DNA of 43,129 bases from Deltaproteobacteria bacterium (lineage in GTDB: Bacteria; Desulfobacterota; GWC2-55-46; DRQE01). Shown here piece by piece: positions 1 to 43,129 of this stretch. The first letter of the stretch is position 1. Each line of letters begins with the position of its first letter. Location of the stretch: positions 1 to 43,129 of the forward strand of contig JACRCI010000053.1 of the NCBI GenBank assembly GCA_016219105.1. Reading direction: 5' to 3'. The position numbers and the translations under genes are program-made. Under the pieces are notes generated by a model. That model made no database searches and was not told the DNA's origin. It saw only the letters and a list, made by a program, of their open reading frames with translations.

Positions 1-47
1 ATCTCTGTTGCTTGTGAGAAATTCTCAATCGTGGCTCTCTGAGCCAT
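1..47 (-). CDS. 5' end of an unidentified leftward gene (partial)
   Basis: Reading leftward, AAGGAGGT lies 6 bases before an ATG at 47, followed by 15 open codons (MAQRATIENFSQATE) before the window edge. The near-perfect ribosome binding site is the main support. The fragment is too short to place in a family. It diverges from trpE, so the roughly 150 bases between them should hold both promoters; I could not pick a convincing trp promoter or a leader peptide with tandem Trp codons there. Confidence 0.5.
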   Translation of the reverse strand, partial: MAQRATIENFSQATE

Positions 48-194
48 AGGGGGTACCTCCTTATAGTAGGTTTGGTTGGCGCTGAACCGCTATAAAGATA
101 CCCCTTTCTTTTTACTGACACAAGATATGATACATTACCGACGACGGGCTGGCGGTTGACTACCCCGGCGGCCATGTGTTAAGGTATGCATCTT

Positions 195-1697
195 ATGGAA
201 AATCCGAGATATTCTCCAGGCCTGGAGGAGTTCAGAGAAAAGGCGCGCACTTACAACGTAATACAGGTGGAGAGGGAGATACTCGCCGATACCGAGACCC
301 CGGTATCGGCGTTTCTGAAGATAGACGACGGCGCCGAGGCGTTTCTGCTTGAGAGCGTGGAGGGGGGGGAGAAGTGGGGGAGGTACAGTTTTATCGGCAC
401 ATCGCCTATGGCCGTTATAAGGGGCAAGGGAAGGATCGTTGAGATTATAGAGGGCGGGCCGTCGAGGACGGCTGGCGGGAAAAAGACCGTAAGAGAAGGC
501 GACCCGCTGGAGGTACTCAAGGACTACATGTCGCGTTTCCGCTCGGCCCCCCTTGCCGGCGCGTCCCGGTTTTCCGGCGGCGCCATAGGATATCTCGGCT
601 ACGACATAATAAGGCACATGGAGAAACTGCCGGATAAGGCCAGAAAAGATCTGGACCTCTATGACCTTTTTTTCATCATAACCGACACGCTCCTCGTCTT
701 CGACAACGGTGAGCATAAGATAAAGGTCGTGTGCAACGCCCGCGTTACCGACGGCAGGGACGTTGCGGAGGTCTACGGCGAGGCCGTAGGCAAGATAGAC
801 TCTCTCGTCCTGCGCCTCAGGGAAGCCAAACTCCCTTCGCCCCATCCGCCGACCGTTGCGCACATCACCATAACCAACTTCCCGAAGGCGGATTTCATAG
901 AGGCTATCGGGCGCGTGAAAAAATACATTGGAGACGGAGACATAATACAGGCCGTAATATCCCAGAGGTTCGAAACCGAGCTCAACTGCAGGCCGTTTGA
1001 CTTATACAGGGCGCTTCGCACGACAAACCCGTCGCCGTACATGTTTTTTTTGAGGCTCGGAGGGATCGCGCTTGCCGGCTCATCCCCGGAGATACTGGTG
1101 AGGGTGGATGGAGGGGATATAACCTTAAGGCCCATTGCCGGCACGCGCAGGAGGGGCGCGGACCCGGCGGAAGACCTGTTGCTCGAGGAAGAGCTTCTCG
1201 GGGATCCTAAGGAAAGGGCGGAACACCTCATGCTCGTTGACCTCGGAAGGAACGACGTGGGAAGGGTGGCGAAGGCCGGCACCGTCCACGTGGACGAGCT
1301 GATGGCGATAGAGCGATACTCCCACGTCATGCACATAGTCTCTAACGTCCAGGGCCGCATGCGCGACGACGTTGACTCGTTCGGCGTACTGCGCGCGTGT
1401 TTCCCGGCGGGCACCCTTACCGGCGCGCCCAAGATACGGGCGATGGAGATAATCGAAGAGGTGGAGCCGTCGAAAAGGGGGGTCTACGGCGGGAGCGTCG
1501 GGTACATCTCGTTTTCCGGCAACATGGACATGTGCATCACGATAAGGACGCTCCTCATAAAAGACGGACGCATCTACATCCAGGCCGGGGCCGGGATAGT
1601 GGCGGATTCAGACCCGGAGAAGGAATACGAAGAGACGGTGAACAAGGCCAGGGGGATGTTGAAGGCCGTGGAGATGGCGAGGGCAGGGTTTCAATAG
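195..1697 (+). CDS. trpE: Anthranilate synthase component I
   Basis: Converts chorismate plus ammonia, supplied by TrpG, to anthranilate, the first step of tryptophan synthesis. The protein is about 500 residues, normal for the family. The N-terminal feedback (Trp-binding) motif LLES is present, and the chorismate-binding domain shows GSSPEIL, GTRRRG, DLGRNDVG and GTLTGAPK in order. Two in-frame ATGs exist (186 and 195). AAGG at 181-184 is well spaced for 195 and too close for 186, so 195 is preferred. It is the first gene of a complete trp operon, 33 bases before trpG. Around residues 90-98 an extra GPSRTAGG stretch is encoded by a GC-rich repeat (456-479) also found inside tolC. Confidence 0.96.
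   Translation: MENPRYSPGLEEFREKARTYNVIQVEREILADTETPVSAFLKIDDGAEAFLLESVEGGEKWGRYSFIGTSPMAVIRGKGRIVEIIEGGPSRTAGGKKTVREGDPLEVLKDYMSRFRSAPLAGASRFSGGAIGYLGYDIIRHMEKLPDKARKDLDLYDLFFIITDTLLVFDNGEHKIKVVCNARVTDGRDVAEVYGEAVGKIDSLVLRLREAKLPSPHPPTVAHITITNFPKADFIEAIGRVKKYIGDGDIIQAVISQRFETELNCRPFDLYRALRTTNPSPYMFFLRLGGIALAGSSPEILVRVDGGDITLRPIAGTRRRGADPAEDLLLEEELLGDPKERAEHLMLVDLGRNDVGRVAKAGTVHVDELMAIERYSHVMHIVSNVQGRMRDDVDSFGVLRACFPAGTLTGAPKIRAMEIIEEVEPSKRGVYGGSVGYISFSGNMDMCITIRTLLIKDGRIYIQAGAGIVADSDPEKEYEETVNKARGMLKAVEMARAGFQ
456..479 (+). repeat. Intragenic GC-rich dispersed repeat (copy in trpE)
   Basis: These 24 bases (starting GGGCCGTCGAGGACGG) match 28312-28335 at 22 of 24 positions and 28991-29014 at 21 of 24. 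The matches lie inside tolC, an unrelated gene. This copy is read in frame as GPSRTAGG, in a linker of TrpE where the family tolerates length variation. It looks like a small repeat that inserts within coding sequence. Confidence 0.55.
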
Positions 1698-1730
1698 GCA
1701 TCATGGAGAGGGGAGAGGGCCTGTAATTTT

Positions 1731-2300
1731 ATGCTTTTGATGATAGACAACTTCGATTCCTTCACTTACAACCTTGTCCAGTATTTTTTGGAGATGGGCG
1801 AGGACGTGAGGGTTTTCAGGAATAACGCCATAACCGTCGGCGAGATAGAGGGGCTTAAGCCCGAAAGGATAGTCATATCCCCGGGTCCGTGCGACCCCCG
1901 GAAGGCCGGGGTGTCCGTGGACGTGATAAAATGCTTTGCCGGCAAGACGCCTATCCTGGGCGTATGCCTCGGGCATCAGTCAATAGCCTACGCCCTCGGC
2001 GGGGACGTGGTCAGGGCTCCACGGCTCATGCACGGGAAGACTTCCCTCGTATACCACGACGGCAGGACTATATTCGAAGGCATTGAGAACCCCTTTGAGG
2101 CGACCCGGTATCATTCTCTCATCGTGAAGAGGGAAACCCTGCCCTCATGCCTTGAGATAAGCGCGTGGACGGATATGGATGAGATAATGGGTATAAGGCA
2201 CAGGGAATACCCGCTTGAAGGCGTGCAGTTCCACCCGGAGAGCATACTCACGAAAGCGGGAAAGGATTTATTAAAGAACTTTATCAAGTTAAGCGTGTAA
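1731..2300 (+). CDS. trpG: Anthranilate synthase component II, glutamine amidotransferase
   Basis: A class I glutamine amidotransferase of 189 residues that hydrolyses glutamine and passes ammonia to TrpE. The N-terminus [19 protein letters not shown] is typical. The oxyanion motif SPGPCDP, the nucleophile Cys79 in GVCLGHQ and the catalytic His-Glu of GVQFHPES are all present. Length is that of a stand-alone TrpG, not fused to TrpD. A GGGAGAGGG purine stretch precedes the ATG. The same subunit could also serve PabB in folate synthesis; no pabA is seen here, although folC lies downstream. Confidence 0.96.
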
Positions 2301-2336
2301 ATAGTTGCAAATAAAGTGTTTTGATTGGAGTGAAAC

Positions 2337-3356
2337 TTGATTAAAGACGCCATCTCGAAGATAGTCAAAGGCTCTGACCTTACCGAGGAGGAGACGGTCC
2401 ACGTTATGAACGAGGTCATGACGGGAGGGGCGAGCCCCGGCCAGATAGCCTCGTTTATAACGGCATTGAGGATGAAGGGCGAGACGGTCGAGGAGATAAC
2501 CGGCGCGGCGAGGGTCATGAGGGAGAAGGTGACGACAATCGCCGTAAAAGACCCGAGGGTCGTTGACACCTGCGGCACGGGCGGGGATGAGGCGATGACC
2601 TTCAATATTTCGACCGCCGCGGCCTTCGTGGTCGCCGGAAGCGGCGTGACCGTGGCGAAGCACGGCAACAGGTCGGTGTCCAGCAGGAGCGGAAGCGCGG
2701 ACGTGTTGAAGGCCCTCGGCGTAAACATAGAGGCCGAGGTCTCTATAGTCGAGGAATGTCTTGAGGAGGCCGGCATAGGGTTCCTCTTCGCCCCGCTTCT
2801 CCACGGCGCTATGAAATACGCGGCTCCCGTAAGGCGCGAGATAGGGATAAGGACTATCTTCAATATACTCGGCCCGCTTACGAACCCGGCAGGCACTAAA
2901 TATCAGGTCATCGGAGTATACGACCCCTCTCTTACCGATATGCTCGCGAAGGTGCTTTTCAACCTCGGCTCTGCGCACGCCTTTGTTGTAAGAGGCTCGG
3001 ACGGGCTGGATGAGATAACCCTTGCCGATTCCACGAGGGTCACGGAGCTTAAGGACGGCTCCATAAAGACATACCACGTAAGCCCCGAAGACTTCGGATT
3101 CCACAGGTGCCGGCCGGAGGACCTCAAGGGGGGCTCTCCTGAGGATAACGCCCGCATAATAACGGACGTGCTTAACGGCAAGAAAGGGCCTCAAAGGGAC
3201 GTTGTGCTTTTGAACGCGGCGGCGGGTATTGTCGCCGGAGGCATGGCCTTAGGCCTCAAGGAAGGCGTGGCCGTGGCGCACGGGTCAGTGGATTCAGGCA
3301 CGGCGCTCGGGAAACTCGATAAACTTAAGGCCATGACGAACAGGTCTCCGGCTTAA
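2337..3356 (+). CDS. trpD: Anthranilate phosphoribosyltransferase
   Basis: Transfers the phosphoribosyl group of PRPP to anthranilate. The 339-residue protein has the N-terminal helical domain (LTEEETVHVMNEVMTGGASP) and the glycine-rich PRPP site DTCGTGGD. KHGNRSVSSRSGSADVLKALG completes the active site. The start is a TTG at 2337: GGAG lies about 8 bases upstream, and translation from here gives the full usual N-terminus. A 36-base gap separates it from trpG, and it ends one base before the trpC ATG, so trpC is probably translationally coupled. Confidence 0.95.
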   Translation: MIKDAISKIVKGSDLTEEETVHVMNEVMTGGASPGQIASFITALRMKGETVEEITGAARVMREKVTTIAVKDPRVVDTCGTGGDEAMTFNISTAAAFVVAGSGVTVAKHGNRSVSSRSGSADVLKALGVNIEAEVSIVEECLEEAGIGFLFAPLLHGAMKYAAPVRREIGIRTIFNILGPLTNPAGTKYQVIGVYDPSLTDMLAKVLFNLGSAHAFVVRGSDGLDEITLADSTRVTELKDGSIKTYHVSPEDFGFHRCRPEDLKGGSPEDNARIITDVLNGKKGPQRDVVLLNAAAGIVAGGMALGLKEGVAVAHGSVDSGTALGKLDKLKAMTNRSPA

Positions 3357-3357
3357 G

Positions 3358-4149
3358 ATGGATGCCCCGGCCGTACTCAAAGAGATACTCGGACATAAGA
3401 AAGGGGAGGTTTCCTCGGCCAAAAGGGCGCGGGGCCTCGATGAACTGAAAAGGCAGGCGAACCTTGCCCCGGCCGCAAGGGATTTCGCCTCGGCGCTTAA
3501 AAGAAAAGACCGCGTCAATATCATAGCCGAGGTCAAAAAGGCGTCCCCCTCAAAGGGAGTGATAAGGGAGGATTTCGACCCGGCGGCGATAGCCGGGATA
3601 TACGAGGCTTCAGGCGCCGCGGCCGTATCGGTCCTTACCGACAAGAGGTATTTCATGGGAAGCCTCGCGGACCTCGAAAGCGTCAGGAGGCACGTGGCGG
3701 GCATTCCGGTCTTACGGAAGGATTTCCTGATAGACCCGTATCAGGTGTTTGAATCGCGCGCGGCCGGAGCGGATGCCGTGCTTTTCATAGTCGCGGCGCT
3801 TGAGAGGGGTGAGTTAAGAGAGCTTCTCGACCTGAGCCGTTCCCTCGGCATGAACGCGCTCGTCGAGACGCATACGGAAGAGGAGATTTCAGAGGCGCTT
3901 ACCGCCGGAGCCGAGATTATAGGGATAAATAACCGGGACCTTAAGACCTTCAAGACCGACATCTCGACGACGGCGCGTCTTGCGGGGAAAATCCCCGGCG
4001 ACCGGATAGCGGTGAGCGAAAGCGGGATAAATACGGCCGATGACATAAGGACGCTGCGCGCGGCCGGAGTCAACGCGTTCCTGGTCGGGGAGGCCCTTAT
4101 GAGGGAAAAAGACATCGCCGGGAAGCTGAAGGAACTCGTTGGGGCCTGA
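3358..4149 (+). CDS. trpC: Indole-3-glycerol phosphate synthase
   Basis: Closes the indole ring from carboxyphenylamino-deoxyribulose phosphate. The 263-residue TIM barrel shows IIAEVKKASPSKG, where the lysine and serine bind phosphate. FDPAAIAGIYEASGAAAVSVLTD, PVLRKDFLIDPYQV, GINNRDL and AVSESGI are further family blocks in the right order. It begins one base after the trpD stop. It is a separate protein from TrpF, unlike the enterobacterial fusion. Confidence 0.96.
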   Translation: MDAPAVLKEILGHKKGEVSSAKRARGLDELKRQANLAPAARDFASALKRKDRVNIIAEVKKASPSKGVIREDFDPAAIAGIYEASGAAAVSVLTDKRYFMGSLADLESVRRHVAGIPVLRKDFLIDPYQVFESRAAGADAVLFIVAALERGELRELLDLSRSLGMNALVETHTEEEISEALTAGAEIIGINNRDLKTFKTDISTTARLAGKIPGDRIAVSESGINTADDIRTLRAAGVNAFLVGEALMREKDIAGKLKELVGA

Positions 4150-4182
4150 AGGAACTGATTAGGGATTGATAGGTCTTGCAAG

Positions 4183-4809
4183 ATGGGCGTGAAGGTAAAG
4201 ATATGCGGGATAACGAACGCGGATGACGCCATGGCCGCGTCCAGCGCGGGGGCGGACGCCGTGGGGTTCGTGTTCTGGGGGAAAAGCCCGCGGTTCATAG
4301 AGGTGGATGAGGCCGCGAGGATAATCGAAAAACTTCCGCCTTTCATAACGCCGGTCGGGGTTTTCGTGGACGAGGCCCCTGATAAAATAATGGATGCCGT
4401 AAGACGCGCCGGCCTCGGCTGCGTGCAGTTGCACGGGGCTGAGACGCCGCAATATTGCGGGACAATTGGCGCGAAGGTGATAAAGGCGATAAGGGTAAGG
4501 TCGGCCCGCGACATAGAGGGGCTTGAAAGTTACGGGGTTTCCGCGTTTCTCCTTGATGCATACGCGGAAGGCGCGCCCGGCGGCACGGGAAGGAATTTTG
4601 ACTGGGACATAGCGGTAAGGGCGAAGGAATACGGAAGGGTGATACTTTCCGGCGGGCTCAACCCGGAAAACGTCGCCCTGGCCATAAGGCACGTACGGCC
4701 CTACGGCGTGGACGTAAGTTCCGGGGTTGAAACGGCGCCGGGTAAAAAAGACCCGGAAAAGATTTTCGATTTCATGAAAAAAGTGAGGAAAAGTGAAGCG
4801 GATATCTGA
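4183..4809 (+). CDS. trpF: Phosphoribosylanthranilate isomerase
   Basis: Carries out the Amadori rearrangement of phosphoribosylanthranilate. The 208-residue barrel starts VKVKICGIT, with the catalytic cysteine in the CGIT motif. It continues with [18 protein letters not shown]-type CVQLHG, the catalytic aspartate of FLLDAYA, and the phosphate-binding [10 protein letters not shown] and GVDVSSGVE. It follows trpC by 33 bases. Its last 17 bases overlap the start of trpB. Confidence 0.96.
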
Positions 4810-5998
4810 AAAACTTCCCGATAAATCCGGGCATTTCGGCCAGTATGGCGGCAGATTCATCTCCGAAACCCTCATGCCCGCGGTGTGCGAGCTTGAAAAG
4901 GCGTATCGCAGGTTGAAGAACGACCGGGATTTCCAAAAGGAGCTGAGATATTTCCTCGCCAGCTATACCGGGAGGCCGACGCCGCTTTATTACGCGGAAA
5001 GGCTCACTAAAAAACTCAAGGGCGCTAAAATATATCTCAAGAGGGAAGACCTCTGCCACACGGGCGCGCATAAGATCAATAACACGATAGGGCAGGCCCT
5101 CCTGGCGAGCAGGATGGGGAAGACGCGGATTATAGCGGAAACCGGCGCCGGCCAGCACGGGGTCGCCACCGCGGCCGTCTCGGCCATGTTCGGGATGGAA
5201 TGCGAGATATACATGGGAGAGGAGGACATCCGGAGGCAGCTCCCGAACGTATTCAGGATGAAACTCCTGGGCGCGAAGGTGAATCCGGTCGCTTCCGGCA
5301 GCAAGACCCTGAAGGACGCGATGAACGAGGCGCTGAGGGACTGGGTCACCAACGTCTACGATACGTTCTACATCATAGGCTCGGTCGCCGGGCCTCATCC
5401 CTATCCCATGATGGTCAGGGACTTCCAGTCGGTCATAGGGAAAGAGGCGAAAAGGCAGATAAAGGCGTCAGAGGGAAGGCTGCCGGACATGCTGGTCGCC
5501 TGCGTGGGGGGCGGCAGCAACGCGATGGGGCTTTTCCATCCGTTTCTGAACGATAGAAGGGTGAAGATGGTAGGGGTCGAGGCCGGCGGGTTCGGGATCA
5601 AGACCGGCAAACACGCGGCGAGCATATGCGCGGGCACGGTCGGGGTGCTGCACGGGAGCAAGAGCTACCTCCTCCAGGATAAATACGGCCAGATAAAGCA
5701 CACCCATTCGATCTCGGCCGGGCTCGACTATCCGGGAGTGGGGCCGGAGCACTCATACCTGCATGACTCCGGCAGGGTGGAGTATACATACGTTACGGAC
5801 CGCGAGGCCATCTCGGCCTTCAGCCTCCTTTCAATGACAGAGGGGATAATACCGGCGCTCGAAAGTTCCCATGCGGTGGCATATGCCGTAAAGGCCGCGA
5901 AAAGACTCGGAGAGGGCCGGGTGATAGTCGTTAATCTGTCGGGACGGGGGGATAAGGACCTCGACACCGCGTCAAAGATACTGGGGCACACGGTATGA
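4793..5998 (+). CDS. trpB: Tryptophan synthase beta chain
   Basis: PLP enzyme that condenses indole with serine. At 401 residues it is a standard TrpB1. The N-terminus [15 protein letters not shown] is typical, the PLP lysine lies in [13 protein letters not shown], and the phosphate cup is [10 protein letters not shown]. The start is a GTG at 4793 preceded by GTGAGGA inside trpF, giving an overlap of 17 bases. The stop overlaps the trpA ATG as ATGA. Overlaps at both ends suggest tight coupling with TrpF and TrpA. Confidence 0.96.
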
Positions 5999-6825
5999 AG
6001 GATACCCGGCGATTATCGGCGTCATCGTCAAGGTCAAGGCTTGAAGGCGTGTTCAGGGGCCTGCAAGAAAGAGGCGAAAAGGCCCTCATCACGTTTATAA
6101 CCGCGGGCGACCCGGACATGGGGACGACGAAGAGGATCATATTCGAACTCGAACGCTCAGGGGCCGACATAATAGAGCTCGGCATGCCGTTTTCCGACCC
6201 CATGGCCGACGGGCCGACCATACAGGCATCGAGCGAGCGGGCGCTTAAAGGGGGCGCGACGGTCAAAGACGTCCTCAGGCTTGTAAGAGAGATACGGGGA
6301 AAAAGCTCCATACCCGTGGTCCTCTTCGGCTATTACAACCCCGTATTCGTATACGGGCTTGAAAGGTTTGCCAGGGACGCCGCGGACGCCGGGGCCGACG
6401 GCGTTTTGGTGGTAGACCTGCCGCCCGAGGAGGCGGGGGGACTTAAAAGGGAACTTCAGAGGAAAGCCCTCGACCTCATATATCTCGTCACGCCGACAAG
6501 CAACACGGGCAGGATGAGGCTTGTGGCGTCAAAGGCCTCGGGTTTTATCTATTACGTGAGCGTGGCCGGCGTTACCGGCGCGAGGAAAACGCTTGCCGAT
6601 AGGATCCCGGCCGAGATACGTAAGATAAGAAAGTTTACCGGCCTTCCGGTCTGCGTCGGATTCGGCATATCAACCCCGGCGCAGGCGCGCCGGGCGGCCG
6701 CGTGCGCCGACGGGGTCGTGGTGGGAAGCGCCATAATAGACATAATCGCGCGGAATATCGGCGCGAAAGACCTTGCGGCGAGAATGGGAAGGTTCGTCTC
6801 CGGCCTGAAAAAGGGCATGGGTTAG
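5995..6825 (+). CDS. trpA: Tryptophan synthase alpha chain
   Basis: Cleaves indole-3-glycerol phosphate and channels indole to TrpB. The 276-residue barrel carries the catalytic glutamate and aspartate in [17 protein letters not shown], followed by [19 protein letters not shown], the flexible-loop motif [11 protein letters not shown] and the phosphate-binding GFGIS. A basic, serine-rich N-terminal stretch of about 20 residues ([14 protein letters not shown]) precedes the usual start and has no obvious role. The ATG overlaps the trpB stop. It is the last trp gene. Confidence 0.95.
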
Positions 6826-6834
6826 AGGAAGCCC

Positions 6835-6864
6835 TTGCCTTTTGAAGCGGTATTTTTGTAAAAT
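6835..6864 (+). promoter_or_regulatory. Candidate sigma70-type promoter for accD-folC
   Basis: TTGCCT (6835-6840), an 18-base spacer and TAAAAT (6859-6864) lie in the 129-base gap between trpA and accD. Spacing is good and both boxes match in four or five of six positions. I saw no clear terminator for the trp operon in the gap, so read-through is possible. Confidence 0.4.
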
Positions 6865-6954
6865 AGGGCCTGAGTCTTTCTATCCGCGCGCAGGCTTGAG
6901 TATCAGGTGTTTTAAACTCTCCACGCTCAACCGTCAATCCGACAGGGTCAGACC

Positions 6955-7803
6955 ATGATATGGTTTAAAAAAAGCCTGTTTTCCAAGAAAGAGGATTCGA
7001 CCGTAAGGATCCCTCACGGGCTGTGGGTCAAGTGCAACCACTGCAGCGAGATAATATATAAAAAAGAGGTCGAGCGTAACCTCGACGTGTGCCCAAAATG
7101 CGATTACCACTTCTACATATCCGCGTGGGAAAGGGTCGGTATCGTCCTGGACGAGGGAAGTTTCAAGGAGCATGACGGCGACCTTGAACCGGTTGACGCG
7201 CTCGAATTCAAAGACCTCAAGCGCTATAAGGACAGGCTCAGGGCCGCGCACAGGGAAAAGAGCGCCCCTCGCGCCCTTGATGCGATAGTTTCGGGCGAGG
7301 GACTGATTAACGGCCAGCGCGTGATGATAGCCGTCTTCGAGTTCTCTTTCATGGGCGGCAGCATGGGCTCGGTCGTCGGCGAAAAGATTACGAGGATAAT
7401 AGAAAGGGGCCTTGATAAAAGGTGCCCGGTCATCATATTCACCTCGTCGGGCGGGGCACGGATGCAGGAGGGCATACTCTCGCTCATGCAGATGGCCAAG
7501 ACGTCCGCCGCGATTGCCCGGCTTAAAGAGGCCGGAATTCCGTATATAACCGTGCTCACGGACCCGACCACCGGCGGGGTTACGGCGAGTTTCGCCATGC
7601 TGGGGGACATCATCATCGCCGAGCCCAGGGCCCTTATCGGGTTTGCCGGGCCGAGGGTCATACAGGAAACCATAAGGCAGAAACTGCCGGAGGGTTTTCA
7701 GCGGGCCGAGTATCTCCTCGAGCACGGCATGATTGACATGATAGTGGACAGGAAGATGATGAAAACCACGCTCGCCCGGCTTATCTCGCTCCTTGCGGGC
7801 TGA
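6955..7803 (+). CDS. accD: Acetyl-CoA carboxylase carboxyltransferase beta subunit
   Basis: The beta half of the carboxyltransferase, which with AccA moves carboxyl from biotin to acetyl-CoA to start fatty acid synthesis. The 282-residue protein has the N-terminal zinc ribbon (C27, C30, C46, C49 in KCNHC and VCPKCDYHF), followed by a crotonase-like core with [24 protein letters not shown] and [16 protein letters not shown]. The ATG at 6955 shortly follows GACAGGG. The stop overlaps the folC start by one base, the common accD-folC pairing. Confidence 0.96.
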
Positions 7804-9134
7804 TGTCGCCCCGGCGCCGCACATCCTGCCGCGAAACCCTTAAGTATCTCTTCGGGCTTGAAAAGCTCGGCATAAGGCCCGGTCTTGAACGCATCTCAAG
7901 GCTCCTCTCTTTCCTCGATAACCCGCATCTCAAGTATCCTTCGGTCGTCATAGGCGGAACGAACGGAAAGGGCTCGACGGCCGCCATGACGGAGTCCATT
8001 CTGAGGGAGGCCGGTTTTACCACGGGGCTCTACACGTCCCCGCACCTGAATAGATTCAACGAGCGCATACGCGTCAGCGGCCGGGAGATAACGGACGGAG
8101 AGGTCGTCGGGCTGACGTCCATCATAAGGTCAATTATCGAGGACTACAGAGGCGGTTTTCCGGAAATGCCGTCCTTCTTTGAGTTCACGACCGCCATGGC
8201 CTTCGAGCACTTCAGGCGCAAAAAGGTGGACCTGGCCGTGTGCGAGGTGGGGATGGGCGGCAGATGGGACGCCGTAAACGTCCTTACCCCGGAGGTCTCC
8301 GTCATAACCGGCGTAAGCCTCGACCATATCCAATACCTTGGAACGAGCATCGGGAAAATAGCGTTTGAAAAGGCCGGGATTATAAAAGGCGCAGTGCCGT
8401 GCGTCATTGGCGTCAGGGACGCCTCGGCGCTGAAGGTGATAAAAAAAGAGGCGGCGGAAAAGAAGACGAACCTCTATGTCATTGGAAGAGATTTCAGGGT
8501 CGAGCCGTCAATGAAAGGATTCGATTATCACGGGGCGGGGGAACTCGGCAGGCTTAAAGGGTTGAGGGTGAACTTGAGGGGCGCGCATCAGTTGGGAAAC
8601 GCCGCGTGCGCGCTAAAGGCGATTGAAGTGTTGAGGTCCCGCCATTACCCAATAACCGCCGGGGCGATAAGGAAGGGGCTTGAGAGGGTTTCCTGGCCGG
8701 GCAGGTTTGAGGTGTTAAGAAAAAAGCCGACCGTCGTCGTAGACTGCGCGCATAACCCGGAAGGCGCTTGGGCGCTGGCAAGGGCATTGAAGGAACTTGG
8801 CTGCGCGAGGATCATCCTCGTCCTCGGCGTAATGGCGGATAAGGATATAGACGGTATTTTTTCGGCCCTTCTTCCGCTCGCCCATGCGGTCGTGCTCACC
8901 CGGCCTTTATATACGAGGAGCGCCGGCGTGGAGCTTTTGAGGGAAAAGCTCGTTGGCCGCAAGGGGGGTTACGCGGGCGAGGTTGTCGCAAGGGAAAGGG
9001 TGTCTTGCGCATGCGACGAGGCCATGGCCCTTGCGGGGGAAAACGGCGCCGTATGCGTCACCGGGAGCATATTCACCGTGGCCGAGGCACGGGATTATTT
9101 GCTCAAAAATCTCCGGGCCGCGGCCGGACGATGA
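7803..9134 (+). CDS. folC: Bifunctional folylpolyglutamate / dihydrofolate synthase
   Basis: A Mur-ligase family enzyme that adds glutamate to dihydropteroate or to folates. The 443-residue protein has the P-loop GGTNGKGSTAAM, then GLYTSPHLNRFNERIRVSG, the FEFTTAMAFEHF block, EVGMGGRWDAVNV and the C-terminal domain with VVDCAHNPEGAWAL. The ATG shares its A with the TGA of accD, so it is coupled. The extreme N-terminus (SPRRRTSCRETLKYLFGLEKLGIRPGLERI) matches the usual family start. Confidence 0.95.
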   Translation: MSPRRRTSCRETLKYLFGLEKLGIRPGLERISRLLSFLDNPHLKYPSVVIGGTNGKGSTAAMTESILREAGFTTGLYTSPHLNRFNERIRVSGREITDGEVVGLTSIIRSIIEDYRGGFPEMPSFFEFTTAMAFEHFRRKKVDLAVCEVGMGGRWDAVNVLTPEVSVITGVSLDHIQYLGTSIGKIAFEKAGIIKGAVPCVIGVRDASALKVIKKEAAEKKTNLYVIGRDFRVEPSMKGFDYHGAGELGRLKGLRVNLRGAHQLGNAACALKAIEVLRSRHYPITAGAIRKGLERVSWPGRFEVLRKKPTVVVDCAHNPEGAWALARALKELGCARIILVLGVMADKDIDGIFSALLPLAHAVVLTRPLYTRSAGVELLREKLVGRKGGYAGEVVARERVSCACDEAMALAGENGAVCVTGSIFTVAEARDYLLKNLRAAAGR

Positions 9135-9139
9135 ACCTC

Positions 9140-9206
9140 CCCAGCACCACTTTCCATTATTGACTCTTCTGAAGAATCGGCGTTCGCGCCGGAAAGTGGT
9201 GCTGGG
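9140..9206. repeat. 16-bp perfect inverted repeat downstream of folC
   Basis: CCCAGCACCACTTTCC at 9140-9155 is repeated in perfect inverse at 9191-9206 around a 35-base loop. The loop contains a smaller TTCTGAAGAA dyad. No T run follows on either strand, so a simple intrinsic terminator is unlikely. It could be a REP-like element or a structured mRNA end. A second hairpin (AGGGCC/GGCCCT, near 9294-9311) lies just before lptD. Confidence 0.7.
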
Positions 9207-9339
9207 CGTTAAAGCAGGTGTTGTAAAAAAGGCGCCCGTATGTTAAGTTTTCTGCCGCATTTCCGGACATTGGATTGGGCTTGGGATATCCAGGGCCTTT
9301 TGGGGCCCTCCTGGCTCAAAGGCGCGGGACAGGATTTGG

Positions 9340-11484
9340 ATGAATAAAAAAAACGCCTTTCTTTTCATAGCCTTCCTCATCCTCGTCATTTTTCAGTCAG
9401 AGGCATTCTCCGCCGACTCGGACGGGTTTTTCAAAAAAGACGAGCCGATAGACATGACCGGCGATACCGTAACCTATGAAAAGGCGAAGAACACCTATTA
9501 CGGCGAGGGTAACGTGGTCGTTGTGCAGGGCACTACCACGCTAAAGGCGGACAGGGTCGTCGTGGACATGGATTCAGGGGTCGCCACCGCGTCAGGCGGC
9601 GTGGAGATACTGAGCGCCGGCGGGGATTACCTCAAGGGCTCTACCGTAACCGTGGACATGAATAAAGACACGGCCGTTGCCGTCTCGGGAAGGCTCTTTT
9701 TCAAAGAGGGAAACATATACGTGTTCGGCCATACCGTAAAGAAAATCGGCCCGCGGACGTTCGATTCCGAGGAAAGCGTTTTCACCACGTGCGACTGCGA
9801 GGAGGGCGTCTCCCCGGCATGGAGCCTTCGCACGGCCTATTCAAAAATGAAGGCCGAGGGTTTTTACAGCGGGTGGAACGCGTTTTTTTACGTAAAAGAC
9901 GTGCCGATCTTGTACTCCCCCTTCATCGCGGCCCCGGCAAGGATGAAGAGGCAGACGGGTTTCCTCACGCCGAGGTTCGGGTATTCGAGCCTGAGGGGAG
10001 CCGAATTTGACAACGCCTTTTTCTGGGCCATATCGGACTCGACGGACTCCACGTTCTACCTCGATGTAGAGACGAAAAGGGGCGTCGGAGAGGGCGTTGA
10101 ATACCGCTACTACAGGACGAAAACGAGCCGCGGGGAGATTTATTTCTACCACTTCAGCGAAAACGACATAAACCGCGTACGGGGTTTCAGGAGCGGCGCT
10201 AACAACTTCTCAAGACCTTTTTCAGCCGGAAGCGAACGCTGGGAGGCCCGGTTTTCGCACAGGGAGGACCTCGCCTCCGACGTTATCCTCAGGGCGGACG
10301 TGCTGAGGGTGAGCGACGATGAATATTTCATAGACTTCGCGAGTGATCAGAAGGTTCGGTCGCTCGAAAGCCTCGAATCCACCGTCTCGGCGACAAAGAA
10401 CTGGGAGGCATACAGCCTCGTCGCCCAATTCAGGGTCTTCGACAACCTCTTCCTCAAGGACGATTCCACGGTCGTCAATGTCCTTCCGGCAATGTCATTT
10501 TCAGGGGAAAGGCGGCGGCTTTCAAATACACCGGTTTTTCTCTCGATAAACTCCGCGCTCGTGAACTTTGAAAGGGGAAAAGGCGATGACGGCCAGAGGC
10601 TGGACGTAAGGCCGGGCCTGAGCCTGCCGCTTAAGCCCGGGGGATGGGTTGAGGTGACGTCGTCTTTTTCGCCGAGGCTCACGTTTTACAGGATGAACGG
10701 CACCCCGGCGGACGCCTCTTTCGAACGCTATCACGACAGATACATCTACGAGTTCAAGGTTGATTCCACAACAACGCTCGTCCGCTATTTCGACACATCG
10801 TTAAACGGCGTGGAAAAACTCCGGCACACCATAAGGCCGCGCCTTGTCTACACCTATGTCCCGGCCTATAATCAGGACAGGCTTCCTGACTATGACGGGG
10901 TTGACAGGATAGGTCCCGAGAACTCCATCCGCTATTCCGTTAACTCGACCGTTGCCGGTCATCTGGCCGGCAACGGCCGGCGCGACATCTTCTATATGGA
11001 TTTGAGCCAGTCCTACGACATCAGGGAGACCCGCGGCCACGACGGCGGAAGGCGCCCTTTTTCGGACATAAACGGCGAGATGGCGTTAATCCCGGTTGAC
11101 GGGGTGTCGCTCAGCACCAGGGGCGCATACGACGTGTATGACAAGAGGTTCGAGAACTACGACGCCGCATTCCGCATGGACGATGAGAGGGGCAATAACC
11201 TCTTTATTTCATACCGCTACATAAGGAGTTCCACCGGCTACATCGAGGCGGCCCTTAAGCGCAGGCTTTCGGACGCCGTATACCTCGGTTTCCGGCAGCG
11301 GTATTCGTTCAGGGATAGCGAGTCCATATCAAGGGACTATACCGTCGAGTATAGGCACCAATGCTGGAGCGGGGAACTGGTCTACACGGAAAAGCTCAAC
11401 GAAAAGATGGTGATGGCGACGTTCAGCCTCAAGGGCATAGGCGAAGTTATGAGCGCGAAGGCGAGCGTGTATGAAAGCCGCTAA
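9340..11484 (+). CDS. lptD: LPS assembly outer membrane protein LptD
   Basis: The outer-membrane barrel that, with LptE, inserts lipopolysaccharide into the outer leaflet. A Sec signal peptide (residues 1-25: KKNAFLFIAFLILVIFQSEAF, then SADS) is followed by an OstA/LptA-like beta-jellyroll. That domain has the typical pattern GDTVTYEKAKNTYYGEGNVVV, TLKADRVVVDMDSG and GDYLKGSTVTVD. After about residue 150 the LptD barrel begins (YSKMKAEGFYSGWNAFFYVKDVPILYSPF, then FGYSSLRGAEFDNAFFWAIS). At 714 residues it is a normal length. The cysteine pair VFTTCDCEEG sits at the usual N-domain position. The presence of lptD shows an LPS-bearing outer membrane. Confidence 0.93.
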   Translation: MNKKNAFLFIAFLILVIFQSEAFSADSDGFFKKDEPIDMTGDTVTYEKAKNTYYGEGNVVVVQGTTTLKADRVVVDMDSGVATASGGVEILSAGGDYLKGSTVTVDMNKDTAVAVSGRLFFKEGNIYVFGHTVKKIGPRTFDSEESVFTTCDCEEGVSPAWSLRTAYSKMKAEGFYSGWNAFFYVKDVPILYSPFIAAPARMKRQTGFLTPRFGYSSLRGAEFDNAFFWAISDSTDSTFYLDVETKRGVGEGVEYRYYRTKTSRGEIYFYHFSENDINRVRGFRSGANNFSRPFSAGSERWEARFSHREDLASDVILRADVLRVSDDEYFIDFASDQKVRSLESLESTVSATKNWEAYSLVAQFRVFDNLFLKDDSTVVNVLPAMSFSGERRRLSNTPVFLSINSALVNFERGKGDDGQRLDVRPGLSLPLKPGGWVEVTSSFSPRLTFYRMNGTPADASFERYHDRYIYEFKVDSTTTLVRYFDTSLNGVEKLRHTIRPRLVYTYVPAYNQDRLPDYDGVDRIGPENSIRYSVNSTVAGHLAGNGRRDIFYMDLSQSYDIRETRGHDGGRRPFSDINGEMALIPVDGVSLSTRGAYDVYDKRFENYDAAFRMDDERGNNLFISYRYIRSSTGYIEAALKRRLSDAVYLGFRQRYSFRDSESISRDYTVEYRHQCWSGELVYTEKLNEKMVMATFSLKGIGEVMSAKASVYESR

Positions 11485-11520
11485 ATGGCTTGCGGCGTCT
11501 CGCCGCCGGACGGCGCGTTT

Positions 11521-12564
11521 ATGAACGAGAAGGACAGGTTCTTAAGGGCGGTCTCCGGAGGCGGATGCGACAGGCCTCCGGTCATAGTGCCGGGTTCGTT
11601 TGTTTCAATGGCAAGCCGCGAGGTCATGGAAAAAGGCGGTTTCCTCACCCCTTCCCTCCACTCATCCGGGCGCATGCTTTCCGAGTTATCGGTCTTCCTC
11701 CACGATGAGGCCGGGATAGAAAACCTCGGAGTGCCTTTTACCCTCAGGGTCGAGTCAGAGGCCTACGGCGGCGAGACCGATCAAAGGCCCGCCGGCATGG
11801 CCGGCCGGCGGGCCGCAGGGCCTTCAACGCCGTCGTATCCGCTTAAGGAGGCCGCGGAATATAAAAAGCTTAAAAAACTCAATCCCCATAAAGACGGCCG
11901 GCTCCCGGTCGTCCTCGAATGCATCGCCGAACTGAGCAACAGGAGGCCGTATGTGCCGGTTGTGGCTGACGTTGTCGGCCCCTTAAGCCTCTCAAGCGCG
12001 CTCATTGACGCGGGGGTGCTTTTAAGGGCCCTCGTTAACGAACCCGATGATGTGCGCGGCCTGCTGTCATTTCTTTCCGGCAACACAATCGCCTACTGCC
12101 GCGCGCTGGTGGACAACGGAGCTACCGCGATATGCATCGTTGATCCATTTTCAACCGCCTCCACGCTCGGGGCGAAATTCATGAGCGAATTTTCGCTGCC
12201 CTACATTGAAAGGATTACCGAAGCCGCGCACAATATGGGGTGTCCCGTGATAGCGCACCTGTGCGGCGGCCTCAATGGAACGCGGGGCATGGGGGCATCA
12301 ATTGCAAGGCTCTCCGCCGACTGCCTGAGCGTGGATGCGGATATGACCGTAGGGGACGCCAGAGCGCTTTTTAACGGACGTCCGGTCATGGCGGGCTTGA
12401 GTTCCATGCTCCTTTCCTCCGGAAGTCCCGTCGAGGTCAGGCGGGCGGCCGAGAGGGCCGTGGCCCAGGGGGTTGACGTGCTTTCGCCTTCCTGCGGGCT
12501 CGATGAGTTTGTTACTCTCGCCAATCTGCGGGCCCAAAATTTATGGTGGAGAAGGGCGATGTAG
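11521..12564 (+). CDS. Uroporphyrinogen decarboxylase-family corrinoid methyltransferase (MtaA/MtbA-like)
   Basis: The start MNEKDRFLRAVSGGGCDRPPV and the zinc-binding PVIAHLCGG, with a late cysteine in LSPSCGL, identify the methylcobamide:thiol methyltransferase branch of the UroD superfamily. The His-x-Cys zinc site rules out true HemE activity. In methanogens such enzymes methylate coenzyme M; in bacteria the substrates are mostly unknown, and no corrinoid protein or methyltransferase partner is visible beside it. An ATG at 11485, directly after the lptD stop, would add 12 residues unlike the family, so 11521 is preferred. A perfect 11-bp GC palindrome (11786-11814) encodes an extra RPAGMAGRRAAG stretch about 90 residues in. 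Confidence 0.82.
   Translation: MNEKDRFLRAVSGGGCDRPPVIVPGSFVSMASREVMEKGGFLTPSLHSSGRMLSELSVFLHDEAGIENLGVPFTLRVESEAYGGETDQRPAGMAGRRAAGPSTPSYPLKEAAEYKKLKKLNPHKDGRLPVVLECIAELSNRRPYVPVVADVVGPLSLSSALIDAGVLLRALVNEPDDVRGLLSFLSGNTIAYCRALVDNGATAICIVDPFSTASTLGAKFMSEFSLPYIERITEAAHNMGCPVIAHLCGGLNGTRGMGASIARLSADCLSVDADMTVGDARALFNGRPVMAGLSSMLLSSGSPVEVRRAAERAVAQGVDVLSPSCGLDEFVTLANLRAQNLWWRRAM
11786..11814. repeat. Intragenic GC palindrome in the MtaA-like gene
   Basis: GGCCCGCCGGC (11786-11796) and its exact inverse complement (11804-11814) flank a 7-base loop inside the coding sequence. The encoded RPAGMAGRRAAG is low in complexity and falls in a loop of the family that varies in length. It resembles the other GC-rich intragenic repeats of this window in base content (GCCGGC and GGCCGG cores), but is not an exact copy of them. 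Confidence 0.6.
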
Positions 12565-12597
12565 GGCGCCCGAGGGAGGCGCATTGCTTTACCCTGA

Positions 12598-12638
12598 AAT
12601 TTCCTTCCAGTCCAATGGAATTTCCTTCCAGTCCAATG
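12598..12638 (+). repeat. Two tandem copies of a 21-bp unit
   Basis: AATTTCCTTCCAGTCCAATG occurs at 12598-12617 and again at 12619-12638, a period of 21 bases with one linking G. It lies between the methyltransferase stop and the promoter of the next gene. The 21-base period is the same as that of the unrelated tandem repeat at 12737-12801. Confidence 0.85.
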
Positions 12639-12656
12639 TCCAGCGGCTGTTTTGGC

Positions 12657-12685
12657 TTGACTCCCAAGGGCTTTTTGTATATGAT
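12657..12685 (+). promoter_or_regulatory. Sigma70-type promoter before the FG-GAP protein gene
   Basis: TTGACT (12657-12662), a 17-base spacer and TATGAT (12680-12685) give five-of-six matches in both boxes at ideal spacing. Transcription should start near 12692, very close to the first candidate start codons (12700, 12724). Confidence 0.65.
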
Positions 12686-12723
12686 GACCCATTGAGTTTA
12701 TGCAATACGCTGACCGTATAATC

Positions 12724-14472
12724 ATGAGTATTACCGGCGAGGCCGGCTGGTTGGCCGGCAAGGCCAACTGGATTGCCGGCAAGGCCGGTTGGATTACCGG
12801 GAAACACCTCTCCGTAATGACAGCCGTCATATCCGTGGCGGCCATTTCCCTCATGTTCTTTTCCCCGTCCAACGGCATTTCAGACGACCGGCAGGGCCTG
12901 TTGGGCGATCGGTCGTCCGTTAAGGTGGCGGTTATCCCGTGGCGGGTCCATGCCGAGGGGAACCCGGAATACATCGAGAAGGCCGTAACGGACATGCTCA
13001 CCTCCAGGGTAGGCTCGGCCGACGGGATTGAGATTATACGGAAAGACATCGTATCCGACGCCGTTAAAGAGTACGGCGGCGCTGAATTCACGGAAAAGGC
13101 CGCGGAGGACGTCGGGCGTAAACTCGGCGCGGATTACGTCCTCTTTGGAAGTTTTTCCCTCGTGGGCGGGAATTTGAGCATGGACGCCAAACTCCTCAAC
13201 TTGAAAAGCGGAGTGCTTAAGTCCCTGTACTCGACCGGCAGGGGCATGGACAGCGCGGTTGACATGACCGGGGAACTCGCGTCGGATGCCGTATCTCTCA
13301 TCACAGGCGTGCCAGCGGCCCCGAGGCGCGCCGGAGGGTCTTATACCGGGAAGTTTTCCACCCCGCAGCCCTCTGCCGGCGTTGCGCGCGAGGGCGCTGA
13401 GGCGGAACTTGCGGAAGAGGGTTTTATAATCAAGAAGAAAAAAGGCGAGCGGGGTTTCATAGGGAAAAAGAGGATAGGCGAAGGCTCGTATAAGATGATG
13501 GAGGCGGCCGACCTCGACGGCGACGGGAAGGCGGAGATCGCGTTCCTCGGCGAAAAGGAGATCGTCATAGCTAAAGTCGAGGGGGAGGGGCTTAAGAAGG
13601 TAAAGGTCATAACCGCGGGGGACTTGGTCCAGAACGTCTCCATATCCGCGTACGACGGAGACGGAGACGGCAGGCCGGAACTCTACGTGTCGAGGATCGG
13701 GGAATCCTTTCCTGACGGCTGCGTGCTTAAGTATAAAGACGGCACATACGCGCTGACATCCTGCGGCATACAGTTTTTCATGAGGGCGGTGGAGGTGCAG
13801 GGCAAGGGGAAAATTCTCCTGGGACAGGGTTTCAGGAGGGAGGGCGGCTTTAATAAGGCCGTAAAAGTCTTGAAGGTCGAGGGCGCCGTGGTGAAGGACG
13901 CCGGTGATTTCACGCTGCCCCCCAACGTGGGCATCTATGATCTCGCCCTCCTTGACATAACGGGCGACGGAGAGAACGACGTCGTGGCCCTGGACGCCAG
14001 GGGGTTCATGAAGATATATACGAAGAGGGAAAATGGGCAATGGGCCGAGGAATGGAAGAGCGCGGAATCCTACGGAGGCGACCTGAACACGATCGAGCTT
14101 GCCGGGGGCAAGGAAAGTTCGGCCAGGGGCTTTGTGTCCGTAAACGGAAGGTTCCTTTATGCGGACGTTAACGGCGACGGCGCTTTGGACGTGATAATAA
14201 AGAAAAACGTCGCGGGCGGCATCTTCGGCGAGATGTCCGAGAGGGTCATGTCCTTTAAGAACGGGAGCGTGAGGGGCCTTGACTGGGACGGAGCGGTGCT
14301 CGCCGAGAGCTGGAGGACAAAAGACATAACCGGCTACATAGCCGACTTCTTCATAGGCGATATGGACAATAACGGGGAGAAAGACATAACCATCCTCGTC
14401 GTTGAGCAGGGCGGATTGTTTTCAGGGAAGGAAACAAGCGCGCTTCTCTCTTACAAACTCACCGTGCAGTGA
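12724..14472 (+). CDS. Exported FlgO-like / FG-GAP (VCBS) repeat protein
   Basis: A hydrophobic stretch (TAVISVAAISLMFF) near the N-terminus suggests export or membrane anchoring. Next comes a FlgO/GNA1162-like domain (SVKVAVIPWRVHAEG, KAAEDVGRKLGADYVLFGSF, then LLNLKSG). A beta-propeller of FG-GAP repeats with calcium-type loops follows: DLDGDGKAEI, DGDGDGRPEL, DITGDGENDV, DVNGDGALDV and DMDNNGEKDI. It is probably periplasmic or on the surface; the ligand is unknown. The start is uncertain: ATGs at 12700, 12724 and 12817 are in frame and none has a good ribosome binding site. From 12724 the product begins with three GKAGWIA-like repeats encoded by a 21-bp tandem repeat; from 12817 it begins directly at the hydrophobic segment. 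Confidence 0.8.
   Translation: MSITGEAGWLAGKANWIAGKAGWITGKHLSVMTAVISVAAISLMFFSPSNGISDDRQGLLGDRSSVKVAVIPWRVHAEGNPEYIEKAVTDMLTSRVGSADGIEIIRKDIVSDAVKEYGGAEFTEKAAEDVGRKLGADYVLFGSFSLVGGNLSMDAKLLNLKSGVLKSLYSTGRGMDSAVDMTGELASDAVSLITGVPAAPRRAGGSYTGKFSTPQPSAGVAREGAEAELAEEGFIIKKKKGERGFIGKKRIGEGSYKMMEAADLDGDGKAEIAFLGEKEIVIAKVEGEGLKKVKVITAGDLVQNVSISAYDGDGDGRPELYVSRIGESFPDGCVLKYKDGTYALTSCGIQFFMRAVEVQGKGKILLGQGFRREGGFNKAVKVLKVEGAVVKDAGDFTLPPNVGIYDLALLDITGDGENDVVALDARGFMKIYTKRENGQWAEEWKSAESYGGDLNTIELAGGKESSARGFVSVNGRFLYADVNGDGALDVIIKKNVAGGIFGEMSERVMSFKNGSVRGLDWDGAVLAESWRTKDITGYIADFFIGDMDNNGEKDITILVVEQGGLFSGKETSALLSYKLTVQ
12737..12801 (+). repeat. Three tandem 21-bp GC-rich units at the start of the FG-GAP gene
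   Basis: Three imperfect 21-base units with the core GGCCGGYTGGWTKRCCGGC encode GEAGWLA, GKANWIA and GKAGWIT. The first unit (12745-12765) matches 29005-29025 inside tolC at 20 of 21 positions but is read in another frame there. So this is the same dispersed repeat family, here amplified in tandem between promoter and signal sequence. Confidence 0.7.
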
Positions 14473-14632
14473 TCCTCCCCCGCGGGTTTATTCCCACCCT
14501 CGTCTTTGTATGTGAAGATATCTTCTTGCCGCCCCGTGTTGATTCCAGCGAGATTCTTCCGATGGCAGGTACTAATTATTCACATTTTAACGGGCCGTTT
14601 AGGCGGCCGGATTAAACGCAAAAAGGAGCAGT

Positions 14633-16267
14633 ATGTTGGAAGAGAAGGTTTTAACGTTCAAGGATTTCGGTTTGAGCAATGAGGTTTTAAGGGCGGTGGC
14701 TTCGATGGGTTTCGAGGTCCCGACGCCGATACAGGAAAAGACCATACCGGTGCTCTTGGCGGGCAGGGACATCATAGGACAGGCGCAGACCGGCACCGGG
14801 AAAACGGCCGCGTTCGGCATACCGATAGTGGAGAGAATAGACAAAAGCCTGCGCGGGGTACAGGCCATAATACTCGCCCCAACGAGGGAACTCGCCGTGC
14901 AGGCGGCGGAAGAGATGAATAAAATCGGCCGCCCCAAGGGCCTGCACGCGCTGCCGGTGTACGGCGGGACGAGTATCCTGAGGCAGATAAACGCCCTGAA
15001 AAAAGGCGTCCATATAGTGGTCGGCACGCCGGGCAGGGTGCTGGACCATATCGAAAGGAAAACCCTTGACCTCAAGGGAGTGAAGGTGGTTGTCCTCGAC
15101 GAGGCCGACGAGATGCTCGACATGGGGTTTGTGGACGATATCACCCGGATACTCAAGGAAACCCCGGCCCAGAGGCAGACCATGCTTTTTTCGGCGACAA
15201 TGCCGGAGGGGATATTGAGGATAGCGAAACGCTACATGACCTCGCCTGAGAAGATAAGGATAGCCGGAGACACGCTTACGGCCCCGAAGATAGACCAGGT
15301 ATTCTACGAGGTAAGGGAGGAAAGGAAGCTCGACGCCCTTTCGAGGCTCATAGATTCCAACGACGAGGGGCGGTTCCTCGTTTTCTGCCATACGAAGAGG
15401 GATGTGGACGACGTGGCGTCCAATCTGAAACTCAGGGGATACGAGGCCGACGCCATGCACGGGGACTTCACGCAGGCCCAGAGGGAGAGCGTGCTCAAGA
15501 AATTCAGGGACTCGAGGGTGGACGTGTTGGTGGCGACCGACGTCGCGGCAAGGGGCCTTGACATAAGCGACATATCCCATGTCGTGAACTACGCCATACC
15601 GCAGAACCCTGAGTCCTACGTCCACAGGGTAGGAAGGACCGGAAGGGCTGGAAGGGGAGGGGTGGCCGTCACGTTCGTTACCCCGAGGGAGGAAAGGCAA
15701 CTGCGCCTTATAAAGACCGTGTCAAAGGCCGACATAAAGAGGGGGAAGCTCCCCACCGGCGAAGAGGTCTTGACTGCGCGCATCTCAAACCTTAAAAACA
15801 GGATACAGGAGTTCATTGACGACAAGAGGTTCGATAAGTTCCTCAAGGTTGCTTCGGAGATGACGGCCGACATCCCTCCGATGGAGGCCCTGGCCGCGCT
15901 CCTTAAATTCCAGTTGGAGGGTTTATCGTCCGGCCCAGCGGAGGAAATCCCCCAGGCCGACAGCGGCGCCGCTTACGGCATGGCACGGTTGTTTATGACC
16001 GTCGGAAGGGAGCAGGGCATAAGGGCCGCGGATATAGTGGACGCCATCTCTAAAAAGGCCGGAATCCCGAAGGACTCGGTAAAGGGGATAAACATATTCG
16101 ACACGTTCACGTTCGTGGACGTGCCGGCGAACGCGGCTGAAAAGGTCATCGAGTTCATGCACCAGAGCATCATATCCGGGCGCAAGGTGGCGGTCTCCAC
16201 GGCCAGGCCGAGGGGCTCGTCCGGCGGGTCTGAAAAATACGGCCGGAAACCCTTTCGCGCGCGATAG
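14633..16267 (+). CDS. DEAD-box ATP-dependent RNA helicase (CsdA/DbpA type)
   Basis: Unwinds structured RNA, probably in ribosome assembly or at low temperature. The Q motif (TPIQEKTIP), motif I AQTGTGKT, Ia PTRELA, Ib GTPGR, II DEAD, III SAT, V ATDVAARGLDI and VI HRVGRTGRAG are all intact. The C-terminal part (about residues 440-520: AYGMARLFMTVGREQGIRAADIVDAI) is a DbpA-type RNA-binding domain, followed by a Gly/Arg-rich tail. AAAAAGGAGCAGT precedes the ATG. The 160-base upstream gap contains GAAGATATCTTC but no promoter I would trust. A strong terminator follows the gene. Confidence 0.93.
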   Translation: MLEEKVLTFKDFGLSNEVLRAVASMGFEVPTPIQEKTIPVLLAGRDIIGQAQTGTGKTAAFGIPIVERIDKSLRGVQAIILAPTRELAVQAAEEMNKIGRPKGLHALPVYGGTSILRQINALKKGVHIVVGTPGRVLDHIERKTLDLKGVKVVVLDEADEMLDMGFVDDITRILKETPAQRQTMLFSATMPEGILRIAKRYMTSPEKIRIAGDTLTAPKIDQVFYEVREERKLDALSRLIDSNDEGRFLVFCHTKRDVDDVASNLKLRGYEADAMHGDFTQAQRESVLKKFRDSRVDVLVATDVAARGLDISDISHVVNYAIPQNPESYVHRVGRTGRAGRGGVAVTFVTPREERQLRLIKTVSKADIKRGKLPTGEEVLTARISNLKNRIQEFIDDKRFDKFLKVASEMTADIPPMEALAALLKFQLEGLSSGPAEEIPQADSGAAYGMARLFMTVGREQGIRAADIVDAISKKAGIPKDSVKGINIFDTFTFVDVPANAAEKVIEFMHQSIISGRKVAVSTARPRGSSGGSEKYGRKPFRAR

Positions 16268-16341
16268 TCCGGATTTTTTCCGCGGCGCCTGTTCAGATTT
16301 ATTCCGCTATAATCTAAAGCAGCCTTTATCCGGCTTCGTCG

Positions 16342-16374
16342 GCCGACCAGCCGGTCTCGTGGTCGGCTGTTTTT
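16342..16374 (+). terminator. Intrinsic terminator after the helicase gene
   Basis: GCCGACCA (16342-16349) pairs perfectly with TGGTCGGC (16360-16367), followed by TGTTTTT. A TATAAT at 16308-16313 lies just upstream without a good -35, so a very short separate transcript is possible but weakly supported. Confidence 0.75.
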
Positions 16375-16379
16375 CCGGT

Positions 16380-16408
16380 TTGACATTCTACGTTGCGTAG
16401 AATATATT
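16380..16408 (+). promoter_or_regulatory. Strong promoter with palindromic operator in its spacer (copper ATPase)
   Basis: TTGACA (16380-16385) and TATATT (16403-16408) are separated by exactly 17 bases. Those 17 bases are the palindrome TTCTACGTTGCGTAGAA; the 19-base form starts one base earlier and ends one base later. A repressor bound here would cover the whole promoter. The TAC-N-GTA core resembles operators of the BlaI/CopY family, which fits a copper pump, but this is inference. The same 19-base pattern occurs at 42947-42965. Confidence 0.75.
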
Positions 16409-16476
16409 TGGAATGAAGGCTGAGCCGCCCGGTGGATTGGGAGAAGCGGTTTTAAATTTTTTCAGAGAGGCTGACT

Positions 16477-18828
16477 GTGGCAAAAGACCCGGTGTGCAAC
16501 ATGGACGTCGCCAAGGACAGGGCCGCCGGAAGGTGCGACTACAAAGGGGAGACGTTTTATTTTTGCAACCCGCGCTGCAAGGTGCGTTTTGAGGCCGACC
16601 CGGAAAGTTTCATCCATCCGGCGGGGTCTCCCCTGAAACATCATGCGGACATGACCAAGGACAAACCCTCTGCTTCCGCACATGAAACCGCCAAAGACCC
16701 CATCTGCGGCATGGTCGTGGAAAAGGACAAATCCCTCAAAAAAGAGATTGGCGGAAGGGCTTATTATTTCTGCAGCGACGGGTGTCTGAGGACCTTCGAG
16801 GCCCCGGAAGAGGAGCTCAGGAGCCTGAAGAGACGGGTCTCCATAGCCCTTGCCGGAGTCCTGGTACTCGCCATCTTGAGGGCCGGAGTTTTCCTCGGCC
16901 TTGCCGCCGGCGCGACCATCCTGACGTGGGCGCCGATACCGCAACTGCCGTGGTTCACCTGGGGCGTGTGGTTGTTTATACTCGTCACTCCGGTTCAGTT
17001 TATCGGCGGATGGGGCTTTTACAGGGGGGCGTATAACGCGGTGGCGAACCGGATGATAAACATGGACTTCCTGATAGCCCTCGGAACGACCGTGGCCTAT
17101 GTGTACTCGGTCATCGTCATATTCGCCCCGGACGTCCTGCCCGTAAAGGTGGAGGAGCGCAACGTATATTTCGAGGTCTCGGCCGTGATAATAGCCTTCG
17201 TGCTCCTCGGCAAATACATGGAGGAGCTTATAAAGAAAAGGTCATCGGCCGCGGTTAGAAAACTCCTCGATCTGAAGCCGATGACCGCCCGCGTGGTGAG
17301 GGAAGGCGCCGAGATGGAGATCCCGGCCGAGTTCGTCCGGATAGGCGACGTCGTGGTCGTGAGGCCGGGCGAGAAGATACCCGCGGACGGCGTGGTTATA
17401 GAGGGGCAATCCGCGGTTGACGAGAAGATGATAACCGGCGAGAGCATCCCGGTGGAAAAAACACCCGGAGACAACGTCACCGGCGGCACGTTAAATAAGG
17501 TGGGGATGTTCAGGTTCAGGGCTGAAAGGGTCGGCGCGGACACGACCCTGAGCCAGATTATAAAGATGGTGGAAGAGGCCCAGGCTTCCAGCGCTCCGAT
17601 ACAGAGGATAGCCGACAGGGTGGCCGGATATTTCGTCCTGGCCGTTATAACGGTCGCCTTTGCGGCATTCTTCGGGTGGTGGCTTGCGGCCGGGAATTTC
17701 CCGCAGGGGCTTCTGTCGTTCATAGCGGTATTGATTATAGCGTGCCCATGCGCCCTCGGCATCGCGACCCCGGCCGCACTCATGGTCGGGGTGGGCAAGG
17801 GCGCCGAGGCCGGGATACTGATAAGGGGAGGGGAATATCTGGAGCGGGCCGAGAAGCTCACGACCGTCATATTCGACAAGACCGGGACGCTCACGAAGGG
17901 ACAGCCCTCGGTCACCGACATAATCGTAAACCCGGCTTCCGGGGCCAAAGGCGAGGACGAGGTCCTGCTCTACGCCGCCGTTGCGGAAAAGGGATCGGAG
18001 CATCCGCTCGCCGAGGCTGTCCTGGATGCCGCGCGGATGAAAGGGATTATCGTCCCGGACGCCGAAAAGTTCGAGGCCGTCCCCGGACAGGGGGTGAGGG
18101 CGGCGTATAATGGCGCCGCCGTCCTTTTCGGGAACAGAAAACTCATGGACGCAGGCGGCGTGGCAACGGCGGGGGTGGAGGAAAAGCTCATCTCACTTGA
18201 GGAGGACGGGAAGACCGCGATGCTTATCTCAAGGGACGGCATCCTCCTGGGAGTTATCGCCGTGGCGGATACGATTAAGCCGCGCGCGCGGGAGGCCGTG
18301 GCAACGCTTAAGAAAGAAGGCGTTGAGGTCGCGATGCTCACCGGGGATAATGAACGGACCGCGAGGGCGATCGCCTTGCGCGCCGGGATAGATGTCGTCA
18401 TAGCCGACGTCATGCCCGGAGAAAAGGCGGATGTGATAAAAAAGCTCCAGGCAAAGGGAAAGATCGTCGCCATGGTCGGCGACGGCATAAACGACGCCCC
18501 GGCGCTCGCTGAGGCTGACATAGGGATAGCGATAGGAAGCGGCTCGGACGTCGCCAAGGAGACCGGCGGCATAATACTGGTAAGGGACGACTTAAGGGAC
18601 GTGGCCGCCGGTATAAGGCTGTCGAGGGCCACGATGCGCAAGATAAAGCAGAACCTTTTCTGGGCGTTTGTCTACAACTCGGTCGGGGTACCCGTTGCGG
18701 CGCTGGGCTTCCTGAATCCGATAATAGCCGCCGCGGCCATGGCGCTCTCTTCCCTGTCGGTCGTCACGAACTCGGCCATGTTGAAAAGGCTCAGGATAAA
18801 AGAAGGGGATGCGCCTACCACTTCTTGA
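16477..18828 (+). CDS. Copper-type P1B ATPase with two N-terminal YHS domains
   Basis: ATP-driven heavy-metal exporter in the inner membrane. Residues 1-50 and 65-110 are two YHS domains (DPVCNMDV with [22 protein letters not shown] with [13 protein letters not shown]), replacing the usual HMA metal-binding domains. The ATPase core has the metal-binding [13 protein letters not shown], the phosphorylation site DKTGTLT, the ATP-binding SEHPLAEA, the hinge [16 protein letters not shown], and [10 protein letters not shown] with [12 protein letters not shown] in the last helices, typical of Cu(I) pumps. The start is a GTG at 16477 with AGAGG upstream. A strong promoter with an embedded operator precedes it. 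The 3' end overlaps the convergent DUF486 gene by 14 bases. Confidence 0.93.
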
Positions 18829-19144
18829 ACACGAAAAATACCGCGGCCAGTATGAGGGCGAACCCCACGACGTAGTTCCACCGCATCTCCTCCTTCAGGT
18901 ATATGATGGAGAAGACGGCGAAGACCGAGAGCGATATGACCTCCTGTATGGTCTTTAATTGCGCCGCGGAGAACTGGCTGTGGCCTATCCGGTTTGCCGG
19001 GACCTGAAAGCAGTATTCGGCGAACGCTATGCCCCAGCTTACCAGTATCACGTAGAAAAGCGGCGAGTCCTTGTATTTGAGATGCCCGTACCAGGCTATC
19101 GTCATGAATACGTTGGATATGGAGAGGAGGATTACCGTCTTCAT
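18815..19144 (-). CDS. DUF486 family small membrane protein
   Basis: A 109-residue protein with four predicted membrane helices ([66 protein letters not shown]) and the conserved [11 protein letters not shown] motif of DUF486, a half-size relative of drug/metabolite transporters. Function is unknown. It is convergent with the copper ATPase and overlaps its 3' end by 14 bases. There is no clear ribosome binding site before the ATG; the upstream sequence is AT-rich (TTAAAATATCATTAAT). Confidence 0.85.
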
Positions 19145-19302
19145 ATTAATGATATTTTAAGCTAACGCGGCGAGCGAGGCAAGGGGCAATTATTCTTTTT
19201 CCTTACGGGCTTGTGGGGTTTATGAACCTTGTAAGGGATGCGGACACAACGCTCTATATCCGAGGCCGCTTTTGTCCCGCCGCAATGCGGGTTGGAAAGA
19301 TA

Positions 19303-19334
19303 TAAAAAGGGGCCAGCCGACATCGGCTGACCCC
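19303..19334 (-). terminator. Original terminator of tRNA-Ala, now separated from the gene
   Basis: On the minus strand a hairpin of 12 bp with one mismatch (19309-19320 with 19323-19334) is followed by a T run (19304-19308). It sits just beyond the leftover tRNA 3' half at 19345-19389, where the tRNA terminator would be before integration. Eight bases of its arm belong to the 63-bp att repeat. Confidence 0.65.
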
Positions 19335-19389
19335 CTGATTTTACTGGTGGAGCTGAGGGGGATCGAACCCCTGACCTCAAGACTGCCAG
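19327..19389. repeat. Left attachment site: 63-bp direct repeat with tRNA-Ala 3' half
   Basis: These 63 bases are identical to 26283-26345. Bases 19345-19389 are the last 45 nucleotides of tRNA-Ala on the minus strand, from the first anticodon-loop base to CCA. The identity stops exactly at the anticodon loop, a usual crossover point for tRNA-targeting tyrosine recombinases. Confidence 0.95.
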
Positions 19390-19420
19390 ACAGAAACGAC
19401 AAAATTTCGTAACCCGGCTT

Positions 19421-19431
19421 TCTACCTGCAC
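19421..19431 (+). promoter_or_regulatory. TCTACCTGCAC motif near the left att site
   Basis: This 11-mer occurs here, 31 bases inside the left att repeat, and twice more as an inverted pair at 25150-25160 and 25179-25189 at the xis/int junction. Chance recurrence of an 11-mer within 7 kb is improbable. It is a candidate binding site for the excisionase or integrase. Confidence 0.45.
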
Positions 19432-19508
19432 ATTCTTAAAAAACCTCGTCTTTTTGCCCTTTCCGTATAGTCCGTCCTTTACGGTATTTTACGCCCTTTA
19501 AGGTGTAG

Positions 19509-19530
19509 TTGGTCACGTTTTGGTCACGTT
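19509..19530 (+). repeat. Tandem TTGGTCACGTT pair at the left end (candidate integrase arm sites)
   Basis: TTGGTCACGTT occurs twice back to back (19509-19519, 19520-19530). The right end of the element has the same arrangement (26233-26254; first copy degenerate), and both pairs continue into GCCGGGAAA. Paired directly repeated sites on either side of the crossover region are the usual form of arm-type sites for tyrosine integrases. The remaining part of 19390-19764 holds no convincing gene, but contains a 16-bp perfect palindrome at 19656-19671. Confidence 0.5.
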
Positions 19531-19764
19531 GCCGGGAAAAGCTCAGCCTCGATGAGCTGGAAAAAGCCGGACTGAGAGATGGGAGTTGAGAGGTATTTCG
19601 GACAGGTGAGGCAGAGGGGGAACCGGTAGTTTTTTTGAACACAGAGGCAACGCCTCCGGCGACGTCGCCGGCCCGAGCCCTTGGGGGAGGGAAGGCGGAA
19701 AAGGTAAAGACACCGACGCCACCGCCGCGGCGAGATGTGAAACGGCGGCTGCTCGTCAAACATT

Positions 19765-19953
19765 TCATTCAGCCGGGCTGACCTTGAGCGCGGCTTTTTT
19801 TTTAAGAGGAACTGGATCCCCCTCGTTCTCGGTTTCGAGCTTTCCCTTGAGCGCGAGCCGCACAATCTCCGACATCTTAAGCCCGCTCTGAAACGATGCC
19901 TTCCGCAACAGCTCGTAAAGGTCTTCGTCCAGGTAGACCATGAAGGCGCGCAT
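19765..19953 (-). CDS. Ribbon-helix-helix DNA-binding protein (small)
   Basis: The 62-residue product MRAFMVYLDEDLYELLRKAS, continuing with SGLKMSEIVRLALKGKLE, has the beta-strand, helix, turn, helix pattern of CopG/Arc-type regulators. A charged, lysine-rich tail follows. The start is chosen at 19953 because AGAGGAGGG lies 5 bases upstream; the frame stays open further up without a second good site. It is transcribed away from the virion gene. It may control the left-hand genes or act as an antitoxin-type regulator; no toxin is visible beside it. Confidence 0.7.
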   Translation of the reverse strand: MRAFMVYLDEDLYELLRKASFQSGLKMSEIVRLALKGKLETENEGDPVPLKKKAALKVSPAE

Positions 19954-20148
19954 TGACCCTCCTCTGCGGCAATGAGATTTTGAAAATGAAGGGTAGCACA
20001 AAAGCCGCGTGAACACAAGGCGTTATAGACAGATTGAAAATCAGACGGTATAATGGTAAAGACCATGCGCACGTTGACTATAGAGGTTACGAGACAGGGG
20101 CACTTGAGGAAAATAAACCAGCTCGGCTGGGAATCAAGGGAGGGGCAC

Positions 20149-20631
20149 ATGCTTAATATCCGGCTCGAAGGGCTCGATGAGATTAAAGACTCGTTGCTGA
20201 GGGTCAGGACAAACACAAAATTGCCGGCGCGGGTGATGAAGAAAATCGCGGATACCCTCGAGCGAAACATCCGCAAGAGAACCTCGCAGGGCATTGACGC
20301 GGAGGGCAGGGCGTTTGCGCCCTACTCGAAAGACTACGCGAAGAAGCGGGACAAGGAAGGCAGGCCAGCGCACATCGTAGACCTTGAGTTCACCGGCGCG
20401 ATGCTGAGGGGCTTGAAGAGTTCCATCAACGAGGACAAGGGCGAGGTGGTCCTTCACTTCCCGGATCCAGAGCAGGCGTTAAAGGCGAGTTTTCACAACG
20501 AGCAGGGAGCGGGCAAAAACAAGGTCATGAGAAGGTTCTTTGAGTTGAGCCATACGGACATCGAGGACGTAAAAAAAATCGTGACGGACCACGTCGTGGA
20601 GGTTGTGAAAAAAACCTTTAGGAGCGCGTAG
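20149..20631 (+). CDS. Phage virion morphogenesis / tail completion protein (Mu gpG-like)
   Basis: The 160-residue product begins LNIRLEGLDEIKDSLLRV and carries the family pattern: a small oligomerising helix, an IRKRTSQGIDAEGRAFAPYS block (substrate-like GxxWAPLS position), a tail-joining region with VDLEFTGAMLRGLKSS, and the C-terminal MRRFFELSHTDIEDVKKIV, which replaces the RPFLGLS motif. Such proteins sit at the head-tail joint or complete the tail. The ATG at 20149 follows GGGAGGGG; the open frame extends to 20053 without a good site. It is the only recognisable structural phage gene in the element, which suggests use of, or interference with, a helper phage tail. Confidence 0.7.
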   Translation: MLNIRLEGLDEIKDSLLRVRTNTKLPARVMKKIADTLERNIRKRTSQGIDAEGRAFAPYSKDYAKKRDKEGRPAHIVDLEFTGAMLRGLKSSINEDKGEVVLHFPDPEQALKASFHNEQGAGKNKVMRRFFELSHTDIEDVKKIVTDHVVEVVKKTFRSA

Positions 20632-20787
20632 CGTCGAAGTGGGCGCGAGTGACCCCTGGGTTTTACTGAAAGGGGGTAGGGGGCTCTATACCGTATTTAA
20701 AAAATCGCCTGTATGCAGGTTTTAAAGCATTCAAGCGTTATAGAATTCAAGTAACCGAAGTGCAAGACAAGCACACAGGGGGTTTAA

Positions 20788-20991
20788 GTGAGCGGGTCGT
20801 TGCTTGCGAGCGCGGCGATAGTCATTATTCAGTTGACCGGGCTTTTAGTGGTTGTCGTAAAGGGCTTCATGTCCCTCGAGCGAAGGCTCACGACGATAGA
20901 AACCGTCCTCAGGGTCTGCCCGCAAAACCAGACCGCCTCCCCCCAGCCTCAACCCCGCAACCTCCCCCGACAACAGTGCAACGGTGCCTAA
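20788..20991 (+). CDS. Small single-span membrane protein
   Basis: A 67-residue product starting at a GTG after AGGGGG. One membrane segment (about residues 5-27, LLASAAIVIIQLTGLLVVVV) is followed by a short amphipathic helix (SLERRLTTIETVL) and a Pro/Gln-rich tail. The shape is like small membrane proteins in phage tail or lysis regions (DUF2730-like or holin-like), but no family can be assigned. Its TAA is followed directly by the GTG of the next gene, so the two are likely coupled. Confidence 0.5.
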   Translation: MSGSLLASAAIVIIQLTGLLVVVVKGFMSLERRLTTIETVLRVCPQNQTASPQPQPRNLPRQQCNGA

Positions 20992-21324
20992 GTGAGTTGG
21001 GTCCTCTTGCGGGAGCCGGAGAGATGCCCTCAATGCAAAGGAACCTTTGCCGCACTGTATTCCATCGTTGCCTGCCTCGACCACGCCGGAGATGCAGCGC
21101 TTTACCAGGACTCTCGAGCGAACGAGGCTCCGTTGAACCCCGAGGCCGGCGCGCCTCGCGACAAGTACGTATACAAAGAGGGTCCCTGCAAGTGGCTCAA
21201 TCGTCTCCCATGGAAATCAAAGACCATCTGCGGCTCACCCAGGGCCAGGAACTACGGGGGAAGGTGCAAATATGCCTACTGCCAGACTCGGGCGCCGCTC
21301 GATGCTTCCGGCGAGGACGGCTGA
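20992..21324 (+). CDS. Cysteine-rich small protein with C-x13-C-x11-C-x4-C pattern
   Basis: The 110-residue product starts at a GTG directly after the stop of the membrane protein gene. An N-terminal CPQC pair (C12, C15) resembles half a zinc knuckle. The C-terminal part has C66, C80, C92 and C97, with CG after the second and Y before the last. The same pattern, one residue shorter in the first gap, is found in the protein at 22515-22724, whose flanking sequence differs. A metal-binding role is plausible but not shown; I do not recognise the family. Confidence 0.5.
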   Translation: MSWVLLREPERCPQCKGTFAALYSIVACLDHAGDAALYQDSRANEAPLNPEAGAPRDKYVYKEGPCKWLNRLPWKSKTICGSPRARNYGGRCKYAYCQTRAPLDASGEDG

Positions 21325-22452
21325 ACTCTCGAACGCCCGTTTATGCCGGCGACACAGGCTTTGTTGAAGCGTGTGTTGGTGCCTTCTCGCGCCAAAAGGC
21401 AGTCCTTCCGTGTCCTTCTCGCGCCCCGGCCGGCAAGGACCCGCCCCCCGCCGCGCGCCGGGAACCCAACCCCGCGCGCTGAATGGTGTTGCGCCTGCCG
21501 GAAAAACCCTGATACCTTCGGCAAGGCCACGGGCCGGCGGCGCACTTTGTGATTTCGGGGGGCGGGTCTTTGCTTTCCGGCCGGCGCGCTTCGGACATTT
21601 TCCCAGGACACGGAAGGACTCAAACAAAAAAACAGAGCTACGAACCAGAGACAGCCGCGGCGTGGGAGACGTCGTTTCCAGGCCGGGACCTCCATCAGCT
21701 GATGGCCCTCCGGTTTGCGGCTGTGGGAGACGTCGTTTTCAAACGGACACAGCAGGGCGCGGAAGCCGCACGTCATCGGCCTCGTTCCTCGGCCTTTACT
21801 GCCGCGCGCGCTTTTTTCCGTCCGCTGCGCTTGCCAGCCGGCCACGCCCTCGGCCGGCAAGACGCGCGAGAAAAACCACCTCGCTCACCACGCCGGCAAA
21901 AAGAAAAAGACTCCGCGCCTTCCCCGCCTTGTTTTCCCCCTCTGGACTCCTCCTTCCGAGGCGCCCCAACTAATTAAGGTATCCCCAAAGGGGGAAACCC
22001 ATCCGGGGGAAGGCTTGCGGTCAAACCACGGTTCCGGTTTGAGCCGGCGTTTTTAGACGGTGAGCCCCACCCCAACCAAAACACTACGACGCCGGCAAGC
22101 GTCAGTAAACCGCTCGGGGTCTTCTCTGGTTCTTTCAACCACGAGGCTCGCTTCAAGAAAAAACAGGCAATCAGGCCAAAAAGCCGGAATCCAGAGAAAA
22201 CGACCCCGTAGAATCGCCTGCAAGCCACTTGAGGGAGAAGGGGGCTTACAAACACCTACCCCGCGTTTTTAAAATTAAGCCTTGCCACGCCAGGGCTGAA
22301 CAACGGGGAAGTTTGACCGGGGGAGGCAACACCGGCGACGACGACGACCGGGGAGCCGGCGGAACCGAGGCAGCCGGCGAGCAAAGACCAACCGGCACGC
22401 CAGCCACCAGGCCGTCATGCCGCTTGCACGCTCGCGGGCCTTAAGGCGTTGT
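21325..22452. other. 1.1-kb GC-rich tract without a credible protein gene
   Basis: All long open frames here, on both strands, give low-complexity Arg/Pro/Gly/Ser sequences without family motifs and overlap one another, as expected of shadow frames in GC-rich DNA. The tract contains stable hairpins, for example the arms CTTGCC and GGCAAG around 21829-21861, and many copies of the core CCGGCAA. It also has a 16-base direct repeat (GTGGGAGACGTCGTTT at 21662-21677 and 21723-21738). A structured noncoding RNA, a packaging or origin region, or decayed genes are all possible. Confidence 0.4.
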
Positions 22453-22487
22453 ATTCACGGCCTCAACTCGGGGTGAAGGCCGTGAAT
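22453..22487 (+). promoter_or_regulatory. Perfect 11-bp hairpin just before a small gene
   Basis: ATTCACGGCCT (22453-22463) and AGGCCGTGAAT (22477-22487) flank a 13-base loop. It is followed by GTTTTAAAAAAAA and then the GGGGAGGTG ribosome binding site of the gene at 22515. It could be a weak terminator closing the upstream tract, or an mRNA leader structure. Confidence 0.55.
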
Positions 22488-22514
22488 GTTTTAAAAAAAA
22501 GGGGAGGTGCGATC

Positions 22515-22724
22515 ATGGAAGGCAACGAAAGGCTCTACCGGCTCGGCGTCAAGCTGGGGTCCGGCGTCTCGTGGGTCCGGCCGTGCGTTCACCTGGGCAG
22601 GGTCCCGGCGGGTTACCACGTCTGCGGGCTTGAGGGCTTTGAACGCAAGGGCAGGCGCTGTAACTCGTTCTACTGCCCGCGGTTCTCCCCGAGGCCTCCG
22701 CAAAAACCTTGTCAGTTGTTATAG
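22515..22724 (+). CDS. Small four-cysteine protein
   Basis: A 69-residue product with a strong ribosome binding site (GGGGAGGTG, 6 bases before ATG). Cysteines at 24, 37, 49 and 54 form C-x12-C-G-x10-C-x3-Y-C, nearly the same as the C-terminus of the protein at 20992-21324. The tail is Pro-rich and ends with a fifth cysteine. The function is unknown; a small zinc-binding fold is plausible. It lies 34 bases upstream of hicB. Confidence 0.55.
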   Translation: MEGNERLYRLGVKLGSGVSWVRPCVHLGRVPAGYHVCGLEGFERKGRRCNSFYCPRFSPRPPQKPCQLL

Positions 22725-22758
22725 CGCTGTGGTATAGTCTTTTTGAGGAGGTGATGGT

Positions 22759-22965
22759 ATGAGGCAGGTAATGCTTTACCAGGACGAAGACGGCAGGTGG
22801 GTTGCGGAGTGTCCGAGCCTTCCGGGTTGCGTAAGCGACGGCGCAACCAGGGAGGAAGCCATCGAAAACGTAAAAGAGGCTATTGAAGCCTGCATCGAGG
22901 CATTGAAGGAAGAAGGCCGCCCGATACCCGAGGAACGTTTCAACACCCTCCTTGTCGCTGTATGA
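22759..22965 (+). CDS. hicB: HicB family antitoxin
   Basis: A 68-residue HicB with only the partial RNase-H-like fold: YQDEDGRWVAECPSLPGCVSDG, then TREEAIENVKEAIEACIEAL. There is no C-terminal DNA-binding domain. It neutralises HicA. It is preceded by AGGAGGTG and overlaps hicA by ATGA, with the antitoxin gene first. Such pairs stabilise mobile elements or act in phage defence; which applies here cannot be told. Confidence 0.88.
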   Translation: MRQVMLYQDEDGRWVAECPSLPGCVSDGATREEAIENVKEAIEACIEALKEEGRPIPEERFNTLLVAV

Positions 22966-23183
22966 CGAAACTCCCTCAAGTCTCAAGCCGCGAGTGCATT
23001 AAAGCCCTGGAACGCGCGGGCTTCTACCGCGTCCGGCGGAAGGGGAGCCACATCGTCCTGCACAGGAAAGACCCCTTTGCCCAGACCGTGGTACCTGAGC
23101 GTAAGACCCTGGGCAAAGGGCTCCTCCATGCAATCCTCCGCCAGGCCGGCCTCTCCGTAAACGACTTCCTGAAACTGCTGTAA
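22962..23183 (+). CDS. hicA: HicA family mRNA interferase toxin
   Basis: The 73-residue double-stranded RNA-binding-fold toxin has the typical KALERAGFYRVRRKGSHIVL motif, whose histidine is catalytic, and TLGKGLLHAILRQAGLSVNDF at the end. It cleaves mRNA when HicB is lost. Start overlaps the hicB stop, so the two are translationally coupled. The protein looks complete and active. Confidence 0.9.
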   Translation: MTKLPQVSSRECIKALERAGFYRVRRKGSHIVLHRKDPFAQTVVPERKTLGKGLLHAILRQAGLSVNDFLKLL

Positions 23184-23203
23184 CAGGAACTCCGCGCCGA
23201 TGC

Positions 23204-23452
23204 TTAACCGGTGAAAGACTCAAAAGAAACGTTATGCCCTCTGGTCCGTTTAAGCCATCTCTTTTTCAATCTTTTACCACGACAAATCAAAGACCTTTTT
23301 GTCTTCTTAAAACTCGTTCTGTGATCTCTGTGTGAACGCCTGAACAATCCCCTTAAATGCCTGCCTCTTTCCCTCTTCACCTCTCGCGTGGAAGATACTT
23401 CCTCTGAAGACCATCCACACCCATAACAGTATGCCACCCACCGTATCTTCAC
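23204..23452 (-). CDS. Hypothetical basic small protein, possibly coupled to the Xre gene
   Basis: An 82-residue frame starts at a GTG that overlaps the TGA of the Xre gene (GTGA), as in coupled genes. It has an N-terminal CYGCGW and a very basic remainder rich in Arg and Lys, without a recognisable domain. The DNA is less GC-rich than its neighbours. The start context is good but the composition is not convincing, so it may be spurious. Confidence 0.3.
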   Translation of the reverse strand: MKIRWVAYCYGCGWSSEEVSSTREVKRERGRHLRGLFRRSHRDHRTSFKKTKRSLICRGKRLKKRWLKRTRGHNVSFESFTG

Positions 23453-23667
23453 TTCTCTTTCTTAATGTATCCGGTGGCGGTTAAAAACTCCACCCACCCG
23501 ACATCGAGGGCCTTCAAAAGACGGTGAAGGACCGGAAGGGTGGGGGAGTATTTGCCTCGTTCAAGCGCGGCTACATAGCTCCAAGAAACCCCGGCCTTTT
23601 CACCAAGGACTCGCGTCGTTAACCCGGCTTCCCGCCTTCTCTCTTTTAAAAAACCCCCGATTTTCAC
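23449..23667 (-). CDS. Xre-type HTH repressor (leftward)
   Basis: A 72-residue protein that is nearly all helix-turn-helix: FLKERRREAGLTTRVLGEKA, continuing GVSWSYVAALERGKYSPTLPVL. The start is a GTG at 23667 after GGTGGGGG. It is divergent from a second Xre gene, with a shared 105-base control region, as in CI/Cro or Stl/Str switches. It lacks the C-terminal peptidase domain of SOS-cleaved repressors, so induction would need another signal such as an antirepressor. Confidence 0.82.
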   Translation of the reverse strand: MKIGGFLKERRREAGLTTRVLGEKAGVSWSYVAALERGKYSPTLPVLHRLLKALDVGWVEFLTATGYIKKEK

Positions 23668-23696
23668 GCCCCCACCTTACCACTGTTACATAACTC

Positions 23697-23747
23697 TTGA
23701 CAAGGTCTTAGGTTGTGGTGTATGCTTCACGTGCAGTATACGCCACA
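23697..23747 (+). promoter_or_regulatory. Rightward promoter with 34-bp palindromic operator between the Xre genes
   Basis: TTGACA (23697-23702), an 18-base spacer and TATGCT (23721-23726) form a good promoter for the rightward Xre gene. A palindrome at 23714-23747 overlaps its -10: arms TGTGGTGTAT and ATACGCCACA match at 9 of 10 positions, and CACGTG lies exactly at the centre. TTGTCA on the other strand, at nearly the same place as the -35, could serve the leftward gene. Confidence 0.65.
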
Positions 23748-23772
23748 CACCCAAACAGGGAGGTACTTAAAT

Positions 23773-23991
23773 ATGAAAGTCTTTAGTTGCGAGAGGCTCA
23801 AGGTCCTTCGCAAAAAGCGCGGCCTCACACAGGAGCAGCTCGCGCGCCAGGCAGACATCACGGCACACGGCTATGTGATGCTTGAAAATGGCCATCGCGG
23901 GCCGCTGGTCTCGACGCTCGCAAAGCTCGCTGACGCGCTCGATGTAACGCCGAATTATTTTTTTAAGGAAGTAAAGAACAGCGCGGCGTAA
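23773..23991 (+). CDS. Xre-type HTH regulator (rightward, Cro-like)
   Basis: A 72-residue protein with a full helix-turn-helix (LRKKRGLTQEQLARQADITA, then MLENGHRGPLVSTLAKLADALDV) and a short NYFFKEVK tail. The ATG at 23773 has GGGAGGT 8 bases upstream. It is first in the rightward direction, ahead of the replication, excision and integration genes, so it probably acts as the early switch protein. It likely binds the 34-bp operator in its own promoter. Confidence 0.85.
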   Translation: MKVFSCERLKVLRKKRGLTQEQLARQADITAHGYVMLENGHRGPLVSTLAKLADALDVTPNYFFKEVKNSAA

Positions 23992-24168
23992 CAGGGCTTG
24001 CCGGCGGGGGTGAGAGGTCCTTCCCTTCCTTCCGCTCCGGAGGCAGGGCCGGCAGGAAAGCAGGGCGTCGGCGACTCGACGCGACGAGCTGAACATCCAA
24101 ACAGGATGTCATGCAAACGGCCGGCCACGGCAATAACATCCGGCCCGACGCCCCGCTTTTAATACACC

Positions 24169-24615
24169 ATGCCAAAACCACAGCTTGAAAACGGCTTCGC
24201 CAGGATCTCCAACGGAATCATCGAGGCGCTCTACCGCGTGAACCTCGCGCCCTACGAGTGGAGGGTCTTGATGTTTGTTTTCCGGATAACCTATGGCTGG
24301 AACCGCCCCCGCAAGGAAGCTGAAACCTCGGTCAGTCAGATAGCCCGGATCCTTGGGCTCGATCGCCGGCACGTCCAGCGGGCGCTTAAGGGGCTTGTGT
24401 CAAAAGGCATGTTGAAAGTCAAACTCTTAAGCCGGGACTGCGAGCCTGGTAAATCTGTGCAGGTTGCCTTTCAGAAAAACTCCTCGTTGTGGATAACCCT
24501 GTTGAAAACAGGGGGAGGGGGTGCGCCTAAAGAGGCGCAGGCTCATGCGCCTAAAGAGGCGCACCCCCCTGCGCCTAAAGAGGCGCACCCCATGTTTTCA
24601 AAACATCGTTTCTAA
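24169..24615 (+). CDS. Phage replication protein O-like initiator with internal origin
   Basis: Residues 1-100 match the phage replication protein O N-terminal domain: LENGFARISNGIIEALYRVN, APYEWRVLMFVFRITYGWN, then SVSQIARILGLDRRHVQRAL, a winged helix that binds origin iterons. At 148 residues it lacks the longer C-terminal part of lambda O that contacts the helicase loader. The tail consists of three 8-residue repeats starting APKEA, encoded by three palindromic 24-bp iterons. The Shine-Dalgarno sequence before 24169 is weak. As in lambda, the origin appears to lie inside the initiator gene. No helicase or helicase loader gene follows, so host or helper functions would be needed. Confidence 0.82.
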   Translation: MPKPQLENGFARISNGIIEALYRVNLAPYEWRVLMFVFRITYGWNRPRKEAETSVSQIARILGLDRRHVQRALKGLVSKGMLKVKLLSRDCEPGKSVQVAFQKNSSLWITLLKTGGGGAPKEAQAHAPKEAHPPAPKEAHPMFSKHRF

Positions 24616-24740
24616 CCTGTATCCATGCGGGTTTTAGCGTGGCACTGCTTTTGCAAGAGTATTTAAAGAGAAGAAAAGAAAGAGAATACAGTAAATAACC
24701 TAAGGGGTATGCAGAAGGAGGGAACTGTGGATACCTTCTC
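24486..24740 (+). other. Candidate replication origin of the element
   Basis: A perfect DnaA box (TTATCCACA on the minus strand, 24488-24496) is followed by three iterons (24522-24587). Then comes an A-rich, low-GC stretch (about 24657-24705) suited to unwinding, and a second, 8-of-9 DnaA box at 24726-24734. The order of iterons then an AT-rich tract within and just after the O-like gene is that of the lambda origin. Confidence 0.65.
24522..24587 (+). repeat. Three 18-bp palindromic iterons at 24-bp spacing
   Basis: TGCGCCTAAAGAGGCGCA occurs at 24522-24539, 24546-24563 and 24570-24587. Each copy is a perfect 7-bp inverted repeat around AAAG. The 24-base period keeps the reading frame, giving repeated APKEA residues. 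Confidence 0.9.
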
Positions 24741-24770
24741 AAAAACCTTTTCAAAAAAGGAGGACAAACC

Positions 24771-24977
24771 ATGGCGGAACGAACAGCCACGCTGACCCTG
24801 AAGCTCAGGGACGAGCTCAAAGACCTACCGCGCATATTTGAGGGGCTTACGGAAACGCTCGAACTTCTGCGCTCAACGGACGCGCCTCACCACATGAGGG
24901 AAACCCTCGTCGAGACAATGGCTATCCTGGCGAATATAGCGGCCGCGGGCGCAACGGTGGTAGACAAAGAATCATGA
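24771..24977 (+). CDS. Hypothetical small protein before the excisionase gene
   Basis: A 68-residue, mostly helical protein (TATLTLKLRDELKDLPRIFE, then GLTETLELLRSTD) with no family I recognise. AAAAAAGGAGGACAAACC gives an excellent ribosome binding site, and the stop overlaps the next ATG (ATGA), so it is very probably real and co-translated with the excisionase-like protein. Confidence 0.6.
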   Translation: MAERTATLTLKLRDELKDLPRIFEGLTETLELLRSTDAPHHMRETLVETMAILANIAAAGATVVDKES

Positions 24978-25207
24978 CCCTCCTGACCGTCAGGGAGCTC
25001 TCGGCGCTCATCAAGGCCAGCCCGTCAACGCTATACGAGTGGGCCTCGACCGGCAAGGTCCCCGGGGTCGTGCGGTTTAACGGCTCGCTCCGTTTCAACG
25101 CCGAGGTCATAGAGCGCTGGCTTGAGGACGCTGAAAAATCTTCTTGCATTCTACCTGCACGGAAGGCAATATCCAACTGTGCAGGTAGAGGCCGGAAAGG
25201 AGGTTAG
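24974..25207 (+). CDS. Excisionase-like MerR/AlpA-type DNA-binding protein
   Basis: A 77-residue protein whose first 55 residues form a helix-turn-helix of the excisionase/HTH_17 type (LLTVRELSALIKASPSTLYE, then WASTGKVPGVVRFNGSLRF and VIERWLED). Position directly before the integrase (4 bases between the TAG and the int ATG, overlapping its ribosome binding site) fits a recombination directionality factor. An inverted TCTACCTGCAC pair lies within its 3' end. It could instead be a transcriptional activator like AlpA. Confidence 0.75.
   Translation: MTLLTVRELSALIKASPSTLYEWASTGKVPGVVRFNGSLRFNAEVIERWLEDAEKSSCILPARKAISNCAGRGRKGG
25150..25189. promoter_or_regulatory. Inverted pair of TCTACCTGCAC at the xis/int junction
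   Basis: TCTACCTGCAC at 25150-25160 and its perfect inverse at 25179-25189 are separated by 18 bases inside the 3' end of the excisionase-like gene, ending 22 bases before the int ATG. A third copy lies next to the left att site. It may act as an operator for int, an mRNA hairpin that limits int translation, or an excisionase binding site. Confidence 0.5.
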
Positions 25208-25211
25208 GACT

Positions 25212-26294
25212 ATGAGCCTTTACCGGCGGAAGGACTCTCCTCTGTGGTGGATGTCCTTTCGCATGAAATGCCGGCGGCTAAGAGAGTCCACCGGCACAGG
25301 CAAACGCAAGCTCGCGGAGCGGATACACGCGCAAAGGGTCATGGAGATAGCCGAGGGGCGGTTTTCCGCAGAGGCGTTGAGCCGAACTGCAGACGGTTCA
25401 ACGCTCTTTTCGGAGCTGGCCGGCCAGTATCTTGTGTGGGCGGAAAGACAGAGGGGCTTCAAGGTGAACAAGCAATACCTGGTTAAAAACCTCTCCTCCG
25501 TTTTCGGAACGCTGGCGCTGCGGGAGTTTACAACGCAGGCCGTTGAGCGCTTCCAGTCCGCGTTTATCACGGCCGGCAAAAAGCCGGCGACGGCTAACCG
25601 GCACGTCGCCTGCCTCAAGCACATGCACACAAAGGCGGTTGAGTGGGATCTGGGCGGCGAGGACGTCCTCAAGCGCGTCAGAAGGGTGAAGATGTTGCCG
25701 GAGCATAACCGCAGGCTCCGCTTTCTCTCTCGCGAGGAGAGCGCGGCGCTCGTTGTGGCGTGCGACCCTCACTTAAGGCCCATCGTCGTAACGGCCCTCA
25801 ATACAGGCATGAGGAAGGGAGAGATACTCTCCCTTGAGTGGGGCCGGCACGTTGACCTCAGGCACGGCTTGATCCTGCTCGACGTGACGAAGAACGGAGA
25901 ACGGCGGGAGGTGCCTATAAACCAGACCTTGCGCGAAATCCTGTCGGCGCTTGTGAGGAGAATAGGGAGCCCCTACGTTTTCACCGACGGGGAGGGGAGA
26001 CGGTACCGTGACGTCAAGCGGTCGTTCGCCTCGGCCTGCCGCAGGGCGGGGATTAAGGACTTCCGCTTTCACGACCTGCGGCACACCTTCGCAAGTCAGC
26101 TCGTCATGGCGGGGGTGGACCTGACGACGGTGAAGGAGCTCCTGGGGCACAAGACGCTTACCATGACTCTACGGTATGCGCACCTTGCGCCGGCTCACCT
26201 CTCCAACGCGGTCAGGGTTCTCGATGAGGGAAACGGTCACGATTTGGTCACGTTGCCGGGAAACAAAAAGGGGGCCGTATCACTGACCCCCTGA
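25212..26294 (+). CDS. int: Tyrosine recombinase / phage integrase
   Basis: A 360-residue integrase. The N-terminal part is a core-binding SAM-like domain (about residues 65-150: [20 protein letters not shown]). The catalytic domain has the arginine in NTGMRKGEI, the beta-hairpin lysine in [20 protein letters not shown] (HxxR), [15 protein letters not shown] and the nucleophile tyrosine in RYAHL. ATG 25212 has GGAAAGGAGG upstream; the frame extends further up without a better site. The last codons, Leu-Thr-Pro-stop, are read from the att repeat itself. It lies against the intact tRNA-Ala gene, its probable target. Confidence 0.96.
26233..26254 (+). repeat. Right-end pair of the TTGGTCACGTT motif
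   Basis: A degenerate copy (ACGGTCACGAT, 26233-26243) is followed directly by a perfect TTGGTCACGTT (26244-26254) and GCCGGGAAA. The 21 bases 26243-26263 are identical to 19519-19539 at the left end. The pair lies inside the int 3' end, 28 bases from the att repeat. Confidence 0.5.
26265..26291 (-). terminator. Replacement terminator for tRNA-Ala provided by the element
   Basis: On the minus strand GGGGGTC (26291-26285) pairs with GGCCCCC (26276-26270), followed by five T (26269-26265). The first arm belongs to the att repeat and the second arm plus T run to the element, so integration rebuilds a terminator downstream of the tRNA. Confidence 0.6.
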
Positions 26295-26345
26295 TTTTAC
26301 TGGTGGAGCTGAGGGGGATCGAACCCCTGACCTCAAGACTGCCAG
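26283..26345. repeat. Right attachment site: 63-bp direct repeat overlapping tRNA-Ala
   Basis: Identical to 19327-19389 over all 63 bases; flanking bases differ on both sides. It covers tRNA-Ala nucleotides 32-76 and 18 bases beyond, including the last codons and stop of int. Confidence 0.95.
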
Positions 26346-26376
26346 CCTTGCGCTCTCCCAGCTGAGCTACAGCCCC
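26301..26376 (-). tRNA. tRNA-Ala (anticodon GGC)
   Basis: On the minus strand the 76-nucleotide sequence folds into a full cloverleaf: acceptor stem GGGGCTG with CAGCTCC, D-arm GCTC/GAGC, anticodon stem CAAGG/TCTTG, anticodon GGC in loop CTGGCAG, T-loop TTCGATC, and an encoded CCA. Positions 32 and 38 form a Watson-Crick pair (C-G), as is usual in alanine tRNAs. This copy is intact; its 3' half is also present at 19345-19389 because an element integrated here. Confidence 0.97.
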
Positions 26377-26394
26377 GTTAAATAACGGCTATTA

Positions 26395-26424
26395 TTTGTA
26401 ACATCCGGCGGGCCGTTGTGTCAA
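26395..26424 (-). promoter_or_regulatory. Promoter of tRNA-Ala
   Basis: On the minus strand TTGACA (26424-26419), an 18-base spacer and TACAAA (26400-26395) lie 18 bases before the tRNA 5' end. Confidence 0.6.
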
Positions 26425-26495
26425 TGAATTTTTAGCGGATTTTCGGGGTAAACCGGCTCAGGCGTTCTGATTGCCAGGCATGCGCCGGGCCCGTT

Positions 26496-27377
26496 TCAGG
26501 CCCTTCGCCTGTCTATGATGCCGCCGACGGTTTCTTTTATCTTGTCCAGCGGTACAGGCTTTATCATGTATCTCAGGTTATTCGCCATGAAAAAGGACAG
26601 CACCTCAGGGCTGTCATCGCCCGTGTAAAAAAGGAAGCGTTTTTTTATGCCTGGGTTTTCTTTAGCGGCCCTTTTGTAGAATTCTATGCCGTCCATGACA
26701 GGCATGTTCACGTCCGTCACGATGGCCGCGAAGTAGCCGCGCGCCATCTTCTCGAGCGCCTCCTTGCCGTTTTCCGCGGTCTCAACGAGCCCTTCCTTCG
26801 ACAGGATGGCGGAGAGAAGCCTGGCCGCGGGCGCAGAATCGTCCACCACGAGGAGCCTTTCCTGCATTACGTCGGGAATGTTTTTAAGCTTTCTGAGGAA
26901 CCTTTCCGGAGAGGACAGCGTTCCGACGAACCTCTCTATCGCCTTTTTATGCTGCTGTATGTTGGCCGCGGCAGGGATGAATTCCTTCGACGAATCCTTC
27001 AGGGAGCTTATGACGTAGAGGAATATGTCGTTCCATTCAGAGTACTCCAGCGCGATTATCGAATCTAAAAGCTCCTCCTTCGTCAGTGTGCCGGCGGACA
27101 TCTTTTTTCTGCACTTTTTGAGCGTCTCGATGATGGGGTCTTCGGTTTCGCGGCCGAGGGACAGGAGCGCGGGAACGTCCGGGTCGTCTTTAAGGCGCGC
27201 CAGCGCCTTTGCTATTATGTAGCCGTGGCATTTCTCGTCGCCTGAGAGGAGGGAAAGGAAGTTCGCGAATTCCTTGTCGCCGGCGAAGAATTGAGCCGTC
27301 TCGCCGTAGAACTCCGCGATGGAATTTTCCGCCTGCAGAAGCCACCCGGTTATTTCTTTCAACGTGCTCCTTGTCAT
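26496..27377 (-). CDS. Ferritin-like domain fused to a response-regulator receiver domain
   Basis: Residues 1-155 form a four-helix, rubrerythrin/ferritin-like module: E17/E22 in helix 1 (QAENSIAEFYGETAQFF), E48-x-x-H51 in DEKCHGYIIAKAL, E111 in IALEYSEWND and H143 in NIQQHKKAIERF. One expected carboxylate of the last ExxH is replaced (I140). Residues 172-293 are a complete receiver domain: acidic DD in LLVVDDSAPA, phosphoacceptor aspartate in IVTDVNMPVMDG, threonine in FYTGDD and lysine in MIKPV. There is no output domain after it. It could link iron or oxygen status to phosphorelay signalling, but metal binding is untested. No partner kinase lies in the window. Confidence 0.75.
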   Translation of the reverse strand: MTRSTLKEITGWLLQAENSIAEFYGETAQFFAGDKEFANFLSLLSGDEKCHGYIIAKALARLKDDPDVPALLSLGRETEDPIIETLKKCRKKMSAGTLTKEELLDSIIALEYSEWNDIFLYVISSLKDSSKEFIPAAANIQQHKKAIERFVGTLSSPERFLRKLKNIPDVMQERLLVVDDSAPAARLLSAILSKEGLVETAENGKEALEKMARGYFAAIVTDVNMPVMDGIEFYKRAAKENPGIKKRFLFYTGDDSPEVLSFFMANNLRYMIKPVPLDKIKETVGGIIDRRRA

Positions 27378-27584
27378 ATCCTGTAAGGTCGAGTTTAATG
27401 CAGGAGCACTATCTTGTCAATGGAATTTACGGCTGCGGGCCCTGGAATGGTACAGGAGCCGTAGCCCCGTTCAAGTCTTTCTCCCGTCCGTTATCCCGAT
27501 AACCTCTTCCCGTATCTCGCTTATGTGGACTGGCCTTATGTCGCAGGATCCGGCATTTCCTCTTATGCCCGCAGGCATTATCCC

Positions 27585-27638
27585 TTGACATCGAGGCCGT
27601 CCGCGGCTATGCTTCTTAAATAAGTGAGCGCTTACTTA
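27585..27638 (+). promoter_or_regulatory. Promoter and TetR-type operator of the efflux operon
   Basis: TTGACA (27585-27590), a 17-base spacer and TATGCT (27608-27613) precede TAAGTGAGCGCTTACTTA (27621-27638), which is palindromic at 16 of 18 positions. It lies at the expected transcription start, just before the tetR ATG. The rest of 27378-27584 shows no gene I can support. Confidence 0.7.
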
Positions 27639-27641
27639 CTT

Positions 27642-28295
27642 ATGGCTGGCGCGGGGGTGAAAAGGGTGCGAAAGAACGGCGCGAAAAGGCTTAAAAGCCG
27701 GGAGCGCAAAGAGCAGATAGCCGCGGTGGCCGGAAGGCTTTTTTCACGCAAGGGTTTTGGGGGCACGACCACCCGCGAGATAGCCCGGAAGGCCCGGATA
27801 AGCGAGGCCACAATCTTCAAGCACTTCAAGAGGAAGGGAGACCTCTACAGGGCCATAATAGAGAGGTCCTGCGACGACCCTGCCGGAAGGTTTATCCTCA
27901 CCAAGAGGCTTGAAGGCAGACACGGCGCCGAGGTCTTCAGGGAAGTGGCCGAATTCATGATGGAGAGATACGCCGAGGACCCTTCTTTCGCGAGGCTTCT
28001 GATGTTCAGCGCGCTGGAGAGGAACAGGTTCTCGGATATATTCATAAGGTCCAGGGGCATGGAGACGCTCGAATACCTCGCCGGCCACATAAAAGACCTC
28101 ATGGACGCGGGCCATTTCAAGCGGCGGGACCCGTTTCTTTGCGCGCGGGCGTTCCTCGGCATGGTCGTTCATTACTGCGTGTGGCAGGAGATATACGGGT
28201 TCAAGAGGTTTTTCAGCCGTCCGGCCTCATCCGTGGTATCAACCTTTGTGGACATATTCCTTAATGGGATGGAAAAGAAGGAGGGCAGGAGATGA
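27642..28295 (+). CDS. TetR family repressor of the downstream efflux operon
   Basis: The N-terminal helix-turn-helix is typical: REQI-like RKEQIAAVAGRLFSRKGFGG, continuing TTTREIARKARISEATIFKHFKRKGDLYRAI. A helical ligand-binding domain follows. At 217 residues it has normal length. It probably represses itself and tolC-mfp-rnd through the 18-bp operator before its start. ATG 27642 lacks a Shine-Dalgarno sequence because the operator occupies that place; a GTG 15 bases further on is an alternative. The stop overlaps the tolC ATG, so repressor and pump are one transcript. Confidence 0.9.
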   Translation: MAGAGVKRVRKNGAKRLKSRERKEQIAAVAGRLFSRKGFGGTTTREIARKARISEATIFKHFKRKGDLYRAIIERSCDDPAGRFILTKRLEGRHGAEVFREVAEFMMERYAEDPSFARLLMFSALERNRFSDIFIRSRGMETLEYLAGHIKDLMDAGHFKRRDPFLCARAFLGMVVHYCVWQEIYGFKRFFSRPASSVVSTFVDIFLNGMEKKEGRR

Positions 28296-29668
28296 AATCT
28301 ACGCGTGGAGCGGGCCGTCGAGGATGGCGGGCGGGCCTTGCGGCATGGGTAAAATTCCTCTTCTTTATTTTGCTGGTCGCGCCCGCCGTTTCCTTTGCAG
28401 GGGAGGGGGGCTTAAGCCTTAATGACGCATGGAGGCTTGCGCTTAAATATAACGAACAGATAGCCATCGCGGCGGAATCCATGGAACGGAGCGCCCTCGA
28501 TATAGACAGGGCATATTCAAGGCTCCTTCCGGATATTACGCTTGAGGGGAGCTACACGAGGTACTCGGACAAGAAATCCGGCGAGGATTTCCTCATCCAG
28601 CCGCGTGACAGCTCCAGGTTCGATGTGAGGGTTACCCAGTCCATATACGGCGGCGGCAGGGAGTTGAGCGGACTGAGGCAGGCCAAAAAGACCCGGCTTT
28701 TGACCGAGAAGGCGGCTCGGGAGGTCAGGGAGGCAATCGTCATGGATACCGCGCTGGCTTATTACGGGCTTTTAAAGGCGGAAAAGGAGTTTGGGATCCG
28801 TGAGGCATCCCTTAAGAGGGCCGGGGAGCAGCTGAGGGTCGCAAGGGCGCGCCTTGAGGCCGGAAGCGCCACAAAGGCAGACGTCCTCAGGGCCGAGGCC
28901 GAGGAAAGCGAAAAGACGGCTCAGTTCGTGAAGGCCTCAGCCGGACGCAAGGACGCGGAAGAACTCCTGAGGAGGATTATCGGCATCGAGGGGCCGTCGT
29001 GGACGGCTGGTTGGCCGGCGAGGCCGGCTGCCTCCGGGTCCGGATTTTCGGTGGATAAAGGGGTTGACGAGCTTGTCGAGATTGCCTTTGATAAAAGGAA
29101 GGACTATCAGCAGAAACACATAGCCGAGGACATAGCAAGGGAAGGCATAACCTACGCGAAGGGTTATTTCCTGCCGAACCTCTCCCTCGAGGGCGTTTAT
29201 TCCCACAGGGACCAATCCCCCAAGACCGGATTTTTCCTGGATGAGAGCGCATACGCGACGGTTACCCTGAGCCTTCCGGTCTTCGAGGGGGGTTTGAGGA
29301 AGGCGGAACTCTCCCAGGCCAGAAGCAGGCTGCGCCAGGCCGAGTTAGAAAGGATAGGGCTCAAGCGCGAGGTGGCGCTTGAGGTAAGACGCGCCCATAA
29401 CGCCATGGAGACTTCGTCCAAGGTCATGGACGCGTATAAAAAACAGGCCGCGTTCGCCGGCGAGAACTACACCGTCGTTTTCAAGCAGTACCAGTACGGA
29501 CTTGCCAGCGCAAGCGACCTCGTGGGCGCGGACACGACGCTGGTGGCCGCCGAACTGGGCCTTACCGGGGCGTCTTATGATTACGAACTCGCGGTCATCG
29601 GGGTGAAAAGGAGCGTCGGCACGCTGCTTGAAGACGCGGAGAATTCGCTCGCCCTGGAGGCCCGGTAA
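28292..29668 (+). CDS. TolC family outer membrane efflux protein
   Basis: A 458-residue outer-membrane channel with a signal sequence (FLFFILLVAPAVSFA, cut before GEGGLSL) and the two repeated coiled-coil halves of the family: LSLNDAWRLALKYNEQIAIA, LPDITLEGSYTRY, LPNLSLEGVYSHR and the C-terminal YQYGLASASDLVGADTTLV. The ATG follows GGCAGGAG and overlaps the tetR stop. Two GC-rich repeats lie inside it: at 28312-28335 (residues 8-15, before the signal core) and at 28991-29030 (PSWTAGWPARPAASGSG, in a linker). Both are read through in frame. Confidence 0.92.
   Translation: MKSTRGAGRRGWRAGLAAWVKFLFFILLVAPAVSFAGEGGLSLNDAWRLALKYNEQIAIAAESMERSALDIDRAYSRLLPDITLEGSYTRYSDKKSGEDFLIQPRDSSRFDVRVTQSIYGGGRELSGLRQAKKTRLLTEKAAREVREAIVMDTALAYYGLLKAEKEFGIREASLKRAGEQLRVARARLEAGSATKADVLRAEAEESEKTAQFVKASAGRKDAEELLRRIIGIEGPSWTAGWPARPAASGSGFSVDKGVDELVEIAFDKRKDYQQKHIAEDIAREGITYAKGYFLPNLSLEGVYSHRDQSPKTGFFLDESAYATVTLSLPVFEGGLRKAELSQARSRLRQAELERIGLKREVALEVRRAHNAMETSSKVMDAYKKQAAFAGENYTVVFKQYQYGLASASDLVGADTTLVAAELGLTGASYDYELAVIGVKRSVGTLLEDAENSLALEAR
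28312..28335 (+). repeat. Intragenic dispersed repeat (tolC N-terminus)
   Basis: Matches 456-479 in trpE at 22 of 24 positions but is read in another frame (GRRGWRAG rather than GPSRTAGG). It extends the N-region of the signal peptide. Confidence 0.55.
28991..29030 (+). repeat. Intragenic dispersed repeat (tolC middle)
   Basis: The first 24 bases match the trpE copy at 21 of 24 positions. Bases 29005-29025 match the tandem unit at 12745-12765 at 20 of 21. This copy joins the two sequence types and suggests a unit of about 40 bases. Confidence 0.55.
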
Positions 29669-29718
29669 GCGCGGCGTTTTTGATGACTGAACGGAGCCGT
29701 ATGAAGAGGAGAATCCGG

Positions 29719-30798
29719 ATGAAAAGAGCCATGGCCGTGTTTTTCATCGTGACGATGACCGCGGGGCTGTTCGGGTGCAAGGGTAAAGACAACTCCGGCG
29801 GACGTATAACCCCTGAGTCCGTATACAACGTAAGGGTCTGGAAGGCGGTCAAGGAGGACGTCCCTCAGGCCATAGCCGCGGTGGGCACGCTTGAGCCGGA
29901 AGAGGAGGTGGAGGTGAGCGCCGAGGTGTCCGCGAGGCTTACGCGCGTATTCCGCGACGAGGGCGCGATGGTCGGAAGCGGCGAGAGGCTCGCGCTCCTG
30001 GACGAGGAGACGTTCAGGCTTAAGGTTTCAAGGGCGAACGCTGACCTTGAAAGGGCCTTATCCGACCTCGACTTCGCCTTCAAAGACCTTGAAAGAAAGG
30101 AAGCGCTTTTCAGGGAAGGGATAGTGTCGAAGGAAAACCATGAGGAATCCGTAATGAGAAAAAAAGCGGCCTCCGCCATGGCGGAGAGCGCGAAAGCGGC
30201 ATTGAGCCTCGCCGAAAGGGACCTTGAAAATTCGCGCGTGAAGGCCCCGTTTTCCGGTGTGCTGTCCGAGAAGTATGTCTCGACCGGCGGTTACGTGAGG
30301 GAAGGGGAAAAACTTTTCAAGCTCATGAATATAAATCCGGTAAAGGTGTCGGCTGGCATACCGGAGAGGTATCTCGGCGCCGTAAGTGCCGGTCAAACCG
30401 TGTCGCTCAGGGTTGCCCCGGTTATCGGGGAGTTCATGGGCCGGATTTATTTCATAAGCCCGCACATAGACGACGCTACCCGGACGTTTGAGATTAAGGC
30501 CCGGATAAAGAACCCGGACGGCGTTTTAAGGCCAGGGTTCTTCGCGGACGTCACGATAACGACCGGGATGAAGAAGGGCATCTTCCTTGTCCCTGAAAAC
30601 GGCGTGGTGACGAGGGACGATAAGCGGTTCGTTTTTGTCGTAAAAGACGGCGCGGTCGAGGAGCGAGCCGTGGTCATTGGCGAGAGGGCCATGGGGAAGA
30701 TAGAGGTTATAAAAGGCGTGGAAGAAGGTGAAACGGTTGTTAAGGACGGCGCGCATAACTTGAAGGACGGGTCGAAGGTTAATGTTGTAACAGATTGA
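29719..30798 (+). CDS. RND efflux periplasmic adaptor (membrane fusion lipoprotein)
   Basis: A lipoprotein signal (KRAMAVFFIVTMTAGLFGC, lipobox LFGC) starts at ATG 29719, preceded by GAGGAGA. ATGs at 29680 and 29701 are less fitting. The mature protein shows the HlyD/AcrA order: VEVSAEVSARLTRVFRDEGAMV lipoyl half, an alpha-hairpin, VKAPFSGVLSEKYVSTGGYV, the beta-barrel (VSAGIPERYL, ARIKNPDGVLRPGFFADV) and the membrane-proximal domain ending NLKDGSKVNVV. It links the pump to the TolC channel, and the three genes form one operon under TetR. Confidence 0.93.
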   Translation: MKRAMAVFFIVTMTAGLFGCKGKDNSGGRITPESVYNVRVWKAVKEDVPQAIAAVGTLEPEEEVEVSAEVSARLTRVFRDEGAMVGSGERLALLDEETFRLKVSRANADLERALSDLDFAFKDLERKEALFREGIVSKENHEESVMRKKAASAMAESAKAALSLAERDLENSRVKAPFSGVLSEKYVSTGGYVREGEKLFKLMNINPVKVSAGIPERYLGAVSAGQTVSLRVAPVIGEFMGRIYFISPHIDDATRTFEIKARIKNPDGVLRPGFFADVTITTGMKKGIFLVPENGVVTRDDKRFVFVVKDGAVEERAVVIGERAMGKIEVIKGVEEGETVVKDGAHNLKDGSKVNVVTD

Positions 30799-30859
30799 AA
30801 TGGTTGGCTTTTTATATTGCCAGTCTTCATTTTTGATTTCCATTTGAGGTAACTGCAGG

Positions 30860-33800
30860 ATGTTCCTGCCAGAGATGTCCATACGGAGGCCGGTCACCAC
30901 GTTCGTCGTGATGGCGGCCTTTTTTGTTTTCGGCTTCATCGGGTTCTCAAGGCTCGGGGTGGACCTTTTTCCCAAGGTTGAGTTCCCCGTGGTAACCGTT
31001 ATCACGGTCCTTGAGGGTGCGTCCCCTGACGTCGTGGAGGAGAACATAACCGACGTAATCGAGGAGGAGGTCTCGACCGTCGAGGGGGTGAGGAACTTAA
31101 CGAGCGTCTCTTCGCACGGCGCCTCGGTCGTGACGATAGAGTTCGAGATGGAAAGGGCGATTGACCTGGCGGCCCAGGACGTAAGGGACAGGATAAACGG
31201 CATACTGGGGCAACTCCCCGAAGACACGGAAACCCCGCTCGTTAGCAAGCTCGACATTCAGTCTCAGCCCGTGATGTGGATCGCGGTAAGCGGCGAGCGG
31301 CCCATACAGGAGGTCACGGGCTTTGCCGAAGACACCCTGAAGCCCCGGCTCGAGAGCATAAAGGGCGTAGGCTCGATAATACTCGGCGGAAAGAGGGAAA
31401 GGACCGTAAGGATATGGCTCGACAGGGATAAACTCGCCTCGCGCGGCATTACCTCGGACGACGTCGTCACGGCGCTTAAGAGGGAGAACGTCGAGATACC
31501 GGGCGGATTTCTTGAGAGCAAGGACATCGAATTCAGCGTAAAGGTGGAGGGCGAGTTCGCGGGGGTTGAGTCCTTCAACGACCTCATCATCGCGTCGAGG
31601 AAAGGGTCAGGGGTTCAGGTCAAGCTCCGGGACGTGGGCTACGCCGAGGACGGGCTCGAGGACAAAAGGAGCCTGGCCAGATACAACGGAGAGCCGGCCG
31701 TCGGGCTCGGCATAAGGAAAAAGGCCGGGGCCAACACGGTGGAGATGGCGAGGCTCGTAAGGGCGGAAGTCGAAGGCGCAAGGAAGGACCTCCCGGCCGG
31801 CATGAAGGTTCGTGTGGCGTTTGACGCCTCGGTTTTCATCGAGGAGAGCATGCGGGAGATGGAATTCGCGCTCGTCTTCGGCGGCCTTCTCGCAGCGGCC
31901 ATAGTCCTTATATTCCTCCGCAACGTCGCGTCCGCTTTCATAACCGCCGTGGCCATCCCGCTTTCGATTGTAGGCACGTTCATCTTCATATACTTCATGG
32001 GCTTCACGCTCAATACCATGACCATGCTCGGGCTTACGCTCGCCATAGGCGTTGTCATAGACGACGCGATAATAGTCGTGGACAATATCAACCGGCATAT
32101 GGACGCCGGGTCCGGCCCGGTCGAGGCCGCCAGAAAGGGCACGAACGAGATAGCCTTCGCCGCCATGGCCGCGACGTTCTCCTTAGGGGCGGTGTTCGTC
32201 CCGGTCGCCTTCATGAAGGGCGTGGTCGGCAGGTTCTTCTACGAGTTCGGGCTTACGGTGGCCATTTCCATATTCATCTCGCTTTTCGTGGCGCTTACGC
32301 TCACGCCGATGCTCTCTTCGAAGCTCCTGAGGAGGGCAGAGGCCGAACCCCGGATATTCGCCCTGTTGGATTCGTTTTACGGGAGGCTTGAGGGGGTTTA
32401 CAGAAACCTTCTCAGGGCTTCCCTTAGCCACAGGCTTTTTGTGGTAGGGGCCTCTCTCGCCGTATTCGCGGCGAGTCTTTTCATATGGACCGCGCTCGGT
32501 AAGGAGTTCATCCCGTCTGAGGACCAGTCCCGCTTCATCGTCAGGTTTGAGACGCCGGTTGGCTCGTCAATGGATTACACGGACTCCAAGCTTAAGAAGA
32601 ACGAGCAGACGCTTAAAGGCCTGCCGGAGATAATGGGCTTTTTCGGCGCCGTAGGGCTCGGCGACAGCGCGGCCGTCAACAAAGGGCTCATGTTCGTCAG
32701 GATGAGCCCGAAGGAGGAAAGGAAACGGAGCCAGCAGGACGTCGTAAGCCTTCTCAGGAAGGAACTCAACAGGGAGCCGGGGCAGAGGGCGTTTGCCGAG
32801 AGCCTTGCCGGGGGGTTCGGCGCGAGGAGGGGCCCCCCTCTGGAGTTTACGATAAAGGGGCCGTCCCTGGAAAAGCTCAACGGGTATTCAAGGGAGATTG
32901 CCGAGAGGTTCTCGAAGATACCCGGCATCGTGGACGTTGACACGGACTTCGACGTGGGCCTCCCGGAGGTGAAGGTATACATAGACAGGGCTCGCGCCGC
33001 GGACGCCGGGATTGACGCCACGGCGCTCGCCTCCGCGGTCAACGTCCTCATAGGAGGAAAGGACGTAAGCCGCTACAAGGAAGGCGGAAAGCGTTTCGAC
33101 GTCAGGGTAAAGCTCATCCCGTCACAGAGGGGCCTGCCGCGCGACATAGAAAGGCTTTACGTGAGGGACAGGGAAGGCAGGCTCGTCCGCCTCGCCGGTT
33201 TCGTGAGGCTTGACGAGGGCGTCTCCCCGAGCGTCATAAACAGGCGCGACCGGGAAAGGAGCATAACCGTGTTCGCGAACACCGAGGGGGAGAAGACCCT
33301 CGCAAGCGCCATAGAGGACATAACGCGCATATCAAAGGAAGTCCTGCCCGAGGGGTTCACGACAAAGCTCGGCGGCTCGGCCGAGCTTTTCAAGGAATCA
33401 ATGTTCAGCATGTTCGCGGCCTTCGCCCTCGCGATAGTCATAACCTACATGGTCCTGGCCTCTCAGTTCGAAAGCTTCGTCCATCCCTTCACGGTCATGC
33501 TGGCGCTCCCCTTGAGCATCGTTGGAGCGTTGGGGCTTTTGTGGGTTACCGGGAACACGATAAACATCTACAGCCTCATAGGCATAATACTGCTCGTGGG
33601 GCTTGTGACCAAAAACTCCATCCTGCTCGTTGATTATACCAACACCTTGAGGGCCGGCGGCATGGCCATGAGGGAGGCGGTGCTTAAGGCCGGGCCCGTG
33701 AGGCTGAGGCCGATACTCATGACCGCCCTTTCGACCATATGCGGGGTCGTGCCCACGGCCGTTGGAATAGGGCCGGGGAGCGAATCGAGGGCGCCCATGG

Positions 33801-33910
33801 CCATAGCCGCGATCGGCGGGCTTACCACCTCCACGCTATTGACGCTTTTCGTCGTGCCGGTCGTTTACACCATTATAGACGACGTGAGTGTAAGGCTCCG
33901 CCGCCGTTAA
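30860..33910 (+). CDS. RND (HAE1 family) multidrug efflux pump
   Basis: A full-length inner membrane pump of 1016 residues. It begins FLPEMSIRRPVTTFVVMAAF with transmembrane helix 1 and has the proton-relay DD in GVVIDDAIIVVDNI of helix 4, followed by two large periplasmic loops. The second-half helices (FALAIVITYMVLASQFESF, LLVGLVTKNSILLVDY, IGPGSESRAPMAIA) are intact. It exports drugs, detergents or other amphiphiles with the adaptor and TolC proteins; substrate range cannot be read from sequence. ATG 30860 lies 61 bases after the adaptor stop. Confidence 0.94.
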   Translation: MFLPEMSIRRPVTTFVVMAAFFVFGFIGFSRLGVDLFPKVEFPVVTVITVLEGASPDVVEENITDVIEEEVSTVEGVRNLTSVSSHGASVVTIEFEMERAIDLAAQDVRDRINGILGQLPEDTETPLVSKLDIQSQPVMWIAVSGERPIQEVTGFAEDTLKPRLESIKGVGSIILGGKRERTVRIWLDRDKLASRGITSDDVVTALKRENVEIPGGFLESKDIEFSVKVEGEFAGVESFNDLIIASRKGSGVQVKLRDVGYAEDGLEDKRSLARYNGEPAVGLGIRKKAGANTVEMARLVRAEVEGARKDLPAGMKVRVAFDASVFIEESMREMEFALVFGGLLAAAIVLIFLRNVASAFITAVAIPLSIVGTFIFIYFMGFTLNTMTMLGLTLAIGVVIDDAIIVVDNINRHMDAGSGPVEAARKGTNEIAFAAMAATFSLGAVFVPVAFMKGVVGRFFYEFGLTVAISIFISLFVALTLTPMLSSKLLRRAEAEPRIFALLDSFYGRLEGVYRNLLRASLSHRLFVVGASLAVFAASLFIWTALGKEFIPSEDQSRFIVRFETPVGSSMDYTDSKLKKNEQTLKGLPEIMGFFGAVGLGDSAAVNKGLMFVRMSPKEERKRSQQDVVSLLRKELNREPGQRAFAESLAGGFGARRGPPLEFTIKGPSLEKLNGYSREIAERFSKIPGIVDVDTDFDVGLPEVKVYIDRARAADAGIDATALASAVNVLIGGKDVSRYKEGGKRFDVRVKLIPSQRGLPRDIERLYVRDREGRLVRLAGFVRLDEGVSPSVINRRDRERSITVFANTEGEKTLASAIEDITRISKEVLPEGFTTKLGGSAELFKESMFSMFAAFALAIVITYMVLASQFESFVHPFTVMLALPLSIVGALGLLWVTGNTINIYSLIGIILLVGLVTKNSILLVDYTNTLRAGGMAMREAVLKAGPVRLRPILMTALSTICGVVPTAVGIGPGSESRAPMAIAAIGGLTTSTLLTLFVVPVVYTIIDDVSVRLRRR

Positions 33911-33967
33911 CCCTTACCAATTCAAATCCCTTGTTTTTCAGGCATTTGTCAGGTATATTCTGCCCTT

Positions 33968-34435
33968 ATGAAATGTCCTTTTTGCGGCAACCTCGAAGAC
34001 AAGGTAATTGACTCAAGGCTCTCGCAGGACGGAGGCGCCACGCGCAGACGCAGGGAGTGCCTTTCTTGCGCCAAGCGGTTCACCACATACGAGCGCATAG
34101 AGGAAACCCTGCCGCTCGTGATAAAGAAAGACGGCATACGGGAACCATACGACAGGGCCAAGATACTCGGCGGCGTTAAAAAGGCATGCGAGAAAAGGCC
34201 GGTGAGCATGGACGAGATAGAGCGGGCGATAGACAGGCTCGAGGCGAAACTCCTGGGCACGGGCGAGAGGGAGATATTGTCGAGCGCCATAGGGGAGGCC
34301 GTGATGGAGGAATTGAAGGCCCTCGACGAGGTCGCGTATGTCAGGTTCGCGTCCGTCTACAGGGAGTTCACCGACATAAATGAATTTATGAAGGAAATGA
34401 AGGAACTCGTTGATGTTAAAAAGAAAAAGAAGTAA
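33968..34435 (+). CDS. nrdR: Transcriptional repressor NrdR
   Basis: A 155-residue protein with an N-terminal zinc ribbon (MKCPFCG, then [16 protein letters not shown]) and an ATP-cone domain ([20 protein letters not shown]). It represses ribonucleotide reductase genes according to the dATP/ATP balance. It stands directly before ribD, a common order in proteobacteria (nrdR-ribD-ribE-ribBA-ribH-nusB). Lysine-rich tail VDVKKKKK. Confidence 0.95.
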
Positions 34436-34459
34436 TGAGGGGCATTGAGGGGATTGAAT

Positions 34460-35611
34460 ATGGCGGTTCCTCACGAAAGGTTCATGCGCGTCGCCCTTGT
34501 GCTTGCCCGAAAGGGGCTCGGCAGGACAAGCCCTAACCCGGCGGTCGGCGCAATCGTTGTAAAAAATGGCGATATCGCGGGCAGGGGCTATCACAAAAAG
34601 GCGGGTCTTCCTCATGCGGAAATTATCGCGTTGGAGGAAGCGGGAGAGAGGGCGAAAGGGGCTGACCTTTACGTGACGCTCGAACCGTGCGTTCATTTCG
34701 GCAGGACCCCGCCGTGCGCGGACGCGATCTTAAGGGCCGGCATAAAGAGGGTTGTCATAGGCGCGAAAGACCCGAACCCGAAGGTTAATGGAAAGGGGAT
34801 GCGCAGGCTTGAGAAGGCAGGGGTAAGGGTTATAAAAGGCATACTTGCGGATAAGTGCCGCGCCTTAAACGAGGCGTATGGGAAACACATAAAGACCGGT
34901 ATGCCTTTTGTCATTCTCAAGCTCGCGTCAAGCCTCGACGGCAGGATTTCCACGGCCGCGGGCGAGTCGAAATGGATAACCTCTTTGGAGTCCCGGAAAT
35001 ATGTCCACAGGCTCCGGAGCACGGTGGACTGCGTGATGGTCGGGAGCGGCACGGTCATAAAGGATGACCCACGGCTTACCGTGAGGCTTGTCAGGGGAAG
35101 GAACCCGGCGCGGGCCGTTGTTGACAGCGGGTTGAAGATACCGCTCGATTCAATTTTTTTTTCCGGCGGAAGCGATTTCCCTCTCCCCTCGGGGGAGAGA
35201 GCCTGCCCCGGACTCGATCCGGGGGTTGGGGTGAGGGGCAAAATCTTTGTTTTCACAACCGTCAAGGCCAGTAAAAAAAAGATAAAACTCATGGAAGAAA
35301 AAGGGGCAAAGGTAATAATAGTGCCAACGGCAGAAGGCGGCGTAAGCCTTAAGCGCGTTTTAAGGGAACTCGGAAGAAATGGGATAACGAGCGTGATGAT
35401 AGAGGGCGGCTCAAGGCTTGCAGCCGGCGCCTTGAAAGAAGGGGTCGTTGACAGGGTCGTTTTCTTCGTCGCCCCTTTGATAATCGGCGGGGACGGGGTT
35501 CCGTCAATCGGAGACCTCGGCATAAAGGGCGTCAAAAAGGCCTTTAGGATACGGGATATGAAGACAAAAAGGGTCGGAGGGGATATAATGGTCGAGGGGT
35601 ATGTTGATTGA
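34460..35611 (+). CDS. ribD: Bifunctional riboflavin deaminase / reductase
   Basis: The N-terminal deaminase has the zinc site HAE (LPHAEIIALEEAG) and PCVHFGRTPPC, plus SPNPAVGAIVV. The C-terminal reductase has KLASSLDGRISTA, SRKYVHRLRS and GSGTVIKDDPRLTVR. Together they make the pyrimidine intermediate of riboflavin. ATG 34460 is preferred over 34445 for its GAGGGG spacing. About residues 241-260 (PLPSGERACPGLDPGVGVRG) come from a 60-base palindromic repeat in the reductase domain. The 3' 135 bases are duplicated about 1 kb downstream. Confidence 0.93.
   Translation: MAVPHERFMRVALVLARKGLGRTSPNPAVGAIVVKNGDIAGRGYHKKAGLPHAEIIALEEAGERAKGADLYVTLEPCVHFGRTPPCADAILRAGIKRVVIGAKDPNPKVNGKGMRRLEKAGVRVIKGILADKCRALNEAYGKHIKTGMPFVILKLASSLDGRISTAAGESKWITSLESRKYVHRLRSTVDCVMVGSGTVIKDDPRLTVRLVRGRNPARAVVDSGLKIPLDSIFFSGGSDFPLPSGERACPGLDPGVGVRGKIFVFTTVKASKKKIKLMEEKGAKVIIVPTAEGGVSLKRVLRELGRNGITSVMIEGGSRLAAGALKEGVVDRVVFFVAPLIIGGDGVPSIGDLGIKGVKKAFRIRDMKTKRVGGDIMVEGYVD
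35179..35238. repeat. 60-bp palindromic repeat inserted in frame in ribD
   Basis: The outer arms CCCTCTCCCC (35179-35188) and GGGGTGAGGG (35228-35237) pair at 9 of 10 positions. Two inner hairpins lie between them (CTCTCCCC/GGGGAGAG and CCCCGGA/TCCGGGG). Repeats of this look are usually intergenic; here the unit adds about 20 codons without breaking the frame. Confidence 0.7.
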
Positions 35612-35658
35612 TTTGAGCAGGGCGGCTGATCCATATCAGGCTGCTGAAAAAGTCCATC

Positions 35659-35681
35659 TAAGGTCACAGATTGTGACTTTA
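35659..35681. promoter_or_regulatory. Dyad upstream of the ORF6N gene
   Basis: GGTCACAGATTGTGACTT forms the core of a 23-base dyad, symmetric at 19 positions, 15 bases before the ORF6N start. It resembles the perfect palindrome inside the gene (core GGTCGCAATTTGCGACC), which suggests the encoded protein recognises both. Confidence 0.45.
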
Positions 35682-35695
35682 AGCATGGAGGGTAA

Positions 35696-36208
35696 ATGAA
35701 GGCACCTGTTCCGGTCGAAATGATAGAAAAGAAAATTCTGCTGATTCGAGGGCACAAGGTCATGCTCGACAGCGACCTTGCGGTTCTTTATGGTGTGACG
35801 ACGAAAAGGCTGAATGAACAGGTGCGCAGAAATCTAAGGAGGTTTCCGTCGGATTTCATGTTTCAGTTGACCTCCGATGAGGCTGAGTCTTTGAGGTCGC
35901 AATTTGCGACCTCAAAAAGGGGTGGCAGAAGATACCTGCCTTACGTCTTCACCGAGCAGGGCGTAGCAATGCTCTCCAGCGTTCTGAACAGCGAAAGGGC
36001 TATCGAGGTCAATATCCTCATTATGAGGGCTTTTGTCAAACTTCGTGAAATGCTTGCAACTCACAAAGACCTGGCGAAAAAGCTGGAGGACATGGAAAAG
36101 AAGTACGACGAGCGGTTCAAGGTTGTCTTCGAGGCCATATACGAATTGATGAAGCCGCCGGCGCCATCGAGGCGGCAGATTGGGTTCAAGGCCGGGGGTA
36201 AGGAGTAG
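35696..36208 (+). CDS. ORF6N domain DNA-binding protein
   Basis: A 170-residue protein with an N-terminal ORF6N domain: LLIRGHKVMLDSDLAVLYGV, TKRLNEQVRRNLRRFPSDFM, then GRRYLPYVFTEQGVAMLSSV. The second half is a helical, coiled-coil-like region (LAKKLEDMEKKYDERFK). ORF6N is a phage-type DNA-binding domain, often found singly in bacterial genomes. A GGAGGG ribosome binding site precedes the ATG. Codons 66-74 contain a 27-base perfect palindrome encoding LRSQFATSK. The gene sits inside the rib operon on an islet flanked by a copied ribD end, so it is most likely mobile and unrelated to riboflavin. Confidence 0.88.
   Translation: MKAPVPVEMIEKKILLIRGHKVMLDSDLAVLYGVTTKRLNEQVRRNLRRFPSDFMFQLTSDEAESLRSQFATSKRGGRRYLPYVFTEQGVAMLSSVLNSERAIEVNILIMRAFVKLREMLATHKDLAKKLEDMEKKYDERFKVVFEAIYELMKPPAPSRRQIGFKAGGKE
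35890..35916. repeat. 27-bp perfect palindrome inside the ORF6N gene
   Basis: Arms TTTGAGGTCGCAA and TTGCGACCTCAAA meet at a single central T. Such a long perfect palindrome in coding sequence is unusual and shares its core with the dyad upstream of the gene. Confidence 0.8.
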
Positions 36209-36221
36209 TTTTGAACGGAAT

Positions 36222-36323
36222 GCCCGCCGCACTCCCGCCGCTTTAGCGGCGGGTCAAGGCGGGCTATATAAATGACAATTTCCTCACCGTCGAAGAACTC
36301 CGCCATTGATGGCGGAGTTCTTC
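36222..36323. repeat. Stacked hairpins downstream of the ORF6N gene
   Basis: A nested hairpin (outer GCCCGCC/GGCGGGC at 36222-36228 and 36258-36264; inner CCCGCCGC/GCGGCGGG) is followed by a perfect 13-bp hairpin (arms 36292-36304 and 36311-36323). A short AAGTTCC/GGAACTT hairpin lies just after it. No gene is visible in 36209-36461. Confidence 0.7.
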
Positions 36324-36461
36324 AAGTTCCGATTTGGAACTTCAAGAAAAGCGAGGGTTAATTAGAAGGGTTTGGATGGTAGCGATCGGAGTCTCAGAGT
36401 TAAGTTTCGGCTTTGCATTTCTTCATGAGCAGGCTACCCGTTATTCGGGAAGTCTTCTTTG

Positions 36462-36596
36462 CGCCCCTTTGATAATCGGCGGGGACGGGGTTCCGTCAAT
36501 CGGAGACCTCGGCATAAAGGGCGTCAAAAAGGCCTTTAGGATACGGGATATGAAGACAAAAAGGGTCGAGGGGGATATAATGGTCGAGGGGTATGT
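36462..36596 (+). pseudogene. Duplicated 3' end of ribD
   Basis: These 135 bases match 35470-35604 at 133 positions; the differences are two adjacent-type swaps that change VGG to VEG. The copy keeps the ribD frame and ends in TAG two codons earlier in sense. It has no start of its own and no ribD sequence upstream. High identity indicates recent duplication or gene conversion. Confidence 0.85.
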
Positions 36597-36621
36597 GTAG
36601 ATAGAATTTCTGAATATTCTT

Positions 36622-36738
36622 AGGGGATCTCTGATTAATTAACCCTGATGCGCGTAGGGCAAGGCTTTAGCCTTGCGAATCAGGCATAAAATCCGCAACC
36701 CTAAAAGGGTTGCCCTACAAATAAATCAGAGGTTCCTT
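36622..36738. mobile_element. MITE-like element, 117 bp
   Basis: The imperfect terminal inverted repeats share CTCTGATTWATT: left end GGGGATCTCTGATTAATT, right end as inverse GGAACCTCTGATTTATT. Inside are GTAGGGCAA...TTGCCCTAC-like arms around two small hairpins. TTA flanks both ends, a possible target duplication. The element at 42990-43129 has the same end sequence but a different interior. Confidence 0.6.
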
Positions 36739-36817
36739 AAAGAATTTATATGAAATTTCTGGCCATGGTGGCGACACAAATTCTTTTTTCGCTTGGTAAT
36801 AGATAGGCAGGGCGGGC

Positions 36818-37504
36818 ATGTCCCGTCATCTTATAACAAAGAAGGGAACCATATTCACCGGCATAATCGAAGCCACGGGAAAAGTTAAATCTGTTGAAAA
36901 AACGGGCGCATCTGGTAGAATAACCGTTAAGTCCCCTTTTGCGCCGGGCGTGCTTGAAACGGGCGGCAGTGTCGCCGTGGACGGCGTATGTCTTACGGTC
37001 ACGGAGTTTAGGGACGGGCTTTTCACCGCTGACGTAAGCGGGGAAACCCTGAGGCTTACGACACTCGGCGGACTGAAGGCGGGTGCAAGCGTGAACCTCG
37101 AAAGGCCGCTCACCCCCTCCACGCCCATAGGCGGGCACCTCGTGACAGGGCATGTTGACTGCGTGGGCGTTATAGCCCACAGGGTGGATAAAGAGGACGG
37201 AGCGGAATTTGAGATAAGAATACCGCGCGAGTTTCTCAACCTTGTCGTCGTCGTCCACAAGGGTTCGGTGGCGATTGACGGGATAAGCCTCACGGTGGCC
37301 TCTGTGACGGAGGACGGTTTCAAGGTGGTGCTGATACCTCACACCATGAAGGTTACGGCCATCTCCGGGAAGAAGCCGGGTTCAAAGGTGAACATAGAAA
37401 CCGACATAATAGGGAAATACGTGAAGAGGTTTCTCTCCCCGCATACCGGGGGCGGCGTGACTGAAGGATTTTTGGTCGAGCACGGGTTCATTAAAGGGGA
37501 ATAA
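36818..37504 (+). CDS. ribE: Riboflavin synthase alpha chain
   Basis: Dismutates two lumazine molecules to riboflavin. Two lumazine-binding halves are present: FTGIIEATGKV with GGSVAVDGVCLTV, then PIGGHLVTGHVDCVG and GSVAIDGISLTVASV. The family nearly always starts MFTGII; here that methionine codon is ATA (36851-36853), preceded by a good GAAGGGAACC. The nearest ATG is 36818, which adds MSRHLITKKGT. Thus the start may have moved upstream after mutation. It lies behind the islet and MITE, so it may need its own promoter. Confidence 0.92.
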   Translation: MSRHLITKKGTIFTGIIEATGKVKSVEKTGASGRITVKSPFAPGVLETGGSVAVDGVCLTVTEFRDGLFTADVSGETLRLTTLGGLKAGASVNLERPLTPSTPIGGHLVTGHVDCVGVIAHRVDKEDGAEFEIRIPREFLNLVVVVHKGSVAIDGISLTVASVTEDGFKVVLIPHTMKVTAISGKKPGSKVNIETDIIGKYVKRFLSPHTGGGVTEGFLVEHGFIKGE

Positions 37505-37520
37505 AGGGGGAGGATGATAT

Positions 37521-38759
37521 ATGGCCGTAAGAAGGATAGAAGAGGCCCTTAAAGACATAAAGGCCGGCAGGATGGTAATCCTCGTTGACGACGAGGACAG
37601 GGAGAACGAGGGGGATTTCTGCATGGCCGCCGAAGGGGTGACCCCCGAGGCCGTAAACTTCATGGCCATACACGGAAGGGGCCTTGTGTGCCTCACACTG
37701 ACCGAGGAAAAGGCGGATGAACTCGCCTTAAACCCCATGGTCGAGAATAACACCTCCCTTTTCAGGACCGCGTTTACCGTGTCCGTGGACGCCGCCCACG
37801 GCGTCACCACAGGGATATCGGCGCATGACCGGGCCGTAACCATCCTCGCGGCCATGAAAGACGGGGCAAGGCCGGGAGACCTCGCGCGTCCGGGGCACAT
37901 ATTCCCCTTAAGGGCACGCAAGGGAGGGGTATTGGTGCGGGCCGGCCAGACCGAGGGCTCGGTTGACCTTGCCAGGCTCGCCGGGCTTAAGCCATCCGGG
38001 GTTATATGCGAGATAATGAAGGACGACGGCACGATGGCGAGGATGCCTGACCTTGAAAGGCTTGCCCGCCAGCACGGCCTCAGGATTGTGACCATAGCGG
38101 ACATAATAGAATACAGGCTGAAGAAAGACCGCCTGGTAAGAAGGGCGGCCGAGAGCGTCCTGCCGACGAGGTTCGCCGGAGAGTTCAGGGCCATAGCCTA
38201 CGAAAACGACGTTGACAGCCACGAGCACCTCGCGCTCGTAAAGGGCGAGATAAACCCGTCCGATGACGAGCCGGTGCTGGTGAGGGTGCATTCGGAGTGC
38301 CTCACCGGCGACGTATTCGGGAGCGAAAGGTGCGACTGCGGGGAACAGCTCGCGGGCGCCCTGAAGATGATAGAGAAAGAGGGCAGGGGGGTGTTCCTCT
38401 ATATGCATCAGGAGGGCCGGGGCATCGGCCTCGCCAATAAGCTCCGCGCCTATGCGCTTCAGGACGCCGGGCTTGACACGGTCGAGGCTAACGAGAAGCT
38501 CGGGTTCAAGGCGGACCTGAGGGACTACGGCATAGGGGCGCAGATACTCGTTGACCTCGGCGTAAAGAAGATGCGCCTTATAACCAACAACCCCAAGAAG
38601 ATAAAGGGCCTTGAGGGCTACGGCCTCGAGGTCACGGGGAGAGTGGCCATAGAGTCCACCCCAAAGGCAAGGAACGTGCATTATTTGAGGACGAAAAAAG
38701 AAAAGATGGGGCACATACTCACGAAGCTCGACGCGGGAGCTGATATCGAAAACAAATAG
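37521..38759 (+). CDS. ribBA: Bifunctional DHBP synthase / GTP cyclohydrolase II
   Basis: The N-terminal DHBP synthase (residues 1-205) shows [35 protein letters not shown] and [21 protein letters not shown]. The C-terminal cyclohydrolase II shows [20 protein letters not shown] (the zinc cysteines), [15 protein letters not shown] and [12 protein letters not shown]. It supplies both branch precursors of riboflavin. GGGGAGGATGATAT precedes the ATG; 16 bases after ribE. Confidence 0.96.
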
Positions 38760-38776
38760 ACGGCGGAACGGAGGGC

Positions 38777-39253
38777 ATGATGACGAACGTGTTTGAGGGC
38801 AATCTTTCGGCAAGGGGGTTGAGGGTGGCCGTCGTGGTGAGCCGGTTCAACGACTTCATAGGGGAAAAACTCCTCTCCGGCGCGCTCGACACCCTTAAAA
38901 GGAGCGGCGCGGACGAGAAGGATATTGACGTGGTGAAGGTCCCGGGTTCTTTCGAGATGCCGGTGGTGGCAAAGACGTTGGCTGAGAAAAAGGCCTACGA
39001 CGCCATAATATGCGTCGGCGCCGTCATACGCGGCGGGACCCCGCACTTCGACTACATAGCGGGCGAGGCGGCCAGGGGAATAGCGCGGGTCGCGGCCGAA
39101 TACGGGCTGCCGGTTTCGTTCGGGGTCATTACCGCGGACACTCTCGAACAGGCCATAGAGAGGGCCGGAACCAAAAGCGGCAACAAGGGGAGGGACGCGG
39201 CCTTAAGCGCCATAGAGATGGCAAACCTCCTCAAAACCATCAAGAAGAAATAA
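38777..39253 (+). CDS. ribH: 6,7-dimethyl-8-ribityllumazine synthase
   Basis: A 158-residue protein with [31 protein letters not shown], the substrate loop [16 protein letters not shown] (catalytic histidine) and [24 protein letters not shown]. It joins the RibA/RibD and RibB products. Start ATG 38777 (two adjacent ATGs). The nusB start follows after 6 bases. Confidence 0.96.
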
Positions 39254-39259
39254 AATTCC

Positions 39260-39688
39260 ATGCACTTAAGACGCAGGGCGAGAGAGGCCGCATTGCAGGC
39301 CCTTTATCAGATGGACGTTGCCGACGGCGGCGCCGAGGAGTGTTTCTCCGGCGTCTCCGACCGGCAGAACCTCACCGGGGCCGCGAGGCAGTACTCCGAG
39401 GCGCTCTTTTTCGGCGTGGCCGGCTCGTTTAAAGAACTCGACGGGGCGATAGAGGAGAGGTCCGAGAACTGGACGGTCGAGCGGATGGCCGTCGTGGACA
39501 GAAACGTCCTCAGGATAGCGGTATACGAGCTCCTCCACTGCCCCGGCGTTCCGTACAGGGTCGTGATAGACGAGGCCGTGGAGCTCGCCAAAAGGTTCGG
39601 CTCTGAGGATTCCGGCGCGTTCATAAACGGCATACTCGACAGGATCGCGAAGGACGTCTCTCCTTCGATTATCGCGCGGGCGCAGTGA
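39260..39688 (+). CDS. nusB: Transcription antitermination factor NusB
   Basis: A 142-residue all-helical protein: RRRAREAALQALYQMDVAD, NWTVERMAVVDRNVLRIAVYEL, PYRVVIDEAVELAKRFGSEDS and FINGILDRIAKD are family blocks. It binds boxA RNA with NusE in ribosomal RNA antitermination. It is last in the nrdR-rib cluster, as in many proteobacteria. Confidence 0.95.
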   Translation: MHLRRRAREAALQALYQMDVADGGAEECFSGVSDRQNLTGAARQYSEALFFGVAGSFKELDGAIEERSENWTVERMAVVDRNVLRIAVYELLHCPGVPYRVVIDEAVELAKRFGSEDSGAFINGILDRIAKDVSPSIIARAQ

Positions 39689-39705
39689 TATGAATCCATG
39701 ATTTT

Positions 39706-39820
39706 GCTGAATCAACCCTGAACCAAGTTCAGGGCATGGTTCAGCATGACAGAGCGAGGTTGTTTCGCGCTTCTAATTTGTCGCCCTGAATTTATTTCAG
39801 GGTCTGAAAGGATTTTCAGA
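39706..39820. repeat. Intergenic CCCTGAA/TTCAGGG hairpins after nusB
   Basis: CCCTGAA-N5-TTCAGGG occurs twice (39716-39734 and 39784-39802) with different loops. The first is enclosed by an outer GCTGAA/TTCAGC stem (39706-39745). A third hairpin TCTGAAA/TTTCAGA (39803-39820) follows. None has a T run, so they are more like REP-type repeats than terminators. Confidence 0.65.
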
Positions 39821-39913
39821 AGGTGCTTGAGGTAAGGTTTTGAAAAACAGGCGGCCCTGTTGCGGTCATGGACGAGGCCGTTTATTTTTGCGAACACATA
39901 CGGGGGTTTGACT

Positions 39914-41065
39914 TTGAAGGTAGGTATGCTTGAGCTTACGCGCCAGTACCGAGGCATTGAAAAAGAGGTCCTGGGCGAGATTAAAAAGGTATGCTCCACG
40001 CAGCGCCTCATACTCGGAGAGAACGTAAGCGGCCTTGAGTCGGACCTGGCCGCTTACTGCGGCGTAAGGCACTCAATCGGGGTTGCCTCCGGCTCGGACG
40101 CCCTGATGCTCGCGCTCATGGCCCTCGGGGTCGGCCCCGGCGACAGGGTCGTGACAACCCCTTATACGTTTTTTTCAACGGCCGGCTCCATCGCGGTCCT
40201 CGGCGCGAGGCCGGTCTTTGTTGACATCGAACCCCTGACGTACAACATGGACCCGGATTGTCTTGAAAGGGCCCTCGGGAAAGACCGTTCAGGGAAGATA
40301 AAGGCCGTAATCCCGGTGCACCTCTACGGCCAGTGCGCTGACATGGCGCGGATAAACAGGTTGTCGCGTAACCACGGGATCAAGGTCATAGAAGACGCCG
40401 CGCAGAGTATAGGCGCCATTTTCAGGGGGAAGATGGCTGGCTCGATGGGGGATATGGGCTGCCTTTCGTTTTATCCCACCAAGAACCTCGGCTGCTTCGG
40501 CGACGGAGGCATGGTCACGACCAATAGCCTTTCCCTCGCGGAAAGATTAAGGATGCTCAGGGTCCACGGAAGCAAGACCCGCTACTACCATCAAGCGGTC
40601 GGCATAAACTCGAGGCTCGACGAGATACAGGCCGCGGTCCTGAGGGTAAAACTCAAACACCTCGATGGATGGACGGAAAAGAGGGTGGAGAACGCGCGGT
40701 ATTACGGCTCGCTCCTTGAAAAGGCGGGTATCGCCGGCTGTGTAACGCCGCCGCGCGTTGAGGGGCATAACGTCTCGGTGTTCAACCAGTACGTGATACG
40801 CGCCAGGAAAAGGGACGGCCTCAGGGATTATCTCAAGACAAGCGGCGTGGGCAGCGAAATCTACTACCCCCTGCCGCTCCACCTCCAGAGGTGTTTCAAG
40901 TATCTCGGCTATAAAAAGGGGGATTTCCCGGTATCCGAAAAAGCGGCGAAGGAAACGCTCGCCCTGCCGATATACCCCGAGCTTGAAAAGGAAGAGATCT
41001 CTTACGTTGTTTCTGCCATAGCCGGATTTTATTCGGGGGCCGGGGGCATAAAAAAAACCGATTAG
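39914..41065 (+). CDS. DegT/DnrJ/EryC1 family sugar aminotransferase
   Basis: PLP-dependent enzyme acting on nucleotide keto-sugars for surface glycans. It has ASGSDALMLALMALGVGPGD, TPYTFFSTAGSIAVLGARPVFVDI, VHLYGQCADM, EDAAQSIGA and the PLP lysine in SFYPTKNLGCFGDGG. Translation from TTG 39914 gives MKVGMLELTRQY, the family's usual N-terminus, with GGGGG about 7 bases upstream. ATG 39926 is a shorter alternative, and the open frame from 39860 adds unlike sequence. The nearest relatives by motif are WbpE/VioA-like enzymes, but the sugar cannot be named. No other glycan genes are in the window. Confidence 0.88.
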   Translation: MKVGMLELTRQYRGIEKEVLGEIKKVCSTQRLILGENVSGLESDLAAYCGVRHSIGVASGSDALMLALMALGVGPGDRVVTTPYTFFSTAGSIAVLGARPVFVDIEPLTYNMDPDCLERALGKDRSGKIKAVIPVHLYGQCADMARINRLSRNHGIKVIEDAAQSIGAIFRGKMAGSMGDMGCLSFYPTKNLGCFGDGGMVTTNSLSLAERLRMLRVHGSKTRYYHQAVGINSRLDEIQAAVLRVKLKHLDGWTEKRVENARYYGSLLEKAGIAGCVTPPRVEGHNVSVFNQYVIRARKRDGLRDYLKTSGVGSEIYYPLPLHLQRCFKYLGYKKGDFPVSEKAAKETLALPIYPELEKEEISYVVSAIAGFYSGAGGIKKTD

Positions 41066-41084
41066 TTTCAAGCTAACCGGTTTT
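41052..41084. terminator. Bidirectional intrinsic terminator between aminotransferase and hsp20
   Basis: AACCGATTAG and CTAACCGGTT arms (one mismatch or bulge) surround a 7-base loop, with A run before and T run after. It serves both convergent genes. Confidence 0.75.
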
Positions 41085-41123
41085 TCGGGACAGGACGTGG
41101 TATCTTGCGAACGTTGGCCGCGT

Positions 41124-41597
41124 TTATGCGGCTTTTTTCCCTACCTCGGTCTTTTCCACCTCCACCGTGGCCTTCTTCGGCATGGCCGCAGCCTTTGCCG
41201 GCATCGTTATCTCAAGCACGCCGTTTCTGTATGAGGCATGAACCTTGTCCGTATTCACGCCCTCAGGCAGGGTGAGCGTCCTTTCGAATGAGCCGTAAGA
41301 AGTCTCGCAGAAGAAGTAATCGCCCTTTTCCTCTTTCTTTTCGGTCTTTCTCTCGCCCTTTATCGTAAGGGTGTTGCCGGCGATCGAGATGTCAACGTCC
41401 TTCGGGTCCATGCCCGGAAGGTCGGCCTTTACGACAAGCGTATCGCCCTTCAAGAAGCCTTCAAGGGAAGGATACCACCCGCCTTTAAGAACCCCGTGGC
41501 TAAGGCCTCCGAACGTCCTTTTAAAGAGCTCGTCCATCTCCCTCTGGATGGTCGAGAGTTCCCTCGTAAAGGGCTCCCATTTCTTTATGGTGGACAT
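41124..41597 (-). CDS. Small heat shock protein, Hsp20/alpha-crystallin family
   Basis: The 157-residue chaperone binds unfolding proteins. An N-terminal helix (IQREMDELFKRTFGG) is followed by the alpha-crystallin domain (VVKADLPGMDPKDVDISIAG, TLTIKGERKTEKKEEKGDYF, GSFERTLTLPEGVNTDKVHA, NGVLEITMPA). The start is placed at 41597 because AGGAGGTGATATAT precedes this ATG; the upstream in-frame GTG lies in the ribosome binding site itself. The usual C-terminal IxI motif is replaced by a KKATVEVEK tail. Confidence 0.94.
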   Translation of the reverse strand: MSTIKKWEPFTRELSTIQREMDELFKRTFGGLSHGVLKGGWYPSLEGFLKGDTLVVKADLPGMDPKDVDISIAGNTLTIKGERKTEKKEEKGDYFFCETSYGSFERTLTLPEGVNTDKVHASYRNGVLEITMPAKAAAMPKKATVEVEKTEVGKKAA

Positions 41598-41707
41598 ATA
41601 TATCACCTCCTGATTGAAACTTCCGCCCCGTCCCGCGGATTTTCATGTCCCTGTTTTAAATATAGACCCGGTTTTGGCGGATGTCAATGGCTGGCGGCTT
41701 TAGACGC

Positions 41708-42904
41708 CTATGTCACGGTGAAAACGTCCCTGGCCTTGACGACCCTGTTCTTTCCGTTTTGTTTCGCGAGGTACATTGCCGTGTCAGCGGCCTTTATAAG
41801 GGCGTCCCCGATGCGGCGCGCGTTGCCGTGACCGCCGATGTTCTTCTTCAGCGACGCCACGCCGATGCTCGCTGTTATAAGGCCCTGTATCCTGAGGGCC
41901 TCCACTTTTCCCGGGACCCTGTTTTCGAGGAAGGTAAAACCCTCTATGGCGCGTCTGATGCCCTCGGCGACCCCTGTCGCTTCTTTTATGTCGGTTCAGG
42001 TAAGTATCAGCGTGAATTCGTCCCCGCCGTATCTTACGGGCACGACGTCCTGGCCCACGAGGGAGCGGACAATCGCGCCGACCTCCCTCAAGAGCTGGCT
42101 TCCGGCGAGGTGTCCGTGAGTGTCGTTGACCTCTTTAAACCTGTCGAGGTCGAGGAATATGAGGCTTAAGTCGCCGCGCTTTAAGACCGCGAGCCTTACC
42201 TCTTTTGAGAGGCGGTCGAAGAAATATCTGTCGTTGTATATGCCGGTCAGGTTGTCCCTTATGGAAAGCTCTCCGAACCGTTTTGCGTCCAGCGAGTTCT
42301 GTATGAGGGTGGAGGTGTAGTGCGCGAATATCTTAAGGAGTGTCAGGTCTTTCCCGTCGTAGTTTTTCTTCCCGGCCCTATTGATGAGCTCTATAACCCC
42401 TATCGTGGTGCCCCGTATTTCAACGGGGACGCAGATAAGCGATTTCGTCCTGTAGCCGGTCAAGTGGTCTATGCTGCCGCAGAAGTTAGGGTCGCACGAG
42501 ACGTTCCTGCTCAGATAGGCCTTCCCCGTCGTATACGTCCTTCCGGCTATGCCGGTGGAAACCGGCATGGACGTCCCTGCGATGACCTTTGAGCCTTTTC
42601 CGAAACAGGCCACGAAATAGAGCCTTCCCGGCTTTCTGAGGTTTTCATCGAGCACCGGGTCGTCCAGGAGTATGGAGCCGGATTCCGAGGGGACGAATTC
42701 GTTGGCCCTTCTAAGGATGCCCTTGAGCATGTCCTTGAGGTCCACTTCCTCGGGGCTGTGCTCTCTGCGCTTCTGTCTCCTGAGCACCCTTTCGATAATC
42801 GTCTTTTTTGCCGCGTTTATGCGCAATGCCGCACCCCGGTCATGTCGTATGCAGATAAATATACTCAGTCCGGCGGTGTTTTGCAACGGTATTATGACGG
42901 CCAA
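41708..42904 (-). pseudogene. GAF-GGDEF diguanylate cyclase interrupted by an in-frame TGA
   Basis: Residues 70-200 form a GAF domain (LLKGILRRANEFVPSESGSIL, TGIAGRTYTTGKAYL, SLICVPVEIRGTTIGVIELI). The GGDEF domain follows: DNLTGIYNDRYFFDRLSKEV, LIFLDLDRFKEVNDTHGH and the active site RYGGDEF. Seven codons after GGDEF a TGA (41996-41998) stops the frame. Beyond it the same frame continues with the remaining GGDEF sequence (TDIKEATGVAEGIRRAIEGF, then ITASIGVASL and AADTAMYLAKQNGKNRV). One G-to-T change in GGA would explain it, as LPGTD is common there. Nonsense mutation, sequencing error or read-through are all possible. The start is probably TTG 42904. Confidence 0.8.
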
Positions 42905-42946
42905 TTAGCCGTCCTCGACCCGCGGAAACCCGGGGAGGACTCCTGA

Positions 42947-42976
42947 ATTCTACAGTCTGTAGAATTCGTGTTGTAA
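42947..42976 (-). promoter_or_regulatory. Promoter and palindromic operator of the GGDEF gene
   Basis: On the minus strand TTACAA (42976-42971), an 18-base spacer and TAGAAT (42952-42947). The 19-base palindrome ATTCTACAGTCTGTAGAAT (42947-42965) covers the -10 and most of the spacer. It is the same type as the operator in the copper ATPase promoter. Confidence 0.6.
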
Positions 42977-42989
42977 TTGTGCTACACTT

Positions 42990-43129
42990 AAGGAAACTCT
43001 GATTAATTCTCTTTTTGTCATTGCGAGCCGCGTTTTTGCGGCGAAGCAATCTCGTAACTCACTGATTTGCCTATAGGACGAGATTGCTTCGCTGCGCTCG
43101 CAATGACGGGACTGGGAATTAATCAGACC
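42990..43129. mobile_element. MITE-like repeat at the window edge
   Basis: The left end AAGGAAACTCTGATTAATTC and the inverse right end (GAATTAATCAGACC at the window edge) flank a core of inverted GTCATTGCGAG...CTCGCAATGAC with inner GAAGCAATCTCG/CGAGATTGCTTC arms. It has the size and form of a non-autonomous element. It shares its terminal sequence with 36622-36738. It may continue beyond the window. Confidence 0.65.

Follow-up and report, generated by a model that had tools for sequence, protein, structure and literature searches.

A 7-kb integrative element in the 43,129-nucleotide stretch of DNA that we analysed (the window) probably replicates from an origin inside its own initiator gene, built on the lambda O/ori plan in a short form in which the O protein would mark the origin and the host's DnaA would open it and load the helicase. 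The parts of this reading differ in strength. That the element has a lambda-type origin is, taken alone, very probable, and a direct role of DnaA in helicase loading is a reading that we favour slightly. As read from the letters, the locus is an O gene with three palindromic iterons in its 3' end, an A-rich stretch, flanking DnaA boxes and no C-terminal domain. The lambda-type origin itself is known, and the unusual part is the short form with DnaA boxes, which we also found in unrelated bacteria, again in tiny integrated elements.

The initiator and its probable origin

The initiator has only 148 residues, as an earlier note on this DNA had it, and most of its O relatives have 230-360. It matches Phage_rep_O (PF04492) with an E-value of 1.9e-15 (57.6 bits, cut-off 28.7), and its PHROG match is to replication initiation, O-like. 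The AlphaFold2 model has a single winged helix at residues ~9-101, much of it with pLDDT >90, and a disordered, low-confidence tail that is coded by the iterons. The protein stops 8 codons past the last iteron, without a C-terminal domain. The structural neighbours of the model in the PDB are generic MarR/ArsR-type winged helices, and a PDB search with the sequence likewise returned generic winged helices only. A match to Rep3_N (E 0.006) fell below the cut-off. Immediately 5' of the start codon is a leader with a folding energy of -48.3 kcal/mol (z -4.6), which none of 200 shuffles equalled in stability, and its structure is probably an attenuator that would limit O expression.

The iteron TGCGCCTAAAGAGGCGCA occurs three times with 18/18 identical positions and a period of exactly 24, so the earlier claim of three identical iterons was borne out; no further copies with up to 2 mismatches were found elsewhere in the 43-kb window, and three matches to the iteron were seen in 0/100 shuffles. 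The description of the iterons as 18-bp palindromes holds in part: each consists of inverted 7-bp arms on both sides of AAAG and can therefore form a hairpin, but it is not a perfect palindrome over all 18 bp. When the codons of the O tail were re-drawn synonymously, three identical palindromes were recreated in 0/20,000 draws, so the repeat in the DNA is not explained by the peptide repeat alone. A repeat due to the peptide only is ruled out by these re-draws, by the other peptides found in relatives and by arrays that cross the stop codon.

Strong hairpins, with some terminator-like sites nearby, could also terminate or protect a transcript and not be protein sites in DNA at all. We consider such a role in the mRNA extremely improbable, given that no iteron hairpin is followed by a T-run, that in relatives the letters change while the period of 24 bp and the palindrome in the DNA persist, and that the array passes the stop codon in many of the Omnitrophota elements described below.

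The perfect DnaA box lies 25 bp upstream of iteron 1, where the earlier note had placed it, and 0.39 such boxes are expected per 43 kb. The second, near-perfect box is also present, with 1 mismatch and 138 bp from the last iteron; only 0.6% of the window's 300-bp stretches hold two boxes including a perfect one. The A-rich stretch downstream, likewise present as described, begins ~65 bp past the last iteron; just one other place in the window has at least 28 A per 50 bases. Beside the 1-mismatch box, with a 5-bp spacer, is a trio-like tract, CAG-AAG-GAG, which is degenerate and of a kind that chance gives easily. No tandem second DnaA box was found in the window, where the best candidate has 5 mismatches. 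Among the DnaA-type cases in this study, the window is the weakest: its single upstream box is perfect and its single downstream box imperfect, a tandem box is absent and the trios are degenerate.

Given a MarR/ArsR-type winged helix, palindromic sites, and xis and int directly downstream, the short O could instead be a repressor that acts on the palindromes as operators and controls its own gene or xis/int, with no start of replication. This is very unlikely: the sites occupy the 3' end of the gene, the place of known lambdoid origins (PMC3349717, PMC7466680), and are accompanied by DnaA boxes and an A-rich flank, and the family is annotated as replication initiators.

Table 1. Positions of the probable origin, its initiator gene and the surrounding element in the window
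Feature	Position	Strand	Basis
attL, 63-bp direct repeat, left end of the element	19327..19389	.	Identical 63-mer at 26283-26345
Structured leader, stem GGGCGTCGG...CCGACGCCC-CGCTTTT, possible attenuator	24056..24160	+	RNA fold
Short lambda-O-type initiator, 148 aa	24169..24615	+	Pfam Phage_rep_O, PHROG, AlphaFold2
Perfect DnaA box TTATCCACA	24488..24496	-	In the LWIT codons of O
Iteron 1, TGCGCCTAAAGAGGCGCA	24522..24539	+	Repeat and mismatch scans of the window
Iteron 2	24546..24563	+	Repeat and mismatch scans of the window
Iteron 3	24570..24587	+	Repeat and mismatch scans of the window
A-rich, purine-rich stretch, presumed unwinding element	~24654..24706	+	A count; family-wide A-rich flank
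DnaA box with 1 mismatch, TGTGGATAC on the + strand	24726..24734	-	Box scan
68-aa ORF between origin and excisionase	24771..24977	+	No Pfam or PHROG match
HTH_17 excisionase-like protein	24974..25207	+	Pfam HTH_17 E 7e-10; PHROG excisionase
Tyrosine integrase, longest ORF; likely start near 25215	25122..26294	+	Pfam Phage_integrase E 7e-32
attR, 63-bp repeat overlapping the 3' part of tRNA-Ala(GGC) 26301-26376	26283..26345	.	

The integrative element

The two att repeats are spaced 6956 bp apart. The host of the element most likely belongs to Thermodesulfobacteriota, since two proteins from its phylum (L003, L004) are identical to proteins of the records L028, named Deltaproteobacteria, and L024, named Thermosulfurimonas. 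The order of genes in the element is a phage morphogenesis-type gene, HicB/HicA, two small HTH regulators, O, the 68-aa ORF, HTH_17 and the integrase. The genes after O are thus the small ORF, the excisionase-like gene and the integrase, in agreement with the earlier observation that no loader gene follows the initiator. Of the traits of a PICI-like phage satellite, the att sites, integrase and excisionase are present; such a satellite would have no structural genes of its own, and the element has one phage morphogenesis-type gene. This lone virion-morphogenesis gene (Phage_tail_S / tail completion, 20053-20631) is accompanied by no other clear structural genes in the element, and the HicB/HicA toxin-antitoxin pair (22759-23183) has the antitoxin first. 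We also noted a 29-bp near-identical direct repeat, GGTCACGTTTTGGTCACGTTGCCGGGAAA, at 19511-19539 and 26235-26263, near both att sites; these copies are possibly integrase arm sites. An Rfam scan of the element gave only matches to the tmRNA model, at the tRNA-Ala gene and at the partial copy of this gene.

With its stray phage tail-type gene, the element could be decaying, and the origin could then be dead, left in an O gene truncated after the iterons in a prophage remnant where the DnaA boxes are incidental. The small size of the element and the lone morphogenesis-type gene suit this explanation, as does the window O having no close short relative that we could find in its own phylum. A search of IMG/VR returned no close relatives of the protein. 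We searched the 2.9 kb around the O gene for remnants of a C-terminal domain, frameshifted ones included, and found nothing convincing. The absence of such a trace argues against a remnant, as do the intact and identical iterons, the att repeats and integrase, which appear intact, and the recurrence of the short plan in small elements with intact recombinases. A dead remnant is therefore unlikely, and we continue with a working origin as the preferred reading.

Iteron arrays in O-type relatives

We gathered O-type relatives from genome and viral collections; all loci come from assemblies, many of them metagenomic. Palindromes were detected as arms of at least 6 with a loop of 3-6. At least two copies of one palindrome were found in 86/161 loci compared with 24/483 synonymous-shuffle controls, and at least three copies in 66/161 compared with 8/483. 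The scan of the real loci extended 200 bases past the gene, and the shuffled stretch did not. The arrays lie directly after the winged-helix domain, often with an exact 24-bp spacing and an A-rich centre, and their letters are specific to the locus. In the non-redundant loci, A makes up 55% of the 30 bp that follow the array on its 3' side, compared with ~35% elsewhere, and this enrichment is strand-asymmetric.

The arrays, their position and the A-rich flank are features of ori-lambda, so a lambda-like origin, as judged by these features, is common in the O family, and the window is one member and in that respect an ordinary one. The claim of the earlier note that a lambda-like origin lies inside the initiator gene is accordingly supported, at the level of sequence, by the O family itself, by the array that recurs with changed letters and by the A-rich flank. 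The comparison of iterons in homologues, which that note had proposed as a check, came out mixed: arrays occur in the same place and far above the codon-shuffle level, but about half of the relatives have no iterons by our detector. In one full-length-type O from Chromatiales (L076), we noted a stop codon within the iteron array, with the C-terminal part resuming in frame.

DnaA boxes are not general to O origins, and we rejected that idea, since a perfect box is near the array in only 3/50 non-redundant loci with at least three iterons, the window included.

DnaA boxes in short and long O genes

DnaA boxes are commoner with short O than with long O. A perfect box in the origin zone was found for 11/29 short O compared with 4/160 long O (Fisher p 1.6e-7, a value that ignores ancestry), and at least two boxes with up to 1 mismatch for 13/29 short O compared with 2/160 long O. 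Eleven of these 13 short O belong to one clade, that of Omnitrophota, which has a support of 0.70 in the tree and leaves the window outside. Common descent of the window's short O with that of Omnitrophota is therefore not supported by the tree. Because the Omnitrophota proteins form a single clade, we count few independent cases, namely the window, L174 and the clade itself within the O family, and L298 outside it. L174 is a viral contig whose short O has a box, three palindromes, an A-rich stretch and a box. L298 (G472:C1, ~1930865) has the same plan with an HTH_36 winged-helix initiator of a different family, in the order perfect DnaA box, four GTGACA..TGTCAC-type palindromes at the gene end, stop codon, A-rich DNA, TAGTAGTAG and two tandem boxes. 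It adjoins a ParB/methyltransferase-type gene. In these independent cases, a short protein and a missing loader appear to co-occur with DnaA boxes.

Several short O without boxes (L141/L144, L068, L186, L087) are beside a gene for a DnaB-type helicase or a DnaC/IstB-type ATPase, and long-O phages often have a helicase gene beside O. By eye, we saw no helicase or loader gene beside other box-less short O, for example L034, L209 and L240, so the complementary pattern is a lead and not a law.

These neighbourhoods also bear on whether the element is a phage satellite with an ordinary lambda-type origin, for which another resident phage would supply the loader in trans and the DnaA boxes would only tune initiation. 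The size and gene content of the element suit a satellite, it has no loader, and long-O phages, as noted, often have a helicase gene beside O. Against a satellite, the association of DnaA boxes is with the short form, no helper is known, and an O without its C-terminal domain has no known contact for a P-type loader. We judge this to be about as unlikely as a dead remnant, or slightly more so, and prefer an origin that DnaA itself would help to open.

Small short-O elements in Omnitrophota

When we searched with the short form, we found 11 short O genes of 120-144 aa that form one clade; their genomes are of the same phylum as L063, L058 and L038, which are labelled Omnitrophota. The iterons of most of these elements extend to the stop codon or past it, and are therefore elements of the DNA and more than coding repeats. 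The arrays are followed by an A-rich stretch that ends in TAGTAGTAA or a close variant and then by two abutting DnaA-like boxes, such as TGTGAATTC TGTGGATAA, of which the tandem second box has 2 mismatches in most elements. The trio tract is mostly broken by one AGA. In most elements there is a further DnaA-like box, TGTGGAAAA, 5' of the array; it lies in LWKT codons, comparable to the LWIT codons of the window.

The pattern TAGTAGTA-N(6-24)-TGTGRATAA has one match per genome in 10/11 genomes, nine of them in the O elements and the tenth in L298, and the reversed pattern, used as a control, has 0 matches in the same 11 genomes. We had considered the TAGTAGTA match in G472 as a chromosome origin and rejected this, since it is another phage-like replication region. 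The DNA pattern of the origin module had no match in IMG/VR. In the gap between dnaA and dnaN, nearly all these hosts have CTACTA-type trio tracts, as judged by eye, and so does the host of the window.

The elements consist of the short O, the origin, an ORF of 63-85 aa, a recombinase and little else, and are flanked by ordinary host genes. Most appear to fit in ~3 kb, and no direct att repeats were found around the L063 and L271 elements. The recombinase is of the tyrosine type in L271 and L289, where it is homologous to the window integrase (E 3e-79 and 7e-79, respectively), and of the serine type in L272-L276, L277, L278 and L288. In L287, a 300-aa AAA ATPase (6007-6906) is directly after the origin, near the contig end, in the place of the recombinase. 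In three genomes (L273, L276, L278), a miaB-like gene directly follows the serine-recombinase element, and a CheY-like regulator is upstream in several. All 11 elements have a strong hairpin and T-run just 5' of the O start codon, and the leader structure of the window differs. The hairpin is 16-21 bp with a GGGCTGG...CCAGCCC core at most ~70 bp before the O start (L271-L278, L287-L289); the inner stem varies and its pairing is kept. It had no match in Rfam. Matches to the c-di-GMP-I riboswitch are near two of the small elements, at L272 7213-7307 and L275 6078-6171.

We propose tentatively that such loci are recurrent, apparently undescribed minimal integrative replicons in which the winged-helix half of O is kept and a host-type DnaA unwinding module takes the place of the C-terminal half and the loader. 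In the clearest of them, this module would be the DnaA boxes with DnaA-trios, and the smallest, at ~3 kb, would comprise the leader hairpin, short O, origin, small ORF and recombinase. The open-access literature that we searched did not describe short O proteins in combination with DnaA-trios, which is weak evidence of novelty.

Proposed mechanism and significance

In the mechanism that we envisage, dimers of the short O would bind the palindromes and form a nucleoprotein complex that strains the A-rich stretch. Host DnaA would be recruited to the flanking boxes, perhaps by O, would open the A-rich DNA or hold it open, and would bring the host helicase. DnaA would in this way do the job that the O C-terminal domain and P, or a phage helicase or loader, have in lambda-like phages. 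The origin may act on excision of the element, or in place after induction.

If so, these loci suggest that the lambda initiator is modular in nature and that the half that marks the origin can act by itself when the origin relies on the host's machinery for opening. Versions without DnaA boxes tend to retain the C-terminal half, or else a gene for a helicase or loader, so that the joining of phage-type to chromosome-type initiation would follow a swap rule that can be tested. The elements would also provide very small natural replicons for studying the cooperation of DnaA with an iteron-binding protein.

Comparison with known systems

In lambda and lambdoid phages, the O gene contains the iterons of the origin, which are inverted repeats of ~18 bp centred on an A-tract, with an A-rich stretch on their 3' side (PMC3349717, PMC7466680). 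The window shares with lambda the O-type N-terminal domain, iterons of ~18 bp in the gene after that domain and the A-rich stretch 3' of them. In contrast, lambda O has about double the length and the P loader comes after it, whereas the window O ends after the iterons, no P or helicase gene is present, and DnaA boxes flank the array.

In iteron plasmids such as RK2, DnaA assists opening and helicase delivery (PMC4980987). A winged-helix initiator, iterons, an AT-rich region and DnaA boxes are common to the window and to RK2, F, P1 and pSC101. The iteron plasmids use other Rep families, and their origin is usually outside the gene. They are autonomous, whereas the window has an O-family initiator with palindromic sites inside its gene, in an integrated element. 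Rep3 plasmids have initiators with two winged-helix domains, compared with one in the model of the window O.

The basal unwinding system of bacterial oriC, DnaA-trios with a DnaA box, has been described for chromosome origins (PMC8287927, PMC6669920). Its criterion is a DnaA box at most 16 bp from at least three NAN trios, typically 3'-GAT-5'. The window has only degenerate trios and one imperfect box. The Omnitrophota elements and L298 are far clearer cases and carry TAGTAGTAA/G beside tandem boxes, in the order and orientation reported for that system (PMC8287927, PMC6669920), and in the short-O elements it is joined to phage-type iterons.
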